From Bdellovibrio sp. NC01 (lineage in GTDB: Bacteria; Bdellovibrionota; Bdellovibrionia; Bdellovibrionales; Bdellovibrionaceae), in the NCBI RefSeq assembly GCF_006874625.1, contig NZ_CP030034.1:496001-560000 (forward strand): a stretch of 64,000 bases of DNA, given 5' to 3'. Under the pieces are notes generated by a model. The model was given only the letters and a program-made list of their open reading frames with translations. It searched no databases and was not told where the DNA came from. The position numbers and the translations under genes were made by a program. This document shows, piece after piece, positions 1-64,000 of this stretch; the stretch's first letter is position 1, and every line of letters starts with the position of its first letter.

Positions 1-2
1 CT

Positions 3-974
3 GTCGATAAAATTCGCGTGAGCTTTTTGACGCATTTGTTTATTGAAAAGAAAGTTTTAGTTAGCGTCGACGTTGATCGACCGCGCCTTCATATCATCGA
101 CAGCGTCATCAAGGGCAATCAGCAATACGGTGAAGAGCAAAATTGGGAAAAGCTTTTTGAAAAGTTCATTCCCTACGATGTCGAAAATATCAAAGTCGCC
201 GATGGCAGTATTGTGTTCGTGAATCGCGACTATAAGAAACCCGTGCAAGTTAGTATTGATAAAATCTCTGTCAGCATTATGAATTTGCACAATACTGAAA
301 AGGTGAATCGAAAACTGCCAGGTCAGATTAAAATGTCAGCCCGCCTGCAACGAGAAGGCTGGATTCGCGCTAGTGTTCAGTTCAATAAAGATGCTGAAAA
401 TCCAACCTTCAATTTAAAAGCGGATTTAACGTCAACGAATCTGGCGCGAATGAATAACACCTTTATCTTGTACGGACCTTATTATTTTTTGCGTGGAGAA
501 ATGTCGTTATTTTCTCAAGTCTTCGTAAATAACGGTGCGGTTCGCGGTTATTTGACGCCATTTTTTAAAGATGTCGAGGCTGTGAAGATCACTTGGAACA
601 ATCGCATCGAAAAGCATATTTTTGCAGAATCGATTCAAGCACTGGGTGATATCGTTCTTTCCAATTCAAAACGCTTGCATGGTAAACGTTATGCTTTCAG
701 TGGACAGATGGTTCCCGGTGAACCGCGATGGCAGGCGTTCTGGACGGCTGTGCGCAGTGGCTTTCAAAAAAATGTGCCTGGCAAAAAGAACATCGCCAGT
801 CGTAAAGTCAGTTCATTCTCTGCAAAGTGGCTTGAATCGACTGACGGGCAGACTCCAGCAAATCCTCCGAAGCGTTACGGGCTTCGCGAAGAACTAGAGC
901 TTTTTCAAAACACACCTTTGCTTGTGCCCACTTCATTTGATCAAAATAATTTTTCCCCGCATGTTGCCAGATAA
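3..974 (+). CDS. DUF748/AsmA-like envelope protein, 5' end outside window
   Basis: C-terminal part of a DUF748 (AsmA-related) protein. The frame is already open at base 3, so the true start lies upstream; the GTG at 18 is only the first possible start codon in view. Beta-rich family repeats are visible (VDRPRLHI near the visible N terminus, then VADGSIVF). Family members are inner-membrane-anchored, largely periplasmic proteins proposed to bridge the envelope; that role is inferred here. The frame overlaps the convergent TPR gene by 167 bases, which is unusual, and the last 55 or so residues have little family character. An A7 tract at 766-772 is a possible indel site: one extra A would end the protein at 805, just before the neighbour's stop. 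Confidence 0.7.
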   Translation, partial: VDKIRVSFLTHLFIEKKVLVSVDVDRPRLHIIDSVIKGNQQYGEEQNWEKLFEKFIPYDVENIKVADGSIVFVNRDYKKPVQVSIDKISVSIMNLHNTEKVNRKLPGQIKMSARLQREGWIRASVQFNKDAENPTFNLKADLTSTNLARMNNTFILYGPYYFLRGEMSLFSQVFVNNGAVRGYLTPFFKDVEAVKITWNNRIEKHIFAESIQALGDIVLSNSKRLHGKRYAFSGQMVPGEPRWQAFWTAVRSGFQKNVPGKKNIASRKVSSFSAKWLESTDGQTPANPPKRYGLREELELFQNTPLLVPTSFDQNNFSPHVAR

Positions 975-1353
975 AATCATTCAAGTGACCAAGATCGCGG
1001 CTTTGTGCAAGGGCCATCAAATCGTCAAACATCGGATTACTTAAATCAAAACACGACTGCCATTGATAGACGTGGGCCAGGCGAATTTGTTGCGTGATTT
1101 TCCACGCCTCGCCCAAATTGTGGCGTTCAATAATTTCCAAAGATTTTAAAAGATAATCGCGTGCTTCGCCCAGGAATCCCAGAATGCGCAAGTAAGTTCC
1201 GATTTCACCAAGAGCTTTCACGCGCTCTACAGGATTTTGAATTGTTGAAAGAGCAATCTTCTTTTCTTGTACGTACAAATCCATATCGTTCTCATTTTGA
1301 GGACGATCATGAAGGTTCTCGTCAAAATAGATGTCGAGATTGTACTCTTTCAT
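808..1353 (-). CDS. TPR-like protein
   Basis: 181-residue soluble protein built of helix-turn-helix pairs typical of tetratricopeptide repeats. A clear example is the C-terminal segment with WAQAKVCFEKALVLRE, preceded by similar pairs around ARDYLLKSLEIIER and AHVYQWQSCFDLS. No signal peptide or membrane segment is seen. Its start overlaps the stop of maf by 4 bases (ATGA), so the two are probably co-transcribed and translationally coupled, maf first. TPRs mediate protein-protein contacts; the partner is unknown. The 3' end overlaps the convergent DUF748 frame. Confidence 0.75.
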   Translation of the reverse strand: MKEYNLDIYFDENLHDRPQNENDMDLYVQEKKIALSTIQNPVERVKALGEIGTYLRILGFLGEARDYLLKSLEIIERHNLGEAWKITQQIRLAHVYQWQSCFDLSNPMFDDLMALAQSRDLGHLNDFIWQHAGKNYFDQMKWAQAKVCFEKALVLREARNASEDLLESARQSIQATLQRMN

Positions 1354-1931
1354 GACTCCAATTTTGCCAAAAGATGGCGAACTACCGCAACTGGTAAACC
1401 AACGACGTTATCAAATGGGCCTTCGAACTTTTCCACGAACTTGCCCCCATGACCTTGAATGCCATAGGCGCCGGCCTTATCCATGGGCTCACCCGTCGCA
1501 ATATAGGTCCAGATTTCATCATCATTAAGTGTCTTGAAGAAAATTTTTGTCGTCTCAACATGAGACAACTCTTTGCCGGTGTCGGTGTCGACCACGCAAA
1601 CTGCGGTCAGTACTTCATGATAATTCCCAGACAAAAGTTTTAAAATGCGGTAGGCATCGTCGCGATCTGCGGGTTTTCCAAGCGGGCTCCCACCAAAAAT
1701 CACTTCCGTATCGGCGGATATGAGGATCGCAGGGCCTTTTCCACTCGACTTATGGTCAGCTAAAGCCTGTCTAGCTTTTCGTCGGGCGATATCCAAAATC
1801 TGGTCATTCACATTCAGGTTTTTGTTAGGAATTTCCGATACTTTAACTGGTACCACGTCGAATGAAAAACCAGCTTCGTGAAGAAGTTGACGACGACGTG
1901 GGGATTCAGATGCCAACACAATTGGTTTCAT
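1350..1931 (-). CDS. maf: Maf-family nucleotide pyrophosphatase
   Basis: 193-residue Maf/HAM1-like protein. The N-terminal LASESPRRRQLL is the family's signature phosphate-binding loop, followed by the STDTE-like segment ISADTEVIFGG with the metal/base-binding Asp and Glu, then GKPAD. Family members hydrolyse non-canonical or modified nucleoside triphosphates to monophosphates (house-cleaning), and some affect septum formation. The open frame extends upstream to 2117, but the Met at 1931 gives exactly the family N terminus (MKPIVLASESPRR), so I chose it. It is divergent from the TadC-like gene and precedes the TPR gene with a 4-base overlap. Confidence 0.93.
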   Translation of the reverse strand: MKPIVLASESPRRRQLLHEAGFSFDVVPVKVSEIPNKNLNVNDQILDIARRKARQALADHKSSGKGPAILISADTEVIFGGSPLGKPADRDDAYRILKLLSGNYHEVLTAVCVVDTDTGKELSHVETTKIFFKTLNDDEIWTYIATGEPMDKAGAYGIQGHGGKFVEKFEGPFDNVVGLPVAVVRHLLAKLES

Positions 1932-1959
1932 GAATTCACTTGAACACAAAGAGGCGAAA

Positions 1960-2868
1960 ATGGGAAGTGCAGAGTTAATGCTCATACTAGGATTGCTGCT
2001 CGCAGGAGTGGCGGTTTTCCTATTCGTTAGTTCCATCTTTGCAAGTAACGCGGATAAGTCGCAACTTTCATGGGCGAACAATGCAGAACCCGTGAAGTCG
2101 AAAAATCCTATTATCAACTTTTCGCGTCCACTTGTGCATCAGTTCACATTGCAACATGCATTGAAGATTAGAAGTGAAGGTTATCGTAAGAAGGTTCGTA
2201 AGTTCATCAAAACATCAGGTTTGTCAGCAGAGTTGAATGAAGACGAATTCATCGGCTTGCAACTTCTGTGGGGCATTATGTTCCCGATCTTCTTGCTGAT
2301 CATGAACTTCTCGTTGCAGTTGGGTTTATCGCCTTACATGTGCGTCGGTATGGGGTTGATTGGTTTCTATCTTCCACAAATTCACTCGAAAGGTGAAAAG
2401 AAGAAGCGTGAGCTTTCAGTGCGTGCCGATTTGCCGTTCTTCATCGACTTGCTAGCGCTTTCAGTGGAAGCCGGTTTGGACTTCTTTTCTGCGATTCAAA
2501 AGATCGTGGATAAAGCACAAGGTACAGATTCAGTTTTGGCGGATGAGTTTTCAATTGTTTTGAAAGATATCAAAATCGGTTCGTCGAAAACGCAAGCCTT
2601 GAAAGAAATGGCCGAGCGTTTAGACATGAACGAGATTACCAGCTTCGTCGCGGTCTTGGTTGACGCGGAAGCAACGGGTGCAAGTATTTCGCAAGTATTA
2701 AAGGACCAGTCCGAGCAAATGCGTTTGGAGCGTTTCGTACGCGCCGAAAAAGCGGGTGCTCGTGCTTCGCAAGCTATCTTGATTCCGCTGATGATTTTCA
2801 TTTTACCAGCGGTCTTCATCATGGTTTTCGGTCCAGTAGCAGTTTCATTTATGTCGGGTGGAAAATAG
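1960..2868 (+). CDS. tadC: TadC-like type II secretion F-domain membrane protein
   Basis: 302-residue inner-membrane protein of the T2SSF/TadC family, the platform protein of Tad (Flp) pili and type II secretion. An N-terminal membrane segment (LILGLLLAGVAVFLFVSS) is followed by paired central segments near residues 100-140, then the conserved cytoplasmic helical domain (DLLALSVEAGLDFFSAI; EMAERLDMNEITSFVAVL) and a C-terminal membrane hairpin (LIPLMIFILPAVFIMVFGP). An ATG at 1930 is in frame, but the ATG at 1960 has a GAGG ribosome site at good spacing. No tadA, tadB or pilin gene lies beside it; it heads an operon with DUF192, three FHA proteins and a PP2C-like protein. The gene symbol is by family only. 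Confidence 0.85.
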   Translation: MGSAELMLILGLLLAGVAVFLFVSSIFASNADKSQLSWANNAEPVKSKNPIINFSRPLVHQFTLQHALKIRSEGYRKKVRKFIKTSGLSAELNEDEFIGLQLLWGIMFPIFLLIMNFSLQLGLSPYMCVGMGLIGFYLPQIHSKGEKKKRELSVRADLPFFIDLLALSVEAGLDFFSAIQKIVDKAQGTDSVLADEFSIVLKDIKIGSSKTQALKEMAERLDMNEITSFVAVLVDAEATGASISQVLKDQSEQMRLERFVRAEKAGARASQAILIPLMIFILPAVFIMVFGPVAVSFMSGGK

Positions 2869-3219
2869 ATGATGGCAGTGTTGCAGAATAAATCCACAAA
2901 CGTAAACCTGGTTCCGAATCTGGAAGTCGCAAAGACTTTCTGGAGTCGTGGCAAGGGCTTGCTTGGCAGAAAAAATCTGTCCGAGGACGCAGCGCTTTGG
3001 ATTCATCAGTGCAACAGCATTCATACGTGTTTTATGCAGTTTTCTATCGACTGTGTATTTGTAGATAAAAATTTGAAAGTCAAAGCCATCTATAAAGATG
3101 TGAAACCTTGGCGAATGGTTTTCCCAGTATGGGGAGCCAGTTCAGTCATTGAGATGGCAGCAGGTACAAGCAGCAAGTTGAACATCAGCGTGGGAGATCA
3201 ACTCTATGTGGGCGCTTAG
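2869..3219 (+). CDS. DUF192 protein
   Basis: 116-residue DUF192 protein recognised from TFWSRGKGLLGRKNL, the IHQCNSIHTCFM segment and the PWRMVFPVWGASSVIEM block. The family is a small beta-rich fold of unknown biochemical role, often secreted elsewhere; no signal peptide is seen here. The ATG directly follows the TadC stop codon and the 3' end overlaps the first FHA gene by 14 bases, so it is tightly coupled within the operon. The two Cys residues five apart (Cys-Asn-Ser-Ile-His-Thr-Cys) could bind a metal or form a disulfide; this is inference. Confidence 0.85.
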   Translation: MMAVLQNKSTNVNLVPNLEVAKTFWSRGKGLLGRKNLSEDAALWIHQCNSIHTCFMQFSIDCVFVDKNLKVKAIYKDVKPWRMVFPVWGASSVIEMAAGTSSKLNISVGDQLYVGA

Positions 3220-4879
3220 AGTTTTAACCGGTCCTCAAGCCGGCCAAATTTTAGAATTGAAAATGGGGCGCAACGTGATCGGTCGTGCTCCAACTTGTGA
3301 TATTAAACTCACAAGTGCTGGCGTTTCTAAGGAACACAGCGAAGTCACTGTTTATAAAGAAAAAATTGTCGTCACGGATTTGAAATCAAGCAACGGTACT
3401 TATTTAAATGGTATTCGTATGCAAACCGGGATCATGAGACTTGGTGATAAACTGGGTATTCACGATGTTTTGGTTGATGTGATTCCAGCTCCGGATGCAA
3501 GACCACAAGCGCCACGTCCACAACAAGCGCAAGTGCCGTCGCAAACTCCAATGCCATATTATGGTGGTGGTGCGGCTCCGCAAATGCCGCCACAAATGTA
3601 TCAACAACAAGCTTACGGTCAGCCGCAAGGTATACCGCAACCTATGGCAGGAATGCCAGGAGCAGCTCCAGGTGCGGCCCCAGCGCCAGCTCCGGCTTAT
3701 CATCCGGGTGGTGTCAAAGCCCTTGTTGATAAGTTGATGGAGTACATTGATAAAGTCGCATTGCCAGGGGTTTATAAACTTCCAACGTTTATTGAATTCA
3801 AAATGGTATTGTTGGGCTTTGTCGTTTTATTTATCTTTGTCACAACATTGCTTTCAATGATTCCGATGGTGGCGATTTCAAGAGCCAGCATCATCAATGA
3901 AAGTAAACGTCGTGCGGCTTCTATCGCAAGAACAGTTGCGACGATGAACCAAGCGGCCCTTCTGCAAAATAGTTTTTCACAGTTAACAACGAACCAGGCA
4001 GAGTCTGAAGACGGTGTGAAACAAGTTCTTATCGTGCAACAATCTGACGGTATGATCTTGGCTCCAGCGACTCGTGCAGGTACGACTCCGGATTTGCCAT
4101 TCGTGCATGTGGCTCGTCGTGAAATGCGCCCGCAGTCGGTGGAAGTTGATTCTTCAACGATCGGTGCAAGTTTCCCAATCGGCTTGTTCGATCCAAATAC
4201 GGGTGAACAGTCGGTGAAAGCTCATGCGATTGTCTTGTATGATATCGGAAGCTTGGCATTTGATGACGGTCGTGCGATTTCGTTGTTCATGCAAACTTTG
4301 GTTATCGCAACCCTTGTAGGTTTGTTGATTTACTTCTTTATGTACAAGCTGATCGAATATCCAATTGCGAGCTTGAATTCGCAATTAGACATTGCAATGC
4401 GCGAAAAGAAAGACAGCACTGAAGTCGACTTCATGTTCCCACCATTGCAAGCTCTTGTTGGCAATATTAACAGTTTGCTGACTCGTTATATCAGTGGCGC
4501 ACGTGATGAAGGCGGCGGCGGCAACTTCGTCAATAAAGATGGCGAGGCTGAAAACCTTGTACAGATGATCGGTTTCCCGTCGGTGGCTATTGCTAAAGAC
4601 GGTCGCATCATCGCATGCAGTCCTTCATTTGCAGCGGTCGCACACGCAGAAGCAACAGCATTAGCTGGGCAAATGTATACGGCGATTCCAGACACAGCCA
4701 TGCAACAAAATATTGAACACTTGGTGGGTAAGAGCCGCGAAAATCCTCGCGTGATTCATACGGACCAATTGGAGTTCAGTGGTCATTTATGTGTATTAAG
4801 CTGTCAGGCGATGAGTTCATCGCCGACAGATATCGATTATTATCTTATCACCGTATCACCAACTGACGGAGGGTCGTAA
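3206..4879 (+). CDS. FHA-domain membrane protein with PAS-like C-terminal region
   Basis: 557 residues. An N-terminal FHA domain (about 1-95) has the expected phosphothreonine-binding features GRNVIGRAP, SKEHSEV and SSNGTYLNG. A Pro/Gln/Ala-rich linker (about 95-170) precedes a membrane segment (about 195-218), a roughly 130-residue presumed periplasmic loop, a second membrane segment (about 355-378), a HAMP-like stretch, and a C-terminal PAS-like domain (about 450-550: MIGFPSVAIAKDGRIIA). It therefore looks like a membrane sensor that binds phosphothreonine partners on the cytoplasmic side. No kinase is encoded nearby. It overlaps DUF192 by 14 bases, and its stop overlaps the next start (TAATG). 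Confidence 0.85.
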   Translation: MWALRVLTGPQAGQILELKMGRNVIGRAPTCDIKLTSAGVSKEHSEVTVYKEKIVVTDLKSSNGTYLNGIRMQTGIMRLGDKLGIHDVLVDVIPAPDARPQAPRPQQAQVPSQTPMPYYGGGAAPQMPPQMYQQQAYGQPQGIPQPMAGMPGAAPGAAPAPAPAYHPGGVKALVDKLMEYIDKVALPGVYKLPTFIEFKMVLLGFVVLFIFVTTLLSMIPMVAISRASIINESKRRAASIARTVATMNQAALLQNSFSQLTTNQAESEDGVKQVLIVQQSDGMILAPATRAGTTPDLPFVHVARREMRPQSVEVDSSTIGASFPIGLFDPNTGEQSVKAHAIVLYDIGSLAFDDGRAISLFMQTLVIATLVGLLIYFFMYKLIEYPIASLNSQLDIAMREKKDSTEVDFMFPPLQALVGNINSLLTRYISGARDEGGGGNFVNKDGEAENLVQMIGFPSVAIAKDGRIIACSPSFAAVAHAEATALAGQMYTAIPDTAMQQNIEHLVGKSRENPRVIHTDQLEFSGHLCVLSCQAMSSSPTDIDYYLITVSPTDGGS

Positions 4880-6039
4880 TGGGCGCGGCTCCGAATGTGA
4901 AAGATGCATTGTCGTTCGAAGTTGAGGTCACCAAGGGGCCTCATATCGGACTTCGTTTAAACTTCTCAAAAGGAAGTGCGACGATCGGTCGTGGACCCGA
5001 GAATGATATCGTTCTTTCAAGTGATCCACGTGTGAGCCGTCAACATGCTGAAATCAAACAGCGTGGTAGTGAATTCGTTGTTGTTAATTTAAGTTCGAAA
5101 AATTTTATCCTCGTAAATGGTGAAGCTGTTCAATCAGAAGTTCTTAAAAAAGGAACTGTGATTCAAATCGGTGAAACAGAAATGCGTTTCATCTGCGAAG
5201 GTGCTGAAGAACCGCAATTAGCGGCGGTTCCTTCGTCTGTGCCAGCAGCGACACCAGGTTTAAAACCAAACAGTCCGTTTGTGCCAGTGACGCCAGCGCC
5301 AACTCCGGCAGCGGCACCACGTCCACAAGCAGGTGTACCAGCATTCCAGCAACCAGGAATGGCACCGTCAGTTCCACCAATGGGAATGCCACCATCAATG
5401 CCTTCCCAAGGTATGGGCTATGGTGGAGGATTCCAAGCTCCTCCGTCTGCGGGACCGGCTCCAGCAATGCGTGGTGGTGGCGGCAGTATTTTGCAAAATC
5501 CAAAAGCGCGCTTCTATGGAATCATCGCGATTGTTGCGGTGGTGGGATATTTCATTTTCTCTCCGTCAAAAGGGAATAAGGCGAAAGATCCAAATGCTAT
5601 CCGAACGTCTTCGATTTCGTTGCAAGATATGGCGGAGGCAGACAAACGTACGCAAGAGCTCGCTTCACTGAAGAAAGATAAGTACGATTCGGTTCAATAC
5701 CGTCGTGCCCAAGAAAACTTTATTCGTGGTTTCCGCGATTTCCAACAAGGTCAATACGCTCGTTCGCGTGAAGCGTTCCAAGTCGTATTGAACTTGGACC
5801 CGGATAATGAATTAGCGAAGCGCTATTATCATTTAGCAAAAATTAAGTTCGATGAGTTAGTTAAGTTTAATATGATTCAAGGTAATCGCTACAGAGAAAA
5901 GAAAAACTGGCGTATGTGTCAGTCGAATTATTCTAACGTGATGACTATGCTACAGAACCGCAAAGACGATCCTACGTTTAAGGAAGCCAAGCAGTTCTAT
6001 GAAGAATGCAGCTTGAATGTGGAGACCGGGAGATTCTAA
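4879..6039 (+). CDS. FHA-domain membrane protein with C-terminal TPR
   Basis: 386 residues. FHA domain at about 8-95 (SATIGRGPENDI, VSRQHAEI, SSKNFILVNG), then a long Pro/Met-rich linker, one membrane segment (about 208-228, YGIIAIVAVVGYFIF) and a C-terminal TPR-like region (FIRGFRDFQQGQYARSREAF, VVLNLDPDNELAKR) presumably in the periplasm. The arrangement of cytoplasmic FHA, single membrane pass and periplasmic domain resembles ring-forming proteins of secretion machines such as SctD, but no direct homology is claimed. It overlaps both neighbours by one base (TAATG), so the ribosome probably re-initiates along the operon. Confidence 0.86.
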   Translation: MGAAPNVKDALSFEVEVTKGPHIGLRLNFSKGSATIGRGPENDIVLSSDPRVSRQHAEIKQRGSEFVVVNLSSKNFILVNGEAVQSEVLKKGTVIQIGETEMRFICEGAEEPQLAAVPSSVPAATPGLKPNSPFVPVTPAPTPAAAPRPQAGVPAFQQPGMAPSVPPMGMPPSMPSQGMGYGGGFQAPPSAGPAPAMRGGGGSILQNPKARFYGIIAIVAVVGYFIFSPSKGNKAKDPNAIRTSSISLQDMAEADKRTQELASLKKDKYDSVQYRRAQENFIRGFRDFQQGQYARSREAFQVVLNLDPDNELAKRYYHLAKIKFDELVKFNMIQGNRYREKKNWRMCQSNYSNVMTMLQNRKDDPTFKEAKQFYEECSLNVETGRF

Positions 6040-8108
6040 TGGCACGTTTGAAAGTTCGCTTACGCGGTAAAACAGTATATGACGTCGCCTTAGCTGAAGA
6101 TCGCAGCTATATCGCTGGCCGTAAGGAAGATTGCGATATCGTTCTGCAACCTGAAAAGGGCATTTCGCGCGAACACTTCAAATTGAGCTTCCAAAATGGT
6201 GGCTGGATGGTTGAAGTGATTTCTCGTTACGGGGATCTTATTTTCAACGGTGAACAAGCTCAGCAATTCGCACTTGAGCATGGTTCGGCATTCACAGTTC
6301 CTCCTTATGAATTTGAATTTATGATGACTGCCGATGTCGGCCCGGTTGCAGAAGCTCCTGCTATGTCAGCGGATGCTGGCTACGGTGGTGGTGAGTTGCA
6401 AAATCCTCCTGCACACATCGATGCGGGTGGTGGCGACGATTATGCGAATGAAGAAAAGACTGTGATCGGTGTTGCTCCAACAGCAGCCTTCATTAAAATC
6501 GTCGACAGTAGCAACGAAACGAAAGAAATGATTCGTTTGGATGCGGGCGATTCATGGATCGCAGGACGCGAGTCGTCTTGCCACATCCAAATTCGCGATC
6601 AACGTGTTAGTCGCCGACAATTTGAAATCAGAAGAGCCGGTTCACAATACCACATCCTGGATTTGGGCAGCGTGAACGGAACTTTATTAAACGGAAATCC
6701 AATCTCTTCAAGTGATCCGACGCCAATTAAATCGGGTGATGCGATCACAGTGTTAGAGAACTATCTTTATTTTGAGTTGCACGATGCCCACTTCCAAAGT
6801 CGTTTGGAAATGGTGAACGTTGCTCCGCCAAGTCCGTTGTTACCAGTCGCAAGCGATGTCTTGCCTCCGGAATATCAACAGGCTCACATGCCGAATGAAT
6901 TGATGCCTTATCAAGGCGGTATGGCGCCGATGCCATATCAACCGCAGTATCCGATGGGAGCACCCGCGCCGACAGGGCACATGCCGCCACCAGCGGCGAG
7001 CGGTAAATTTGATTTTCAAAAGCATCGTCCAAAAATTATCATCGGCGCGGTGGCGGTTATTCTATTAGCGTGGTTATTCAGCGGTAATAAGAATGATACG
7101 GCTCCGAAACCAGGCGGCCCAACGGCAGCAGGTCCGGCGGCTCCGGGCTCTCCACAAGATGCTTTTGCGAAATTGAAACCGGAACAGCAAGCACTTGTTC
7201 GTCAGCGTTATAAAGACGCGAAGAACTTGTACATGGCTGGTAAATATCAATTGGCGCAAGACGAGATCGTAAAAATTCGCGAGATCGTTCCCGACTATGA
7301 AGACTTAAAAGAAATCGAACGTCTTTCTAAAGAGGCGATGTTCATCCAAGAACAACAACGCCGTCAGGAAGAAATCGAAAAAGCAAAAGTCGAAGCGGAA
7401 GAAAAAATTCTTAAGCAAGTGGCCGAATGCCAAAAGAAAATCAATCCAGACATCACAGAAGAGATGATGGATGATTGCTTAAGCAGTGTGATGCAATTCA
7501 ATCCGGATCATCCAAAGATCAACGATTTGAAAGCTCAAGTGCAAACGATCGTCATTGCTCGTCAAGCGAAAGCAGCGGAAAAAGCGGCTTATCAAGGGCA
7601 AGTGGCGAAGCTTCGTGCGATTTACGACAAAGCTCAATCAGTGCATAAGTCGGCGAAAAATCCATTGGATGTTATCGCGGCTTACGAAAAAGTGGTTGAA
7701 GCCAAACTTCCAGATCCAAACGGTCTGAAAGGACAATCACAACGTAGCATCGCTTCGATTCGTCAGATGATGAATACAAAAACAGCAAGCTTCCAAGCAG
7801 AGGCTGACAAATTGTATTCGTCACAAAACATCAAAGGCGCGATTCTGTCGTTACGTAAAGCTCGTCAGATTGATCCTAATAATGACGAACTTCAACCGAA
7901 GATCGATAGATATGTCAGTGAACTTCGTAAGCAGATGATGAGTCTTTATCAAGAAGGAATTCTTGAAGAAAGCTTCGGTAACGTCGAAGGTGGCGAAGCT
8001 AAAGCAGGCGCCAAAGACAAGTGGAAAAAGATCTTGGATCTTGATGTCCCAGATGGCGAGTACTACAAAAAAGCCTACATCAAGCTTAAAAAGTACGGAG
8101 CTTTGTAA
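6039..8108 (+). CDS. Double-FHA membrane protein with long helical/TPR C-terminal region
   Basis: 689 residues. The first FHA domain (about 1-100) is divergent: IAGRKEDCDIVL and ISREHFKL are kept, but the S-x-N-G loop reads SRYGDLIFNG. The second FHA domain (about 155-250) is canonical (WIAGRESSCHIQI, VSRRQFEI, GSVNGTLLNG). A Pro/Met linker leads to one membrane segment (about 330-348, IIIGAVAVILLAWLF), then about 330 residues rich in charged coiled coil (EQQRRQEEIEKAKVEAEEKI) and TPR-like repeats. I chose the ATG at 6039 (TAATG overlap) over the upstream in-frame ATG at 6006, which lies inside the previous gene. It probably works in the same complex as the two other FHA proteins. Confidence 0.86.
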   Translation: MARLKVRLRGKTVYDVALAEDRSYIAGRKEDCDIVLQPEKGISREHFKLSFQNGGWMVEVISRYGDLIFNGEQAQQFALEHGSAFTVPPYEFEFMMTADVGPVAEAPAMSADAGYGGGELQNPPAHIDAGGGDDYANEEKTVIGVAPTAAFIKIVDSSNETKEMIRLDAGDSWIAGRESSCHIQIRDQRVSRRQFEIRRAGSQYHILDLGSVNGTLLNGNPISSSDPTPIKSGDAITVLENYLYFELHDAHFQSRLEMVNVAPPSPLLPVASDVLPPEYQQAHMPNELMPYQGGMAPMPYQPQYPMGAPAPTGHMPPPAASGKFDFQKHRPKIIIGAVAVILLAWLFSGNKNDTAPKPGGPTAAGPAAPGSPQDAFAKLKPEQQALVRQRYKDAKNLYMAGKYQLAQDEIVKIREIVPDYEDLKEIERLSKEAMFIQEQQRRQEEIEKAKVEAEEKILKQVAECQKKINPDITEEMMDDCLSSVMQFNPDHPKINDLKAQVQTIVIARQAKAAEKAAYQGQVAKLRAIYDKAQSVHKSAKNPLDVIAAYEKVVEAKLPDPNGLKGQSQRSIASIRQMMNTKTASFQAEADKLYSSQNIKGAILSLRKARQIDPNNDELQPKIDRYVSELRKQMMSLYQEGILEESFGNVEGGEAKAGAKDKWKKILDLDVPDGEYYKKAYIKLKKYGAL

Positions 8109-8785
8109 TGAAGTTGCAGGAAAGATCATATAGCACCAAAGTTCTTCGTCCGAAGCCGTTAATTCATACGGAAGAGGATGGCTCGTTGATCGTGGTTGCA
8201 ACTTCATGGGGGCAACCTGAACATGCGCAACGTGCGCTTGATGAGGTCGTAAAATACGTTAGTGCTGCAAAGGCTGACGTTGAAGTGACTTCGCCGTTTG
8301 AGTTTTTAACTTGTTTAACGGATGAAGCGAATTACGTGCGCACAAGTTTATTGATCGCAAATGATATTATCTATCGTGGTGATAATCGTGCGCAATATCA
8401 GTCGGGTGTTGAAGTGATGGCGCTGTTCCGTCGTGGCTCGCAGATCGCGTATGCTCACGTCGGTTGTCCAAGTTTGTATTTGCAACGTAATGGGCAGCGT
8501 TTGCAGCCGTTGTCTGTAGGTCTTGATTTATCCAGTGAATTGCAAGATGGTTCCGTTCTGCCGCCATTGCCTGCGCAATTATTGGGGATGGATCCAACTT
8601 GCCATATTCAATGTGGTCACACTTACGTGCGTGAGGGCGATCAACTGGTGTTATTAGCAAGCCCTGCGACAGCAACGTCGTTGTGGACTCGCGACGCTTA
8701 TCAACAGGATTTGGGTGATATCACAAATCGTATGATTCAAGAGTTCCCTGAATCGCCATTTTGGCTGGGCCTTGTCGCCGTCTAA
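8108..8785 (+). CDS. PP2C-like protein lacking metal-binding residues
   Basis: 225-residue soluble protein that follows the PP2C (PPM) fold: an ANDII helix, the core strand pair VEVMALFRRGSQIAYAHVG and LYLQRNGQRLQPLS, and a late EGDQLVLLASPAT strand. In active PP2C enzymes these positions read GDSR and SDGL with metal-binding Asp residues; here they read GCPS and ASPAT, and no N-terminal DGxGG is seen. I infer a pseudophosphatase, perhaps a phospho-state sensor partnering the FHA proteins. It overlaps the previous gene by one base (TAATG) and ends the operon, followed by a terminator. Confidence 0.6.
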   Translation: MKLQERSYSTKVLRPKPLIHTEEDGSLIVVATSWGQPEHAQRALDEVVKYVSAAKADVEVTSPFEFLTCLTDEANYVRTSLLIANDIIYRGDNRAQYQSGVEVMALFRRGSQIAYAHVGCPSLYLQRNGQRLQPLSVGLDLSSELQDGSVLPPLPAQLLGMDPTCHIQCGHTYVREGDQLVLLASPATATSLWTRDAYQQDLGDITNRMIQEFPESPFWLGLVAV

Positions 8786-8818
8786 ACTATTGCGAACTCA
8801 TCATTTTTAGCTATTTAG

Positions 8819-8842
8819 AGCGCCTTGCAAGGGCGCTTTTTT
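8819..8842 (+). terminator. Terminator of the TadC/FHA operon
   Basis: AGCGCC / TTGCAA loop / GGCGCT hairpin followed by a run of six T, 33 bases after the PP2C-like stop codon. Confidence 0.85.
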
Positions 8843-8911
8843 GTTAGCTGTCATATTTCTGAACAGAAACTTCAGTGCCTAAAGCTCTTCATTTACAACT
8901 CTGCTTGGTTT

Positions 8912-8928
8912 GAATCTTGCGAAGATTC
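8912..8928. promoter_or_regulatory. Operator-like palindrome upstream of secreted-protein gene
   Basis: Perfect inverted repeat GAATCTT-GCG-AAGATTC, 43 bases before the start at 8971. The overlapping bases TTGGTTTGAATCTTGC (8906-8920) have GG and GC exactly 10 bases apart, as in sigma-54 promoters, but the rest of that consensus is poor. It could be a regulator site or an RNA hairpin. Confidence 0.35.
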
Positions 8929-8970
8929 TTCTGATTTAAAAATTTAGCGAAGACTTAAGGATGCTTTTTT

Positions 8971-9519
8971 ATGAAAAAACTTATGCTTGTACTTACCTGT
9001 TTAGTTGTTTCTACAGTGGCTCATGCGGAAAGCCGCACGTTTAAAAAAGTGAGCGCAGAAAAAGCGACGGTTAAAATTCTTCCCGATGGAGGCGCTGATT
9101 CTGGAGTCCAAGCTGCTGAATTTGTCGATGCTCAAGAAAACGATCAGTTCATCAAAATGCTTTTAGCGGACCCAACGTCAACGTTGGCAAAGCTAAGAAC
9201 GCAAATTGAAAAAGAAACGTGTGAAGGTGCGACGAGCACTCCGGAAAATCCATGGATTGACGGTTGTGGTGAAGTCGAAGTCACAAACAGTGTGCAAACT
9301 TCATTCGGTCGTGGTGGCTGGATGGGCGCGGGCGCTGGCTATACTTTCTTTGTGGGTTTCAGAAACGACGGAACAGGTCATTTTTTTGAAGCATCACACA
9401 TGTTCACGATCACTGAAGACGTTAGTGCTGATGTCAATGACGAAGGCGAATACATTGGATCTGTGACGAAAGACCTTAGTTTTGGAAAATTAACGAAGTT
9501 GCCAGAACCACAAAATTAA
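8971..9519 (+). CDS. Secreted hypothetical protein
   Basis: 182 residues with a clear Sec signal peptide (MKKLMLVLTCLVVSTVAHA, cleavage after AHA). The mature protein is acidic, with one Cys pair (around TCEGA and GCGEV) that could form a disulfide, and a Gly-rich GRGGWMGAGAGYTFFVGF stretch. I do not recognise a family. AAGGA lies upstream at a slightly long spacing. The next gene follows after 12 bases with its own GGAGG site, so the two probably form an operon of periplasmic or secreted proteins. Confidence 0.75.
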   Translation: MKKLMLVLTCLVVSTVAHAESRTFKKVSAEKATVKILPDGGADSGVQAAEFVDAQENDQFIKMLLADPTSTLAKLRTQIEKETCEGATSTPENPWIDGCGEVEVTNSVQTSFGRGGWMGAGAGYTFFVGFRNDGTGHFFEASHMFTITEDVSADVNDEGEYIGSVTKDLSFGKLTKLPEPQN

Positions 9520-9531
9520 TTTGGAGGAATC

Positions 9532-9984
9532 ATGTTGAATGCACTTTCTAAAGCCATCACTTGTGCGTGCTTACTGACTTTGAGTAGTGCTGCCTTCGCA
9601 GCTGGTGGATTAAATCTTAAAGATCTTAAAGCTGGTGATGTGCTGGTTGGTAAAGACACAGTTTCAGGCCAGGCCTGCGAATTGGCGATCACTGCGGTTG
9701 ATGGTTCGAAAAAATCCGTGGCTTTGACTTTGGGTTCAGAGGTTTTGCAAACAATTGAACTAAAGAAAGTGTTTTCGCTGAAAGTGAATTATGTCGGTGC
9801 TTACGCTAAAAAAGAGGGCACTGATGCGAACGGTGAATGGTACACATCCAATGTTGAAGCAAGTTTGAATCAAAATGTTTTGAATGGCGATACTCGCTAT
9901 CAAATTAACAGAGTGATCTGGTGGCAAAACCACTATAAGCCGTATGATCCACACGTCGACTGTGCGGGGTTGAAATTGAAATAA
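9532..9984 (+). CDS. Secreted hypothetical protein
   Basis: 150 residues with a signal peptide (cleavage near SSAAFAAG). The mature part begins LNLKDLKAGDVLVGKD and has a Cys at QACEL and one at VDCAGL that may pair; the segment RVIWWQNHYKPYDPH is aromatic-rich. No family recognised. GGAGG lies seven bases before the ATG. It shares the operon with the secreted protein upstream and ends at a strong bidirectional terminator. Confidence 0.75.
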   Translation: MLNALSKAITCACLLTLSSAAFAAGGLNLKDLKAGDVLVGKDTVSGQACELAITAVDGSKKSVALTLGSEVLQTIELKKVFSLKVNYVGAYAKKEGTDANGEWYTSNVEASLNQNVLNGDTRYQINRVIWWQNHYKPYDPHVDCAGLKLK

Positions 9985-9992
9985 GTTAAAAT

Positions 9993-10018
9993 AAAAGGAG
10001 CTGCAAAGCTCCTTTTTT
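9993..10018. terminator. Bidirectional terminator
   Basis: Perfect 10-base stem AAAAGGAGCT / GCAA / AGCTCCTTTT with T-runs on both strands. It lies between the convergent secreted-protein operon and the sulfatase-like gene. Confidence 0.9.
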
Positions 10019-10019
10019 A

Positions 10020-11846
10020 TTAGTCCTCTTCGTCGATTGTCGCTAAGGCTTTGTAAGCTTGGATGCGAACTTTCGCAAGCTCTGGTAGCTGGAGAGCAAG
10101 TTCCGTTCGTGATGGCGCATAAGTGTTGTCCCGAGATGTATCCCAGATTAATCCTAAAGCAATGTTCGCTCTTTGGATTTCTTGATCTAACATGTAGTTC
10201 TTAAATGAACGTTCAAACTTCTTACGTTGAGTATCTTTTGAAAGGCCGCGAGTATCCGCGCGCAACCAGTCGATCAGCTCTAAGAACAATGGATCACCAC
10301 AGTCTTTTAAGTGATTTGATTCAAGCTCTTTAGAGTTCAGCAAAACGATGCAGCTATCCGACGTTTTTGAGTTTTTGATATTCAGATTCTTTTCGGCCAC
10401 GTACTGCCACAAAGAAATCTTATTTTTGTTACCAAGACTGCGAAGCGTTTCCCAGTCTTTCTGGTTCAAGGCCACTTGGGCAGTCCAATTCAATAAATCA
10501 ATGCTACGAGATTGGTTATTGCTAAGACGTTTTAGATCACGCAGTAGCGACGCCTCTTGATCCTGGCGCATCCAGCGTGAATAAGCCAAGCTCATCTTGC
10601 TCATCCATTCACTGTTGGGTTGGATGTACGGAGGAAGCTGATATTTACGCAAAAGATTTTGCAACTTTGTTGTCGTCGGCAAAATACTTTCTTGAAGCAT
10701 CGGTAGCGGATTCACTTCGAAACGATCCAATAAAGTGTTGTACAACTTCGGTGATTCATCGTTGATGTACAAAACGTGATTGGAAATCGCCGCTGTTTTT
10801 AACGGACCTGCATTACGCCACATCGACCAACCTGATTCGATCAAGATCGGACGATCTTCAGGCCAGTGGGCTACGGGATTTTTTAGGACAGAAAACAACG
10901 AATGGGCAGGGAAGTCGGTATTATCGTCTTCATCTAAATTCGTTTCACCCAAAAGATCATAAAGGGTACGACCTAAATCAACCAAGCTTACGTTTTGATC
11001 GATTTTCCAATAGATCGCTTCATCACGTTTTTTACTTTGTGCAGGCTTAATCAACAATGCGACTTGCGTGTTTTCACTGTGCAAGTTGGTGGGGTTTAGT
11101 TCGCCCGTACGATCTTCAACATTGTGTCCGCTTAAGCCCACCAAGATGACAGTCGTTTTATCCCAACGGCCCTGCGCTTTTAATTGTTGGAAGAGTTCAT
11201 ATAAACTCTCGTCCAATTCATCCAGCTGGCTTTCGAAACTTAAATTACGAGTTTCACCAAGATCGGTTGTTGTTTCCGTCGTAACATAAGCAAGATCCGG
11301 AGCATACAAAACGCTAAAGAATGCGTTGTTGCCAACATCATGTTTCAACCACTGCAAAAACTGATTTGAAGTCTTTTTGATCGGGCGATAGTAAGAATTA
11401 AAATTTGGAACGATGTTATCGTCGAAAAGTTCGAAGCCCTGATTAAGGCCCGTTCTTCTAAAGATTGGTGCACCACCGGAAAAGAAACTTGTTCGATATT
11501 CTAAGCGCACGGCCAATTCAGATGCTAAGTCCAACTCGGGTGCTAGACCTGGACCACCGTTGTGACGCACTTTATGTTGAAAAGGATAAAGCCCGGTTAA
11601 AACAGAAGACAACGCAGGTGCTGCCAATGTTGATGGCGTATAGGCATGAGTGAAACGAACCGACTCTTTGCAAAGCAAATGAAAACCGCTGCGCGTCCCA
11701 TTTCCTGATTCAGAATTGCAATTCACGTCGCCCACTGACAATTCGTCTACAGCGATCAATAGGATCGATTTCCTGTCATTTGTCTGACAAGAAAGCTGGA
11801 CCAAGCTCAGTAGAAAAAGTGTGGTAAATAAAATGATTCTCAGCAT
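10020..11846 (-). CDS. Sulfatase-fold lipoprotein, probably catalytically inactive
   Basis: 608 residues. A lipoprotein signal peptide ends LVQLSC (lipid-attachment Cys at about 20). The alkaline-phosphatase/sulfatase fold is visible: ILLIAVDELSVGD at the first metal strand, AYTPSTLAAPALSSVLTGLYP at the nucleophile loop, and VILVGLSGHNVEDRTG at the distal metal site. Where active sulfatases have C/S-x-P-x-R, and related transferases a Thr, this protein has Ala-Ala-Pro-Ala-Leu; where they have D-H-G it has L-S-G-H. The nucleophile and at least one metal ligand are therefore missing. The C-terminal 200 residues are helical. It is likely a surface or periplasmic lipoprotein with a binding rather than catalytic role. 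It is transcribed divergently from the ExbB-like gene. Confidence 0.75.
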   Translation of the reverse strand: MLRIILFTTLFLLSLVQLSCQTNDRKSILLIAVDELSVGDVNCNSESGNGTRSGFHLLCKESVRFTHAYTPSTLAAPALSSVLTGLYPFQHKVRHNGGPGLAPELDLASELAVRLEYRTSFFSGGAPIFRRTGLNQGFELFDDNIVPNFNSYYRPIKKTSNQFLQWLKHDVGNNAFFSVLYAPDLAYVTTETTTDLGETRNLSFESQLDELDESLYELFQQLKAQGRWDKTTVILVGLSGHNVEDRTGELNPTNLHSENTQVALLIKPAQSKKRDEAIYWKIDQNVSLVDLGRTLYDLLGETNLDEDDNTDFPAHSLFSVLKNPVAHWPEDRPILIESGWSMWRNAGPLKTAAISNHVLYINDESPKLYNTLLDRFEVNPLPMLQESILPTTTKLQNLLRKYQLPPYIQPNSEWMSKMSLAYSRWMRQDQEASLLRDLKRLSNNQSRSIDLLNWTAQVALNQKDWETLRSLGNKNKISLWQYVAEKNLNIKNSKTSDSCIVLLNSKELESNHLKDCGDPLFLELIDWLRADTRGLSKDTQRKKFERSFKNYMLDQEIQRANIALGLIWDTSRDNTYAPSRTELALQLPELAKVRIQAYKALATIDEED

Positions 11847-11874
11847 ACCTTGACCATGTGTAATCGATTTAGAG

Positions 11875-11903
11875 ATAATGGCTCAATAGTTTATATAGGT
11901 CAA
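11875..11903 (-). promoter_or_regulatory. Sigma-70-like promoter for the sulfatase-fold gene
   Basis: On the minus strand TTGACC, a 17-base spacer and CATTAT, giving a predicted start near 11868 and a 5' leader of about 20 bases before the ATG at 11846. Confidence 0.45.
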
Positions 11904-11924
11904 AGATTTGGAGGACTTCACACC

Positions 11925-12554
11925 ATGCTCGCAGAAAAAATATTCACCGTAGCTCATCTAGCCGACCAAGTGGTTTTGTGGCTTTTGCTTCTTCTCAGTG
12001 TGCTGAGCATCGGAATGATCCTTGAAAGATATTTCGCTTTGAAAAAAGTGAACGCGGAATCCACGCGTGTTCGCGCAAGAATCAAGATGGCTCTTCAAAG
12101 CAACAGCTTGGAAGATGTTGAAGATCTTGCGAAAGATCCAAACTCTTTGGAAGGCCGTGCAGCTGGTTACGCAATGAAACACATGCGTGAATCAGGCAGC
12201 AAAGGTCTTGAAGAAGTATTCAACACATTTGCTTTAACGGAACGCCCAGAGCTAGAGAAGTTCTTGAACTTCCTTGCAACAGTCGGTTCGAATGCTCCTT
12301 ACGTGGGATTGTTCGGTACGGTTTTGGGTATCATGAAAGCCTTCAACGATTTGGCACAATCTCCAGAGGCTGGCCAACAAACGGTGATGGCGGGTATCTC
12401 GATGGCCCTTGTTGCAACAGCGGCAGGTCTTTTCGTGGCGATCCCAGCGGTTATTTTCTACAACTACTACAGCAAACAAGTGCGCGGTATCTTCCAATCT
12501 CTTGAGAGTGTGAAAGAGTTGTGCCTTGCTTACGCTAAGAAAAAAGGTGTTTAA
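11925..12554 (+). CDS. exbB: ExbB/TolQ/MotA-family proton channel protein
   Basis: 209 residues with three membrane segments (about 12-35, 120-145 and 158-185). The TolQ/ExbB core is seen as FLATVGSNAPYVGLFGTVLGIMKAF and GISMALVATAAGLFVAIPA. Proteins of this family form a pentameric proton channel that, with an ExbD/TolR partner, powers an outer-membrane or periplasmic partner. The open frame extends back to 11850, but the ATG at 11925 has a strong GGAGG and gives the usual N terminus. The ExbD gene follows after two bases. No tonB or tolA is present nearby, so the energised partner is unknown; ExbB versus TolQ cannot be decided. Confidence 0.88.
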   Translation: MLAEKIFTVAHLADQVVLWLLLLLSVLSIGMILERYFALKKVNAESTRVRARIKMALQSNSLEDVEDLAKDPNSLEGRAAGYAMKHMRESGSKGLEEVFNTFALTERPELEKFLNFLATVGSNAPYVGLFGTVLGIMKAFNDLAQSPEAGQQTVMAGISMALVATAAGLFVAIPAVIFYNYYSKQVRGIFQSLESVKELCLAYAKKKGV

Positions 12555-12556
12555 CC

Positions 12557-12961
12557 ATGGCAATGAAAACGGGACAAGATAACGAATCCATCGCGGATAT
12601 TAACGTTGTCCCGTTGGTTGATATCATCCTGGTTGTTTTGATCATCTTCATGGTCACAGCACCCATGTTTATTAAGCCAACGATCAACGTAAATCTGCCA
12701 AAAGCAGCAAGTGGTGATCAAACAGCGCCAAGCAAATTGAATATTGCTTTAACTGCTGACGGCCGTATTAACTTGAATGGCACTTTCGTTAACGAAGATG
12801 CTGTGAAAGCAAAAGCGACTGAAGAAGTAGCTAAAAATGCAGATGTTCAAGCGATCATCTCTGCCGATAAAGACGTGCCACACGGTAAAGTTGTAGCCCT
12901 TCTTGATATCGTAAAAGGTGCAGGCGTGAAGAAATTCGCGATCAGCATCGACAAGAAATAG
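12557..12961 (+). CDS. exbD: ExbD/TolR-family protein
   Basis: 134 residues. One membrane helix carries the essential Asp (VVPLVDIILVVLIIFMV), preceded by the cytoplasmic SIADINVVPL and followed by a periplasmic domain with the family ending (DKDVPHGKVVALLDIVKGAGVKKFAI). It provides the proton-conducting Asp to the ExbB ring. It lies two bases after exbB and is followed by a strong terminator, so the unit is a bare two-gene motor. Confidence 0.9.
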   Translation: MAMKTGQDNESIADINVVPLVDIILVVLIIFMVTAPMFIKPTINVNLPKAASGDQTAPSKLNIALTADGRINLNGTFVNEDAVKAKATEEVAKNADVQAIISADKDVPHGKVVALLDIVKGAGVKKFAISIDKK

Positions 12962-12983
12962 TCATTCACGACGTTTAAAAAAG

Positions 12984-13012
12984 AAAAAGGCTGAGGAAAC
13001 TCAGCCTTTTTT
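12984..13012. terminator. Bidirectional terminator
   Basis: Stem AAAAAGGCTGAG / GAAA tetraloop / CTCAGCCTTTTT between exbD and the convergent lipoprotein gene. Confidence 0.9.
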
Positions 13013-13039
13013 ATTTCTTCACTAAGCGTTCAACCGATT

Positions 13040-14098
13040 CTAGTTCCCGCCACCGTAATCACAAGCATAAGTTGATTGAGCGCAGGTATTCGAGATCAAT
13101 TTCAACTTATTGTTGTGACACTCGAAAGTAATTGTTCCTGTATAGTTGTAGCAACTATTGATGGGCGTATTAATGCGTGGGACATTTTGACGGCAATTAA
13201 GTTGTGCGCGGCCTAAGTGCGCCAGCGCCGGGAAGCTCCAGCCTTTCCATCCTGTTTGTGATGGATATTGCGACAAGAAATTCAAATAGTCATAGCTTGT
13301 GTGGATGATGTATTTACCACGTGGACCATCGAAATAAGTCGGGAAGAAGTTGTAAGCTTGGTCGTACGTGGCATTCGTGTAAGTGAAATAAGTGCCCGCA
13401 GCACAACCGGTGTTCGGTTCAATCACGCCGATGTTCACTTGCACACTCGTGACCGAAGCACCCGCCGCATCTTTTGCAACGACGTAGTAGTAACCCTCTT
13501 TCAACCATGTGTCTGCGTTGTCAGAATAAAACGCAAAAGTGCCAAGACCATTCGTGATAGGCGAGCCGTTTTTATACCATTGATAAGTGTATGGGGCTTT
13601 GCCACCGCTAACGATAACTTCTAAATTGAAATCTTGTTTTTCATAAACAGATCCGCCCACAGGTTGTTTGGTGATTGCGAATGAACCGCCAGAAGAACTG
13701 CCGCTACCGCCGATGACAAGGCCTCCACCCGAAGAAGAGCCTCCTGATGACGAACCACCAGAAGCTGAAGAGCCACCACCGGAAGAACCGCTGCCAGACG
13801 AGCTTCCGCCGCCCACAGTGATTGTGCCATTGTTTCCAGAACTAGAAGAACCGCCAGAACTGCCACCACCAATGACTAGATTTCCAGCTCCTGTTTGATA
13901 AGGTGACTGCGAATTTGAGTTGGATGTTGGTGTGGTTGTCGACGCGCTTTCATTCGAGCACGATGAACTAGAATCGCCGGAACCAGTGCCACACGCTTGC
14001 GGAGCACAGTTTTGGAAACTCACGACCATCACACCCAAAAGTGTGGCGACGGATAAAACGCGCAATGGGCGCGTCTTTTTGAGAAAACGTACTTCCAT
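13040..14098 (-). CDS. Ser/Gly-rich lipoprotein with Ig-like domain
   Basis: 352 residues. The N terminus is a positively charged start, a hydrophobic segment and SFQNC, a lipobox variant also seen in the lipoprotein at 25039. Next comes a low-complexity Ser/Gly linker (about 45-145), an Ig-like domain (about 150-230: PVGGSVYEKQDFNLEV, YTYQWYKNGSPI) and a Cys-rich C-terminal domain with about eight Cys (NCRQNVP, NSCYNYTG, ECHNN, NTCAQ). This is the layout of a surface adhesin or binding protein on a flexible stalk; the ligand is unknown. A GGGGA ribosome site precedes the ATG, and a sigma-28-like promoter lies about 65 bases upstream. Confidence 0.8.
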   Translation of the reverse strand: MEVRFLKKTRPLRVLSVATLLGVMVVSFQNCAPQACGTGSGDSSSSCSNESASTTTPTSNSNSQSPYQTGAGNLVIGGGSSGGSSSSGNNGTITVGGGSSSGSGSSGGGSSASGGSSSGGSSSGGGLVIGGSGSSSGGSFAITKQPVGGSVYEKQDFNLEVIVSGGKAPYTYQWYKNGSPITNGLGTFAFYSDNADTWLKEGYYYVVAKDAAGASVTSVQVNIGVIEPNTGCAAGTYFTYTNATYDQAYNFFPTYFDGPRGKYIIHTSYDYLNFLSQYPSQTGWKGWSFPALAHLGRAQLNCRQNVPRINTPINSCYNYTGTITFECHNNKLKLISNTCAQSTYACDYGGGN

Positions 14099-14163
14099 AG
14101 TTTCATCCCCCGAGAACTATCGAATACTTTTAAGAGCAACAGCGATGCCACTCGTACTCGTAT

Positions 14164-14191
14164 TTATCGGCTTTTCATTAGCTATACTTAA
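14164..14191 (-). promoter_or_regulatory. Sigma-28 (FliA)-like promoter
   Basis: Minus strand TTAAGTAT, 12 bases, then GCCGATAA, an exact match to the sigma-28 -10 consensus with a 6/8 match to the -35 TAAAGTTT. Predicted start near 14157, about 60 bases before the ATG at 14098. Confidence 0.55.
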
Positions 14192-14235
14192 GACGGTGTT
14201 TACTTTCTGATCGACAATTCTCAAATTGACACAGC

Positions 14236-14262
14236 TAAAGTCGGGCTTGGTTTCTCCGAATA
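14236..14262 (+). promoter_or_regulatory. Possible sigma-28-like promoter abutting the start codon
   Basis: TAAAGTCG (6/8 to the -35 consensus), 11 bases, TCCGAATA (5/8 to the -10 consensus). The -10 ends eight bases before the ATG at 14271, and no ribosome site is seen between. Weaker than the csrA and 25039 elements. Confidence 0.3.
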
Positions 14263-14270
14263 GAATTATC

Positions 14271-14783
14271 ATGTTCAAGAGACAAGCTTCAGACATTCAT
14301 TTTATCGCTGTGACATTTGTGCTCGTCGCACTTTTGGGCGCACGTACATTCTTTAATTTAACTGAAGAGGAAGCTCTTTCTGTTGAGCCTGTCGTGGCGT
14401 CTCAAAACTCTATGGCGTCGTCACGTCAACCTGCGAGCGTTCCTGCGGCAGCAATGGCGACACAAAAGCCTGAATCTGCTTTGCAACAGTTCACACAGTT
14501 CGATTTGAATTGTTCAAAGAAGGCCGAAGTAAAAGTTTCCGTGAACAGCGGTTTCGTGCAACTTCAGGGCAAGAGCTGTGGCAAAGGCATCCACGAAGGT
14601 GATGTTGAGATCGTTAACAAAAGCAATGGCTATACCGCGTCTATCTTTGCTCGTGGCACTGACAGATACCAAACAGACCTCATCCAATTGAATAAGGGCG
14701 AGAACGAAATTGCGATTCGTTATCGTGAACGCTCTGGAAAATCGGTTGAAGAGGTCATTCACGTTCATTCAACAAAGATTTAA
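14271..14783 (+). CDS. Membrane-anchored periplasmic hypothetical protein
   Basis: 170 residues. One N-terminal membrane segment (about 10-25, FIAVTFVLVALLGA) is followed by an Ala/Ser/Gln-rich linker (about 35-80) and a small beta-rich domain with two Cys (FDLNCSKKAEVKV and GKSCGKG) that could form a disulfide. The pattern resembles a small Ig-like or beta-sandwich fold, but I do not recognise a family. An in-frame GTG/ATG start further upstream exists; the ATG at 14271 gives a sensible membrane N terminus. No Shine-Dalgarno is visible, which may mean a leaderless mRNA. Confidence 0.7.
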   Translation: MFKRQASDIHFIAVTFVLVALLGARTFFNLTEEEALSVEPVVASQNSMASSRQPASVPAAAMATQKPESALQQFTQFDLNCSKKAEVKVSVNSGFVQLQGKSCGKGIHEGDVEIVNKSNGYTASIFARGTDRYQTDLIQLNKGENEIAIRYRERSGKSVEEVIHVHSTKI

Positions 14784-14824
14784 TTTAGTAATATCAGTCT
14801 CTTGATGCAATCGGCTAGAGTAAG

Positions 14825-14839
14825 ATCAATTAAATTGAT
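14825..14839. promoter_or_regulatory. Operator-like palindrome
   Basis: Perfect palindrome ATCAATT-A-AATTGAT, 33 bases before the polyprenol kinase-like start. Its symmetry and AT content fit a dimeric regulator site, but no cognate regulator is in view. Confidence 0.3.
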
Positions 14840-14871
14840 TCTAGCGCGGCCTTTCTTTAAGTTAGCGCCGA

Positions 14872-15537
14872 ATGATATTAGAAGGACTGATTCAACCTGT
14901 GGATTTAAAGAAACGCTCGGACATTCACTATGCTCGAAAGATCTGGCACATGTCAGGCGTCTTCAGCATGTTCTTGGCTTATGTATATTTGCCGCCTGCT
15001 GTGTCTATGACGATTCTTGTGGTCGCATGGTGCCTGTTCGTTCCATTCGATTTTTTGCGTCAAAAATATCCTGCCCTGAATGACTGGGCCCTGCATGCAT
15101 TCAAGCCAATCATGCGTCAAAGCGAAGCTAGAAACTTGGCGGGTACAACATTCCTTCTAACAGGTGTGTTGGTCGTTGATATTATCTTCCCGCGCCCTGT
15201 TGTGGCGTTGACGTTGTTGTTCTTGGCATTTGCAGATCCTATCGCCAGCTACTTTGGAATTTTATATGGCAAAGATAAAATCTTTGGCCACAAATCGATC
15301 CAAGGTTTCGCAGCTGCATTCTTTGTGTGTACAGCTTTAACTCTAGTTTACTTGTTGACGCACAACTATCTGACAGATCGTTTGATTGTTGTCAGTCTTC
15401 TGGCGGGTCTTGTGGGCGCGTTTGCAGAGTTGATTCCAATCGGTAAACTTGACGACAATTTGACTCTTCCTCTGATGAGTGCCGTTGGTATCTCTATCTT
15501 GTTTTATTTCTTTGGATTTTTCGCCAATGTCGGATAG
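14872..15537 (+). CDS. Dolichol/polyprenol/diacylglycerol kinase-like membrane protein (SEC59/VTE5 family)
   Basis: 221 residues, about six membrane segments. RKIWHMSGVF and AFADPIASYFGILYGKDKIFGHKSIQGFAAAFF contain the family's conserved DP, G-x-x-x-G and K-S-x-E/Q-G-like motifs of CTP-dependent lipid kinases related to phosphatidate cytidylyltransferase. Probable role: phosphorylating a polyprenol or diacylglycerol in the inner membrane. The ATG at 14872 lacks a good ribosome site; a GTG at residue 10 is possible. pssA follows after nine bases, so the pair likely forms a phospholipid operon. Confidence 0.78.
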   Translation: MILEGLIQPVDLKKRSDIHYARKIWHMSGVFSMFLAYVYLPPAVSMTILVVAWCLFVPFDFLRQKYPALNDWALHAFKPIMRQSEARNLAGTTFLLTGVLVVDIIFPRPVVALTLLFLAFADPIASYFGILYGKDKIFGHKSIQGFAAAFFVCTALTLVYLLTHNYLTDRLIVVSLLAGLVGAFAELIPIGKLDDNLTLPLMSAVGISILFYFFGFFANVG

Positions 15538-15546
15538 ATTTCCGAC

Positions 15547-16404
15547 ATGGCTATAGATCATACACATCCGCATTTAGACACTGAAGAAGCACGCGCACAG
15601 CGCCTTTCCATGTACATTTACATCCTTCCGAATTTGATGACGACGGGAAATCTGTTTTCTGGTTTCTTCGCAGTTATTCAATCAATCAAAGGAAACTATC
15701 TTTGGGCTGCTTATGCGATCGTAGTTGCTGCAGTATTTGACCAATTGGATGGCCGCTTAGCTCGTTTGACTCGCTCAACTTCTAAGTTCGGTGCTGAATA
15801 CGATTCTTTGTGTGACCTTGTTTCTTTCGGTATGGCTCCTGGTGTTTTGCTTTTCTTGTGGGCTCTACAACCATTTGGTCGTTTGGGTTGGGTTGCATGT
15901 TTCCTTTTCGTCGCGTGCGGTGCTTTGCGCTTGGCTCGCTTTAACGTTCAAGTAAACATTGTTGAAAAAAACTATTTCCAAGGTTTACCAATTCCAATGG
16001 CAGCGGGTATCGTTGCTTCTTCTGTTTTAGCTTTCCAGGATTTGGAACTTGAACCCATGGGTAACTGGGGATTGTTAGTGATGACAATCTTGCTGGCGAT
16101 CGTGATGGTTTCAAACTTCCGTTTCCGTAGCTTTAAAGATTTGGATTTGAAAGAGCGCTTGCCATTCCGCTACCTGATTTTGGGTGTGGGTGTTCTTGTT
16201 GTCGTTGCTCTTCGTCCAGAAGTTATGCTCTTTGTTTTGTTCATGGGCTATGCGGCTTTAGGCGCCGTGTTTGGTGTGTTCAAACTGGGTAAAAACATCC
16301 GTAAGATTAAGCCAAGCGTGTATGCTCCTGCTCAAGTTCATGAAAGTGACCTCGTCCTTGAAGAAGAGGAAGAAGAGAGCAAACACGATGAAAAGAAAAC
16401 TTAA
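15547..16404 (+). CDS. pssA: CDP-diacylglycerol-serine O-phosphatidyltransferase
   Basis: 285 residues of the CDP-alcohol phosphotransferase family. The signature D-G-x2-A-R-x8-G-x3-D-x3-D is intact (QLDGRLARLTRSTSKFG then AEYDSLCD), with N-terminal PNLMTTGNLFSGFFA typical of PssA. It joins CDP-diacylglycerol and serine to make phosphatidylserine, the precursor of phosphatidylethanolamine. Seven or so membrane segments and an acidic tail (EEEEEES). Its 3' end overlaps asd by 17 bases. Confidence 0.92.
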   Translation: MAIDHTHPHLDTEEARAQRLSMYIYILPNLMTTGNLFSGFFAVIQSIKGNYLWAAYAIVVAAVFDQLDGRLARLTRSTSKFGAEYDSLCDLVSFGMAPGVLLFLWALQPFGRLGWVACFLFVACGALRLARFNVQVNIVEKNYFQGLPIPMAAGIVASSVLAFQDLELEPMGNWGLLVMTILLAIVMVSNFRFRSFKDLDLKERLPFRYLILGVGVLVVVALRPEVMLFVLFMGYAALGAVFGVFKLGKNIRKIKPSVYAPAQVHESDLVLEEEEEESKHDEKKT

Positions 16405-17407
16405 AGTCGGCGTCGTTGGCGCGACCGGAATGGTCGGCCAAACATTCATGAATATTCTTTCTGAGCGCGAATTTCCTATCGAGGAACTTCGCCCTTTTGC
16501 TTCAGAAAATTCTCTGGGTAAAAAAATCGAACTTCAAGGTAAGGCATGGCCTTGCCAAGTTCTTAAAGAAAACTGCTTCGACGGTTTGGACCTAGTGTTC
16601 TTCTCGTCTGGCGACGACATCTCTAAAGAGTGGGCGCCAAAAGCAGTGGCCTCTGGTGCATTTGCAGTCGATAACTCTGCAGCTTTCCGTATGGATCCGA
16701 ATACAGTGTTGGTTGTTCCTGAAGTGAACGGTCATCTTGTGAACAAGGATTCAAAACCACAAATCATCGCAAATCCTAACTGCTCAACGATTCAATTGGT
16801 TGTGGCCTTGAAGCCGCTGCTTGATAAGTTCGGTTTGGAAGAAGTGCGCGTTAGCACATACCAAGCAGTCAGCGGTGCCGGTAAAGACGGTGCTGATGAA
16901 TTGTTGGTGCAAACGGCCGCTCATGCGGCGAACGGTTCTGCAGAACATGCACCAAAAACATTCCCTCATCAGATTTTATTCAACGCCATTCCACAAATTG
17001 GTTCTTTCAATGACGAAGGTTTCTGCAGTGAAGAAGTCAAAATCATGAAAGAGACACGCAAGATTTTGGGTCAGCCAAAATTGAAAGTGTCAGCGTTCAC
17101 AGTTCGTATTCCTGCTTTGAATTCACATAGCGAATCAGTGTGGGTGACTTTGAACAAGGAAGCAAAACGCGAAGAGATCGTTGCAGCCCTTCACAGCGGC
17201 GAAGGCATCGTTGTGCAAGACGATCCAAAGAAAAGCGTTTATCCTTTGGCACAAAAAGTGTCAGGTGAAGACCCGGTTTACGTGGGTCGTATCCACCGCG
17301 ATCCTGAAGACGCAAAAATGTGGTTGATGTGGGTTGTTTCAGACAACATCCGCAAAGGGGCTGCATTGAACGGTATTCAAATCGCCGAAAAGATTTTCTT
17401 CTCTTAA
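16388..17407 (+). CDS. asd: Aspartate-semialdehyde dehydrogenase
   Basis: 339 residues. N-terminal NADP-binding GVVGATGMVGQTF, catalytic Cys in NPNCSTIQLV, substrate Arg/His region SAFTVRIPALNSHSESV. It converts aspartyl-4-phosphate to aspartate semialdehyde, on the path to diaminopimelate, lysine, threonine and methionine. A longer frame begins at 16271 inside pssA, but the Met at 16388 gives the standard N terminus. The 17-base overlap with pssA means the ribosome site lies inside pssA. The aspartokinase gene is elsewhere in the window (48236-49423). Confidence 0.95.
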   Translation: MKRKLKVGVVGATGMVGQTFMNILSEREFPIEELRPFASENSLGKKIELQGKAWPCQVLKENCFDGLDLVFFSSGDDISKEWAPKAVASGAFAVDNSAAFRMDPNTVLVVPEVNGHLVNKDSKPQIIANPNCSTIQLVVALKPLLDKFGLEEVRVSTYQAVSGAGKDGADELLVQTAAHAANGSAEHAPKTFPHQILFNAIPQIGSFNDEGFCSEEVKIMKETRKILGQPKLKVSAFTVRIPALNSHSESVWVTLNKEAKREEIVAALHSGEGIVVQDDPKKSVYPLAQKVSGEDPVYVGRIHRDPEDAKMWLMWVVSDNIRKGAALNGIQIAEKIFFS

Positions 17408-17434
17408 GTGCAAAAGAGTGCTGAAGAAGTATGG

Positions 17435-17459
17435 AAGGGACCCACGAGGTCCCTTTTTT
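17435..17459 (+). terminator. Terminator after asd
   Basis: Stem AAGGGACC / CACGA / GGTCCCTT followed by a T-run. Confidence 0.88.
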
Positions 17460-17486
17460 ATTTTCAGCGGAAGTGTAAAGCTTAAG

Positions 17487-17537
17487 GACAAAGGTCCGGC
17501 ATGAGGCAGTCGTTCCCGGTTGTTTTGACAAAGGTCC
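17487..17537. repeat. Two direct copies of GACAAAGGTCC, 40 bases apart
   Basis: GACAAAGGTCC at 17487-17497 and again at 17527-17537, just upstream of the CFI-box gene start (17560). The first copy, extended by one G, is itself a short inverted repeat (GGAC-AAAG-GTCC). The spacing equals about four helical turns. AAGGTCC also occurs in the intergenic regions near 22514, 50455 and 50520, so it may be a binding site. Confidence 0.4.
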
Positions 17538-17559
17538 CGACTAGTGGTGCGATATTAGT

Positions 17560-18921
17560 ATGTTAGGCCAGAGGTTTCTATCATCTATAGCTGCTGCAAC
17601 GACTTTGCTTTTAGGAGCAAATGCGTTTGCTACGCTTACTTATAGTTCTTCTGCGGGAACTTCAGCGATTGATATTTCTGATACCGCAAAACCAATTGTT
17701 TATGGTTCGTTTGCGGGAACTTGCACGCCGGATTCCACTTCTACTACTTGCAATAGCTGCACAAGCACGACGGATATTTTTCCGTGCAGTACTTCAGCCA
17801 TTCCATCGACAAATACTAATTTTGTTATCACGTTGACGGTCAATAACTCGAGCGTAACAGCTCCGACGACGGGGACCGTGACACCGACTGTGAAAATGGG
17901 CGGTTCAACAGGTCAGGTTGTTGGAACAACAGACTGGGTCAGCGGTAGCGGTCAGACAGCTTTAACTGTGACAGTACCGTGGAGTGATTTGTGTTCAAAG
18001 GCCACTTCAGCTGGCGGCAATACAGATTGTTCAACGAACGTGAATGCGGATTTGTATATCGCGTTTGAAAACGTGGGCGGTTCGACGGATTCGATTTTGG
18101 TTCGCATCATCACAAGCTACGCGAACGGTGCTGCTGCTTCTTCTTATATTGATTGCGCTGATACGGATACAAACACCAGCAAAGTTGGTTTCTGTCATTT
18201 CAAAGCATTCCCTGGTGACGAAAAAATTTACGCCGATGAATTGTCAGTGGGTACAAGCTATCCTTCTTCACCAAGTGGTGCGAACTATAAGAATGCGGTG
18301 TTCTTTTATGAAGAACAGCAGACTGGTGAAACAGATGCCGACACTGTGGCGCGCATTTCTAATAGCTCGCCGATGACTCTTTATCCTTACAACACTTCCG
18401 GTTCTGAAAGTGATGATCCAAAAGTAACGGGTCTTGTTAATGGTGTTCGTTACTGCATGCTGATGGCTTCGCAAGATTTAACGGGCACAATTCAATTCTT
18501 CACAGACAGAACTGCGGTAGGCTTTGATCCAACCACTGTGTGCGGAATGCCTGAACCAGTTGTCGGTCTTCTGGATGATAAGCACTGCTTTATTGCGACG
18601 GCCGCTTTTGGTAGCGACATGGCTCCTGAAGTGCAATCGTTCCGTGATTTCCGTAACGAATACTTGTTGCCGTTCGCTTGGGGTAAAAAGTTCGTTCAGA
18701 CTTATTATAAGTACAGTCCAAAATACGCGAACATGATTGCTGGCAATGAAACAGCAAAAGCCACGGTACGAATTGCGTTGTGGCCTCTTCTATTGTTTGC
18801 TCGTATGAGTGTGGCGTTTGGTTTCTGGATTACCTTGTTAATCATGGGTGCAGCGATGTTAACTTTCTACGGATTGTATCGTCGTCTAATTCTTGGCAGA
18901 AACGTGCGAGGTGAGTTGTGA
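17560..18921 (+). CDS. Secreted CFI-box C-terminal domain protein
   Basis: 453 residues. Signal peptide to about residue 24 (GANAFA), then about 310 residues rich in Ser/Thr with several Cys (CNSCTSTTDIFPC, SKATSAGGNTDC). At about 342 the motif CFIATAAFGSD begins a C-terminal CFI-box domain (FRDFRNEYLLPFAWGKKFV, YYKYSPKYAN), followed by a membrane segment at about 410-437 and a short basic tail. CFI-box regions in other bacteria are C-terminal anchoring or sorting-like domains on secreted proteins; the function is not established. No Shine-Dalgarno is visible. It overlaps the next gene by four bases, implying a two-protein unit. Confidence 0.8.
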   Translation: MLGQRFLSSIAAATTLLLGANAFATLTYSSSAGTSAIDISDTAKPIVYGSFAGTCTPDSTSTTCNSCTSTTDIFPCSTSAIPSTNTNFVITLTVNNSSVTAPTTGTVTPTVKMGGSTGQVVGTTDWVSGSGQTALTVTVPWSDLCSKATSAGGNTDCSTNVNADLYIAFENVGGSTDSILVRIITSYANGAAASSYIDCADTDTNTSKVGFCHFKAFPGDEKIYADELSVGTSYPSSPSGANYKNAVFFYEEQQTGETDADTVARISNSSPMTLYPYNTSGSESDDPKVTGLVNGVRYCMLMASQDLTGTIQFFTDRTAVGFDPTTVCGMPEPVVGLLDDKHCFIATAAFGSDMAPEVQSFRDFRNEYLLPFAWGKKFVQTYYKYSPKYANMIAGNETAKATVRIALWPLLLFARMSVAFGFWITLLIMGAAMLTFYGLYRRLILGRNVRGEL

Positions 18922-20048
18922 GATCTTTGCGACTTTCATTAGCCGTTTTAGCGACGTTGTCATCAATGCAGATGGCGAAAGCGCAAAGCCAAGAATCTGC
19001 TCCGCAAGAGCCGCCGTATACTCAAGAAAATGAATTTGAAAATTCAACGCCTTCAACGCCGGCACAGTCGGATGATGTGTTAAGTATTGAAGACGAAATT
19101 CGCAGTGCCAATCCGCAGACTCCGGCGGCAGAGCCGAAACAAGAACAGAAGTCTGTGAACTTGAACGAAACAGTTCCGGAAGCAGGTCCTGAAGTTCCTG
19201 TTGAACCTTCACAAGAAAAACCTTCTGAGCAAATCACAAACGAAGAGCCTGCGGTTATTCCTGTGGCTCCGGTTGTTGAAGTTCATCCTTCTCAAGAAAT
19301 CAAAGCGGGCGAAGTTGTTCGTCAGTCACCTAAAGGTGGCGTTGAATACATTCACCATCCGCAAGCTGCTAAGGGTTTGCTGATGATTGAAAAGGATGGA
19401 AGTTATATCTACCGCACTCGCGAAGATCATAAGTTTTCGCAAACGGGAACGATCCGTGTAGGTATGATGGATGCGCCGAAAATCACTTCAGCAGATGGCG
19501 CAACGAACTTTGAAACAATGTACAAGGGCCCACCGGTTCCGGTTGTGATGTTCGATTACGAATGGCAACCGTTTACTTCTTTTGGTCGTTTGGGGATTCA
19601 AGGTGGTTTGGGTGTGATCGTTGCGCAAGGTAACGGTCGTTTTGCTTGTGACCCTGCTCAGTGCGGAACAATGAACGGAACAGAAGCGAAAGAAAAATAT
19701 ACCTTCGTTGCTGTGCCATTGAACTTGGGCGTGATCTACCGACTTGAATGGGCGGATCGTCAGTTGTTCGCTCCCTACATCTCGGGCGGTGGTACTTATA
19801 TTCCGGTTGCTGAATTCCGCGACGACGATAAATCACCAAACGCTGTCGGCACTCCAGGTGTCTATGGTGCTGGCGGCTTGATGATCAATCTTTCAAGAAT
19901 CGACCGCGAAACCGCTTTCACTCTGAAAAACGAATACGGCATCGCCAACCTATGGCTGACAGCCGAATACCGCTATCTGAAGACCTTCAATGAAGAATTA
20001 GACTTCAGCTCATCTATCGTCACATTAGGTGTCGGCGTCGATTACTAG
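18918..20048 (+). CDS. Outer-membrane-type protein with Pro/Glu-rich N-terminal linker
   Basis: 376 residues starting at a GTG that overlaps the previous stop (GTGA). Signal peptide (cleavage near AKAQS), a long acidic Pro/Glu/Gln-rich linker (about 24-150), then a beta-strand-rich C-terminal half with alternating aromatic residues (GRLGIQGGLGVIVAQ, YTFVAVPLNLGVIYRLEW, LWLTAEYRYLKTF, SSIVTLGVGVDY) of the kind found in eight-stranded outer-membrane barrels. The terminal Tyr fits a barrel end. The linker may span the periplasm. Partner of the CFI-box protein by operon. Confidence 0.75.
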   Translation: MRSLRLSLAVLATLSSMQMAKAQSQESAPQEPPYTQENEFENSTPSTPAQSDDVLSIEDEIRSANPQTPAAEPKQEQKSVNLNETVPEAGPEVPVEPSQEKPSEQITNEEPAVIPVAPVVEVHPSQEIKAGEVVRQSPKGGVEYIHHPQAAKGLLMIEKDGSYIYRTREDHKFSQTGTIRVGMMDAPKITSADGATNFETMYKGPPVPVVMFDYEWQPFTSFGRLGIQGGLGVIVAQGNGRFACDPAQCGTMNGTEAKEKYTFVAVPLNLGVIYRLEWADRQLFAPYISGGGTYIPVAEFRDDDKSPNAVGTPGVYGAGGLMINLSRIDRETAFTLKNEYGIANLWLTAEYRYLKTFNEELDFSSSIVTLGVGVDY

Positions 20049-20082
20049 CTCCGCCTCTCTTCGGGAAAATAACGCGCTGTAG

Positions 20083-20113
20083 ACCCAAAAAAGTGGCAGG
20101 CACCTTTTTGGTG
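20083..20113. repeat. REP-like hairpin, possible terminator
   Basis: ACCCAAAAAAGTG / GCAGG / CACCTTTTTGGTG: a long stem with one internal mismatch around GTGGCAGGCACC. It lies between the outer-membrane gene and truA, and the T-run could terminate the upstream operon. Very similar GTGCCAGGCACC palindromes are scattered repeats in other genomes. Confidence 0.5.
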
Positions 20114-20130
20114 TGGTACATCTCCTGCCG

Positions 20131-20916
20131 ATGACTAAAGTTCGATTTACTGTTTCTTATGATGGCACCGGGTATTGTGGGTGGCAGAAGCAGAAGCCTG
20201 AAGATCAGGTTTCTGTGGCTCAGGTTATTGAAGAGGCTCTGCAGAAGATCTTTAATGAGAAGATCGTACTGTTTGCTTCGGGGAGAACCGATGCGGGTGT
20301 GCATGCCCTCAACCAGGTTTGCCACTTTTCTACGCAACGCGTGCTAGATCCCGCTAAGAAATGGGACTTCTGCTGGGCCTTGAATACCCACTTGCCAGCG
20401 GGGATCGTTGTAAAAAAAGCATGGATCGCGCCCGAAGAGTTTCATGCGACTTTGTCAGCGACTCATAAGACTTACCGATATCTGATTATGAATAAACCTC
20501 GCCCGAGCGCTCATCTGAGCCGTCATATGCATTGGGCGCGTCTGCCGATTGATATTGAACACTTGAAAGCAAGTTCTAAATTTCTTTTGGGAAATCAAGA
20601 CTTTAAGAGTTTTCAATCGGTGGGAACTCCGGTCAAAGATACTATCCGCGAAATCTATAAAGCTGAATGGGAATGGCGCCGAGAAGGTGTCCTGCAATTT
20701 ACTGTGACTGGCAGTGGGTTTCTAAAGCAGATGGTTCGCAATATCGTGGGTACGTCCCTGATGCTTGAGAAGAAGGGCTTAGACCCCTCTAAAATGCAGG
20801 AAATTATAGAGGCTAAGGATCGCAAACAAGCGGGTCCTCCAGCACCGGCTGAGGGGCTTTATTTGATGCGAGTTTATTATCCTCAGGACCTTGACATTAG
20901 GTGCCTAGAACTTTAA
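20131..20916 (+). CDS. truA: tRNA pseudouridine(38-40) synthase
   Basis: 261 residues. The catalytic Asp is in SGRTDAGVHAL; further family motifs are YDGTGYCGWQ at the N terminus, HKTYRYLI and GSGFLKQMVRNIVG. It converts uridines 38-40 of the tRNA anticodon arm to pseudouridine. I start at the ATG at 20131 because it yields the family N terminus (MTKVRFTVSYDG); an in-frame GTG at 20113 lies in the upstream hairpin. Neither has a good ribosome site. The 5' part uses AAG, GAG and CAG more than neighbouring genes do. Confidence 0.93.
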   Translation: MTKVRFTVSYDGTGYCGWQKQKPEDQVSVAQVIEEALQKIFNEKIVLFASGRTDAGVHALNQVCHFSTQRVLDPAKKWDFCWALNTHLPAGIVVKKAWIAPEEFHATLSATHKTYRYLIMNKPRPSAHLSRHMHWARLPIDIEHLKASSKFLLGNQDFKSFQSVGTPVKDTIREIYKAEWEWRREGVLQFTVTGSGFLKQMVRNIVGTSLMLEKKGLDPSKMQEIIEAKDRKQAGPPAPAEGLYLMRVYYPQDLDIRCLEL

Positions 20917-20975
20917 AACAACTCTTCCCGCAAAATGTGTAAGAGCCCGTTGTAAGACTCAAACATTTATTTGCC

Positions 20976-21004
20976 GAGTGGACGGACGGTAAAACCGGCT
21001 ACTC
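20976..21004 (+). promoter_or_regulatory. Structured leader of rplM-rpsI
   Basis: GAGT...ACTC outer pairing enclosing CGGT-AAA-ACCG in the leader, 22 bases before the L13 start. Ribosomal protein leaders are often bound by one of their own products; this is a candidate only. Confidence 0.3.
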
Positions 21005-21025
21005 AATAGAAACTGGAGACTCTCA

Positions 21026-21466
21026 ATGAAAACTTTCAATGCAAAAGCAGACGAAGTTGAAAGAAAATGGTGGATCGTAGACGCCGCTGACCAAAAAGTT
21101 GGTCGTGTAGCGACTCACGTAGCGAATATCCTTCGCGGTAAAAACAAAGCTATCTTCACTCCAAACGTTGATACTGGTGACTTCGTTGTTATCATCAACA
21201 CGGACAAGATGGAACTTTCAGGATCAAAATGGGATGACAAAAAATACTTTAGTCACTCTCGTTTCTTCGGTTCTTTGAAAGAAATGACAGCAGCTCAAGC
21301 GAAAGAGAAAGATTCAACTTTCATCATTCACGAAGCTGTTCGCGGAATGCTTCCAACAAACAAGCTTTCTCGTCAGATCATCATGAAAATGAAGACATAC
21401 ACTGGTGCTGAGCATCCTCATGCTGCTCAAAAGCCACAACTTCTAACTCTTCCAACTAAGAAGTAA
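21026..21466 (+). CDS. rplM: 50S ribosomal protein L13
   Basis: 146 residues, full family length. Hallmarks: WWIVDAADQKVGRVATHVANIL near the N terminus, GDFVVIINTDKMELSG, and the basic EAVRGMLPTNKLSRQ segment that contacts 23S rRNA. Canonical rplM-rpsI order, with rpsI 15 bases downstream. Early assembly protein of the large subunit. Confidence 0.97.
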   Translation: MKTFNAKADEVERKWWIVDAADQKVGRVATHVANILRGKNKAIFTPNVDTGDFVVIINTDKMELSGSKWDDKKYFSHSRFFGSLKEMTAAQAKEKDSTFIIHEAVRGMLPTNKLSRQIIMKMKTYTGAEHPHAAQKPQLLTLPTKK

Positions 21467-21481
21467 TCGGGAAGGTAGACA

Positions 21482-21880
21482 ATGGCAGCAACTGAAAAAT
21501 TCTTTTATGCTACTGGAAGAAGAAAAACGTCATCTGCACGTGTTTTCTTGAAACCTGGTAAAGGTCAAATCACTATCAATGGCAAAAAATCTGATGATTA
21601 CTTGAGCCGTATGCAATCACGCATGGTGATCGTACAGCCTCTTGATCTATTGGGCCAACTTGGTAAATTCGACGCGAAAATCACTGTTTCTGGCGGTGGT
21701 GAATCTGGTCAAGCTGGTGCGATCCGTTTGGGTATCACTCGCGCATTGATCGCATTCAACGCAGAATTCAAAGGCACGCTTAAAAAAGCTGGCTTCATCA
21801 CTCGTGACCCACGCATGGTTGAACGTAAAAAATACGGTAAAGCCGGTGCACGTCGCAGATTCCAATACTCAAAACGTTAA
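21482..21880 (+). CDS. rpsI: 30S ribosomal protein S9
   Basis: 132 residues. [18 protein letters not shown] near the start and the invariant basic tail [17 protein letters not shown], whose C-terminal Lys-Arg reaches the P-site tRNA. Co-transcribed with rplM. Confidence 0.97.
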
Positions 21881-21914
21881 AATTTTGGGAATTCACTTCG
21901 GTGGATTTGGAACA

Positions 21915-21945
21915 AAAAAGGGAGCTTCAAAGCTCCCTTTTTTTT
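21915..21945 (+). terminator. Terminator 1 after rpsI
   Basis: Perfect stem AAAGGGAGCT / TCAA / AGCTCCCTTT followed by eight T. Confidence 0.92.
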
Positions 21946-21965
21946 ACCAAAAATTTGGTACATAC

Positions 21966-22003
21966 AAAAAAAGCCCAGGGGTCTCCCGGGCTTTTTCTTT
22001 TTT
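21966..22003 (+). terminator. Terminator 2 after rpsI
   Basis: Stem AAAAAGCCC ... GGGCTTTTT with an inner GGG/CCC pairing; the second hairpin in tandem. Confidence 0.8.
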
Positions 22004-22016
22004 AAGCTATCGCTGA

Positions 22017-22047
22017 AATAAAAAAAAGGAACCCCGAGAGGTTCCTT
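22017..22047 (-). terminator. Terminator of the convergent secreted-protein gene
   Basis: AAGGAACC / CCGAGA / GGTTCCTT with an A-run on the left, hence a U-run for minus-strand transcripts from 22468-22079. Confidence 0.85.
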
Positions 22048-22078
22048 ATTCATTCGAACTTAAGTTCGTCTCGACTAA

Positions 22079-22468
22079 TTACTTAGAGCAAGACAATGGG
22101 TAGATGTTGCCTTTAGCAAGCAACAAACCAGAGAACGCACCTTTTTGGTCAGCGTTGATAGAGAACAAACCAGTGTTCACGATCACACCGTCTGCGCCTT
22201 GAGCAGATTGCTCAGTCATCGCCAAGAATTGCAAAGAACCAGCTTTAACTTGTTCAGTTACTGAACCTTTATCGCCTTGGAAGAAGAAAGTTGAAGTACC
22301 TTTTTTCTCTACAACAGTCAAAGTTACGAAGTCAGCTGATTGATCGTCAGCCAATACTACAGTCGCTTTTACTGAAGGAGTTTGAGCTGGAACAACACAG
22401 TTGAAAAGAGTTGTGTCAGCGAATGCAGAAGAACCGATAAGCAATGAAGCAAGAATCAATGATTTCAT
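22079..22468 (-). CDS. Small secreted hypothetical protein
   Basis: 129 residues with a signal peptide (MKSLILASLLIGSSAFA, cleavage before DTTLF). The mature protein is a run of beta strands with one Cys near each end (FNCVVPA and PLSCSK), probably disulfide-linked. Codons are biased like those of the ribosomal genes (GCT, GAA, CTT), which suggests high expression. No family recognised. AAAGGGG lies before the ATG. Confidence 0.8.
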   Translation of the reverse strand: MKSLILASLLIGSSAFADTTLFNCVVPAQTPSVKATVVLADDQSADFVTLTVVEKKGTSTFFFQGDKGSVTEQVKAGSLQFLAMTEQSAQGADGVIVNTGLFSINADQKGAFSGLLLAKGNIYPLSCSK

Positions 22469-22598
22469 TTATATCCCCTTTGATTAGGTTAACTAGACCA
22501 GGGGAGGCTAGTAAGGTCCTGGGGAATTAGCAACGCAAATGCATCGCGAAATCCGCAAAACTCTAAGCCAGAGATAAGTCTAAAGAATTTTTAAACCA

Positions 22599-22618
22599 GT
22601 ATTGTAATGTAGCAATAC
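22599..22618. promoter_or_regulatory. Inverted repeat in the divergent region
   Basis: GTATTG - 8 bases - CAATAC, 55 bases before the hybrid kinase start. Possible operator; nothing else supports it. Confidence 0.25.
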
Positions 22619-22672
22619 AGCAAACTTAGTTTACTCTTAGGCTTAGTTAGGAGTGCGTTCTATCACCGACCT

Positions 22673-24979
22673 ATGAAACGGAAAATCACCTTTCTTCACT
22701 TATTCTTGCTGAATCATCTTGTACTGACGGTGATTATTCTAGGTGTCGTTGGCGCTTACGGAACTTATCTTGTCACGCAAGAGCAGCGCGCTTTAAGAGA
22801 ACGAATCGAACCGGTTCTGTCGTCTGAAGTTTCTCGCTTGAAATCGGAATTCTTCAATCTTGAACGAAATCTGCAGAAATTAAAAAGCGTCGTACAGATG
22901 TTTGAGTATCTTCCGCCGAAGATGCGTCAGAAAATTTATTCTGAATTTGCGGCAGAAACAATCGCCTCTTATCCGATGGAGTACAACGCGTGGTTGGCCC
23001 TTTCGGGTGAAGCGGCAAAAAAATATTTCAATCGCGATTCGTACGTCATCACAATTCATCGCAATGCTTCGCTTGAAGGAAATCCAAAATACATGGAGCC
23101 TTCATCGTTCGTTGTGGAGCAATTTAATTCGCCTGATTATTTAACCAATCCAGAGATGGAGTGGTGGACAATCAATAAAAACGTCTCGTCGGGCGTGAAC
23201 TATACGGATTTTTATTTCGACAAAGGCTACATGGAAAAAGTGATGTTCACTTCTTCCATGGGCATTTACAAAGATGGCAAAGTGAGTGCCGTTGTTGGAA
23301 TTGATGTTTTGACTTCAGAGATCGCAAAACGTCTTGCTGATTTTAAACTCGGTAAGACCGGTGGTGCTTACATCGTCGATGAAGCAGGTCGTTTGGTTTT
23401 ACCTTTTGTTTCATCAGATGTTCCGATGCTGGGTTCACGTTTCAGTAAAGCAACAACACCGTCGCAGTTTAAAGTGATGCCTCGCTATAGCGCGAAGGCC
23501 ATTAACGTCAGCAGTGCAGAGATTCAAGATTTCGAAGGCGTTGATTCAGAAGACTACGTGACGCTGGTCAAGCCATTGGCGATCAAAGGTCACAACTGGT
23601 TTCTAGCTGTTTATCAGAAAAAATCAGAAGCTTATTCTGTGATGTACGGGAAGATCTTTATGTTGTTGGCGTCGGTTTTCGTCGCTTACTTGTTGGGATC
23701 GTTTACTCTGTATTTCACGGGCCGTTATGTGATTTTACGGGAAAGAAAAGCTTTTGAAGAACTTTTAAAATCACGTGACCGTGCTCAAGCGGCGACGAAG
23801 GCGAAATCAGTTTTTCTTTCGACAATGAGCCATGAGATTCGCACGCCGCTGAACTCCATGTTAGGTTCAGCGGATCTGTTGAATGAAACGAAATTAAGTG
23901 GCGAGCAGCAAGAATACGTCAATTCGCTGATGAGTGCGGGTGAGTCTTTATTAAGTGTCGTGAATGACATCTTAGACTTTTCGAAAATCGAAGCCGGCAA
24001 GATGTCTTTAGAAAATAAAGAGTTCTTACTAAGCGAGCTTGTGCGTGAAACAGAACTGTTGGTGATGCCGTCTATTTATCGTAAAGGTTTGCAGTTCCAC
24101 GTTCATTATCCAAAATTGGATGCAAAAGTGTTGGGCGATGCTTTGCGTGTGAAACAGGTTTTGTTAAATCTGATCGGCAACGCCGTGAAGTTTACGGATC
24201 ATGGCAGTGTCGATCTGGCTGTGCGAATTGAAGAGCTTGCTGATCCAACAAAACGCCGCGTGCACTTCGATGTGAAAGACACGGGAATCGGTATCGCACG
24301 CGAGAATCTTGATACTATCTTTGATGAATTCCGTCAGGAAGACTCGTCTGTCACACGTCGCTTCGGTGGCACAGGTTTGGGTTTAAGTATCTCGAAAAAG
24401 ATTATTGAACTGATGAATGGACAGATGAGTTGTCGTTCTACGCAGTACGTGGGTTCGACGTTTAGTTTTTATGTTGATGCACCCACGGCTATGCAAGGTC
24501 CATGGATTGCTCGCCCAGAGGACTATCACATCATTCCGATGGCGGCGACGGATGGTCAGGCGACAGAAATTCCGCGCACGAAACGTATTTTGTTAGTTGA
24601 TGACATGGAAGAAAATCATCAGCTTTTAAGAGCGTACATGAAGAGCTTTCCACATATTGAAATTCATTCGGCGTTCAATGGTATGGAGTGTTTGGAAAAG
24701 TGTCTAGAGCATTCTTATGATTTAATTTTTATGGATGTTCAGATGCCTAAAATTTCCGGTCTCGATACGATCCGTAGATTGCGTGAAATCGAAAAACAGA
24801 ACGGTTTGCCACGCGTACCGGTCATCGTAGTATCGGCTAATAATTTTACAGAAGACCGCGAGAAGAGCTTGGCCGTAGGCGCTGACGAACATTGCGGCAA
24901 ACCTATTCGTAAAAGAACGATTCTAGAGCTGATCGCAAAATATTGTGCGGAAGAACCGCAAAATCTCGTCACAAACTAA
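22673..24979 (+). CDS. Hybrid sensor histidine kinase with periplasmic Cache-like sensor
   Basis: 768 residues. Membrane segment at about 10-32; a 290-residue periplasmic region like a double Cache sensor (YMEPSSFVVEQFN, YTDFYFDKGYMEKV, VVGIDVLTSEIAKRL); second membrane segment at about 327-350; HisKA with phospho-acceptor His at about 386 (STMSHEIRTPLNSML); HATPase with N, G1 and G2 boxes (NLIGNAVKFTDHG, DTGIGIA, GGTGLGLSISKKI); and a C-terminal receiver (ILLVDDMEENHQLL, phospho-acceptor Asp at about 688 in IFMDVQMP, Lys in HCGKPIRK). It senses an extracytoplasmic small molecule and passes phosphate to its own receiver; the output partner is not encoded nearby. Confidence 0.93.
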   Translation: MKRKITFLHLFLLNHLVLTVIILGVVGAYGTYLVTQEQRALRERIEPVLSSEVSRLKSEFFNLERNLQKLKSVVQMFEYLPPKMRQKIYSEFAAETIASYPMEYNAWLALSGEAAKKYFNRDSYVITIHRNASLEGNPKYMEPSSFVVEQFNSPDYLTNPEMEWWTINKNVSSGVNYTDFYFDKGYMEKVMFTSSMGIYKDGKVSAVVGIDVLTSEIAKRLADFKLGKTGGAYIVDEAGRLVLPFVSSDVPMLGSRFSKATTPSQFKVMPRYSAKAINVSSAEIQDFEGVDSEDYVTLVKPLAIKGHNWFLAVYQKKSEAYSVMYGKIFMLLASVFVAYLLGSFTLYFTGRYVILRERKAFEELLKSRDRAQAATKAKSVFLSTMSHEIRTPLNSMLGSADLLNETKLSGEQQEYVNSLMSAGESLLSVVNDILDFSKIEAGKMSLENKEFLLSELVRETELLVMPSIYRKGLQFHVHYPKLDAKVLGDALRVKQVLLNLIGNAVKFTDHGSVDLAVRIEELADPTKRRVHFDVKDTGIGIARENLDTIFDEFRQEDSSVTRRFGGTGLGLSISKKIIELMNGQMSCRSTQYVGSTFSFYVDAPTAMQGPWIARPEDYHIIPMAATDGQATEIPRTKRILLVDDMEENHQLLRAYMKSFPHIEIHSAFNGMECLEKCLEHSYDLIFMDVQMPKISGLDTIRRLREIEKQNGLPRVPVIVVSANNFTEDREKSLAVGADEHCGKPIRKRTILELIAKYCAEEPQNLVTN

Positions 24980-24990
24980 CAAAACGAACG

Positions 24991-25017
24991 TCAAGTTCCC
25001 TGCTGAATTGCCGATAT
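24991..25017 (+). promoter_or_regulatory. Sigma-28 (FliA)-like promoter
   Basis: TCAAGTTC (6/8), exactly 11 bases, GCCGATAT (7/8) against TAAAGTTT-N11-GCCGATAA. Predicted start near 25024, leaving about 15 bases of leader with a GGGG/AGGA ribosome site before the ATG at 25039. One of the best two matches in the window. Confidence 0.65.
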
Positions 25018-25038
25018 TTCAATAAAGCGGGGTAGGAC

Positions 25039-25578
25039 ATGTTTAGAAACTGGGCTTTAATTATTATAGGCTGTCTCATTTTGGGATTCCAAAATTGCGG
25101 TCGTAATGGTTTTGCTCCAGACTCTTCGAGCTCTTCAAACCTATCTCAAGTCACGACCGGTGTCGGTGGGGTTGAGGGTTCCGATGACGAGGCCTCACAA
25201 TCGCCTGTCACTGCTGTGGAAGTTCCAACCGATTCAGGTCCACTGACAATCGATGCAGAAACTGGAAAGATCACGTTGATCGATAGCCAAGATCAAGTCA
25301 TCGAACAAGCATGTTTGCCTGCGAAAGATTTGCGCGAGCTACAAAGCTACACGAAGGCGTACAACCTGTGCGGTTCGACTGTGAAAGCGGACTTGTGCAC
25401 ACAAAAATACACGAAAGGCTACGCCAGCTTGATCGTTGATGATCAAAGGCTCAACTTAGGCGAATCATTTGATGGCTGTGGTAAGGGCTTTAAAGACTTC
25501 TGCGGCACACAAGGCGATAGCTTCCGTGGTTTGGTAACGTATATCCTTGCGAACTTCCACACGATGAAGTGCCAATAG
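25039..25578 (+). CDS. Lipoprotein with FQNC lipobox
   Basis: 179 residues. The signal peptide ends LGFQNC (lipidated Cys at about 20), a lipobox variant with Gln-Asn before Cys that recurs in the gene at 13040-14098. The mature protein has a Ser/Asp/Glu linker to about residue 70, then a domain with eight or so Cys (QACLPAK, NLCGSTVK, DLCTQKY, DGCGKGFKDFCGTQG, MKCQ). An Asp after the lipid Cys retains lipoproteins in the inner membrane of enterics; here +2 is Gly, so outer-membrane sorting is likely. Function unknown. The sigma-28-like promoter suggests co-expression with flagella. Confidence 0.8.
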   Translation: MFRNWALIIIGCLILGFQNCGRNGFAPDSSSSSNLSQVTTGVGGVEGSDDEASQSPVTAVEVPTDSGPLTIDAETGKITLIDSQDQVIEQACLPAKDLRELQSYTKAYNLCGSTVKADLCTQKYTKGYASLIVDDQRLNLGESFDGCGKGFKDFCGTQGDSFRGLVTYILANFHTMKCQ

Positions 25579-25612
25579 GTTTTCTGTTTGAGATTTGCTT
25601 ATTGAAAAGAAA

Positions 25613-25642
25613 AAGGGCCTTGCGAAAGCAAAGCCCTTTTTT
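25613..25642. terminator. Terminator between lipoprotein gene and alaS
   Basis: AGGGC-TTGC / GAAA / GCAA-GCCCT with a T-run on the plus strand and A-run on the other side, serving convergent genes. Confidence 0.85.
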
Positions 25643-25667
25643 ATTTTTTAAAATTTCTCGTGAAAGA

Positions 25668-28421
25668 TTAAACGCTCAACAAACCTTTAACTTTGCTGAA
25701 AGCTTCATTGATCTTAGAGCGATCCGGAGCCGCACCTTGTGCGAAGTCAGGGCGACCGCCGCCTTTACCACCCATCACGCCTGCAACTTCTTTCAGAAGA
25801 TCGCCGGCTTTATTATCGCCAGTGATGTCTTTAGAAACGCTGACGATGATTGGGTTTGAGCCTTCTCCGTGACCGACGACGATGACCACGCCGCTTTGAA
25901 TTTTGTTTTTCAAATCGTCAGTGATTTTCGCCAATACTTCGCGGTCATCAACCGCAACGTCAGCAAGAACCAACTTGCCTGCAACGCCTGATTTCGACTT
26001 GAATGCCAATGCTTTCGCTGCCAAGTCATCAACGTTGATCGCGCCACCTTGAAGTTTCTTGATCTCTTTTTCCAAAGACTTCGCTTGGTCTTTCAGCTGT
26101 TCAATTTTGCCAGCCAAAGTTGATTTTTTATAAGCTTCTGAATCAACAGCAACGGCATCAGCGTTGGCTTCCAAGTTTTTCAAGTAATGCGCAGATTTTT
26201 GTAAACCCGCTGCATTCAAAGCGTCATCCAAGTGTTCAACGGCGTTCATCGCAAATTTAACTGCAAGGTCGCCAGTGATTGCTTCCACGCGACGTACGCC
26301 AGAGCTTACACCGCTTTCAGAAGTAATTTTGAACAGACGAATCGAAGCTGTGTTCTTTACGTGAGTACCACCGCAAAGTTCACACGAGAAATCGCCCATT
26401 GTTAATACGCGCACATCGTTGGCGTATTTTTCACCAAACAGAGCCATCGCACCTTTTTCGATCGCTTGCTTGTGTGGCATCAATTCCGTTTTTACATCAA
26501 GGCTGCGAGCGATTTGTTCGTTCACAAGGTCTTCGATCTGTTTGATTTCTGCAGAACTCAACGGTTTGTTGTGAGTGAAGTCGAAACGAGTTTTTTGCGA
26601 ATCAACCAAAGAACCCGCTTGTGTTACATGTACGCCCAAAACTTTACGAAGAGCTGCGTGCAACAAGTGAGTCGCCGAGTGATTGCTTGCCGTGTTTCTT
26701 CTTTCAATCGGATCAACGCCAGTCACAACTGTGTTGCCAACTTTGAAGCCACCATGTTCGATTTCAACGTGGTGAAGGAAGACGTCATCAATCTTTGTTG
26801 TATTCACAACGCGTGCACGATTTGTGTCTTGCATGATGTAACCGACGTCACCAGCTTGACCGCCACCTTCACCATAGAAGCTTGTGCTATCTAGAATCAT
26901 CAAACCCGTATCGCCTGTTTTCAACTCTGTCACAGCTGCTTGACCGTTTGACAAAGCCATTACGTGACCGTCAGCGATGATGCCTTCGTAGCCCAAGAAT
27001 TTTACATTCTTGCCAGCTGAAGCGTAATCTTTCGCGAACTTGATCATGTGTTGTTCATCGGCACCAAGGGCTTTGCCCTTCCATGATGCTTTTGATTTTG
27101 CACGATTTGCTTCCATCTCTTTTTCGAAAGCTTCTTCGTTTACTTCGATGCCGTTTTCATTCGCGATCACGCGAGTTAAGTCAGCAGGGAAGCCGTAAGT
27201 ATCGTACATTCTGAAAACAACTTCGCCTGACAATTCTTTTTTGCCAGCTGCTTTTGTTTTCGCAAGCTCAGACATCAAGATCTCTGTGCCTTTGTCCAAA
27301 GTCGCAAGGAATCTGTCTTCCTCGTCGCGGATTGTGTTCAAGATATGATCTTTACGTGTGATCAACTCTGGATAGATGTCACCCATTGTTGCAATCAACG
27401 CTTCTGCCATACCTGGCAAGAATGATTTATCTGGAGACAACTTACGACCATAACGAATCGCACGTCTCATGATACGACGAAGAACGTAACCGCGACCTTC
27501 GTTGGAAGGAAGGGCGCCGTCAGCGATCAAGAATGAAGTGGAACGACAGTGGTCGGCCAGTACGCGAAGTGCTGAAGTTGTTTCAGCGGCTTTTGGATTT
27601 GCTGCTAAAACTTTTTTGTCCGTGATGTATTCCAAACCACCAATCTTGCAAGCAAGGCTGATCATTGGTTGGAACAAATCTGTATCGTAGTTATTGAACT
27701 TGCCTTGCATCGCTGCTGTCACACGCTCAAGACCCGAACCTGTATCGACAGAAGGTTTTGGCAGTGGAGTCAACGTGCCTGGAGGATTTTCGAAGTATTG
27801 CATGAATACCAAGTTCCAGATTTCAACGAAACGATCTTGGCCAGATTCGATACCTTTGAATGGATCAGCAATCGTGCCAGCTTCAGGGCCGTGATCGTAG
27901 AAGATCTCTGTACAAGGACCGCAAGGACCTGTGTCGCCCATTTTCCAGAAGTTGTCCTTGTCGAAGCGGAAGATGCGGTCGCGTGGTACGCCTTCTTGGT
28001 TGTGCCAGATATCTGCTGCTTCATCGTCAGAGATATGAACGGTCACATAAAGTTTTTCTTTTGGAATCGCCAATGTCTTAGTTAGGAATTCCCACGCGAA
28101 ATGGATTGCATCTTTCTTGAAGTAATCGCCGAAAGAAAAATTACCCAACATTTCAAAGAATGTGTGATGGCGAGCTGTGAAGCCTACGTTTTCCAAGTCG
28201 TTGTGTTTACCGCCGGCACGTACGCATTTTTGCGAAGACACGGCACGAACGTAATCACGTTTTTCGAGACCCAAGAAAGTATTTTTAAATTGATTCATAC
28301 CGGCGTTTGCAAAAAGCAACGTCGGATCGTTTTCAGGAATCAAAGAGGATGAAGCCACAGCAGTGTGACCATTGCGTTTGAAATACTCGATGAAAGCATT
28401 TCTAATCTCAGAGCTTTTCAT
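25668..28421 (-). CDS. alaS: Alanyl-tRNA synthetase
   Basis: 917 residues. Catalytic domain starts EIRNAFIEYFKRNGHT; editing domain zinc ligands are in NHSATHLLHAALRK (HxxxH) and CGGTHV; a C-terminal DHHA1-like domain ends with GGKGGGRPDFAQGAAPD. Charges tRNA-Ala and removes mischarged Ser/Gly. Its start overlaps recX by 14 bases, so it is the last gene of an operon metallophosphoesterase-recX-alaS. Confidence 0.97.
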   Translation of the reverse strand: MKSSEIRNAFIEYFKRNGHTAVASSSLIPENDPTLLFANAGMNQFKNTFLGLEKRDYVRAVSSQKCVRAGGKHNDLENVGFTARHHTFFEMLGNFSFGDYFKKDAIHFAWEFLTKTLAIPKEKLYVTVHISDDEAADIWHNQEGVPRDRIFRFDKDNFWKMGDTGPCGPCTEIFYDHGPEAGTIADPFKGIESGQDRFVEIWNLVFMQYFENPPGTLTPLPKPSVDTGSGLERVTAAMQGKFNNYDTDLFQPMISLACKIGGLEYITDKKVLAANPKAAETTSALRVLADHCRSTSFLIADGALPSNEGRGYVLRRIMRRAIRYGRKLSPDKSFLPGMAEALIATMGDIYPELITRKDHILNTIRDEEDRFLATLDKGTEILMSELAKTKAAGKKELSGEVVFRMYDTYGFPADLTRVIANENGIEVNEEAFEKEMEANRAKSKASWKGKALGADEQHMIKFAKDYASAGKNVKFLGYEGIIADGHVMALSNGQAAVTELKTGDTGLMILDSTSFYGEGGGQAGDVGYIMQDTNRARVVNTTKIDDVFLHHVEIEHGGFKVGNTVVTGVDPIERRNTASNHSATHLLHAALRKVLGVHVTQAGSLVDSQKTRFDFTHNKPLSSAEIKQIEDLVNEQIARSLDVKTELMPHKQAIEKGAMALFGEKYANDVRVLTMGDFSCELCGGTHVKNTASIRLFKITSESGVSSGVRRVEAITGDLAVKFAMNAVEHLDDALNAAGLQKSAHYLKNLEANADAVAVDSEAYKKSTLAGKIEQLKDQAKSLEKEIKKLQGGAINVDDLAAKALAFKSKSGVAGKLVLADVAVDDREVLAKITDDLKNKIQSGVVIVVGHGEGSNPIIVSVSKDITGDNKAGDLLKEVAGVMGGKGGGRPDFAQGAAPDRSKINEAFSKVKGLLSV

Positions 28422-28872
28422 AAATAACCTTTCTTACGGTCTCAGGATCGAATCCACGTGAAGCAAGCAAACGGCCAACGCGCGCCTTATCTTCACGACT
28501 GAAGGCAAAATCTTCGTCGTACTTATTTTTCACAATCGCAAGAGCCTTTTCAAGCTCCAAGTCACGATCTGTCTCAACAGACGGCAAACCTTTTTCCCTC
28601 AGGTAATTGTTAATGTAGATGATGCCCTTATTGCGGCGATGAAGCATATCAGCCATACGATAGGCGAGTGTCTTCGGATCGCCCAACCAATTGTTGTCGC
28701 GAGCATAGGCGATGGCTTCTTCCACGGCCTCAATGCCCTCGTCTTCATCCGCGAATTTGTCGCGCAACTTTTTTCTGAGTTCTTTTTCAGAATGGTCGCG
28801 ACGAGCCAAAAGGTCCATGACCTTCCTTTTCGCAGCTTGTTTGGTTTTTAGGGGATTTTTCTCATCCGACAT
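28408..28872 (-). CDS. recX: RecX-family RecA regulator
   Basis: 154 residues, helical three-repeat protein of the RecX family (LLARRDHSEKELRKKL, GIEAVEEAIAYARDNNWL, GRLLASRGFDPETVRKVI). RecX caps RecA filaments and limits recombinase activity. It overlaps alaS by 14 bases. In many bacteria recX follows recA directly; here recA is about 6 kb away on the other strand. Confidence 0.88.
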   Translation of the reverse strand: MSDEKNPLKTKQAAKRKVMDLLARRDHSEKELRKKLRDKFADEDEGIEAVEEAIAYARDNNWLGDPKTLAYRMADMLHRRNKGIIYINNYLREKGLPSVETDRDLELEKALAIVKNKYDEDFAFSREDKARVGRLLASRGFDPETVRKVIYEKL

Positions 28873-28906
28873 GCGAGTAAAAAGTTACTCGCAATCCAAA
28901 GTACTG

Positions 28907-30052
28907 TCATGCTTTTTTCAGTGTGATCAGCGTTAGTTCGCAGTAGGTTCCTAGACGTAAACTTGGCCCCCAGTAGCCGGTGCCTTGATTGACATAGAGC
29001 TGCAAACCATTAATGCGGTAAAGACCTTTCGAGTAACGCTCAAAAAAACCGATCAACAGGTTCCACGGGAAGAATTGTCCACCGTGAGTGTGGCCGGAAA
29101 GTTGAAGATCATAGCCATGATCGCAAGAAACCTTCGCCAAAGACGGCTGGTGCGATAATAAAATCTTAAAACCTTCAGGTTTGAGTGTGGCATCTAGTTT
29201 TTTAAAATCAGGTTCTTCTTTTTTGAACATGCGAGCCGCAGGGTCGGGAACGCCTGAAATCTGCAACAATGAATTCTTAATTTTTAGGTCCGCTGTTTGG
29301 TTGACCAAGACATGGAAGTTCACCATGCGGAATGCCGCCAAGCCCTGTTCGACTTCCCAATAGTATTCGTGATTGCCGGGAACATAGTAATGGCCTAGGC
29401 GCGGTTCTAGTTTTTTAAGTAATTCAAACTCAGGCAAATGACGAATCGCCTGACTGTCCAAGATATCGCCGGTGTACATCACCAGATCGTGATCAAGCTT
29501 GTTCACCTGTTTTACCAAACGCTCGACGAATTTCACGGGCAGGCTTGGGCTGATGTGCAAATCTGTGATGTGCAACATACGAAGTCCATCAAGTCCTTCC
29601 GGTAAATTCTTAAATTTCAAAGTGACTTTTTTCAGGCGCGGACCCACGCGCACAACCAAAGTTCCAAGAACCATGAACGCCAATGGCAATAGCAACATTA
29701 CCGCAAGACTTTCTTGGCCATAAAGAATCTGTGTATCAAAATTTGGAGTCGCGTATTCCATGATGAATGCTGCTAAGTCGCGAATGATCACAAAGCTTAC
29801 AAGAAAGTTGATGTAAGCCATGATGAAGTGGCTCATCGCAAAGTAAGAGTCATGCCAAGGCTGATGTTCGAGTCGATGTTGCGACCAAAAATACAAAGGC
29901 TGCGCTAAAACTATGGCCAGCATAACAAAAAGCAAAAGATTTACCGAGAGTGTGAGTGCCAATGACAAGTCCGCGAAACGCGTCAGTTGATGGCCCATAT
30001 AGAAGAATACAACTACGAAGATGGTAACAAGGACGACTCTGAAAATTCCCAT
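28907..30052 (-). CDS. Membrane metallophosphoesterase
   Basis: 381 residues. About four N-terminal membrane helices (1-150), then a calcineurin-like phosphoesterase domain with all metal-ligand motifs: HITDLHIS, MYTGDILDS, VPGNHEYYW, LLSHQP and LSGHTHGG. YkuE-type enzymes of this layout act on phospholipids or nucleotides at the membrane. The open frame extends to 30256; I take the Met at 30052 because it starts the first membrane helix and has AGAAG upstream. First gene of the recX-alaS operon, divergent from the AMP-binding gene. Confidence 0.85.
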   Translation of the reverse strand: MGIFRVVLVTIFVVVFFYMGHQLTRFADLSLALTLSVNLLLFVMLAIVLAQPLYFWSQHRLEHQPWHDSYFAMSHFIMAYINFLVSFVIIRDLAAFIMEYATPNFDTQILYGQESLAVMLLLPLAFMVLGTLVVRVGPRLKKVTLKFKNLPEGLDGLRMLHITDLHISPSLPVKFVERLVKQVNKLDHDLVMYTGDILDSQAIRHLPEFELLKKLEPRLGHYYVPGNHEYYWEVEQGLAAFRMVNFHVLVNQTADLKIKNSLLQISGVPDPAARMFKKEEPDFKKLDATLKPEGFKILLSHQPSLAKVSCDHGYDLQLSGHTHGGQFFPWNLLIGFFERYSKGLYRINGLQLYVNQGTGYWGPSLRLGTYCELTLITLKKA

Positions 30053-30160
30053 GACTTCTTCTAACACGTCCTCATTGTGATTGCACAGGAAAGTGTAAAA
30101 ACACAAATCCCTCAACCACGCGCAGAATGTTAATTTAGAGGGAAGTGTGGAGGTTGCTGT

Positions 30161-31819
30161 ATGTCTACTAGAGGTAGTTTCGATCAAGCTCGTGATTTTC
30201 TCATTCTTCACCGTGCCGACTATGACTATGCCTACAAAAATTTTGCGTGGCCTCAAGCCCCTGATTTCAATTGGGCTTTGGATTATTTCGATAAGATGGC
30301 AGTCGGTAATAACAATCCTGCACTATGGATTATTGCTGAGGACGGCAAAGAAGAAAAATACAGTTTTGCCGATCTGTCTGCACGCTCGAATCAAGTTGCG
30401 AATTACATGAAAAAACTGGGCCTGAAAAAAGGCGAAGGCATCCTACTGATGTTAGGAAATGAATCCGCGCGCTGGGAAATTATGCTCGCAGCAATAAAAT
30501 TAGGAGTCATAATTATCCCGGCAAGTCAGTTCTTAACTTCGCAAGAATTGGAAGATCGCCTGCTGCGTGGCCGCGCGCGTATGATCGTTACCAGCAAAGA
30601 ATATGCGGATCGTTTCAAGGTTGAAAACACTGAAGTGATTCCTGTTCTTGTCGATGGAACTTTGCCAAATTGGAAAGAGTATAAAGAGGCCACCGAAGAA
30701 AACGCCGAGTTCGAAAGACGCGAAGGCACCAGTATTTTAGATACGATTTTTTTGTACTTCGCATCTTCGACAACACCGAAACCAAAAATGGTCGAACACA
30801 GTCACTTAAGTTTTGCTGTCGGTCATCTTGCGACGATGTACTGGATGGGGCTTCGCCCTGGTGACATTCACTTAGGAGTCAGTTCACCGGGATGGGCGAT
30901 GCATGACTGGAATAGCTTCATCGCTCCGTGGAATGCAGAAGCGACTATTTTTATCGATCGCTTAAGTCGTTTTAACGCCAAAGTTTTACTCGACACAATG
31001 GCGCAATATAAAATCACTACGTTCTGTGCGCCGCCAACAGTGTGGCGTTTGTTGCTGCAAGAAGATTTGAAACAATATCAGGTGCCACTGCGTGAAGCTT
31101 TGAGTACCGGCGAACCGTTAGATCAAGACACGGTCGACGCCGTACAAGCCGCATGGGGAGTCACAATCCGGGAAGGTTTCGGGCAAACCGAGACGACGAT
31201 GCTAATCGGTGTGACACCAAGTATGAAACCAATGCGCGAAACTTTGGGGAAAGCTCTGCCAGGTTACGCGATCGAATTGCTTGATAGCGACGGTAAAGAA
31301 ACGAATGTGGGCGAGATCTGTATTACCTCACCGACTTTGCCGCAACAGCCATTTCATTCAGGCGATGTTGGTAAGAAGAATGCTGATGGTTATTATTCGT
31401 ACATTGGCAGAAATGATGAACTCTTTAAATGTTCGGATTATCGCATTAGTCCGTTTGAGATCGAAGCCGTCCTTCGTGAAAATCCAGCAGTGCGAGAAGT
31501 TGTCGTAATTCCAAGTGCTGATCCCATCAAACATGCCGTGCCGAAGGCCATCGTTGTTCTTGCAAAAGGCATAGAGCCCACGAAAGAAGTTGCGATTGAT
31601 CTGATGAACTTTACGCGCAATAGACTTGCGCCCTTCAAACGCGTGCGCAGAGTGGAATTCCACGATTTATCCAAAGATGCCGAAGGAAATTTACAAAGAA
31701 TTGACATGATCAAACGTGAGACAGAAAAGCGAAATGCGAATGAAAAATCGCCTTATGAGTTCTGGGAACAGGACGCCCGAGCTAGTTTACCGGAAACTTG
31801 GGCACAAGATCTTCCTTAA
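30161..31819 (+). CDS. Divergent AMP-binding (acyl-CoA synthetase-like) enzyme
   Basis: 552 residues of the adenylate-forming family: large N-terminal domain with LGVIIIPASQFLT, YWMGLRPGD, REGFGQTETT and the hinge SGDVGKKNADGYYSYIGRNDELFKCSDYRISPFEIE. Two key sites are altered: the nucleotide loop, normally like TSGTTGxPK, reads ASSTTPKPK, and the C-terminal catalytic Lys (normally S-G-K-I) is an Asn in AEGNLQR. It is closest to medium-chain acyl-CoA ligases, but adenylation may be impaired. GGAGG lies eight bases before the ATG. The next gene has its own promoter. Confidence 0.82.
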   Translation: MSTRGSFDQARDFLILHRADYDYAYKNFAWPQAPDFNWALDYFDKMAVGNNNPALWIIAEDGKEEKYSFADLSARSNQVANYMKKLGLKKGEGILLMLGNESARWEIMLAAIKLGVIIIPASQFLTSQELEDRLLRGRARMIVTSKEYADRFKVENTEVIPVLVDGTLPNWKEYKEATEENAEFERREGTSILDTIFLYFASSTTPKPKMVEHSHLSFAVGHLATMYWMGLRPGDIHLGVSSPGWAMHDWNSFIAPWNAEATIFIDRLSRFNAKVLLDTMAQYKITTFCAPPTVWRLLLQEDLKQYQVPLREALSTGEPLDQDTVDAVQAAWGVTIREGFGQTETTMLIGVTPSMKPMRETLGKALPGYAIELLDSDGKETNVGEICITSPTLPQQPFHSGDVGKKNADGYYSYIGRNDELFKCSDYRISPFEIEAVLRENPAVREVVVIPSADPIKHAVPKAIVVLAKGIEPTKEVAIDLMNFTRNRLAPFKRVRRVEFHDLSKDAEGNLQRIDMIKRETEKRNANEKSPYEFWEQDARASLPETWAQDLP

Positions 31820-31895
31820 CGTGGAAAAAAGTTAGACAATAAATTGAACATTACCACTCAGATATTTTTTGGACCTTTTTCTAGGCTAAGATAAC

Positions 31896-31923
31896 TTTAG
31901 TTCGATGGGAGGCTAGCCGATTT
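31896..31923 (+). promoter_or_regulatory. Possible sigma-28-like promoter for KH gene
   Basis: TTTAGTTC (5/8), 12 bases, GCCGATTT (6/8). Predicted start near 31930, 30 bases before the ATG at 31961. Confidence 0.35.
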
Positions 31924-31960
31924 AATAGGGGTGAGTTACAGAGACGAAAGGTCGTTGTAT

Positions 31961-32305
31961 ATGTCGTCTAGCGATAAGGAAATTAAAGTGGTTAAAATGG
32001 CTCGCCCTGTAGAACCTCCGCGTGCGGATGACAAAGAGGCAGAGATTTCCCGCGAGAAAGGCCGTGCATTCTTACACGGGATTCTTCTAGAGATCATGGA
32101 TCGCCCAGAAGATATCGCCGTCACTTACTCTGTAGGTGAAAGAACGACGATCTTCAAAGTTGAGTGCCATCCAAAAAGTTTGGGCCAATTGATCGGCGCC
32201 AAAGGGAAAAATATCAGCGGCATCCGCGCAGTGATTTCTGCGATGATGGCCCGAAAAGGAATTCGCGCGATCGTTGAGATTCCTTACATAGAACCAAACG
32301 AGTAG
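31961..32305 (+). CDS. KH-domain RNA-binding protein (KhpA-like)
   Basis: 114 residues. A type II KH domain with the RNA-binding loop LIGAKGKNISGIRAVI in its second half, preceded by a charged N-terminal region of about 35 residues that typical KhpA (about 80 residues) lacks. KhpA proteins bind RNA, often with KhpB, and affect cell envelope synthesis. An in-frame GTG at 31931 would add ten residues; I prefer the ATG at 31961, preceded by GAAAGG at nine to ten bases. Confidence 0.85.
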   Translation: MSSSDKEIKVVKMARPVEPPRADDKEAEISREKGRAFLHGILLEIMDRPEDIAVTYSVGERTTIFKVECHPKSLGQLIGAKGKNISGIRAVISAMMARKGIRAIVEIPYIEPNE

Positions 32306-32314
32306 CGTTCCTAT

Positions 32315-32343
32315 AAAAAGCCTCTTGAAGAAGAGGCTTTTTT
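32315..32343 (+). terminator. Terminator after KH gene
   Basis: AAAGCCTCTT / GAAG / AAGAGGCTTT with a T-run. Confidence 0.9.
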
Positions 32344-32377
32344 GTTTTCATAATAGTCTCACGACGCCGGAGGATTG

Positions 32378-33013
32378 ATGAAAATTCTTTCGATTCAAGT
32401 GGGACTTCCTAAGACGATTCAATTCAAAGGCAAAGACATCACTACGGGGATTTTTAAAAATCCTATCGCTGGTCCCGTAAAAGTTGAAAAACTAAATATC
32501 GTTGGTGATCGCCAAGCTGATCTTACTGTGCATGGTGGTGTGGATAAAGCTGTGTACGCTTACTCTGTCGATGCCTATCCGTGGTGGCAAGAGCAACGCC
32601 CGCAAGATGAATTTAAATTCGGCGCCTTTGGCGAAAATCTTTCTATGGAAACCTTGGATGAGTCGCAAATCTGTGTCGGCGATACTTTTGAAATCGGTGG
32701 CGCGATTTTGCAAGCGGCTCAACCGCGCTTTCCATGTTTTAAATTGGGCGCAATGTACAATGATCTTTCAATTGTAAAGACATTTACAAAATCCGGTCGT
32801 CCCGGAGTTTATTTCCGTGTTCTTCAAGAAGGCATGATTGATGTTGGGCAATCGCTAAAGCTTGTTAGCCGCGAAAAAATCTTATTGCCGATCGTCGATC
32901 TAGTAACGTTGTCGCAAGTGGTGGTTTCACCTTCGCAAGCAGAACAATATATTCAAATTCCGTCGTTACCAGAACAGTTCAGGGATTATTTCTTTCAAGT
33001 TTTGGAAGATTAG
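32378..33013 (+). CDS. MOSC-domain protein (YiiM-like)
   Basis: 211 residues. MOSC core with GDRQADLTVHGGVDKAVYAY, FGAFGENLS and the conserved Cys in QPRFPCFKLG, the presumed molybdenum/sulfur ligand. YiiM-type proteins use molybdenum cofactor to reduce N-hydroxylated compounds such as 6-hydroxylaminopurine; that role is inferred. The ATG at 32378 has GGAGG. It overlaps the convergent small secreted gene by four bases. Confidence 0.9.
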   Translation: MKILSIQVGLPKTIQFKGKDITTGIFKNPIAGPVKVEKLNIVGDRQADLTVHGGVDKAVYAYSVDAYPWWQEQRPQDEFKFGAFGENLSMETLDESQICVGDTFEIGGAILQAAQPRFPCFKLGAMYNDLSIVKTFTKSGRPGVYFRVLQEGMIDVGQSLKLVSREKILLPIVDLVTLSQVVVSPSQAEQYIQIPSLPEQFRDYFFQVLED

Positions 33014-33510
33014 TAAGGGACTTGGCAGGGGAACACACGCAGTCGGTTGCCGATGTTTAGATAAACGAGACTGCCTTTGCCATCGTGAGTGAACGTCAGC
33101 CAATGTTCGTAATAATCACCCATTTCGATTTTCACAGTCTCACCTAAGCCTGACCATTGATTTGCGGCTTTCTTCAAACCGTATTTTGCGATCATCGGGA
33201 TTTTGAAAGAAACTTTCTGACCGCTTTCGAAACCGTTAGTGTTGTAAGTGACTTCAAGGATGTCGGTCCATTTTTCTCCGTCAGAGAATCTGCGAAGCTC
33301 CCTCAAAGTGCGAGTCTTCAATGTGCACTTCATATGAGGAGAGAGCTTCGCTGAACCCAATGTCTTAGCCACAAAATCGAACATATCCTGATCGAGCTCT
33401 TGTTGGACGGAAGGATCATCATTGATGAATGGAACCTCTTGTCCGAATGCGATCTCATCCGTGACCGCGCCAAGAACAAAGAGAAAAACAATCCATCGGA
33501 TCATCATCAT
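33010..33510 (-). CDS. Secreted hypothetical protein
   Basis: 166 residues, starting at a run of three ATG codons preceded by GGAGG. Signal peptide (about 1-22, IVFLFVLGAVTDEIAFG), then an acidic segment (FINDDPSVQQELDQDMFDFV) and a beta-rich domain with two Cys (HMKCTLKTR and VFPCQVPY) that could bridge. The open frame extends upstream but without a ribosome site. No family recognised. Confidence 0.7.
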   Translation of the reverse strand: MMMIRWIVFLFVLGAVTDEIAFGQEVPFINDDPSVQQELDQDMFDFVAKTLGSAKLSPHMKCTLKTRTLRELRRFSDGEKWTDILEVTYNTNGFESGQKVSFKIPMIAKYGLKKAANQWSGLGETVKIEMGDYYEHWLTFTHDGKGSLVYLNIGNRLRVFPCQVPY

Positions 33511-33659
33511 CGAAAGCCTCCAAGACAGCTCGAACAGTATTGAAGTATTTTGCAAACGAAGTCGAATCGCTAATTTTGATGGCTTCCATAAGATTAACTC
33601 GCCATGACGCTGATCATTTAGCATTGCATGGTCAAAGCGCACATCGTACCTCTTTGAGC

Positions 33660-34139
33660 ATGAGAAACTTCATGAAACTTGTCGCAACTTTTTTTGGTGT
33701 AGGTTTGAGTCCGAAAGCTCCGGGAACGGTTGCTACGGTTGCGACAATTCCACTTGTTTTGCTGTTGAATTGGGCAGGTCCAATTCCTTATATGCTCGTG
33801 ACTATCGCTCTGATTCCGATCGGAATTATTGCCGCTCAGATCTACGAACAAGACAAGGGGAGTCATGATGCCAAGGAAATCGTCATTGATGAGGTCGTTG
33901 GCTTCCTGATTACAATGGTTTGGCTGCCTTTGACATGGCAGGCCATTTTAATTGGTTTTGTCCTCTTTAGATTACTGGACATTACCAAGCCTTTATTCAT
34001 AGGATATTTAGATAAGAAGATCCAAGGGGGTCTTGGAGTTATGATGGATGACGTAGCTGCCGGTATTATTGCCAGCCTCGTTATGCAACTGCTCTTTACG
34101 CACACTAATTGGTTGGGGTCACAGATCCTGGTTGGTTAA
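33660..34139 (+). CDS. pgpA: Phosphatidylglycerophosphatase A
   Basis: 159 residues, four membrane segments. Family motifs GLSPKAPGTVATVATIP, EIVIDEVVGFLITM and the Asp-rich MMDDVAAGIIASL. It removes phosphate from phosphatidylglycerophosphate, completing phosphatidylglycerol synthesis. The open frame begins at 33540; the Met at 33660 gives the family N terminus. cinA follows after two bases: pgpA-cinA-recA is a common gene order. Confidence 0.92.
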   Translation: MRNFMKLVATFFGVGLSPKAPGTVATVATIPLVLLLNWAGPIPYMLVTIALIPIGIIAAQIYEQDKGSHDAKEIVIDEVVGFLITMVWLPLTWQAILIGFVLFRLLDITKPLFIGYLDKKIQGGLGVMMDDVAAGIIASLVMQLLFTHTNWLGSQILVG

Positions 34140-34141
34140 AC

Positions 34142-34627
34142 ATGGCTTTGAGAGACGATAAACTTCAAGAACTCATTCGATCCCTTCGCGACCAAAAACT
34201 CACAGTGGGTTTTGCGGAAAGTTGTACTGGAGGTGCACTTTCTAGTTTTCTAACAGAGCAAGCAGGCGTGTCCGACATATTTCTAGGCTCTGTGGTTTCT
34301 TACTCTAACGAGGCGAAGGTGGATCTTCTGGGGGTCCGTCGAGACACTCTCATGCAAGAGGGTGCGGTGAGCGAGTCAGTCGCTCGTCAAATGGCGCACG
34401 GAGTGCGTCGCCAGCTGAAAACAGATTGGTCTGTGGCAATCACAGGCATCGCAGGTCCGAGTGGTGGAACGCCAACGAAACCTGTGGGCACTGTATGTAT
34501 TGCTATTGCTGGGCCTGACTTTGAAGACTCACGAAAAGAGTTATTTTCGGGAGATCGCAAAGGCATTCAACAGGCTTCAGTCGACTATTCTGTGAATTGG
34601 CTGTGTGAAATTCTCGGCAAGAAATAG
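34142..34627 (+). CDS. cinA: CinA C-terminal-type nicotinamide-nucleotide amidase
   Basis: 161 residues: only the C-terminal (PncC) half of CinA, with FAESCTGGALSSFL, GSVVSYSNEAKVDLLGV, VAITGIAGPSGGTPTKPVGTV. The enzyme deamidates NMN to nicotinate mononucleotide for NAD salvage. The N-terminal MoaB-like half of long CinA proteins is absent. It lies two bases after pgpA, with recA next. Confidence 0.92.
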   Translation: MALRDDKLQELIRSLRDQKLTVGFAESCTGGALSSFLTEQAGVSDIFLGSVVSYSNEAKVDLLGVRRDTLMQEGAVSESVARQMAHGVRRQLKTDWSVAITGIAGPSGGTPTKPVGTVCIAIAGPDFEDSRKELFSGDRKGIQQASVDYSVNWLCEILGKK

Positions 34628-34668
34628 TAAGGCAGCCCCCGCTGCTAATTTTTAACAATAAGATGGTG

Positions 34669-34686
34669 TTGTGGCAGGTGCCACAA
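34669..34686. promoter_or_regulatory. Perfect inverted repeat in the recA leader
   Basis: TTGTGGCA-GG-TGCCACAA, 14 bases before the recA ATG and just before the GAGGG ribosome site. It may be an operator or an RNA hairpin. The upstream GCAGC-CCCC-GCTGC (34632-34645) followed by TAATTTTT may be a weak terminator for cinA. Confidence 0.45.
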
Positions 34687-34700
34687 GAGAGGGAACACAG

Positions 34701-35828
34701 ATGGCAAACGCTACTGTAGACAGCAAAGCAAATTCAGAAAAATCAAAAGCCTTGGAATTGGCAGTTTCGACTATCGAAAAGCAATTCGGTAAAGGTTCTA
34801 TCATGCGTTTGGGCGCTAACGAGTCTTTGGTTAAAGACGTTGAAGCGATCAGCACTGGTGCATTGAGCTTGGATATCGCTCTTGGTATCGGTGGTCTTCC
34901 TAAAGGTCGTATTGTAGAAATCTACGGACCTGAATCTTCTGGTAAAACAACTCTGTGCTTGTCAGTTATTGCTCAAGCTCAGAAAAAAGGTGGCACTGTT
35001 GCATTCGTAGATGCTGAGCACGCTTTGGACGTAAACTACGCTCGTAAATTGGGTGTGAACACTGAAGATCTTTTGATCTCTCAACCAGACACTGGTGAAC
35101 AAGCTTTGGAAATCACTGAAACTCTTGTTCGCTCTGGCGCGATCGACGTATTGGTTGTCGACTCTGTAGCGGCTTTGGTTCCTCGTGCAGAGATCGAAGG
35201 CGACATGGGTGATTCTCACGTAGGTCTTCAAGCTCGTTTGATGTCTCAAGCTCTTCGTAAATTGACTGCGGCGATCAACCGTTCAAACACTCTAGTTATC
35301 TTCATCAATCAAATCCGTATGAAAATCGGTGTGATGTTCGGTAACCCAGAAACAACAACTGGTGGTAACGCGTTGAAATTCTACTCTTCAGTTCGTTTGG
35401 ATGTACGCCGTGTTGGCGCGATCAAAAATGGCGAAGATGTGACTGGTAACCGTACTGCAGTTAAAGTTGTGAAAAACAAAATGGCTCCTCCGTTCACTAA
35501 AGTTGAATTCGACTTGATGTACGGTGAAGGTATTTCTGAAGAAGGTGACTTGCTAGATCTAGCAGTAACTGCAAACTTCGTTGAAAAATCTGGTGCTTGG
35601 TTCTCTATCAATGGTGAGCGCATGGGCCAAGGCCGCGATGCTGCGAAAACATTCTTGAAAGAACACCCAGAATACATGACTGAACTTCGCTCTAAAATCT
35701 TGGCAGCGAACGGCATCGGTAAACTTTTGGTAGACGCTGAAGGCAACGCCGGCGAAGACCACGAAGGTACAGAGCCAGTTGAAGCTGAAGAAGCTGCTCC
35801 TAAGAAAGCGAAAAAAGGTAAGCACTAA
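34701..35828 (+). CDS. recA: Recombinase RecA
   Basis: 375 residues. Walker [10 protein letters not shown], Walker [13 protein letters not shown]-binding loops [20 protein letters not shown] and [22 protein letters not shown]-terminal acidic then basic tail ([13 protein letters not shown]) is longer than in E. coli RecA. The start at 34701 has GAGGGAAC; the upstream in-frame ATG/GTG positions overlap the palindrome. It forms filaments on single-stranded DNA and drives recombination and LexA cleavage. No TTAC-type SOS box is seen upstream. Confidence 0.98.
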
Positions 35829-35851
35829 CCGCAGACGCGGGCAGTGCCGGA

Positions 35852-35884
35852 GCGACGGTAGTCGCGCAGGCTGGAGCAACTCCA
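35852..35884 (+). other. Two small hairpins in the recA 3' region
   Basis: GCGAC-GGTA-GTCGC (35852-35865) and TGGAG-CAA-CTCCA (35872-35884) before the terminator. They may stabilise the mRNA end; nothing in this stretch looks coding. Confidence 0.4.
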
Positions 35885-35920
35885 TCCAAACAAGCACTGA
35901 AACATAAGCTTTTAAAATTA

Positions 35921-35952
35921 AAAACCCGCGCAGAAATGTGCGGGTTTTTTTA
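35921..35952 (+). terminator. Terminator of recA
   Basis: AAACCCGC-CA / GAAA / TG-GCGGGTTT followed by a T-run. The 35829-36247 stretch without large genes holds this, the recA 3' hairpins and the small-ORF unit at 36030-36218. Confidence 0.9.
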
Positions 35953-36029
35953 TTCTCATTTACCTGCTACTTAAGCGAAATCCAAACGTCTTCAAATAAA
36001 GAACTAACAATTCAGTCATCTCTTAATGC

Positions 36030-36060
36030 TATAATTTTCGAAGATACACGAAGTATCTTC
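36030..36060 (+). promoter_or_regulatory. TATAAT box followed by a perfect inverted repeat
   Basis: Exact TATAAT at 36030-36035 with no clear -35. Four bases after it lies GAAGATAC-ACGAA-GTATCTTC (36040-36060), where the transcript would begin. This may be an operator over the start site or a 5' hairpin of the RNA. Confidence 0.5.
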
Positions 36061-36099
36061 TGCTGGTTGAGTTTCAGCTGGCGCATATAAAGGGATTTT

Positions 36100-36186
36100 A
36101 TGCTGAATGAATCAACTCTGGTGATGCCAGAGTGCCTTCTGGCTGTGAGTGAAGACGACGATCGTTTTATTCATTGGCCGTGGTAA
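36100..36186 (+). CDS. Candidate 28-residue small protein
   Basis: ATG preceded by AAAGGG at five bases, then 28 codons starting MLNESTLVMPECLL and ending DDDRFIHWPW, stop TAA. The terminator begins directly at the stop. It is acidic with an aromatic end and a single Cys. Within it, ACTCTGG-TGATG-CCAGAGT (36115-36133) is a perfect hairpin, and CCAGA can alternatively pair with TCTGG at 36136-36140, so the unit could be a structured small RNA instead of, or as well as, a coding mRNA. No homologue recognised. Confidence 0.45.
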   Translation: MLNESTLVMPECLLAVSEDDDRFIHWPW

Positions 36187-36218
36187 GAAAAAACCCGTTC
36201 TTGTGAAACGGGTTTTTT
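36187..36218 (+). terminator. Terminator of the small-ORF unit
   Basis: AAACCCGTT / CTTGTGA / AACGGGTTT with six T. It also separates the unit from the convergent metalloprotease gene. Confidence 0.88.
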
Positions 36219-36247
36219 AAAAGTTTTAATTTTGTGGCTGCCTTCGC

Positions 36248-37837
36248 TTAGAAAAAGATGCCAAGTTTTTCTTTGAAGTTATCGGCTGTGACTCTTCTTT
36301 CGCCGCTGTCTAAGTATTGGCGGCAAATTCTTTTATTCAATTTTTGAACTGCGAAATAGATTTGGAATTTTTCAACACCAAGTTCTTTTGCTTGAGCTTC
36401 TGTTGCTTTGTAATCAAACGCGTGATCGCAGTCTTTCGATTGCACAGCCTCTTGGAAGGCCTTCATGTGCGGCTTTTCAACTTTTGCGACAAGGTCTTTT
36501 AAGTTGCTGACCCCGGCGCGCTCAACAGCAGGGAAGCGTACGCGCGCGTATTCTATGCTGTTGTATAATGCCAAGGGGTTGTTGCCTTGTTCGTGAGTCA
36601 TACCTTTTTGATTCAGCACTTCTTTTGCAGCCTCAATGCTTAAGCAAGACAAGAAACCCGATTTCAAACTTGGCTCTTCTAACATTTTTAAGTTTTGATT
36701 AAAGCAGCTGCCTGAAATTTTAGTAACGAACTTTGCATCAGCCTTACCGTCGAACGCCAAGAAATCTTTTTCATAAGGTGATTGTTTGTAATCAGGGCAC
36801 GCGCCTGTGAATTCGATGCCGCCGTAAACAACATCTTTCACGAATTTATACTTTTCAGCGCTGACTTGTTTCAAACGTTGGGGAGCGTAACGATAAGCAG
36901 AGACACTCTCTGCGAAATCTTCGAACGGATTTGTTTTCGCATAGATCGAAACGGATTTTGAACCGGGGTGCAGGCGCCAGTCCAAGTCGTGTTTGGATTG
37001 ACCTTTTTTAGCTTCGCTAGATTCCCAGCCAGAAACGCGCAACCACTCTGGTGATACGTCCATGGAATTTGAATGCAGGGCTGCCCAGTTGTGACCAAAT
37101 TCGTGATAGATCGAATATTGGCGCACGGGTTGTGTTTCATTGTTCCACACATCGAAGACTTCGATGCTGGCGTTCGCTATGGTGCCTTCGCCGTTTGCGT
37201 AACCATAGCCGCGCTTAAAGTGTGTCATCTTTTGATTTAGATCAAGTGGCAATAAGAACGAAGGAACTGCTTCGATCGCTTTCATGACGTCGCGGATTTC
37301 TGAAGCTTTCCATTTGTCGGCGTTGCCCCACACGAGGTGTGAGAGATTCAAATCGTACTCGGTTAGGAGTAAAAGAATCAGTGGGCCTTCTTCTTGCCCG
37401 AAAATTCTTTGCACAGCACACAGAACTTTCGTGCAACCACGAGCTTCACCGAAAGCTTTCTTCACTTGGTCTTCTTTGTAGTTCACGTTTGCAAAATAAG
37501 ATGCAGGGCCTGTCGGCAAAGTCACAAGCTGCATGAAGCGATAGATCAGCTCAGGATGCTCATCTTCGAAGCGAATGCCGGCAACTTCATACACAGCAGG
37601 AAGTTCGACGTTAGAAAGATCAGAATATTTTTTCAGGAAGTTCTGTACGTTGTTGCGACGAACGTGATCTTGGTTCACGCAACGTGGATTTGCCATTTCT
37701 TCTTCAGTCGCAGAATGAAACGGCGCCTGTGCTGGCTCCCTCGACGTTGGTCCATGAGTGAAAATGCGATCCGCATCGTAGTAAAGCGGAAACGAAAACG
37801 TCACAACTAAGAAAGCAAATACGACGAACTTAAACAT
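36248..37837 (-). CDS. Secreted zinc metalloprotease (gluzincin-like)
   Basis: 529 residues. N-terminal signal or anchor (about 1-20, FVVFAFLVVTFSFPLYY). HEFGHNWAALH at about residue 243 is an HExxH zinc site, and the later NPFEDFAESVSAY supplies the Glu expected as third ligand, so the catalytic set is complete. Eight or more Cys, including CTKVLCAVQ. The substrate is unknown; in a predator, prey-wall or protein digestion is plausible. The AGGAG ribosome site sits in one arm of a perfect 12-base inverted repeat (37840-37879), suggesting translational control. The lipoprotein gene upstream (37895) may share its transcript. Confidence 0.8.
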   Translation of the reverse strand: MFKFVVFAFLVVTFSFPLYYDADRIFTHGPTSREPAQAPFHSATEEEMANPRCVNQDHVRRNNVQNFLKKYSDLSNVELPAVYEVAGIRFEDEHPELIYRFMQLVTLPTGPASYFANVNYKEDQVKKAFGEARGCTKVLCAVQRIFGQEEGPLILLLLTEYDLNLSHLVWGNADKWKASEIRDVMKAIEAVPSFLLPLDLNQKMTHFKRGYGYANGEGTIANASIEVFDVWNNETQPVRQYSIYHEFGHNWAALHSNSMDVSPEWLRVSGWESSEAKKGQSKHDLDWRLHPGSKSVSIYAKTNPFEDFAESVSAYRYAPQRLKQVSAEKYKFVKDVVYGGIEFTGACPDYKQSPYEKDFLAFDGKADAKFVTKISGSCFNQNLKMLEEPSLKSGFLSCLSIEAAKEVLNQKGMTHEQGNNPLALYNSIEYARVRFPAVERAGVSNLKDLVAKVEKPHMKAFQEAVQSKDCDHAFDYKATEAQAKELGVEKFQIYFAVQKLNKRICRQYLDSGERRVTADNFKEKLGIFF

Positions 37838-37839
37838 GC

Positions 37840-37879
37840 AAACTCCTGAAGCACCTACATCGGTTAACTTCAGGAGTTT
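37840..37879 (-). promoter_or_regulatory. Hairpin that would sequester the ribosome site of the metalloprotease
   Basis: Perfect 12-base inverted repeat AAACTCCTGAAG / 16-base loop / CTTCAGGAGTTT. On the minus-strand mRNA the second arm contains AGGAG five bases before the ATG at 37837. No U-run follows, so it is not a standard terminator. Confidence 0.65.
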
Positions 37880-37894
37880 CTTAATGATTTATCT

Positions 37895-38728
37895 TTAGTT
37901 GTTTACTGGATGGTCCCAGTCAGGATAGTCGTCGATGTCGATACCATTTTCGACGTTTTCGTCTTTTAAAATGATCTTGATTTGATGGGTTGTTTCACCC
38001 CATAGGTTTTCGCAGTATACGTAATAATCAACCCAGTTTGAGCCATTCGTTCCGCCAATTCTAGCGCCGTTACCCGCAGCAACAGTTTTGTATTTGCCGG
38101 TTCCAGCTGCAGAATCACCGTCTGAAAGGTCGTTCGTCATCATCAAGTTAGATCTTCCATCATAAGTGCGAATAGAATTACTTGATCCAAGTTTAAAATC
38201 TGAAGACAGGGCTACGGCACTCATAAAGTATAGGCCGGTATCGTTCGGAAACGTGGTCACTAATTGTGGGGCCGCTCCTCCAAAGCACTCTTTCGGTGTG
38301 CCAACCGTTTTCGAACAGTCATATGTTGCGGCATTATGAGTATTTTGTATGAATCCTGCAACTTCACTTCGTTGGTAGAAGTAAGGCTGAAAGTGCACGA
38401 TCGGGCAAGAAATTGCGTCAGTAGTGCCAACCGTAAACTGAACATGTGAGTAAAATAATTTCGCCTCAGGCACGCTAAGTGTACATGTTGTGAAATAAGA
38501 TCCGTATTTTTCTAAATAGCATGCTTGATGAAAAGTATAGGGATCTGTATCGCTCAGACCTTCCCAGTGAAGGCTTAGCTTCAAATACAACGGAGTGTCT
38601 GATGTGACCCCATCGACCAGGGTTATTGGAGTTTCAGAGCTTGTCGCAAGCTTCTCTTCACCAGAGCAGTTAGCAAGTACAAGGACGGTCACGCAGCTAA
38701 ACAGAATTAGTTTTATAAACTTAGTCAT
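37895..38728 (-). CDS. Lipoprotein, hypothetical
   Basis: 277 residues. Lipobox LVLANC (Cys at about 21) after a basic start and hydrophobic segment. The mature protein has about seven Cys (HQACYLEKY, TTCTLSV, ISCPIVHF, YDCSKTV, KECFGG, YCENLWGE) and many aromatic and Thr/Ser residues. No family recognised. ATG without a clear Shine-Dalgarno. It lies 57 bases before the metalloprotease start on the same strand, with only the hairpin between. Confidence 0.75.
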   Translation of the reverse strand: MTKFIKLILFSCVTVLVLANCSGEEKLATSSETPITLVDGVTSDTPLYLKLSLHWEGLSDTDPYTFHQACYLEKYGSYFTTCTLSVPEAKLFYSHVQFTVGTTDAISCPIVHFQPYFYQRSEVAGFIQNTHNAATYDCSKTVGTPKECFGGAAPQLVTTFPNDTGLYFMSAVALSSDFKLGSSNSIRTYDGRSNLMMTNDLSDGDSAAGTGKYKTVAAGNGARIGGTNGSNWVDYYVYCENLWGETTHQIKIILKDENVENGIDIDDYPDWDHPVNN

Positions 38729-38761
38729 GTATATAGTGTCGTCAAGGGGGTTTGTTCTTGT

Positions 38762-38813
38762 AAGTCCAGCTTCGCATCATTAACAATAATTTGTTTGATG
38801 CTTAGCTGGGCTT
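38762..38813. repeat. 18-base imperfect inverted repeat
   Basis: AAGTCCAGCTTCGCATCA / 16 bases / TGATGCTTAGCTGGGCTT, 15 of 18 positions pairing. It lies downstream of the SDR gene and upstream of the lipoprotein gene on the minus strand; it may be a weak terminator or a processed hairpin. Confidence 0.5.
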
Positions 38814-38844
38814 TAACAGAACGTCTAGAATATTGCAGACACGG

Positions 38845-39729
38845 TTACATGGGTTCGCCGCCCATTTCTGGAAGGATCGCGCCGCTGATGTAGCTTGAGT
38901 CGGCGTCGGACGCAAGGAAGACGTACGCGGGAGCGATTTCTTCTGGCTGGGCGGGGCGCTTGATTGGTTGGTTGCTGCCGAATTCAGAGATGCGCTCTTT
39001 GGTTGTGCCTTCGTCAGAAGGATTCAACGGTGTCCACACAGGGCCCGGTGCCACCGCGTTGACGCGAATTCCTTTTTCAATCAACTGCTGCGCCAAACTT
39101 TTTGTAAACGTGTTGATCGCACCCTTCGTTGAAGCGTAGTCCAACAAATCTTTCGGTGCGCGTGTTGCGGTTTCGGAACTTGTCGCGATGATCGCTGATC
39201 CCGGCTTCATATGCGGAATCGCCGCCTTCGCTAAATGAAAGTAAGCAAAAATGTTGGTGCGATATGTTCGTTCAAACTCTTCGGAAGTAATATCTGCGAT
39301 ATCGCTCTTACGCATTTGATGGGCGGCATTGCTGACTAAAATATCAATCCCGCCAAGTTGATCCAAGGTTTCTTCGACGGCTTTCTGACAAAACTTTTCG
39401 TCGGTCAAATCACCTTCAATCAAAATGCATTTGCGATCGAACGCCTCAACGTCGATTTTGGTTTCTTCAGCGTCTTCACGCTCTACCGGCAAAAAAGTAA
39501 TCGCAACGTCAGCACCTTCACGGGCATAAAGCAGTGCGACCGCGCGACCGATGCCGGAATCTCCGCCCGTGATGAGGGCTTTCTTGCCTTGCAACTTCCC
39601 TGCTTCTTTGTAAAGAGGTGCTTCGAATTTGGGACGCAAATCCATCTCTGCTTCAACACCTGGTGATTTCATTTGTTGTTTCGGAAAAGGTGGCTTTGGT
39701 TCGTTTTGAATTTGTGAATGCTCAGGCAT
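38845..39729 (-). CDS. Short-chain dehydrogenase/reductase (YghA-like)
   Basis: 294 residues. Pro-rich N-terminal extension (KPPFPKQQM), NAD-binding ALITGGDSGIGRAVA, catalytic Ser in IIATSSET, Tyr and Lys in DYASTKGA, and VAPGPVWTPL. This subgroup (YghA and Bacillus general-stress oxidoreductases) reduces or oxidises small alcohols or aldehydes; the substrate is unknown. AAGGAGG precedes the ATG at 39729, favouring it over the in-frame start at 39759. It stands alone; 39730-39981 holds no gene I can see. Confidence 0.93.
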   Translation of the reverse strand: MPEHSQIQNEPKPPFPKQQMKSPGVEAEMDLRPKFEAPLYKEAGKLQGKKALITGGDSGIGRAVALLYAREGADVAITFLPVEREDAEETKIDVEAFDRKCILIEGDLTDEKFCQKAVEETLDQLGGIDILVSNAAHQMRKSDIADITSEEFERTYRTNIFAYFHLAKAAIPHMKPGSAIIATSSETATRAPKDLLDYASTKGAINTFTKSLAQQLIEKGIRVNAVAPGPVWTPLNPSDEGTTKERISEFGSNQPIKRPAQPEEIAPAYVFLASDADSSYISGAILPEMGGEPM

Positions 39730-39981
39730 GAAAGACCTCCTTGATCTGCTCATTTTCACTCATACAAGAGAGTGAAATAAGCGGGGAGTTCAGCACTGCA
39801 TGAATACAAAAAAATCACTGCGCAATCGCAGAATCAACCGGAACAGAATTACCAAAAAAACTGTGGCTAGGTCTGTAGAGGGTCACCTGTCTAAGTCTTG
39901 AACACGTGAATGCTTATTAGTCACAGCTGAGGGTGGATTCAGTCTTGCTTTGTTAGGCACACGTTGAAGAAAGGACCTGTT

Positions 39982-41022
39982 ATGAAGATGTCGAAAGTGA
40001 TCTTGGCACTTGCGTGTACGCTATCTTTGGAATCTTTGGCGGTGGCTAAACAAGTGGATAATTCGGAAGCTGCAAGCTGCGGAACCATTGACGTACGTGA
40101 TGGCATGCAAGGCGATCTTAAGAAGCATTTCCAGACACCTGTGAATCAGGGCAGTGTTGGTTGGTGTTACGGCTATGCCGCCTCTGACGTCCTTTCACAA
40201 AAAGTGGGTCAACCGGTTTCAGCGGTTCATACCTCTGCTTATTATCAAACACAAATTGGAACTCTAGGCCGTTGGGGTCGCTCGATTCTTTACGGAGCTG
40301 ACGGTGAAACTACAGGCGGCTTCATTGGTGCGGCGCTTGATGAAATGAAAGAACTTGGTATGGCATGCACAACTCGTGGTGTAACAAGCCAAGGTGTTTT
40401 TCCTTACGAGCTGACTCCTGGTTACGTATCTCGTGGCGATACGGCTTTCTTTATTGATGGCATTTCAAAAATCCAAAACAACACATGTGATTCATACTGT
40501 GAACAGAAGATGAGTTATATGGTGAAACACTTCACGCCGAACTTAACAATGAGCCAATTGATTTCTTACGTACGTTCGAATTCACAGCTTAAGATCGATC
40601 AGTTGTTGTTCAATATCGTAGATGCTTCTTGTGGCAACAATAAGGTGCGCGTGTATCCATGGTTGAAAGTTCAATCTGGTGTCGAGCAACCGCAACCGAA
40701 TACAAAAAATTACGTAGGCATTGATGAGACGAGAACATTTATCTACAAATTGAACAAAGCTCTTGAGAGAGGCAAAGTTGTTGGTCTTGAATACAACGCA
40801 AAATACATCACAGAAGTGGGCGGCGTATTCGGTGGCTTCCACGCATCGACTGTAATTGGTCGTAAGATGATCAACGGTCAATGTTACTACAACGTTCGTA
40901 ACTCTTGGGGCAAGACGTGCAGCTATAAACCGGGTATCATCTGCTCGCCAGATGATGGTAGTTACTGGGTTCAAAAGGATACGATGAGATTGATGTCCAC
41001 GAAGATCGTTTACGTAGACTAA
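39982..41022 (+). CDS. Secreted papain-like (C1) cysteine protease
   Basis: 346 residues. Signal peptide (about 1-22, ending LAVAKQ), mature papain fold with catalytic Cys in TPVNQGSVGWCYGYAASD, catalytic His in GGFHASTVIG and Asn in NVRNSWG, in the proper order. Gln of the oxyanion hole is the QG before WC. About ten Cys. No long inhibitory propeptide is present. A TTG at 39964 is in frame, but the ATG at 39982 has AAAGGA at good spacing. Likely digests protein outside the cytoplasm. Confidence 0.88.
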   Translation: MKMSKVILALACTLSLESLAVAKQVDNSEAASCGTIDVRDGMQGDLKKHFQTPVNQGSVGWCYGYAASDVLSQKVGQPVSAVHTSAYYQTQIGTLGRWGRSILYGADGETTGGFIGAALDEMKELGMACTTRGVTSQGVFPYELTPGYVSRGDTAFFIDGISKIQNNTCDSYCEQKMSYMVKHFTPNLTMSQLISYVRSNSQLKIDQLLFNIVDASCGNNKVRVYPWLKVQSGVEQPQPNTKNYVGIDETRTFIYKLNKALERGKVVGLEYNAKYITEVGGVFGGFHASTVIGRKMINGQCYYNVRNSWGKTCSYKPGIICSPDDGSYWVQKDTMRLMSTKIVYVD

Positions 41023-41044
41023 GAAAAAATCAAATCTAGAGAAT

Positions 41045-41079
41045 AAAAAAACCCGCTCTGTGAAGAAGCGGGTTTTTTA
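41045..41079. terminator. Bidirectional terminator
   Basis: AAAACCCGCT / 9-base loop / AGCGGGTTTT with A- and T-runs, between convergent genes. Confidence 0.88.
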
Positions 41080-41099
41080 TTTTTAACTTTGTCGTAGAA

Positions 41100-41645
41100 C
41101 TAGCGAGAGAAGCTGCCGTTCAGGTAATAAGGAGTTTGTTCCCAACGGCAAATTTGTTGCGGTGGAACGTTTGGTGGTGCGCCTGGGCTCCATTGGCAAA
41201 CTTGATTTTGACGAACTTCACGAAGCAACGACAAATTCAAACGCACACCTTTGTCTGTTTGTTTGAAGTCGATGTTCATTTCACGACCTTGAACCATCAA
41301 GCTGCATGCGCCCGCATTGAATGCGAACGTCGCACCACTTAAAGAGTAGTCGCCTTTGCTGCCTTTTAAATAAACTGTCGTCAAGTTGCCAAAGAATGAA
41401 TGGCAGTTGTTATTTAAGATATCGTCGCCAGCAGAGTTTCTGAAAGTCACAACCGGTTTGTTACCTTCAATTGTGATGACCAATTCACCAGCAACGCCGT
41501 TGAATTTTCCTGTGTAAACACCTTCAATTTTTTTCGCTTGAGAAATATAAGCGTCTGGAATTTTTCCGTCTTTGATGTCTACGGATTTACAACCAGCGAT
41601 TGCCAGCAAAAGCGCGCCAGCAGCAAGAACTCTTGAGAATTTCAT
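41100..41645 (-). CDS. Small lipoprotein, hypothetical
   Basis: 181 residues. Classical lipobox LLAIAGC (Cys at about 19). The mature part is a beta-rich domain (GVYTGKFNGVAGELVITIEGN, GDYSLSGATFAFNAG) resembling small META/lipocalin-like folds, with two Cys pairs, and a Pro-rich C-terminal tail (SPGAPPNVPPQQICRW). No family assigned. GGAGGC before the ATG. Confidence 0.78.
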   Translation of the reverse strand: MKFSRVLAAGALLLAIAGCKSVDIKDGKIPDAYISQAKKIEGVYTGKFNGVAGELVITIEGNKPVVTFRNSAGDDILNNNCHSFFGNLTTVYLKGSKGDYSLSGATFAFNAGACSLMVQGREMNIDFKQTDKGVRLNLSLLREVRQNQVCQWSPGAPPNVPPQQICRWEQTPYYLNGSFSR

Positions 41646-41700
41646 GATAAGCCTCCACTAATGCCCTGATCATAGGCACTAGCGGGGGCGGTATCAAACA

Positions 41701-42186
41701 TTAAGACAACGCTTTCTGCACGTCGTCTACGATATCTTTGGGCTCATCCTTAGGGGCATAACGTTTTAAAACTTTGCCATCCTTGCTAATTAAGAACTTA
41801 GTGAAGTTCCATTTAATCATCTCGATGCCAAAAATGCCCGGAGCAGACTCTTTAAGCCATTTGTACAATGGATCGGCGTCACTGCCGTTGACGTTGACTT
41901 TCGCCATGACGGGAAAGCTGACTCCGTAATTTAAACTACAGAATTGTTGGATCTCTTGATTGCTGCCTGGTTCTTGTGAACCGAACTGGTTGCAGGGAAA
42001 GCCCAAGATCATGAAGCCTTGGTCTTTGAATTTTTCGTACAACTCTTCCAAGCCTTTGTATTGTGGAGTAAAGCCGCACTTGCTTGCGACGTTAACAATC
42101 AGCACAGGTTTTCCCTGATATTTGTCTAAAGAGACTTCACTACCGTCAGCTGCTTTAACTTTAAATGATGAAAGGGTTTGGTCCAT
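41701..42186 (-). CDS. Glutathione peroxidase-family thiol peroxidase
   Basis: 161 residues. Peroxidatic Cys in NVASKCGFTPQY, Gln in GFPCNQFGSQEP (with a candidate resolving Cys) and Trp in KWNFTKFL: the complete GPx triad in the Cys form. Bacterial members usually use thioredoxin to reduce hydroperoxides. No signal peptide. GGAGC lies before the ATG. Confidence 0.95.
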   Translation of the reverse strand: MDQTLSSFKVKAADGSEVSLDKYQGKPVLIVNVASKCGFTPQYKGLEELYEKFKDQGFMILGFPCNQFGSQEPGSNQEIQQFCSLNYGVSFPVMAKVNVNGSDADPLYKWLKESAPGIFGIEMIKWNFTKFLISKDGKVLKRYAPKDEPKDIVDDVQKALS

Positions 42187-42302
42187 GCAAAGCTCCTGTT
42201 AAAAAAATGTATTATCACTGAGTTTTGTCAGGAAATTAACGAGATTCCTTTAATGACGATTAAAAAGCTGAAAGGCTTCTCATTGCAATACATTTTTGTG
42301 TT

Positions 42303-42328
42303 TAGACTCTCGCGTTCTAGACCGAAAA
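42303..42328 (+). promoter_or_regulatory. Sigma-28-like promoter of tandem-family copy 1
   Basis: TAGACTCT (5/8), 10 bases, ACCGAAAA (6/8). The -10 ends nine bases before the ATG at 42338, with no ribosome site between. Similar in form to the copy 3 element. Confidence 0.4.
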
Positions 42329-42337
42329 GTAGTTTGT

Positions 42338-43687
42338 ATGGAGAAACTTGTACTACTCTTATTCTCTGTATTCATCGGTACGCTGTTTGGTGTGCATGCC
42401 CAAGCAGGGGGCCTTAATTACGAAGTTGCGCCGTCTCAAACACTCGATTCCAACTCTGAATATCAAACAACTCAAAATTCACGCTTTAATAATTTATCGA
42501 CGACTTCATGTATGGCGAATCTTCAACGTCTTGTTGAAGCATGTCGCACGAAAAACGAAGCAGCCACGAATTCATGTGACGAGAAATCAGACTCTGGTGT
42601 GATGAATACCGTTCGTCAGGCGTCTTCATTGTTAGGCACTGCAACCGCGGCAAGTGTGCAAGCCGCATGTACAAATATGGCGAAATATTCTGCAGCAGCC
42701 AATGCCGCGTTAGCAGCGTATGATGCGAATTGTTCAAGTGACATCGGCAGTTGTACCTCGGCCTGCCAGCAAGCTGTCAATTATTGGGAGTCAAATAACT
42801 ACTGCCGTGAAACGGGAGCGAATGGTCCGCCATCACCGTGGCCATCTGATTCAATCTATTTACAAGCTAAGGAAAAATTAAGTACGTGCCGAAGCTTGAC
42901 GTCAAAAGCACAAGATGCGCAGAAGGCTGCGCAAAATTATATGTTAACAATGGCAAACGCTTCGAATTGCGCACAGGCAAGTTCGGGAACTTCAGATGCG
43001 CAAGTGCAAGCACTTTGTCAGGCGAATCCGAATCTTGAAGGTTGTACCGCAAGTGGGCCCGTCGATTGTACGAAGCCAGAGTTAGCGTCCAACAAAGTTT
43101 GTATCTGTTCAAAAAATCCTAATGATCCGCAATGTATGAATGTCAAAACCGCAAACTCTGGAACGACAGTATTAGGTTCCAACACTCCTCTTACGGGGAG
43201 TGGGGCTAATGATTTAGACTTGGGCGGTGGTGATTTGAATGGTCTGCCACTTCCAGAGCAAGGCACTCCTTCAAGTGGAGTGGGTGAGTCTGTTGATGGT
43301 AAGCAAGGAGCTTCCGCAAATTTATCCGGAGATGATTTAAAATCCTCCGGCGCGGGAGCAACGGCAAAAAGCGGTGAAGCTGCAGCGAAAGGAAAATCTC
43401 CGACAGAAGTTACCGCAGGATTTTATGGCGGAGGTTCCGGAGGCGGTTATGGAGGTGATGGCTCTGGATCTGAAGGTACTCCACGCGGGATGATGGAGCG
43501 TGCAGTAAGTGCGTTGAAAAAAGGCGGAACGGATTTACGTCAATTTCTTCCAGGTGGAAATATGGATCCACGCGCACGCGGCCTTGCGGGTGTGTCGGGA
43601 CCTGATGGCATCACGGGACCGAACTCGAATATATGGCATAAGATTCAGAATCGTTATCAGGTTGTTACTCCAAGTTTGATTCCCTAG
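42338..43687 (+). CDS. Tandem secreted Cys-rich family, copy 1
   Basis: 449 residues. Signal peptide to about 20 (FGVHAQA). Helical Ala/Gln-rich domain A (about 50-160) with TSCMANLQRLVEAC, TNSCDEKSDSG and SACQQAVNYW; domain B (about 180-275) with CRSLTSKAQDAQKAAQNYM, CQANPNLEGC, VDCTKPEL and VCICSKNPNDPQC; Gly/Ser-rich linker; and the 52-residue end block starting LRQFLPGG, with SGPDGITGPN, KIQNRY and a final Pro. Four such genes lie in a row. An upstream in-frame start at 42296 would destroy the signal peptide. Function unknown; layout suggests an exported, disulfide-bonded protein whose C terminus is recognised by something. Confidence 0.85.
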   Translation: MEKLVLLLFSVFIGTLFGVHAQAGGLNYEVAPSQTLDSNSEYQTTQNSRFNNLSTTSCMANLQRLVEACRTKNEAATNSCDEKSDSGVMNTVRQASSLLGTATAASVQAACTNMAKYSAAANAALAAYDANCSSDIGSCTSACQQAVNYWESNNYCRETGANGPPSPWPSDSIYLQAKEKLSTCRSLTSKAQDAQKAAQNYMLTMANASNCAQASSGTSDAQVQALCQANPNLEGCTASGPVDCTKPELASNKVCICSKNPNDPQCMNVKTANSGTTVLGSNTPLTGSGANDLDLGGGDLNGLPLPEQGTPSSGVGESVDGKQGASANLSGDDLKSSGAGATAKSGEAAAKGKSPTEVTAGFYGGGSGGGYGGDGSGSEGTPRGMMERAVSALKKGGTDLRQFLPGGNMDPRARGLAGVSGPDGITGPNSNIWHKIQNRYQVVTPSLIP

Positions 43688-43716
43688 ATGTTTTGGGCAT
43701 TTTTTTAAGGGAGATG

Positions 43717-43729
43717 TCTCACTATGAGA
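43717..43729. promoter_or_regulatory. Palindrome TCTCA-CTA-TGAGA between copies 1 and 2
   Basis: The same TCTCA-N3-TGAGA pattern recurs after copy 2 (45172-45184). Possible operator or RNA hairpin. Confidence 0.35.
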
Positions 43730-43752
43730 TGATTCAAAACAGTAATCTACAA

Positions 43753-43780
43753 TCAAGTTAGTTTGATTACATTCCGATAA
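43753..43780 (+). promoter_or_regulatory. Sigma-28-like promoter of tandem-family copy 2
   Basis: TCAAGTTA (6/8), 12 bases, TCCGATAA (7/8). The -10 ends eight bases before the ATG at 43789; no Shine-Dalgarno. Best match of the four family promoters. Confidence 0.6.
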
Positions 43781-43788
43781 GTCCAGCT

Positions 43789-45162
43789 ATGGGAATGAAA
43801 TACGTTTTTGCCATAGCAGCCGCCGTTTTATTGTTCGGAAGTCACACGTTTGCCGAGACTCGTGCTGAATGTGCGAATAGTTGCAACTCAACGTTTGGAA
43901 CGGGCGATTCTGTAGGTGGCAGAGACTGTCTTAGTAAGTGCGCTTCCATTCCCGAACAACAACCCGTTCAAGCCTCCGGCCCAAGTTGCATGGATCGCCT
44001 TCAGCAATTGGTGAATGCATGCCAAACTGCGAGTGATACAGCCAGAAATTCTTGCGACGAAAGTCAAAACACGGGCATGGCGCAGGCACAACAAGCTGCG
44101 GTGGTTCTTGGTCAGCAAGTTTCAACCAGCGTTCAAGCTGCATGTTCAAGCATGGGTAAAATTTCTCAAGCTGCAAATGCGGCAACCGCAGCCTACCAAA
44201 TGAATTGTGCAAGCGATGTGAACTCATGTAATTCTACGTGTGATCAAGCGCTTCAATTCTACAATCAGCAAGGTGGTTGTATCGTCGGTCCTCCATTGCC
44301 AGGACAAAGAAGTATGGCGGGGGCGCCAACTGAAATTAATGATCTAAAAAAAGTGTGTAGCGATCTTAGAAAAAAAGCAGACACGGCTCAACAAGCGGTG
44401 AACAACTTTTTAACGACGACGTTGCAAGCACAAAACTGTGCGAATGATTCTTCAGGCACATCAGCTGCCGTGACACCAGAATTGTGTGCGGCAAATCCTA
44501 ATCTTGCGGGTTGTACTGCGGCAGGAACAGTGGATTGTACAAAACCAGAATTGGCGAACACCAACAAAGTTTGTATTTGTGCGAAAAGTCCAAACGACCC
44601 TCAATGTATGAGCGGTCAAAGCGCTGGCAACTCGACAAGTCTTGCAAGCACTGGATCTATTTCAGGATCTCGTACCGCGAGCAATTCTGATTTAGGAACT
44701 GATGGTGACATGTTTGGTTTGCCACAAATTGATCAAGCACCAGTGAATAGAACTCCTGGCGATGCGATTGAAGGTAAACAAGGTGCGGGTGCACCGTTAG
44801 GCAGTGATGGCGGCGGTTCTGGCTCTGGCGGAGCAGGCGGTCGTGGTGGCGGCGGTGGTAAATCGACGGATCCAATTCAAGTCACTGCAGGTTTTTATTC
44901 TGGCGGTGGTGGCGGCGGCGGCTGGGGCGGTGGCTCTGGTGGAGCTGGCGAAAAAAATCCGCAAGGCATGGGCGGCTTAGCTGCAAAGGCCGGAGTTCCG
45001 GGTGGACCGAATTTGCGTCAATTCCTTCCGGGTGGAACCTTCGATCCACGCAGAGGAGTCGCAGGCGCTTCGGGTCCTGATGGAATCACGGGACCTAACT
45101 CAAATATTTGGATGAAGATTCAAAATCGTTATCAAGTGGTAGGCCCGAGCTTGATGCCATAA
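43789..45162 (+). CDS. Tandem secreted Cys-rich family, copy 2
   Basis: 457 residues. Signal peptide (ending SHTFAE); a Cys-rich N-terminal insert (RAECANSCNSTFG, DCLSKCASI); domain A with CMDRLQQLVNAC, SCDESQNTGMAQAQQAAVVLG, AACSSMGKISQAANAATAAYQ; domain B with LQAQNCAN, CAANPNLAGCTAAG, VDCTKPELAN, VCICAKSPNDPQC; a DLGTDGDMFGLPQIDQAP segment; a glycine run; and the shared end block. Domain B and the C-terminal half are almost identical to copy 3. The Met at 43795 is an alternative start. Function unknown. Confidence 0.87.
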   Translation: MGMKYVFAIAAAVLLFGSHTFAETRAECANSCNSTFGTGDSVGGRDCLSKCASIPEQQPVQASGPSCMDRLQQLVNACQTASDTARNSCDESQNTGMAQAQQAAVVLGQQVSTSVQAACSSMGKISQAANAATAAYQMNCASDVNSCNSTCDQALQFYNQQGGCIVGPPLPGQRSMAGAPTEINDLKKVCSDLRKKADTAQQAVNNFLTTTLQAQNCANDSSGTSAAVTPELCAANPNLAGCTAAGTVDCTKPELANTNKVCICAKSPNDPQCMSGQSAGNSTSLASTGSISGSRTASNSDLGTDGDMFGLPQIDQAPVNRTPGDAIEGKQGAGAPLGSDGGGSGSGGAGGRGGGGGKSTDPIQVTAGFYSGGGGGGGWGGGSGGAGEKNPQGMGGLAAKAGVPGGPNLRQFLPGGTFDPRRGVAGASGPDGITGPNSNIWMKIQNRYQVVGPSLMP

Positions 45163-45171
45163 GCAAAAGCG

Positions 45172-45184
45172 TCTCAATTTGAGA
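45172..45184. promoter_or_regulatory. Palindrome TCTCA-ATT-TGAGA between copies 2 and 3
   Basis: Matches the palindrome after copy 1. GATGAG-AC-CTCATC (45219-45232) lies further on, just before the sigma-28-like element. Confidence 0.35.
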
Positions 45185-45234
45185 GCAGCAATTAATTTTC
45201 AATTAAAGAGCGTTCATAGATGAGACCTCATCTT

Positions 45235-45260
45235 TAGAGCGTATTCCCACATTCCGATGA
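45235..45260 (+). promoter_or_regulatory. Sigma-28-like promoter of tandem-family copy 3
   Basis: TAGAGCGT (5/8), 10 bases, TCCGATGA (6/8); the ACATTCCGAT stretch is identical to copy 2. The -10 ends seven bases before the ATG at 45268; no Shine-Dalgarno. Confidence 0.45.
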
Positions 45261-45267
45261 ATATATC

Positions 45268-46656
45268 ATGGGAAATTTCGGATTTTTTCTATGTATTCTC
45301 ATGATGGTCATGAGTGGTCGTGCTTTTGCCGGCTACACGGCCGAGTCCTATGCTGGTATTCCCTCTTCGCAGCTTAATGAAGCTCAAGGCGAGCAACGTG
45401 AAATGTACTGTCTTGGAAGAAATCTCAATCAGGCAGACCTGCAAAGTTGTATGCAAACAGGAAATTTGCCTGCGACACCAGCCGGGCCAACATGCTCCCA
45501 ACGACTGAATCAGCTTCTTTCGACCTGCACTTCAAAAACTCAAGAAGCCACAAACTCTTGTGATGAATCTAATAACTCAGGTATGGCTCAAGCGCAGCAA
45601 GCAGCAGTTGTTTTAGGGCGACAAGTTTCTGCAAGTGTTCAGGCCGCATGTTCAAGCATGGGTAAGATTTCACAAGCAGCAAACGCCGCGACAGCGGCGT
45701 ACCAAATGAGTTGTTCGAATTCAGTAGGTAATTGCACCAGTGCCTGTCAGGATGTCGTTTCATACTATAACAGCACGAAGGGATGTGCTTCAGAAAATAA
45801 CGGCGTCGCTATTATGTCTCTGGATTCTATTCAATCTGAAAAGAAATCTTGCACAGACTTGAAGGCGAAGGCTGATACTGCACAGCAAGCGATGAACAAT
45901 TTTTTGCAAACCACTTTGCAAGCGCAGAATTGTGCGAATGAATCTTCGGGTACATCAGCAGCCGTGACACCAGAATTGTGTGCGGCAAATCCTAATCTTG
46001 CGGGATGTACGGCCGCAGGAACTGTCGATTGTACGAAGCCGGAATTAGCGAATACCAATAAGGTTTGTATCTGTTCAAAAAATCCAAACGATCCACAATG
46101 TATGAGCGGGCAAAGCGCAGGTAACTCTACTAGCCTTGCAAGCACAGGAGCAATTTCGGGTTCACGTACCGCGAGTAGTTCAGATTTAGGAACTGATGGT
46201 GACATGTTTGGATTGCCAACGATTGATCAAGCACCTGTGAACAGAACTCCAGGCGAAGCTGTTGAAGGTAAACAAGGTGCGGGCGCACCGTTAGGCAGTG
46301 ATGGTGGAGGTTCAGGTTCTGGTGGTGCTGCGGGCAAAGGTGGCGCTAGCGGTAAAGCAACGGATCCTGTGCAAGTCACTGCAGGTTTCTATTCTGGTGG
46401 CGGTGGAGGTGGCGGCTGGGGTAGCGGTTCCGGTGGCGCTGGAGAAAAAAATCCGCAAGGCGTGGGTGGCTTAGCTGCAAAAGCAGGATTGCCAGGTGGA
46501 CCAAATCTTCGCCAATTCCTTCCCGGAGGAAGTTTTGATCCACGCCGAGGTGTTGCAGGTGCTTCGGGACCTGATGGCATCACGGGACCAAATTCAAATA
46601 TCTGGCAGAAGATTCAAAATCGTTACCAAGTCGTCGGCCCTAGCTTAATGCCGTAA
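45268..46656 (+). CDS. Tandem secreted Cys-rich family, copy 3
   Basis: 462 residues. Signal peptide (ending GRAFAGY); an N-terminal AESYAGIPSSQLNEAQ module shared only with copy 4 (ADAYAGTDSSKLTEAQ); domain A with CSQRLNQLLSTC, SCDESNNSGMAQAQQAAVVLG; domain B nearly identical to copy 2; Gly-rich run; shared end block with SFDPRRGVAGASGPDG. About 18 Cys in total, an even number consistent with disulfides. Followed by a terminator, so copies 1-3 might be read together while copy 4 is separate. Function unknown. Confidence 0.87.
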   Translation: MGNFGFFLCILMMVMSGRAFAGYTAESYAGIPSSQLNEAQGEQREMYCLGRNLNQADLQSCMQTGNLPATPAGPTCSQRLNQLLSTCTSKTQEATNSCDESNNSGMAQAQQAAVVLGRQVSASVQAACSSMGKISQAANAATAAYQMSCSNSVGNCTSACQDVVSYYNSTKGCASENNGVAIMSLDSIQSEKKSCTDLKAKADTAQQAMNNFLQTTLQAQNCANESSGTSAAVTPELCAANPNLAGCTAAGTVDCTKPELANTNKVCICSKNPNDPQCMSGQSAGNSTSLASTGAISGSRTASSSDLGTDGDMFGLPTIDQAPVNRTPGEAVEGKQGAGAPLGSDGGGSGSGGAAGKGGASGKATDPVQVTAGFYSGGGGGGGWGSGSGGAGEKNPQGVGGLAAKAGLPGGPNLRQFLPGGSFDPRRGVAGASGPDGITGPNSNIWQKIQNRYQVVGPSLMP

Positions 46657-46680
46657 AGAAAAACCAAAATCAGATGAGAC

Positions 46681-46708
46681 AAAAACGCAAGTGGCCCTTG
46701 CGTTTTTT
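46681..46708 (+). terminator. Terminator after copy 3
   Basis: AAACGCAAG / TGGCC / CTTGCGTTT followed by T-run. Confidence 0.88.
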
Positions 46709-46800
46709 ATTTGTGTCGCTAACAGTTCACTACACGAAATTTAAATCTTTATTCTGCATCCTCGATAAAATTTATTTAAAAAACATGGAGTGAATATGGA

Positions 46801-46828
46801 TCAAGAGGCTGTATGCGCAGCCCGATAG
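46801..46828 (+). promoter_or_regulatory. Sigma-28-like promoter of tandem-family copy 4
   Basis: TCAAGAGG (4/8), 12 bases, CCCGATAG (6/8). Same spacing as copy 2. The -10 ends nine bases before the ATG at 46838; no Shine-Dalgarno. Confidence 0.4.
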
Positions 46829-46837
46829 TTTTTGCGT

Positions 46838-48235
46838 ATGAGAAAGTTCGCAATCACTCTTAATTTCTTAGTGTCTCTTACGATGCAGAACGTTTGCGCA
46901 GGCTATGTGGCCGATGCGTATGCTGGAACGGACAGCTCAAAATTGACGGAAGCGCAGATGAATCAGCGCACGGAATTTTGCTTAAATCAAAATAGCGATT
47001 CAACTCTTCCTGCTTATAACACTTGTTTGCAAACGGGTGTTTATAATAACACGTCGTCAACGGCAGCGAGCTCGGCCAGTGGTGTGACGTGCATGCAGCG
47101 TCTGACAGAGCTTGCGAAAGCTTGCACGACTGCGACAACAGACGCCACGTCTTCTTGCGATGATTCACAAAATTCCGGATTAGCACAAGCACAACAAGTG
47201 GCAGTGACATTAGGCCAACAAGTTTCTTCCAGTGTCACGGCAGCATGTTCGACATTAGGCAAAGTTATGCAAGGTGCGAATGCAGCGACGGCGGCTTATC
47301 AGTTGAGTTGTCAGAATTCAGTTAGCACTTGCAGTTCGGCCTGTCAGACCGCGATTCAATATTATAACGACAACAAAGGTTGTTCTGCACAAAACGGTGG
47401 GATCGAAGCGGGCAATCTTTCCTCCATTCAAACGGATAAAAAATCTTGTACGGCATTGAGTGCAAAAGCTTCAACGGCACAACAAGCATTAACAAACTTT
47501 TTGCAAACGACGATGCAAGCCCAAAACTGCTCGACGGCAACCGATGGTACATCAGTTGCCGATTTATGTACGACAAATCCCAGCTTGGCAGGTTGTTCAA
47601 CGACGGTGGTCGACTGTACAAGTGCGGCGATGGCGACGAATCAGGTTTGTATCTGTCAGAAGAATCCAAACGACGCCAGTTGCGTTGCAGGTTTATCAGC
47701 GACAACAGTGACATCTTCTGACGGGACAACGCTTGCTTCGCGTACCGCCAGCTCTGCCGACTCACTGGATGGTGATCTTTATGGTCTGCCTGAAGTGCAG
47801 CAAGCAGCGGTCACATCATCAGGTTCCGGCGATGTTGTCGATGGCAAGCAAGGGGCAAGTGCAAACATCTCAAGTGATGGGGTTAGCAGTTCAGGTGCTG
47901 CGGCAAATGCGAAGGCAGCAGGTAATGGCAAAACCGCAAACGAAGTTCCACAAGTAACAGGTGGTTTTTATTCGGGCGGTGGGGGCGGCTCAAGTTCAAG
48001 TGGTGGAAGCGGTTCCGACAATAGCAATCAAGAGCCAGGCCTAATTGAAAAGCTTGCGCAAAAAGCAGCAGGTGCGGTTCCTGATCTTCGTCAATTTTTG
48101 CCGGGGGGAACCATGGATCCACAACGTGGTGTCGCTGGAGTTTCCGGTCCCGATGGAATCACAGGACCGAATACAGATATTTGGAAGAAAATCCAAAATC
48201 GTTACAGAGTCGTTCAGCCGTCTTTGATGCCGTGA
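46838..48235 (+). CDS. Tandem secreted Cys-rich family, copy 4
   Basis: 465 residues, the most divergent copy. Signal peptide (ending NVCAGY), ADAYAGTDSSKLTEAQ module, domain A with CMQRLTELAKAC, SCDDSQNSGLAQAQQVAVTLG; domain B with AQNCSTATDGTS, CTTNPSLAGC, VDCTSAAM and VCICQKNPNDASC; DSLDGDLYGLPEVQQA; Gly/Ser run; end block with GTMDPQRGVAGVSGPDG and KIQNRYRVV. A TTG at 46832 is in frame, but the ATG is preferred by its distance from the -10. Its stop codon abuts the stop of convergent lysC. Function unknown. Confidence 0.87.
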   Translation: MRKFAITLNFLVSLTMQNVCAGYVADAYAGTDSSKLTEAQMNQRTEFCLNQNSDSTLPAYNTCLQTGVYNNTSSTAASSASGVTCMQRLTELAKACTTATTDATSSCDDSQNSGLAQAQQVAVTLGQQVSSSVTAACSTLGKVMQGANAATAAYQLSCQNSVSTCSSACQTAIQYYNDNKGCSAQNGGIEAGNLSSIQTDKKSCTALSAKASTAQQALTNFLQTTMQAQNCSTATDGTSVADLCTTNPSLAGCSTTVVDCTSAAMATNQVCICQKNPNDASCVAGLSATTVTSSDGTTLASRTASSADSLDGDLYGLPEVQQAAVTSSGSGDVVDGKQGASANISSDGVSSSGAAANAKAAGNGKTANEVPQVTGGFYSGGGGGSSSSGGSGSDNSNQEPGLIEKLAQKAAGAVPDLRQFLPGGTMDPQRGVAGVSGPDGITGPNTDIWKKIQNRYRVVQPSLMP

Positions 48236-49423
48236 TTAGATCAAGGCGTGAAGAGCTTCAATTGTTTTATTTCTTTCTTTTGCATCAACAAGAACAGTGG
48301 CGCTCATCGCACTCATAATAAGTTTGCGAGCTTGTACTTGGGCTTGATCGATTTTTTCTAAAACTTTTTGTGGAATTTCGGGCGATGTAGAACCCGTGCA
48401 CGTCAAAGTCACAGTTGAAAAATCAGAAGCGTGCAATTCAAAATCTTTTGAATTTTGCAATTCGCGTTTTACTGCACCCATAATTTCCTGTGGGCCAGTC
48501 AACAGGATTTCTGTTTTATCTTGGTGAATTTCACAGTGTAGAAGTTGTGGGAATGCGATTTGTTTTGCTTCAAACAAATCTTGCAACTGTTTCAACGCTT
48601 TCGCAGAATTTTTTTCGACAGATTTAATTTCAAGAACTGTTTCGTGAGAATTCAAAGATAAAGCTTTGCACGATTCAAACATATTCAATCCTTTTTTAAC
48701 TAGCGTTCCATCAGAAGTTTTATTCGAAGCTGGGCCGATGTACAAAGTGACATCACGAAGTTTTGCCAATTCAACAGAGCGATAATGCAGAACTTTCGCG
48801 CCCCAGAAAGTCATCTCCATCAATTGATCATAATTCAATTCTTGTAGGGGGCGAGCTGACTTCACAACATTTGGATCGGCCGTGAATACTGCCGGTACGT
48901 CTTTAAGAATTTCACAGCGTTCCGCTTTGAAAGCAGCAGCCATCGCAACCGCCGAAGTATCGGAACCACCGCGACCAAGTGTCGTGATTTCTTTTGTCAC
49001 AGGTGAAACACCTTGAAAGCCTGCCAAGATCACAACTTTGTTGTCTTGAAGCGCTTCTTCAACGCGGAAGCCTTTAACGTCTTTGATGAAAGCATTGACG
49101 TGCGAGTCGTCAGTGAAAATCCCAGCTTGGCTGCCGGTGAAGCTGATCGCGCGGCAACCAAGATCGTTCAAGGCCATGCTTACAAGCGACATACTAATGC
49201 GTTCGCCGACAGTAAGAAGCATATCCATTTCACGACGTTGTGGGTGAGAAGAAACTTGGCTTGCAAGATCGATAAGCGAGTTCGTTGTCTTACCCATGGC
49301 ACTGACAACAACAATCAAAGAATTTTCCTGAGATTGATTAGCGATGCGGGCTGAAACGGCTTTGATCTTTTGCGGATCAGCGAGAGTAGCACCACCATAT
49401 TTTTGAACTATCAGAGGCTTCAT
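48236..49423 (-). CDS. lysC: Aspartate kinase
   Basis: 395 residues. Kinase domain with KYGGATLAD (usual form KFGGTSV), MLLTVGERISMSL, and GRGGSDTSAVAMAAAF; C-terminal ACT regulatory domains from about 260. It phosphorylates aspartate as the first step toward diaminopimelate, lysine, threonine and methionine, feeding asd. The ACT region implies feedback control by an end product. Start overlaps the mltD-like gene's stop by four bases (ATGA). Convergent with copy 4, with no spacer. Confidence 0.94.
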   Translation of the reverse strand: MKPLIVQKYGGATLADPQKIKAVSARIANQSQENSLIVVVSAMGKTTNSLIDLASQVSSHPQRREMDMLLTVGERISMSLVSMALNDLGCRAISFTGSQAGIFTDDSHVNAFIKDVKGFRVEEALQDNKVVILAGFQGVSPVTKEITTLGRGGSDTSAVAMAAAFKAERCEILKDVPAVFTADPNVVKSARPLQELNYDQLMEMTFWGAKVLHYRSVELAKLRDVTLYIGPASNKTSDGTLVKKGLNMFESCKALSLNSHETVLEIKSVEKNSAKALKQLQDLFEAKQIAFPQLLHCEIHQDKTEILLTGPQEIMGAVKRELQNSKDFELHASDFSTVTLTCTGSTSPEIPQKVLEKIDQAQVQARKLIMSAMSATVLVDAKERNKTIEALHALI

Positions 49424-50391
49424 TCAACCGCGACCTTTTGGTTTTTCGAATACACATAATTCGAAACAATACTTCCAGCGCCTTTAGGCACTCGGATGTA
49501 GTGCTTCTCTACCTGGCGAGGAATGTATCCCAAAAATAGCTCTGCGTTCAAATCTTTTAGTGATTTTCTAGTGACACCAATTCGGTCTGCTAAAGTGTCT
49601 AACTCAGTTCCTCCGGGAACGAGGACAACCTCATACTCAAGCGGGTCCATCTTTTCAAGATCACGGAAGCCATAAAGGTTCGGTGCTTTTGAAATTAACA
49701 TCGCCGCGAGGATTTTAGGCACATATTCTTGCGTTTCTGCTGGCAAAGCTGAAAGCTTAATGAGCGACCAGTAATCTTTTGTACCATATTTTTTAATCTG
49801 GCGACGAAGACCATTTTCACCCATGTTGTAACTTGCAGCGACAAGATACCATGAACCAAATTCGCTATAGAGATCTTTCAAATATTTAATCGCGGCATGA
49901 GTCGATTTTTTCAGGTCGCGTCGTTCATCCAACCACCAAGTTTTTTCCAAACCATAGCGTGCGCCCGTTGGTTCGATAAATTGCCAAGGCCCCACGGCAT
50001 CAGCGTGGCTTGTTGCGGTTGAAGAAAAACCACTTTCAATCATAACCATGTAAGCAAGATCTAATGGCAGACCTGAATTTTTCAATTCATTCTGAATGAA
50101 CGGCATGAATTTGTACGAGCGTTGCAACCAATTGCGGAACCACTTGTTACCATTACCTTGATAGTATGCGACCCACTTGCTGACTTTTTTATTGTACGTC
50201 ACAGGTAAATCGAAAATTAGATTGTCTGATTGAACGTGCGTTGAGCGCGCGGTCAGAGCTTTCAATTTTTCTTTCAGTGATTGCGTATCTTGATTGAGTG
50301 CAGATGCCGGAACAGATGTTGCCGCCTTCGTTTCAGCGAATGCTTGCGAAGCAAGAGTGAGTGATAAAATAGCGGCTGCCAACGTTCTCAT
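49420..50391 (-). CDS. mltD: MltD-like membrane-bound lytic transglycosylase
   Basis: 323 residues from the Met at 50391; an in-frame TTG at 50430 is possible. Signal peptide (ILSLTLASQAFA), then a transglycosylase SLT domain with catalytic Glu in YMVMIESGFSSTAT, GPWQFIEPTGARYGL and AASYNMGENGLRR, and a C-terminal LysM-like segment (TLADRIGVTRKSLKDLN, YIRVPKG). It cleaves peptidoglycan glycan strands to 1,6-anhydro ends in the periplasm. No lipobox. Adjacent to the flagellar locus on the other strand and coupled to lysC by four bases. Confidence 0.88.
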   Translation of the reverse strand: MRTLAAAILSLTLASQAFAETKAATSVPASALNQDTQSLKEKLKALTARSTHVQSDNLIFDLPVTYNKKVSKWVAYYQGNGNKWFRNWLQRSYKFMPFIQNELKNSGLPLDLAYMVMIESGFSSTATSHADAVGPWQFIEPTGARYGLEKTWWLDERRDLKKSTHAAIKYLKDLYSEFGSWYLVAASYNMGENGLRRQIKKYGTKDYWSLIKLSALPAETQEYVPKILAAMLISKAPNLYGFRDLEKMDPLEYEVVLVPGGTELDTLADRIGVTRKSLKDLNAELFLGYIPRQVEKHYIRVPKGAGSIVSNYVYSKNQKVAVE

Positions 50392-50529
50392 TAGGTTATT
50401 ATGAAGTCGATTCTTTGACACTGTCGACAAGGATCTGACAATTCATCGACACCATCGACGAAGGTCCTTCACACGGTCAAATCGCAAAAAACTTGAGTCC
50501 ATAAAAAAATTCCTAGTAAAAGGTCCTGA

Positions 50530-50545
50530 AGGAAACTTCTTTCCT
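50530..50545. promoter_or_regulatory. Inverted repeat upstream of the sigma-54 promoter
   Basis: AGGAAA-CTTC-TTTCCT, 27 bases upstream of the -24 element. It could be an activator site. GGTCCT occurs on both sides (50522-50527, 50557-50562). Confidence 0.3.
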
Positions 50546-50571
50546 AGACCAATGTCGGTCCTGTCAAAACG

Positions 50572-50587
50572 TGGCATATCCCTTGCT
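50572..50587 (+). promoter_or_regulatory. Sigma-54 promoter of the flagellar operon
   Basis: TGGCATATCCCTTGCT has the invariant GG and GC separated by 10 bases, matching TGGCAC-N5-TTGC closely. Predicted start near 50598, with GAGGGAG ribosome site and the flgF ATG at 50612. Confidence 0.75.
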
Positions 50588-50611
50588 GCTTAGCAATTCG
50601 AGGGAGAATCA

Positions 50612-51430
50612 ATGAGTATAAAAGGTGTCTATACAGCACTTAGTGGAGCGATGGCGCAAAGTACGAAGCTTGATACGATTGCCAATAATTTGGCGAACGT
50701 GAATACTCCCGCGTTTAAACGCGACCAACAGCTATTTCAAGAATATCTAACTGCAAACGAGAAGCCACCTGAAGTGATTCAAGTTCCTAAAGACGTGGCT
50801 TCGATCGAAAGTTTCTACAACATGCAAGGTGGCGATAAATCTTATGTCGACACAAAAGGAACTTTCACAGATTTCTCTCAAGGTGGTTTGCGCCCGACAG
50901 GTAACACATTAGATGTTGCGATTGATGGCAAAGGTTTCTTTGAAGTGGCAACACCAGGTGGCGTGCGTTTAACAAGAGCCGGTAATTTTACATTAGATGG
51001 CAACGGGCAACTTGTTACTAAAGAAGGTTTCCCTGTGTTAAAAGCCGGTGATGCGGGCGCTGATCCTGCTTCCCGTGTGATTCGTTTTGATTCCTCTGCT
51101 CCAATCCAAATTTCTGATTCCGGCGATGTGATCCAAGGTATTAATAATCTTGGAAAACTTTCGATGGTGAATGTCGCAAATCCAGATGCTTTGCAAAAAC
51201 AAGGAAGTTCTTTGTACGGCTTTAAACCGAACATGAACGCCGAAGTGTCTAACGTTAACAATCCAAGTGTGAAACAAGGTTTCTTGGAAACATCTAACGT
51301 TAATATCGTTCAAGAAATGACAGACATGATTTCTACGAATCGTATTTTTGAAAGTACTCAAAAAGCGATCAGTGCCTATGACCAAATGGCAGAAAAAATG
51401 GTCAATGTGGTTGGTAAAACAACTCCGTAA
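50612..51430 (+). CDS. flgF: Flagellar proximal rod protein FlgF
   Basis: 272 residues. N-terminal rod signature (GVYTALSGAMAQSTKLDTIA, NNLANVNTPAFKRD) and C-terminal helix (LETSNVNIVQEMTDMISTNR) of the axial family; central domain with GGLRPTGNTLDVAIDGKGFFEV. Rod component exported by the flagellar type III system. First gene of the sigma-54-controlled locus, 63 bases before flgG. It could be annotated FlgG-like, but its position before a more canonical FlgG favours FlgF. Confidence 0.93.
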   Translation: MSIKGVYTALSGAMAQSTKLDTIANNLANVNTPAFKRDQQLFQEYLTANEKPPEVIQVPKDVASIESFYNMQGGDKSYVDTKGTFTDFSQGGLRPTGNTLDVAIDGKGFFEVATPGGVRLTRAGNFTLDGNGQLVTKEGFPVLKAGDAGADPASRVIRFDSSAPIQISDSGDVIQGINNLGKLSMVNVANPDALQKQGSSLYGFKPNMNAEVSNVNNPSVKQGFLETSNVNIVQEMTDMISTNRIFESTQKAISAYDQMAEKMVNVVGKTTP

Positions 51431-51493
51431 ACCAGGATGGTTTGCGTTTAACTAGAAATAAAAATTAAAGAGCACCACCGGAAGGATTCCTAG

Positions 51494-52279
51494 ATGCTTA
51501 AAAGTTTGAATACAGCAGCAACGGGCATGGCGGCCCAACAGACAAACATGGATGTGATCGCCAATAATATCGCCAACGTTTCGACGTCTGGCTTTAAAAA
51601 ATCCCGCGCTGAGTTCGAAGATCTAATGTACCAAACTCAAAAAGAGCCCGGTGCTGCAACAGGTATGAATTCTTATTCACCAAACGGTGTGCAAACAGGT
51701 TTGGGTGTAAGAACGGCTGCGATTCAAAAAGACTTCACGGGTGGTGCGGCTCAGATCACAAAGAACCCACTAGATCTTGAAATCGAAGGTGCAGGTTTCT
51801 TCCAAGTTCTGACTCCAGACGGTGAGACGGCTTACACTCGTGACGGTTCGTTCAAAAAAGATCCCAACGGTAAAATCGTTGATAAAAACGGAAATGCTCT
51901 TCAACCAGAAATTACAATTCCACCGAATGTAGCGGGTATTGAAGTTTCTCCGAATGGCGAAGTGCGCACGATCGTGGGTTTGGGTGATCAACCGCAAACA
52001 GTCGGTCAAATTGACGTTGTGAATTTCGTAAATCCAGCAGGTCTTAAAGCGATGGGTAAAAACTTGTTCATGCAATCTCCTTCAAGTGGTCAGGCGATTC
52101 AATCTCGTCCTGGTTTGAACGGAACCGGTTATTTGGCGCAAGGTCAGTTGGAAGCAAGTAACGTAAATATCGTTGATGAGATGGTGAATATGATCACGGC
52201 TCAACGTGCTTACGAGACGAATTCAAAAGTGATTCAAGCATCGGATCAAATGCTTCAATCCATCAATAACTTGAAATAG
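51494..52279 (+). CDS. flgG: Flagellar distal rod protein FlgG
   Basis: 261 residues, the canonical length. N-terminal LNTAATGMAAQQTNMDVIA and NNIANVSTSGFKKSRAEFEDL; GLGVRTAAIQKDFTGGA; C-terminal LEASNVNIVDEMVNMITAQRAYE. Forms the distal rod that crosses the periplasm. Six bases before flgA. Confidence 0.97.
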   Translation: MLKSLNTAATGMAAQQTNMDVIANNIANVSTSGFKKSRAEFEDLMYQTQKEPGAATGMNSYSPNGVQTGLGVRTAAIQKDFTGGAAQITKNPLDLEIEGAGFFQVLTPDGETAYTRDGSFKKDPNGKIVDKNGNALQPEITIPPNVAGIEVSPNGEVRTIVGLGDQPQTVGQIDVVNFVNPAGLKAMGKNLFMQSPSSGQAIQSRPGLNGTGYLAQGQLEASNVNIVDEMVNMITAQRAYETNSKVIQASDQMLQSINNLK

Positions 52280-52284
52280 GTATT

Positions 52285-53214
52285 ATGAAGATTTTAATTG
52301 CGGCTTTAACGCTCTTTAGTATTCAAGCATTCGCAAGACCTGAGATCACCATTCCATCAACTGTGGAAGTGTCTCAGCGTCCGGCATTGCGTTTGAGCGA
52401 TATTGCTATTGTTAAAGGTGGAACGGAAGAGCTGCTTTCGCAAATTCAAAACTTGGTTTTGCGCGATGATGCTCGTGAGTTGTTGTTGTCGCAACATTTC
52501 GAATCGCAGGAGATCTTAAATAAGATCCGCGAAGAAATGAAAAACAACGAGACTCTTAAAAACATCAATCCTGCTTTCAAGATTCCGCAAACAGTCAAAG
52601 TGAGTTTTGCTGCAACTCCGATTTCTAAACAGGAAGTTGAAAGAAAAATCATGAACGTGCTAACAGCGCGTTGTGCTGATTGTGAATACAGACTCACAAT
52701 TCAATCGGTTCCAGTTCCAGCAACGCGTCAATGGGAGCTCGATTTTACGCAGCTTTCAGCTAAAGGTGGTTTCCTTTTGCCTGTGCAAGAGGCTGATAAC
52801 CGCCAAATAAAATGGATTTCTGGAACAATTCACGTTTCGAAATTAACCCCTGTGACGACTCGAATGATCTCACAAGGAGAGCGCCTCACACCGGAAGCCC
52901 TTCGCATGTCTATGATGGACATTACTTTCGCGAAGGACGCGAGTCTTCGTATCGAAGACGTGCAAGGAATGATGGCAGCTCGCACACTTCCCGTTGGAAG
53001 CCCAGTATGGTCTTCCGATCTCAAACGTGAACCGGCAACTAAGAAGGGGCAGATCGTAAAAGCATTGATCGGAGACGACTCGTTCGAAATCTCTGTCAAT
53101 GTGGAGGCTCAGGATAATGGTTTTGTCGGTGACCTAGTTAAAGTTAAAAACTTGGAAACCCAAAAAATGTTATCAGCCCTAGTTACTGAAAAAGGCGTGG
53201 TGAAGTTGCAATGA
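52285..53214 (+). CDS. flgA: Flagellar P-ring assembly chaperone FlgA
   Basis: 309 residues. Signal peptide (ending IQAFA); C-terminal SAF-like domain with MISQGERLTPEALRMSMMDI, GMMAARTLPVGSPVWSSDL and GFVGDLVKVKNLETQKML. Periplasmic chaperone for FlgI. It overlaps flgH by four bases. Confidence 0.92.
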   Translation: MKILIAALTLFSIQAFARPEITIPSTVEVSQRPALRLSDIAIVKGGTEELLSQIQNLVLRDDARELLLSQHFESQEILNKIREEMKNNETLKNINPAFKIPQTVKVSFAATPISKQEVERKIMNVLTARCADCEYRLTIQSVPVPATRQWELDFTQLSAKGGFLLPVQEADNRQIKWISGTIHVSKLTPVTTRMISQGERLTPEALRMSMMDITFAKDASLRIEDVQGMMAARTLPVGSPVWSSDLKREPATKKGQIVKALIGDDSFEISVNVEAQDNGFVGDLVKVKNLETQKMLSALVTEKGVVKLQ

Positions 53215-53972
53215 GTAAATTGATTTCTTTATTTTTCATTTTAACGGCAGTGATGTCCACAGGTTGCGCGTCTGTGAACGACTATCTTGAATCACTGAAT
53301 AAGAAAAATAATCCGCCATTGGAAAAAATCGCGACGTCGCCTCGTTATTCAGACGGTGCGAACATGGCTGTGCCGACAGATCGTCAGTACAAACGCATGA
53401 CTAAAAATCGCATGGAAGAGGAATCTGATTTAGGTTCAAACGCGGGTTCAACATGGGTGATGGAAGGCCAAGGGGCTTATCTGTTCGCTCAAAACAAAAT
53501 GCGCCGCGAAGGCGATTTGTTGAATGTTAAATTGGATGCTCCAGCAATGAAGCAAGTTGAAACAAAAGTTTCTGTGATCAAAAAACTTTTGAAACAATTG
53601 GAAGAACAAAACAATCCGCAACCACAACAAAGTGGCGAGTTGAGTTCTCCATTGGCAGCGAATGGCGATGCTGGTCGTGCGCCAGCAGCGGCTGCTCCGG
53701 CGGCAGCAAAACCTGAAGAGAAAAAAGAAGACGACAAAGATGCATTGGCCGATATCCAAGCCATCCCATCTCGTATCGTTGAAAAATTAGCCGATGGAAA
53801 TTATCGCGTGAAAGGTCAACAACCTTTCATGATTGGCAAACGTGAATACAAAGTTATTTTAACCGGTATGATTCGTCCGGAAGACTTCAATGATGAGGGT
53901 GTGACTTCACAAAAACTTCTTGATCCTCAATATGACGTCGTAAGTATCAGAAGGAATAAGAGCAATGAATAA
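53211..53972 (+). CDS. flgH: Flagellar L-ring lipoprotein FlgH
   Basis: 253 residues. Lipobox AVMSTGC (Cys at about 19). Central GAYLFAQNKMRREGDLLNVKL and C-terminal ADGNYRVKGQQPFMIGKREYKV, GMIRPEDF are the FlgH landmarks. An Ala/Pro/Glu/Lys-rich insert (about 140-175, PAAAAPAAAKPEEKKEDDK) is not in typical FlgH. It forms the outer-membrane ring around the rod. Overlaps flgA by 4 and flgI by 8 bases. Confidence 0.93.
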   Translation: MSKLISLFFILTAVMSTGCASVNDYLESLNKKNNPPLEKIATSPRYSDGANMAVPTDRQYKRMTKNRMEEESDLGSNAGSTWVMEGQGAYLFAQNKMRREGDLLNVKLDAPAMKQVETKVSVIKKLLKQLEEQNNPQPQQSGELSSPLAANGDAGRAPAAAAPAAAKPEEKKEDDKDALADIQAIPSRIVEKLADGNYRVKGQQPFMIGKREYKVILTGMIRPEDFNDEGVTSQKLLDPQYDVVSIRRNKSNE

Positions 53973-54972
53973 AGTTTTAAGCATCATCGGTTTAGCAGCT
54001 TTAATCTTGCTTGTTTCTTTTGAACAAGCGAATGCCGCACGCCTTAAAGACATCGCAAGCATTCGTGGTGTGCGTGAAAATCAATTAATCGGTTACGGTA
54101 TCGTTGTTGGTCTTAAAGGTACTGGTGACGGTAAAAATGAATTCATGAGCAAGTCTGTTGTGCGCATGTTCGACAAACTTGGAATGAAATTGGATTCGCC
54201 AGAATTCGCAAGTAAAAACGTGGCAGCTGTTATCGTGACGGCGACAATGCCAGCGTTTGGTAAAGCAGGAAATCCTATCGATATCACTGTTAGTGCAATT
54301 GGTGACGCTGCTTCCTTGAAGGGCGGTACACTTTTGCAAACACCACTTCGTGCAGCGAACGAACAAGTGTTTGCAGTTGCTCAAGGTAGCTTAGTGATTG
54401 GTGGCGATGGCAAAGAAGAACACTTAACTGCAGGCCGAATTCCAAATGGTGCAATCATTGAACGTGATATGTCAGCGGATTTTGCTGCTCGTAAAATGTA
54501 TCGTTTGAATTTGATCAATCCTGATTTCACAACTGCGGCGCGCTCGGTATTGACGATCAATAAAGAGTTGGGTGGTCACTACGCTTCTGCAAAAGATGCG
54601 GGAACAATCGATATCATCACACCATTTGCCTATGAAAATCGTGGTGTGGAGTTGCTTGCAACAATCGAGTCTATCGAGATCAATCCTGATCAAAAAGCTC
54701 GTGTTGTGATCAATGAAAAAACAGGAACGATTGTCATTGGTGATAAAGTCAAAATTTCGAAAGTTGCAATCTCACACGGTTCACTGTCTGTGAAAGTGGG
54801 AGAAGGTAAAAAAGCCAGCGATGATAAAGTCGCTGTGTTGGATACAGGTGTCAGTGTCGGTGATCTTGTCCAGGCGTTGAACAAACTTGGAGTCTCGCCT
54901 AAAGACTTGATTACTATACTTCAGTCCATCAAGGCAGCTGGAGCTTTGCACGGGGAACTGGAAGTATTGTGA
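53965..54972 (+). CDS. flgI: Flagellar P-ring protein FlgI
   Basis: 335 residues. Signal peptide (ending QANAAR), RLKDIASIRGVRENQLIGYG, VVGLKGTGDG, GNPIDITVSAIGDA and C-terminal LDTGVSVGDLVQALNKLGV, AAGALHGELEVL. Forms the peptidoglycan-level ring. A 4-base GTGA overlap joins it to the flgJ-like gene. Confidence 0.96.
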   Translation: MNKVLSIIGLAALILLVSFEQANAARLKDIASIRGVRENQLIGYGIVVGLKGTGDGKNEFMSKSVVRMFDKLGMKLDSPEFASKNVAAVIVTATMPAFGKAGNPIDITVSAIGDAASLKGGTLLQTPLRAANEQVFAVAQGSLVIGGDGKEEHLTAGRIPNGAIIERDMSADFAARKMYRLNLINPDFTTAARSVLTINKELGGHYASAKDAGTIDIITPFAYENRGVELLATIESIEINPDQKARVVINEKTGTIVIGDKVKISKVAISHGSLSVKVGEGKKASDDKVAVLDTGVSVGDLVQALNKLGVSPKDLITILQSIKAAGALHGELEVL

Positions 54973-56411
54973 AATTTTTGTTTCATAATGACACGGAGTT
55001 TAATAAAATTAGTAAGTATGTTTCAGACACATGGACGTGTTTGAAACGCGGGGAGGGTGAGGAAGAGATCGCGAACCATGGAAGGTCAAGAGTCAAAAGT
55101 TTCTCGCAGGAAACAGAAGCACAAGGTCAGCAAGATCACGGAGTGATCAAATTGAGCCGAAGCTACACTCTAAAGAATCAATTGCAGGATGCATATGATT
55201 CTCCGACTCAACTCCCCTTTTTTTCTTCCTCTTGTATTTCAAGCGACGACGCCACCGAAGTAAAACTTAGCAGAGGGAACTCTGCTCTTCGGACAGTCCT
55301 CGCTCATTTTTGGTTTTCGGTTTTTTCTTTGTTGGCATCCTCGGCGGTGCTGCTGTCTTCAAAAAAATTTTTTGCTAACTTGCGGAACTCGATCAGAGTT
55401 CCCTCTGCTAAGTTTTCCTTCGGGGGCTCATTGCTAAAAGCAATAGAAAAAAATGGGTTTTGCGGACTGCGTGTGGTGGTTGCTGCCGCAGTGGTTTCGT
55501 TTTCGCATTTTGCTTTTGCGGAGTTTATTTCTGTTGAGGCGGATCGTGCTGGGATTGATTCTGCTTCGCAGGCTCCCAAGGAATCTCAAAAGTCTGCGAA
55601 TCAAAATTTGAATTCTCAAAGTGCATCGGCTCAAGTGCAGAACTCGAATGGTAACTCGCAAGTGGCTGCTGTAAATTCGGATGGGACTCCTGCTGCGCAG
55701 GTTGATCGTTCGAAATTTATGAAGATGCCTTCGCGCTTTATGACGAAGCCGCAGCAGAAGGATGCTGATACGAAGTTGCATGAAGTTTCTGAGATGTATG
55801 AGAAGCATTTTCTTCGTGAGATGATGAAGGCGATGCGTTCGACTGTGCATGAGAGTGGATTTATTCAAGTGAATCAAGCTGAAAAGATTTTTCGTGAGCA
55901 GCTTGATGATCATTACGTTGATAAGTGGAGTGAGAAGGGCGGCATTGGTCTTTCGAAAATGATCTACGAACAACTTGTTGAAAAATTTGGTGTGCAGATG
56001 GGGATCAAAAAATCTGTTGCGAAGCCTGCGGGTCCTCTGCCGTTGGATGAGCGTAGTAATTATTCGGCTCATCAGTTTCGTCATCCTGGCAAGAAACAGG
56101 CTTTGTCTTATCGCATAGACAAATTGGGTCTTCCACAGGGTACTCCACAAGAGAAGCCTGAGGTGAAATCCCCATGGGACGGGGTTTTGCTGGGATCGAA
56201 GACTTTGGCTGATTCGCAAACAATGGTGGAAATTGAGCACGACAATGGTCTTAAAAGCCAAATGGTTTTTAAAGGGGCTTTGTCTAAGATTTCGACAGGG
56301 GAAAAGATCCAAGCTGGCGAGACCCTTGGGGTTTTAAGTCCTGAGTCGAAATCGCTCTATTGGACAGTGGAGTCGGACCAAGAACCTGGACCACAAAGTG
56401 TCTCAGAATGA
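54969..56411 (+). CDS. flgJ: FlgJ-like rod-binding protein with degenerate M23 domain and odd N-terminal extension
   Basis: 480 residues if begun at the GTG overlapping the flgI stop. Residues 1-165 have no recognisable domain and are crossed by a 30-base inverted repeat (55255-55423). At about 168-188 a signal-peptide-like stretch follows (VVVAAAVVSFSHFAFAEF), so translation might begin at the GTG at 55473, although no ribosome site is seen. The FlgJ rod-cap domain is clear at about 265-335 (EMYEKHFLREMMKAMRST, FREQLDDHYVDKW). The C terminus (about 395-470) follows an M23/LytM pattern (VEIEHDNGLKSQMVF, GEKIQAGETLGVLS) but lacks its zinc-binding His residues. AAG/GAG codons are commoner than in flgI. 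Confidence 0.78.
   Translation: MKFLFHNDTEFNKISKYVSDTWTCLKRGEGEEEIANHGRSRVKSFSQETEAQGQQDHGVIKLSRSYTLKNQLQDAYDSPTQLPFFSSSCISSDDATEVKLSRGNSALRTVLAHFWFSVFSLLASSAVLLSSKKFFANLRNSIRVPSAKFSFGGSLLKAIEKNGFCGLRVVVAAAVVSFSHFAFAEFISVEADRAGIDSASQAPKESQKSANQNLNSQSASAQVQNSNGNSQVAAVNSDGTPAAQVDRSKFMKMPSRFMTKPQQKDADTKLHEVSEMYEKHFLREMMKAMRSTVHESGFIQVNQAEKIFREQLDDHYVDKWSEKGGIGLSKMIYEQLVEKFGVQMGIKKSVAKPAGPLPLDERSNYSAHQFRHPGKKQALSYRIDKLGLPQGTPQEKPEVKSPWDGVLLGSKTLADSQTMVEIEHDNGLKSQMVFKGALSKISTGEKIQAGETLGVLSPESKSLYWTVESDQEPGPQSVSE
55255..55423. repeat. 30-base inverted repeat pair (MITE-like) inside flgJ 5' region
   Basis: Arms 55255-55284 and 55394-55423 are reverse complements at 29 of 30 positions, separated by 109 bases. 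Each arm contains a small GCAGAG-GGAA-CTCTGC-type hairpin. No target duplication or transposase seen. Confidence 0.7.
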
Positions 56412-56492
56412 TTTGGTGATAAATGTCCCATTGTGATACTATGAAAAGAATAGAAAGAGTGTCTTTAGACATTCGATTACAGGAGGCCCGCG

Positions 56493-56825
56493 ATGAAAAT
56501 CACGCATAATAAAATTGGTCAAAATCTGAACCTTACAGATTCTGGCAAAGCAGATAAAGCAGGCGGCATTGCGAACAAAGCAACTGAAGCTGCAGGTAAT
56601 GCTAAAGCGGATGCGTTGGTAAATTCATCGCTTGGTGAATCAACGAAAGTTGAATTGTCTCCGAAAGCGCAAGAAGCAAAACGCATTAAAGAACTTGCGA
56701 TGGCAGCACCTGATGTTGATGAAGCGAAGGTTGCAAAATTCCGTGAGCTTATCGACAAGGGTCAATACAAAGTTGACGCAAAATCTATAGCCGACAAAAT
56801 GGTCGACGAGCATTTAGAATTCTAA
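56493..56825 (+). CDS. flgM: Anti-sigma-28 factor FlgM
   Basis: 110 residues. N-terminal disordered Ala/Lys/Asn-rich half and C-terminal sigma-binding helices (VELSPKAQEAKRIKELAMAA, VDEAKVAKFRELIDKGQY, ADKMVDEHLEF), the FlgM pattern. It holds sigma-28 inactive until exported through the finished hook. AGGAGG precedes the ATG. Its presence fits the sigma-28-like promoters seen elsewhere in the window. Confidence 0.9.
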   Translation: MKITHNKIGQNLNLTDSGKADKAGGIANKATEAAGNAKADALVNSSLGESTKVELSPKAQEAKRIKELAMAAPDVDEAKVAKFRELIDKGQYKVDAKSIADKMVDEHLEF

Positions 56826-56826
56826 T

Positions 56827-56885
56827 CAGCGGCAGCGACGAAGCTGCCTCTGAATAGCGCCGAGGACTGGAGTCCACATACGTAG
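56827..56885 (+). other. Hairpins between flgM and flgN
   Basis: GGCAGC-GACGAA-GCTGCC and GGACT-GG-AGTCC after the flgM stop without T-runs; they may protect or attenuate the mRNA. Confidence 0.35.
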
Positions 56886-56924
56886 CGCGTGATCAGTAAA
56901 CATACTTCACAAGGATGATGAAGA

Positions 56925-57443
56925 ATGGACACAACGGTTGAAAGAGCTTATCAAAAGCTTGAAGCAAATCTCGAAGAACTCACAAAAATCTATCGCACTC
57001 TTTTAGAAACAGTTCGCAAAGAAAAAGAAATCCTTATTCGCGCTGATCGCGAAGCATTGGAAGAAAACAATGCTGTGAAGGAAGAACTTCTTTTTAAACT
57101 TCGCGCACAAGATTCTTTGCGTTCACGTTACGCGATGGATCTTGCGACTGTGGTTGGTGGTGACGTTGAAAATCCTCGCTTGTTGGAACTTGCGCAGAAA
57201 ATGGCAGGTCACCCAGGTGCAGATCGTTTGCGCACACAACACGCCGCTTTGGACATGTTGATCAAACGTATCACTGAGATCAACAAGGACAATGAAGAGT
57301 ACACTAAAACAGCTCTTAAAACTTTGAATGGTGCTTTGGACAACATCAAAGAAACATTGAGCGGTAAAAAAACTTACGAACGCAAAGGTCAGTACAAACA
57401 AGGACCACAAGTTTCGGGCAACTTCGTTAGTAAGGAAGCATAA
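56925..57443 (+). CDS. flgN: Flagellar chaperone FlgN
   Basis: 172 residues, nearly all helical, with FlgN features (AYQKLEANLEELTKIYRTL, ETVRKEKEILIRADREAL, RITEINKDNEEYTKTALKTL). Cytoplasmic export chaperone for the hook-junction proteins FlgK and FlgL, encoded next. The basic tail (KKTYERKGQYKQ) is usual. Confidence 0.88.
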   Translation: MDTTVERAYQKLEANLEELTKIYRTLLETVRKEKEILIRADREALEENNAVKEELLFKLRAQDSLRSRYAMDLATVVGGDVENPRLLELAQKMAGHPGADRLRTQHAALDMLIKRITEINKDNEEYTKTALKTLNGALDNIKETLSGKKTYERKGQYKQGPQVSGNFVSKEA

Positions 57444-57494
57444 CCACCGAAACAACAAACCAGAGCGAGCTAGGACGGTTCGCTAGGAGACAGA

Positions 57495-58901
57495 ATGTCG
57501 AAGATCTCGGCAATGATGGACACAGGTAAAAGATCTCTGATGAACTCTCAGACATCTTTGCAAACTGTCGGTCACAACATCGCCAATAAATCCACAGAAG
57601 GCTACTCTCGTCAAAGAGTGGAGCTTCTTTCCAATGTTCCAATTGGTGAAGGTGGGTTGCAGATCGGTATGGGCGCTCGTGCTGGTGTCGTTACACGCGT
57701 TAATAATCCGTGGTTAGAAAAACAAATCCAAAAAGAAGGCATGAGCATGGGTTACGAGGATTCTCGTGCCGATGCGATGGGTCGCGTAGAGCAAATCTAC
57801 AATGAGCAAAATAATAAAGGTTTGAATCAATACGTAACGGATTTCTTCAATGGCTTCCGTGAACTTTCAAACAACCCAGAAAGTTTGGCGTCTCGTACAA
57901 TGGTGCGTGAGTCAGCAGTGGGCATGGTGAAAGACTTCGGCCGCGTGACAACGCAGTTGAAAGGCGTGCAAGAAGACTTAGACCAACAAATCAAAACAAC
58001 AACGGGCGAGATCAATCAGATCACAAAAGAAATTGCCTCTTTGAATGAAAAAATTCAAACGGTTGAGGTTCAAAAAGTTCCAGCGAACGATGAACGTGAC
58101 CGCCGTGATCTCTTGCTTAAAAAGTTGGGTGAAAAAATCGACATCACTTGGGCGGAAGGTAAAGACGGCCTTGTGACAGTCACAGCGGGTAGAACTGCGA
58201 TCCTTGTATCGGGTACAAGCTCGTCAGATTTGAAAGCAGAACAAACAGATACAAACGACCGTGTGGAAGTTTTCTTCCAAGGTACGGGAACTCCAGCGAA
58301 CATCACCAATCAAATTACGGGTGGTCGTATCGGTGGTGCTTTAGATGTGCGTGATCACGTGATTGAAGATCTTTTGGGTCACGTTGATAAACTTGCTTTC
58401 ACTTTGGCGAAAGAAGTGAATGCGGCCCATATCGAAGGTTATGACAAGAACGGTAAAAACGGTGTGTTGTTCTTCGATATGCCGATGCAAGAAAAAGGCG
58501 CCGCTTCTGAAATCGCAGTAAATAAAACGATCTTCAACGACGTGTCGCGAATTGCTGCGGCCTCAAGACCGGATGCTCCGGGTGACAATACGGTTGCGAA
58601 CGTGATCTCTGCTTTGCAATACAAGCAAGTGATGGACGGTGGCACTTCGACGATGGACGACTACTACAATACGCAAGTCGGTCAAGTCGGTGCGATGTCG
58701 CAAAGAGCTCAAAAAGCTCAAGAGTCACAAAAGAACGTGATGAACCAATTAGGCAACATCCGTGAAAGTATCAGCGGTGTTTCTTTGGATGAAGAGACAA
58801 CGAAAATGATCGAGTTCCAAAAAACTTACGATGCCTCTGCACGTTTGATCAAAACAGCAGATGAGATGTTCGATACAGTACTTAACTTGAAACGTCTGTA
58901 A
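57495..58901 (+). CDS. flgK: Hook-filament junction protein FlgK
   Basis: 468 residues. N-terminal GKRSLMNSQTSLQTVGHNIA, NKSTEGYSRQRVE; ADAMGRVEQIYNEQNNKGL and FFNGFRELSNNPESLASR; C-terminal SGVSLDEETTKMIEFQKTYD. It forms the first junction ring between hook and filament. AGGAGA before the ATG; flgL follows after 18 bases. Confidence 0.96.
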   Translation: MSKISAMMDTGKRSLMNSQTSLQTVGHNIANKSTEGYSRQRVELLSNVPIGEGGLQIGMGARAGVVTRVNNPWLEKQIQKEGMSMGYEDSRADAMGRVEQIYNEQNNKGLNQYVTDFFNGFRELSNNPESLASRTMVRESAVGMVKDFGRVTTQLKGVQEDLDQQIKTTTGEINQITKEIASLNEKIQTVEVQKVPANDERDRRDLLLKKLGEKIDITWAEGKDGLVTVTAGRTAILVSGTSSSDLKAEQTDTNDRVEVFFQGTGTPANITNQITGGRIGGALDVRDHVIEDLLGHVDKLAFTLAKEVNAAHIEGYDKNGKNGVLFFDMPMQEKGAASEIAVNKTIFNDVSRIAAASRPDAPGDNTVANVISALQYKQVMDGGTSTMDDYYNTQVGQVGAMSQRAQKAQESQKNVMNQLGNIRESISGVSLDEETTKMIEFQKTYDASARLIKTADEMFDTVLNLKRL

Positions 58902-58919
58902 TAGGAAAGTAAGAGCGCA

Positions 58920-60002
58920 ATGAGAATCGCAGATAAAATGGCCTTCAATCAAGTGAATCAGAATCTGGGCAAGAACCGCTCGGATATGTCTGATTTGCAA
59001 AATCAGGCTGCGACTCAAAAACGTATTAACAAACCTTCTGATGATCCTTTGTCATCGGCACGTGTGTTGGCGGCTCGTACGGAAGAACACTCGAATTCGC
59101 AGTTCATTAAAAATATCAATAATGCGAAATCATTCTTGGAATTCTCTGACCAATCATTGGGAGAGTTGTCTGATATCCTAGTTCGTGCAAAAGAACTTGC
59201 AGTCAGCCAATCGAATGATGCCAGCGGTAACGCTGAAACTCGTAACGTCACGGCTTCAGAAGTCGAACAGATCTACAATCAATCGATCCAAATCGGTAAC
59301 CGTAAGCTGGGTGAGCGTTACGTCTTTGGTGGTTTTAAAACGCAAACAGCACCGTTTAATCACGATGGTGATTACATGGGCGATGATGGCGACATCAAAG
59401 TGCAAACGCAAAAGGATGCCTTTGTTGCGATGAATATCGCAGGGAACAAGGTATTCTTGGGTCGTGGCTTGAACGGTGACGGGGTGGTACGCCCTCGTTA
59501 TGAGACCCCAACAAATGTTCAGGATTTAAAAGACTTCCAATCCGAGGAAATCCAACGCCAGCAGCAAAACCAAGAAATCGAGCAAAATTATTTGCCGACT
59601 CGCGGCCCGGCTTCAGTGTCGCGTCAAACGACCACGGGCAAGTCAGACCCAGTAACGGGCTCTGCCGGCATTAACATCTTCGAGACTTTGAAGGGCCTTG
59701 AGATCTCTCTTCGTTCGAACGACAAAGACGGGATTCAAGATGCATTGGACACTCTCGATCAAGCGATTTCCCAAGTAGTTCTCGCGCGTTCCGAGGTTGG
59801 GTCCAGAATTATGGCAGTTAATAACACTATGGATTCCTTGCAAAAGGCCGTAGTGGATAACAAAACGACGGCTTCGCAGCTTGAAGATGCGGATGCTTTC
59901 CAAGTGATTTCAGATATCAACAAGACCGATAGCACGCTCAAAGCGACTCTTGAAACTTCAGGTAAGCTTATTCAACCAAGCCTTCTTGACTTTCTAAGAT
60001 AA
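58920..60002 (+). CDS. flgL: Hook-filament junction protein FlgL
   Basis: 360 residues. N-terminal flagellin-like helix (MAFNQVNQNLGKNRSDMSDL, RINKPSDDPLSSARVLAAR) and RKLGERYVFGGFKTQTAPF; C-terminal VLARSEVGSRIMAVNNTMDSL. Second junction ring under the filament. The mid-region has a Gln-rich stretch (QRQQQNQEIEQ). Confidence 0.95.
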   Translation: MRIADKMAFNQVNQNLGKNRSDMSDLQNQAATQKRINKPSDDPLSSARVLAARTEEHSNSQFIKNINNAKSFLEFSDQSLGELSDILVRAKELAVSQSNDASGNAETRNVTASEVEQIYNQSIQIGNRKLGERYVFGGFKTQTAPFNHDGDYMGDDGDIKVQTQKDAFVAMNIAGNKVFLGRGLNGDGVVRPRYETPTNVQDLKDFQSEEIQRQQQNQEIEQNYLPTRGPASVSRQTTTGKSDPVTGSAGINIFETLKGLEISLRSNDKDGIQDALDTLDQAISQVVLARSEVGSRIMAVNNTMDSLQKAVVDNKTTASQLEDADAFQVISDINKTDSTLKATLETSGKLIQPSLLDFLR

Positions 60003-60012
60003 AAATAATACC

Positions 60013-60039
60013 TACAGTTCCGCCAAATTTTACCGATAA
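60013..60039 (+). promoter_or_regulatory. Sigma-28 (FliA)-like promoter of csrA
   Basis: TACAGTTC (6/8), exactly 11 bases, ACCGATAA (7/8). Predicted start near 60046, AAAGGAG at 60051 and the csrA ATG at 60063. A very good match. Confidence 0.7.
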
Positions 60040-60062
60040 CGACTGCAGCAAAAGGAGTTGTC

Positions 60063-60290
60063 ATGCTGGTTCTCACACGGAAGTTGGGTGAAAGCATCGC
60101 TATCGATGACCACATCAAAATTAGAGTAGTTCAAATCAAGGGTAAGCAGGTCCGTCTCGGCATCGAAGCTCCTAAAGATACTAAGATTCACCGCGAAGAA
60201 GTATACGTTGCTATTCAAGAGCAAAACGTGCAGTCCGCTGACGTTTCTGCAGATAAAACACGTAGCGTGGCAAAGCTTTTAAAGCCTTAG
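60063..60290 (+). CDS. csrA: Carbon storage/translation regulator CsrA
   Basis: 75 residues. MLVLTRKLGESIAIDDHIKI, RLGIEAPKD and VYVAIQEQN give the complete CsrA beta fold with the RNA-contacting N-terminal strand and R of the GIxAP loop region. It binds GGA motifs in mRNA leaders, often repressing translation (including flagellin in FliW-containing bacteria). fliW lies 225 bases downstream, past a terminator. Confidence 0.97.
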   Translation: MLVLTRKLGESIAIDDHIKIRVVQIKGKQVRLGIEAPKDTKIHREEVYVAIQEQNVQSADVSADKTRSVAKLLKP

Positions 60291-60316
60291 TCCTCGTTCT
60301 ACCTTCAAAGTGCGAA

Positions 60317-60341
60317 AAAAAGGGGCCAATTGGTCCCTTTT
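60317..60341 (+). terminator. Terminator after csrA
   Basis: AAAGGGGCC / AATT / GGTCCCTTT (one G-U) with a short T-run. Confidence 0.75.
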
Positions 60342-60443
60342 CCGCTTCTGGAGGGCCGTTCGGCGAATTTTCCTCTGAAGCGCCCAGTCAAATTCCTTAG
60401 ATTTTAATTGAGTCTCCCTAGATTTAGGTCCAGATTTATATAT

Positions 60444-60493
60444 GGATTCACCTATCTTGCGTCCTTGCGTGTCTAAACTATTAGGGTGAATCC
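60444..60493 (+). promoter_or_regulatory. Inverted repeat in the fliW leader
   Basis: GGATTCACC (60444-60452) and GGTGAATCC (60485-60493), perfect 9-base pairing with a 32-base loop, ending 11 bases before the GAGGGGG ribosome site. GGA triplets, the core of CsrA sites, occur at 60352, 60444 and in the ribosome site region. Confidence 0.4.
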
Positions 60494-60515
60494 TTGCTTC
60501 CAGAGGGGGAACGAA

Positions 60516-61043
60516 ATGATCATTTCGACTTCGAGATTCGGCCAAGTTGAGCTGAAACAAGAAGATGTACTGACTTTCCCAGAAGGCCTATTGGGCTTTG
60601 CTGATTTGAGAAAGTTTGCGCTTCTTGATGATCCGAATGACGAGATCTTCGCGTGGCTGCAAAGCTGTGAAGCTCCGCAAATTGCTTTCCCTGTGTTGGA
60701 GCCTGAGCTTTTCGCTCCTCAATACAAGGCAAGTCTAACGAAGGGCGATCTTGAAGCTTTGAAACTTCCAAGCCAAGATAAAGCTCGTTATTTCTCAATC
60801 GTGACAATTCCAGATGATCCAACACAAATGACTGCGAACTTGAAAGCTCCAGTGGTTGTGAATGTGACTGAAAGAATCGCTCGTCAGTGTGTTCTTCAAG
60901 ATAACAACTTGGCGATCCGTGAACCTATCTTCACAAAACTTCAACAGCGTGTGGTGCAAAACCCAGCGGTTGCAATCAAAAACCAATCAACTGGTATTGA
61001 TGTCGCAACGAAGTTAACTGTTGTGAAAGACGCTGAATTATAA
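60516..61043 (+). CDS. fliW: Flagellar assembly factor FliW
   Basis: 175 residues. STSRFGQVELKQEDVLTFPEGLLGF, FAWLQSCEAPQIAFPVLEP, and TANLKAPVVVNVTERIARQ are FliW hallmarks. FliW binds CsrA and flagellin, releasing flagellin translation when flagellin is exported. I use the ATG at 60516 with GAGGGGG; the upstream in-frame start at 60486 sits in the hairpin. The C terminus is about 25 residues longer than short FliW proteins. Confidence 0.94.
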   Translation: MIISTSRFGQVELKQEDVLTFPEGLLGFADLRKFALLDDPNDEIFAWLQSCEAPQIAFPVLEPELFAPQYKASLTKGDLEALKLPSQDKARYFSIVTIPDDPTQMTANLKAPVVVNVTERIARQCVLQDNNLAIREPIFTKLQQRVVQNPAVAIKNQSTGIDVATKLTVVKDAEL

Positions 61044-61070
61044 TCTGCGTTCTTAGAATGTTAATTAACG

Positions 61071-61103
61071 AAAAGCCACTCTGAGTAAGAGTGGCTTTTT
61101 TGT
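61071..61103 (+). terminator. Terminator after fliW
   Basis: AAAAGCCACTCT / GAGTA / AGAGTGGCTTTT, 12-base perfect stem with T-run. Confidence 0.93.
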
Positions 61104-61199
61104 TTTTCGTCCCACGTCGAGGCCCAGTTGTAACTATAAAAGAATTGCGAAAAGTTCCGAGCTTGATACGCTTTAAGCAAAGCTACAGCCGAGGATTTT

Positions 61200-62186
61200 G
61201 TGCGTATTAGAAATTTGTTTTTAACATTTCTTTTGTTTCCTTTGACGGTGCAATTCGCAGCTCTGCCAGTCTTAGCAGCCCCCAATTTTCCAGCACCGGT
61301 TTTTTATGAAGTGAGCTCGCTTGAATCTGCTTTGCATTTAGTAACAGCAGCCACAGGCAACGATCGCTTCGAACGTGAAAGCCGTGAACTTTTTAAAACT
61401 TACAAAATGGATTTGTCTCGCCCATTCATGGGCATGGAATTCGACGGCAACAAAATCCGTTTCGAAGGTTTAGCTGATCCTGTGATCGTGGGCGCTTCGC
61501 CGTACGAGTTCACGTACAAAGGCATCACTTACGTTTACAATCCAAAAAAATCAGTGAAAGCCAATTTCGAAGAAATGAAAAAGTCATGGGGGCAATTCAA
61601 AGAATTGAACTTCCCCATCGCGCACTATAATCCGTTCATGAATTCAGCAGAGGCTGACGTCGGACCGCTGTATGCAATGCTGTTTACATTCGTCGGTGTG
61701 ACGGCCGCGTTGGTTATCACTGGTGTCGCCGTTGCCGCGTACTTCGGCTACAAGTGGTATAAGAATTCGAATGAGCCTTTAAAGATGGAATGCTCTGCGA
61801 ATCGTATCGTGCAGTCTAAAGGCAAAGATCGTCTGGTGATCGAAATTCAACCTGACGGCAAACAGAAGTTTTACAGCGAAATCAGTGGTAAAAAAGAACT
61901 GCAAGGGGAGCTTGAAAAGATCACTTTGCGCGGGAAAGAAAGTTTCGCCATTACGAACGGTAACGCTTTAGTGAATGACCTTAGAACAGCCGATGCGGTT
62001 GAGTTAAATAAAAAGCTCGCAGCTATGAAAAGCATGTGCGCGAATCCGGAAGAACTTGAAAAATTCAATTCATCATCTCGTCGAATCCAGGAAGGTATGA
62101 ATTCCGGAAAAATCGCGACAGTAAAAGCTGTTCGTGGATCGCCATCACAAATCAAAGACTCCGACGCCGTTAACGGAGTCAATTAA
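61200..62186 (+). CDS. Membrane protein, hypothetical
   Basis: 328 residues from a GTG with GAGG at five bases. Signal peptide (ending LPVLAAP), a periplasmic or extracellular domain (about 30-160), one membrane segment at about 163-190 (MLFTFVGVTAALVITGVAVAAYFG), then a cytoplasmic domain with a beta-rich start (RLVIEIQPDGKQKFYSE) and a helical tail. No family recognised. Convergent with rmuC, nine bases away. Confidence 0.75.
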   Translation: MRIRNLFLTFLLFPLTVQFAALPVLAAPNFPAPVFYEVSSLESALHLVTAATGNDRFERESRELFKTYKMDLSRPFMGMEFDGNKIRFEGLADPVIVGASPYEFTYKGITYVYNPKKSVKANFEEMKKSWGQFKELNFPIAHYNPFMNSAEADVGPLYAMLFTFVGVTAALVITGVAVAAYFGYKWYKNSNEPLKMECSANRIVQSKGKDRLVIEIQPDGKQKFYSEISGKKELQGELEKITLRGKESFAITNGNALVNDLRTADAVELNKKLAAMKSMCANPEELEKFNSSSRRIQEGMNSGKIATVKAVRGSPSQIKDSDAVNGVN

Positions 62187-62195
62187 TCGAATGAA

Positions 62196-63419
62196 TTAAG
62201 TCGTTTCCAATTGCGGAAGCGACTTTTCAGTTTTAGCACCCAAGCGTTTCAAATCTTCGACTTGATCCATTAGGTTGCCACGACCATCAGAAACCTTCTT
62301 AATCACGTCTTCATGGGCTTTTTGTGCGGCTGTCAGCTTCTCGCCCAGGTTTTGAAGATCGCGTAGTAGGCCGGCGAATTTTTCGTATAGAAGACCGCCG
62401 CGTTTTGCGATCTCAAGCGCATTCTTTTCTTGGCGATCTTGTTTCCACAAGGCTGCAACTGTGCGCAAAGTCGCAAGCAAAGTCGTTGGACTTACAATCG
62501 CGACGTTCTTTTCCCAAGCATATTGGAACAAATCTGGTTTTAATTTAAACGCCAAAGCGAATGCTGGTTCCAAAGGCATAAACAACACCACGAAATCAGG
62601 CGATAACAACTTGTCGGCCGCGTGATATTTCTTTTCTGACAAACCATCGATGTGCTTTTTCAAAGATTCGATGTGCAGTTTGCCGAAACGTTCTTGGTCT
62701 TCGTGAGTTTCCGCTGATGAATACTGCTCGTACGCCAACAATGTCATTTTCGAGTCGACGATGATGTGTTTGTTGTCGGGAAGGCTTACGATCACGTCAG
62801 GACGTAGAATCTGTCCATCGTCACCGCGCAAATCCATGTCTGTACCTTGCACGATATATTCTTCACCTTTGCGCAGGCCGGAACGCTCAAGAATGTTTTC
62901 AAGGATCAGCTCGCCCCAATTACCTTGGGTTTTTACTTCGCCCTTTAAAGCTTTCGTCAAATTTTGTGCATCGGCTGACATCACTTTGTTCAGTTCCATC
63001 AGTTTTGTCAGCTCACCGCGAAGAACGCCGCGTTCAGATCGTTCTGTCGAGTACGTTTCTTCAACTTTTTTCTCGAAATCTTTGATGCGTTCTTTCAGTG
63101 GTTCAAGGACGGCGGCGATGTTTTTGTGGTTTTGCTCGGTAAAGCGAGTCGATTTTTCTTCGAAGATTTTTTGCGCAACGACTTCAAATTGCATGTTCAT
63201 GCGCTTCGCAAGTTCTTCCTGCTGCTGACGGGCTTCATGCATTAAATTTTTTTGTTCGGCCATACTTTGCGAAAGAAGATCATTTTTCATTTCCAAAGCT
63301 TGTACTTCCGCCTGCATTTCGGCTTTTTCTGAGGCAGAAATAGCTTTAGATCGGAAATAGACGATCAATCCCGAGATCAACGCACCTGCGAAAAATGCTA
63401 CAAAATTAAGGATGTTCAT
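62196..63419 (-). CDS. rmuC: DNA recombination protein RmuC
   Basis: 407 residues. N-terminal membrane helix (NFVAFFAGALISGLIVYF), a long coiled coil (about 30-150), then the RmuC nuclease-like domain: GNWGELILENILERSGL, RPDVIVSLPDNKHIIVDSKM, FVVLFMPLEPAF, NVAIVSPTTLLATLRTV. RmuC limits inversions between short repeats and may protect against foreign DNA. The Met at 63419 is chosen because it begins the membrane helix; the GTG at 63437 is possible. Confidence 0.94.
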   Translation of the reverse strand: MNILNFVAFFAGALISGLIVYFRSKAISASEKAEMQAEVQALEMKNDLLSQSMAEQKNLMHEARQQQEELAKRMNMQFEVVAQKIFEEKSTRFTEQNHKNIAAVLEPLKERIKDFEKKVEETYSTERSERGVLRGELTKLMELNKVMSADAQNLTKALKGEVKTQGNWGELILENILERSGLRKGEEYIVQGTDMDLRGDDGQILRPDVIVSLPDNKHIIVDSKMTLLAYEQYSSAETHEDQERFGKLHIESLKKHIDGLSEKKYHAADKLLSPDFVVLFMPLEPAFALAFKLKPDLFQYAWEKNVAIVSPTTLLATLRTVAALWKQDRQEKNALEIAKRGGLLYEKFAGLLRDLQNLGEKLTAAQKAHEDVIKKVSDGRGNLMDQVEDLKRLGAKTEKSLPQLETT

Positions 63420-63491
63420 AGAGGCCCCCGTGCCCACTTTTTGCCTTTAGAAGTGCTTCAGGTCACGAGAAAAACAGTGTATGATGCGCGG

Positions 63492-64000
63492 ATGAGTCAA
63501 TTTAAAAGTATTATTCTCGCATTTCGCCCTAAAACTCTGACGGCGGCATTGGTACCTTGTTTAGCAGGTACAGCCCTTGTTAAAGCCATCGGTCTTTCAT
63601 GGGACGGACACGTTTTATTTTATGCCCTGGCGGCTTCTTTCCTTATCCAAATCGGTACCAACCTTGTGAACGACGCTGTCGACTTTAAAAAGGGTGCTGA
63701 CACCGAAAAACGTATCGGTCCGCAACGTATCACTCAGGCTGGAATTCTTTCTGCCAATCAAGTGATGGCACTAGCAAGTGTGTTGTTAGTGTTGGCGGTG
63801 GTGTGTGGAATTCCGTTGGTGATGAAGGGGGGCATGACGATCGTAGCGATTGGTCTTGCGTCTGTGTTGATGGCGTATTGCTATACGGCCGGCCCATTCC
63901 CATTGGCCTATCTTGGAATCGCGGACCTTTTTGTGATCGTGTTTTTCGGAATCCTTGCTGTGACCGGCATCGTGTTCTTAAACACAGGCGAGTGGATGAT
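63492..64000 (+). CDS. menA: UbiA-family prenyltransferase, MenA-like, 3' end outside window
   Basis: First 169 codons of a membrane prenyltransferase: [20 protein letters not shown], then the Asp-rich motif [14 protein letters not shown] that binds prenyl diphosphate magnesium, [11 protein letters not shown] and [20 protein letters not shown]. This pattern matches 1,4-dihydroxy-2-naphthoate polyprenyltransferase of menaquinone synthesis. At least four membrane segments are visible. The gene runs off the window, so the second Asp motif cannot be checked. Confidence 0.85.

Follow-up and report, generated by a model that had tools for sequence, protein, structure and literature searches.

How Bdellovibrio recognises its prey, and how it uses its Tad (Flp) pili at entry, is the question on which the locus described here bears. 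The window analysed, a stretch of 64,000 nucleotides from the genome of Bdellovibrio sp. NC01 (contig NZ_CP030034.1, positions 496,001 to 560,000), contains four adjacent paralogous genes whose Cys-rich products carry export signals. From these genes and their relatives we name an order-wide cluster (a TadG-like gene, a gene of the window family, and a secreted partner gene) and an amplified, probably attack-phase family that is tied to the cluster by homology, by a shared tail motif, and by a shared promoter type.

Four tandem genes for exported, Cys-rich proteins

A sequence-only reading of the window had described four tandem paralogues of 449, 457, 462, and 465 residues. These are present, all on the forward strand, and share approximately 43-80% pairwise identity, far above chance; for copies 2 and 3 the identity reaches 80% across most of their length. 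The start of the first gene had been placed at 42303 and is here corrected to the ATG at 42338, which gives the following genes.

42338-43687, forward strand: copy 1, 449 aa, signal peptide, 16 Cys
43789-45162, forward strand: copy 2, 457 aa, 20 Cys
45268-46656, forward strand: copy 3, 462 aa, 18 Cys after signal-peptide removal
46838-48235, forward strand: copy 4, 465 aa, 18 Cys after signal-peptide removal

The tandem genes are flanked on one side by a glutathione peroxidase gene (gpx) and on the other by genes for an amino-acid kinase (lysC-like), an SLT transglycosylase, and flagellar rod and FlgA-type proteins. Elsewhere in the window, an exported protein (39964-41022, forward strand) has the papain-like motifs GWCYGYAASD, FHA, and NSWG and is without a Pfam match.

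A common layout of signal peptide, helical core with 16 Cys, Gly/Ser linker, and conserved C-terminal tail is found in all pairs, and the core and tail were delimited as follows.

42500-43150, forward strand: helical Cys core and CIC module of copy 1
43978-44622, forward strand: helical Cys core and CIC module of copy 2 (215 aa, folded alone)
45484-46116, forward strand: helical Cys core and CIC module of copy 3
47081-47698, forward strand: helical Cys core and CIC module of copy 4
43535-43684, forward strand: conserved C-terminal tail of copy 1 (LRQFLPGG...GPDGITGPNSNIWxKIQNRYQV..PSLIP)
45013-45159, forward strand: conserved C-terminal tail of copy 2
46507-46653, forward strand: conserved C-terminal tail of copy 3
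48086-48232, forward strand: conserved C-terminal tail of copy 4

The export signals reported earlier can be read in all four proteins as Sec-type signal peptides, called by eye as a hydrophobic stretch followed by an A-x-A-like site. The Cys motifs quoted in the sequence-only reading are consensus forms (SC-D-[ED]..[NS][ST]G, AAC[ST].[ML][GA]K, and VCIC.K.PND) that occur, with variation, in every copy. Its even number of Cys residues holds once the signal peptides are removed and fails in the raw counts (16, 20, 19, and 19 for copies 1 to 4), copies 3 and 4 each having one Cys inside the signal peptide. All 16 Cys columns of the core are kept in the four copies, and the proteins are probably disulfide-stabilised. 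The N-terminal modules are indeed variant: identity between copies is 11-36% over the signal peptide and N-terminal module, as against 77-96% for the tail, with the helical Cys core at 38-60%.

The tail, which ends in ..NRYQVVxPSLMP, contains no hydrophobic helix, and a sorting signal of the PEP-CTERM or MYXO-CTERM kind (motif, C-terminal transmembrane helix, and basic residues) was rejected on that ground. A general sorting or export tag on enzymes was also rejected, because among the loci examined the tail is found only on the window family or on the partner family described below.

The earlier failure to recognise a known family was borne out by searches of Pfam, NCBIfam, PHROGs, and PDB sequences, none of which returned a credible match. 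A Pfam search of the window proteins and of nine relatives matched neither TadE nor PF13400. AlphaFold2 models the core as a helical bundle and the linker and tail at low confidence (mean pLDDT of 51 for the whole of copy 2 and 67 for its core alone). The best Foldseek E values for the core were 0.05 and 0.11, and the best VIA-align Z score, 10.8, was to designed or generic helical bundles and lies within the range of unrelated bundles; these matches were treated as uninformative. Two specific identities were considered and set aside. A Tad minor or tip pilin (TadE, TadF, TadG, or KilLMN) is contradicted by the lack of a pilin-type N-terminal helix and of a TadE/TadG Pfam match, and by the position of the genes outside the tad locus; a PilY1-like tip adhesin, as judged by domain, is contradicted by the lack of a PilY1 or beta-propeller match in Pfam and by the helical model. 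A guess that the HD100 equivalents are bd0516-bd0527 led to no relevant paper, and we claim no equivalence.

FliA-type promoters and attack-phase timing

RNA-seq of B. bacteriovorus HD100 has defined a FliA (sigma-28)-like attack-phase consensus, TTAAG-N16-CCGATA, at 92 of 140 mapped promoters (PMC3627812). Sites of this type precede all four window genes, in the form T[TC][AT]AG-N16-CCGA[AT][AG], at one or two mismatches from the published consensus and with its exact spacing.

42301-42327, forward strand: FliA-like promoter of copy 1, TTTAG-N16-CCGAAA, 10 bases before the ATG
43753-43779, forward strand: FliA-like promoter of copy 2, TCAAG-N16-CCGATA, 9 bases before the ATG
45233-45259, forward strand: FliA-like promoter of copy 3, TTTAG-N16-CCGATG, 8 bases before the ATG
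46801-46827, forward strand: FliA-like promoter of copy 4, TCAAG-N16-CCGATA, 10 bases before the ATG at 46838
46681-46707, forward strand: terminator-like hairpin and T run between copies 3 and 4 (consensus match only)

The window holds six sites of the form T[TC][AT]AG-N16-CCGA[AT][AG], against 0.5 expected; genome-wide, the broadened pattern is unspecific (51 sites versus 45 for the reversed control). As the pattern had been broadened after the sites were seen, the enrichment test uses the published consensus. Allowing at most two mismatches, that consensus is matched at 28 of 42 family genes and at 4 of 184 other genes in the loci from the genus (Fisher p = 3e-21, a value that overstates independence, the family genes being mutually related). 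The top gene among these others, with a one-mismatch site, is itself probably a distant paralogue (locus L044, below). The family member in the TadG-like cluster has the same type of site both in the NC01 genome (3830846-3830872) and in a second genome (L103). A FliA-type site also lies 22 bases before flp1 (Flp1_like by Pfam) in the Tad pilin operon of NC01, and it serves as a positive control because the Tad operon of HD100 (bd0109-bd0119) is FliA-regulated (PMC5430801). No excess of sigma-70 promoters over shuffled sequences was found.

Attack-phase expression, ventured in the sequence-only reading, is thus likely in NC01, on the evidence of FliA-type sites at all four genes that match the published consensus. 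The short distance from site to ATG suggests that the transcripts may be leaderless or nearly so. A single operon with one promoter is disfavoured by the separate site at each gene and by the terminator-like hairpin after copy 3. Such a site is a sign of timing and not of partnership, as FliA controls about two thirds of the mapped attack-phase promoters of HD100. A one-mismatch FliA-type site (37858-37884) also lies upstream of a gene elsewhere in the window (36248-37837, reverse strand) for an exported protein of 529 aa with a sub-threshold Peptidase_Mx match.

The TadG-like cluster and the history of the family

Two more distant full-length relatives of the window genes are found in the NC01 genome, near 3829351 and 3554461, and a 563-aa protein encoded near 1244137 (locus L044, 5472-7163), with a similar tail, is probably a third distant paralogue. 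The relative near 3829351 comes immediately after the genome's only PF13400 gene and is itself followed by a gene for a second secreted protein, the partner. This three-gene cluster, consisting of a TadG-like gene, a gene of the window family, and the partner gene, is order-wide, and the PF13400 (TadG-like) gene occurs once per genome in nearly every genome. A profile of the window family aligns to one of the TadG-cluster gene across the order over 362 columns that include the Cys core and the tail (hhalign, E = 7e-44); the two are therefore homologous over most of their length. Judged by sequence comparison, the window proteins are members of an undescribed family of which the TadG-linked gene is the most widespread member.

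Of 141 genomes of the order, 123 contain the partner family, whose C-terminus, GE.IGVA.DNIF.M..RRY, aligns to the family tail by profile (E = 2e-5). Recovery of the two partner genes of NC01 with a 29-residue tail profile was left uncounted, as the profile had been built with them. Where both partner and TadG-like gene were located (63 genomes), they lie within 8 kb of each other in 42 genomes and within 15 kb in 45; in the other 18 they were not found together, 16 of these having them on different contigs. The Tad core marker RcpC was present in 25 of 26 genomes checked and hence does not discriminate. The window genes themselves adjoin neither the TadG-like gene nor the Tad operon, the former being adjoined only by their paralogue. 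Genes for NamZ, a family 3 glycosyl hydrolase, and a kinase and nucleotidyltransferase, resembling peptidoglycan recycling, flank the TadG-like cluster at L042 and at other loci of its kind. In one genus of the family Bdellovibrionaceae a partner-family gene stands between fliI-like and fliJ-like genes (L163, L164, and L165; names assigned by eye).

Each of the 23 further genomes searched within the genus has members of the window family (1 to 10 matches per genome), and between gpx and lysC one to four family genes are also present in several further genera of Bdellovibrionaceae. In the tree, copy 4 groups with the sister pair formed by copies 2 and 3, and two genes from one related genome come closest to the window copies. 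The four genes are, on this tree, a lineage-specific expansion at an old locus. Copies also appear to decay, as is suggested by a 107-aa remnant of a family gene (L037, 5785-6108), its tail intact, that adjoins intact copies. In two genomes family genes adjoin genes of the RHS/DUF6531 type (L053 and L055). A Bdellovibrio-type family gene was also found in a record titled as a Streptomyces griseus MAG (L040), which is probably a mislabelled or contaminated bin.

Candidate roles and comparison with known systems

The linkage of the paralogue, the shared tail motif, and the shared promoter type lead us to place the window proteins, provisionally, in one assembly with the TadG-like minor pilin. 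This evidence, together with the exchangeable tips of Myxococcus Tad pili and the structural analogues predicted for them in Bdellovibrio, is the basis of the reading that we prefer while putting it somewhat short of an even chance: that these FliA-driven, attack-phase exported proteins, whose N-terminal modules change fast, belong to the tip complex of the Tad pilus as accessory parts other than pilins. The proteins would be made in the attack phase, each from the FliA-type promoter of its own gene, and exported by the Sec route. As amplified paralogues of a gene beside the single gene for a TadG-like protein (a large minor pilin) and its secreted partner, they may join the tip of the Tad/Flp pilus as accessory subunits that are not themselves pilins, much as PilY1 does on type IVa pili. 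The tail (..ITGP.SNIW.KI.NRY..), a form of which the partner also has, would serve to dock all of them in a single shared assembly, with the Gly/Ser linker as a flexible tether, and the helical Cys core and variable N-terminal module would be presented outward to the prey envelope. Several copies would then supply tips that can be exchanged for one another, for a purpose comparable to that of the four KilLMN tips in Myxococcus. A fuller version, in which a common docking tail, a tether, diversifying disulfide-rich heads, and separate attack-phase promoters make up an interchangeable set of non-pilin Tad tips for recognising or breaching different prey envelopes, we regard as unlikely.

The sequence-only reading had seen in the four proteins surface or extracellular components, perhaps for prey contact. 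Of that interpretation, the export signals, the Cys-rich core, the lack of a described family, the fast-changing N-termini, and likely attack-phase expression (from the FliA-type sites) stand; exit from the periplasm, surface exposure, and prey contact are conjectural parts of the tip proposal.

A rival reading takes the proteins as exported attack-phase adhesins or coat proteins that act at the surface or in the medium independently of Tad pili, their tail anchoring them to another envelope partner. Signal peptides, a Cys-rich helical core, a Gly/Ser linker, and FliA-type promoters would all be expected of such proteins, the window locus lies away from the Tad genes, and FliA drives cell-surface genes of other kinds (PMC3627812). 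We nonetheless think this explanation somewhat unlikely, for it leaves unexplained the order-wide relative linked to a TadG-like gene and the tail motif held in common with the cluster partner. These last two features fit equally well with periplasmic assembly factors that chaperone or gate the incorporation of the TadG-like pilin, the copies providing dosage or redundancy; an N-terminal module that is the fastest-changing part (11-36% identity) and a family turnover through lineage-specific duplication would, however, be unusual in a housekeeping assembly factor, and such a role seems to us quite improbable.

Rapid diversification and the likely attack-phase timing would also suit secreted effectors that are released into or onto the prey at entry, with the tail as their export signal, and in two genomes some related genes are near RHS genes and other exported genes. 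Against this, Pfam detected no enzymatic domain in any family member tested, and a tail confined, in the loci examined, to the window and partner families is unlike a general export tag; we consider effectors the least likely of the rivals and give them little credence. The preferred reading, that of Tad-tip accessories, yields a small and testable set of candidate tip components in a group whose tip has so far only been predicted (PMC12075869).

The known systems closest to the proposal differ from it in distinct ways, as is seen in PilY1, the operon for the pilus itself, and the Kil proteins. PilY1, a large, secreted protein with a beta-propeller, is the non-pilin tip adhesin of type IVa pili and is carried by minor pilins. 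The window proteins resemble it in their proposed role only: there is no sequence match, they model as helical Cys bundles, and the pilus concerned is of the Tad and not the type IVa kind.

In HD100, flp1, flp2, and flp4 of the Tad operon are needed for predation, and the flp pilins are required for predation but not for attachment (PMC5430801). The Tad/Flp operon of NC01 has the same FliA-type promoter as the window genes, and so probably follows the same attack-phase programme; the window genes differ in lying outside the operon and are undescribed in that study (PMC5430801). The Tad pili of Myxococcus (Kil) have exchangeable tips built around a large TadG-like subunit with predicted disulfides, and structural analogues of these tips have been predicted in Bdellovibrio, with gene names absent from the main text (PMC12075869). 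The KilLMN proteins are alike in their Tad context, large TadG-like subunit, predicted disulfides, and occurrence in predatory bacteria, and in having several paralogous versions with divergent distal domains (PMC12075869). KilL, KilM, and KilN are, however, all minor pilins with a pilin helix (PMC12075869), whereas the four proteins of the window lack that helix, begin with a signal peptide of the Sec type, and differ from them in core and tail. Variable pilus tips are already known; a family of the present build, not made up of pilins, driven by FliA, amplified in tandem, and related to a TadG-linked gene, is described in none of the non-subscription main texts searched and may be new.
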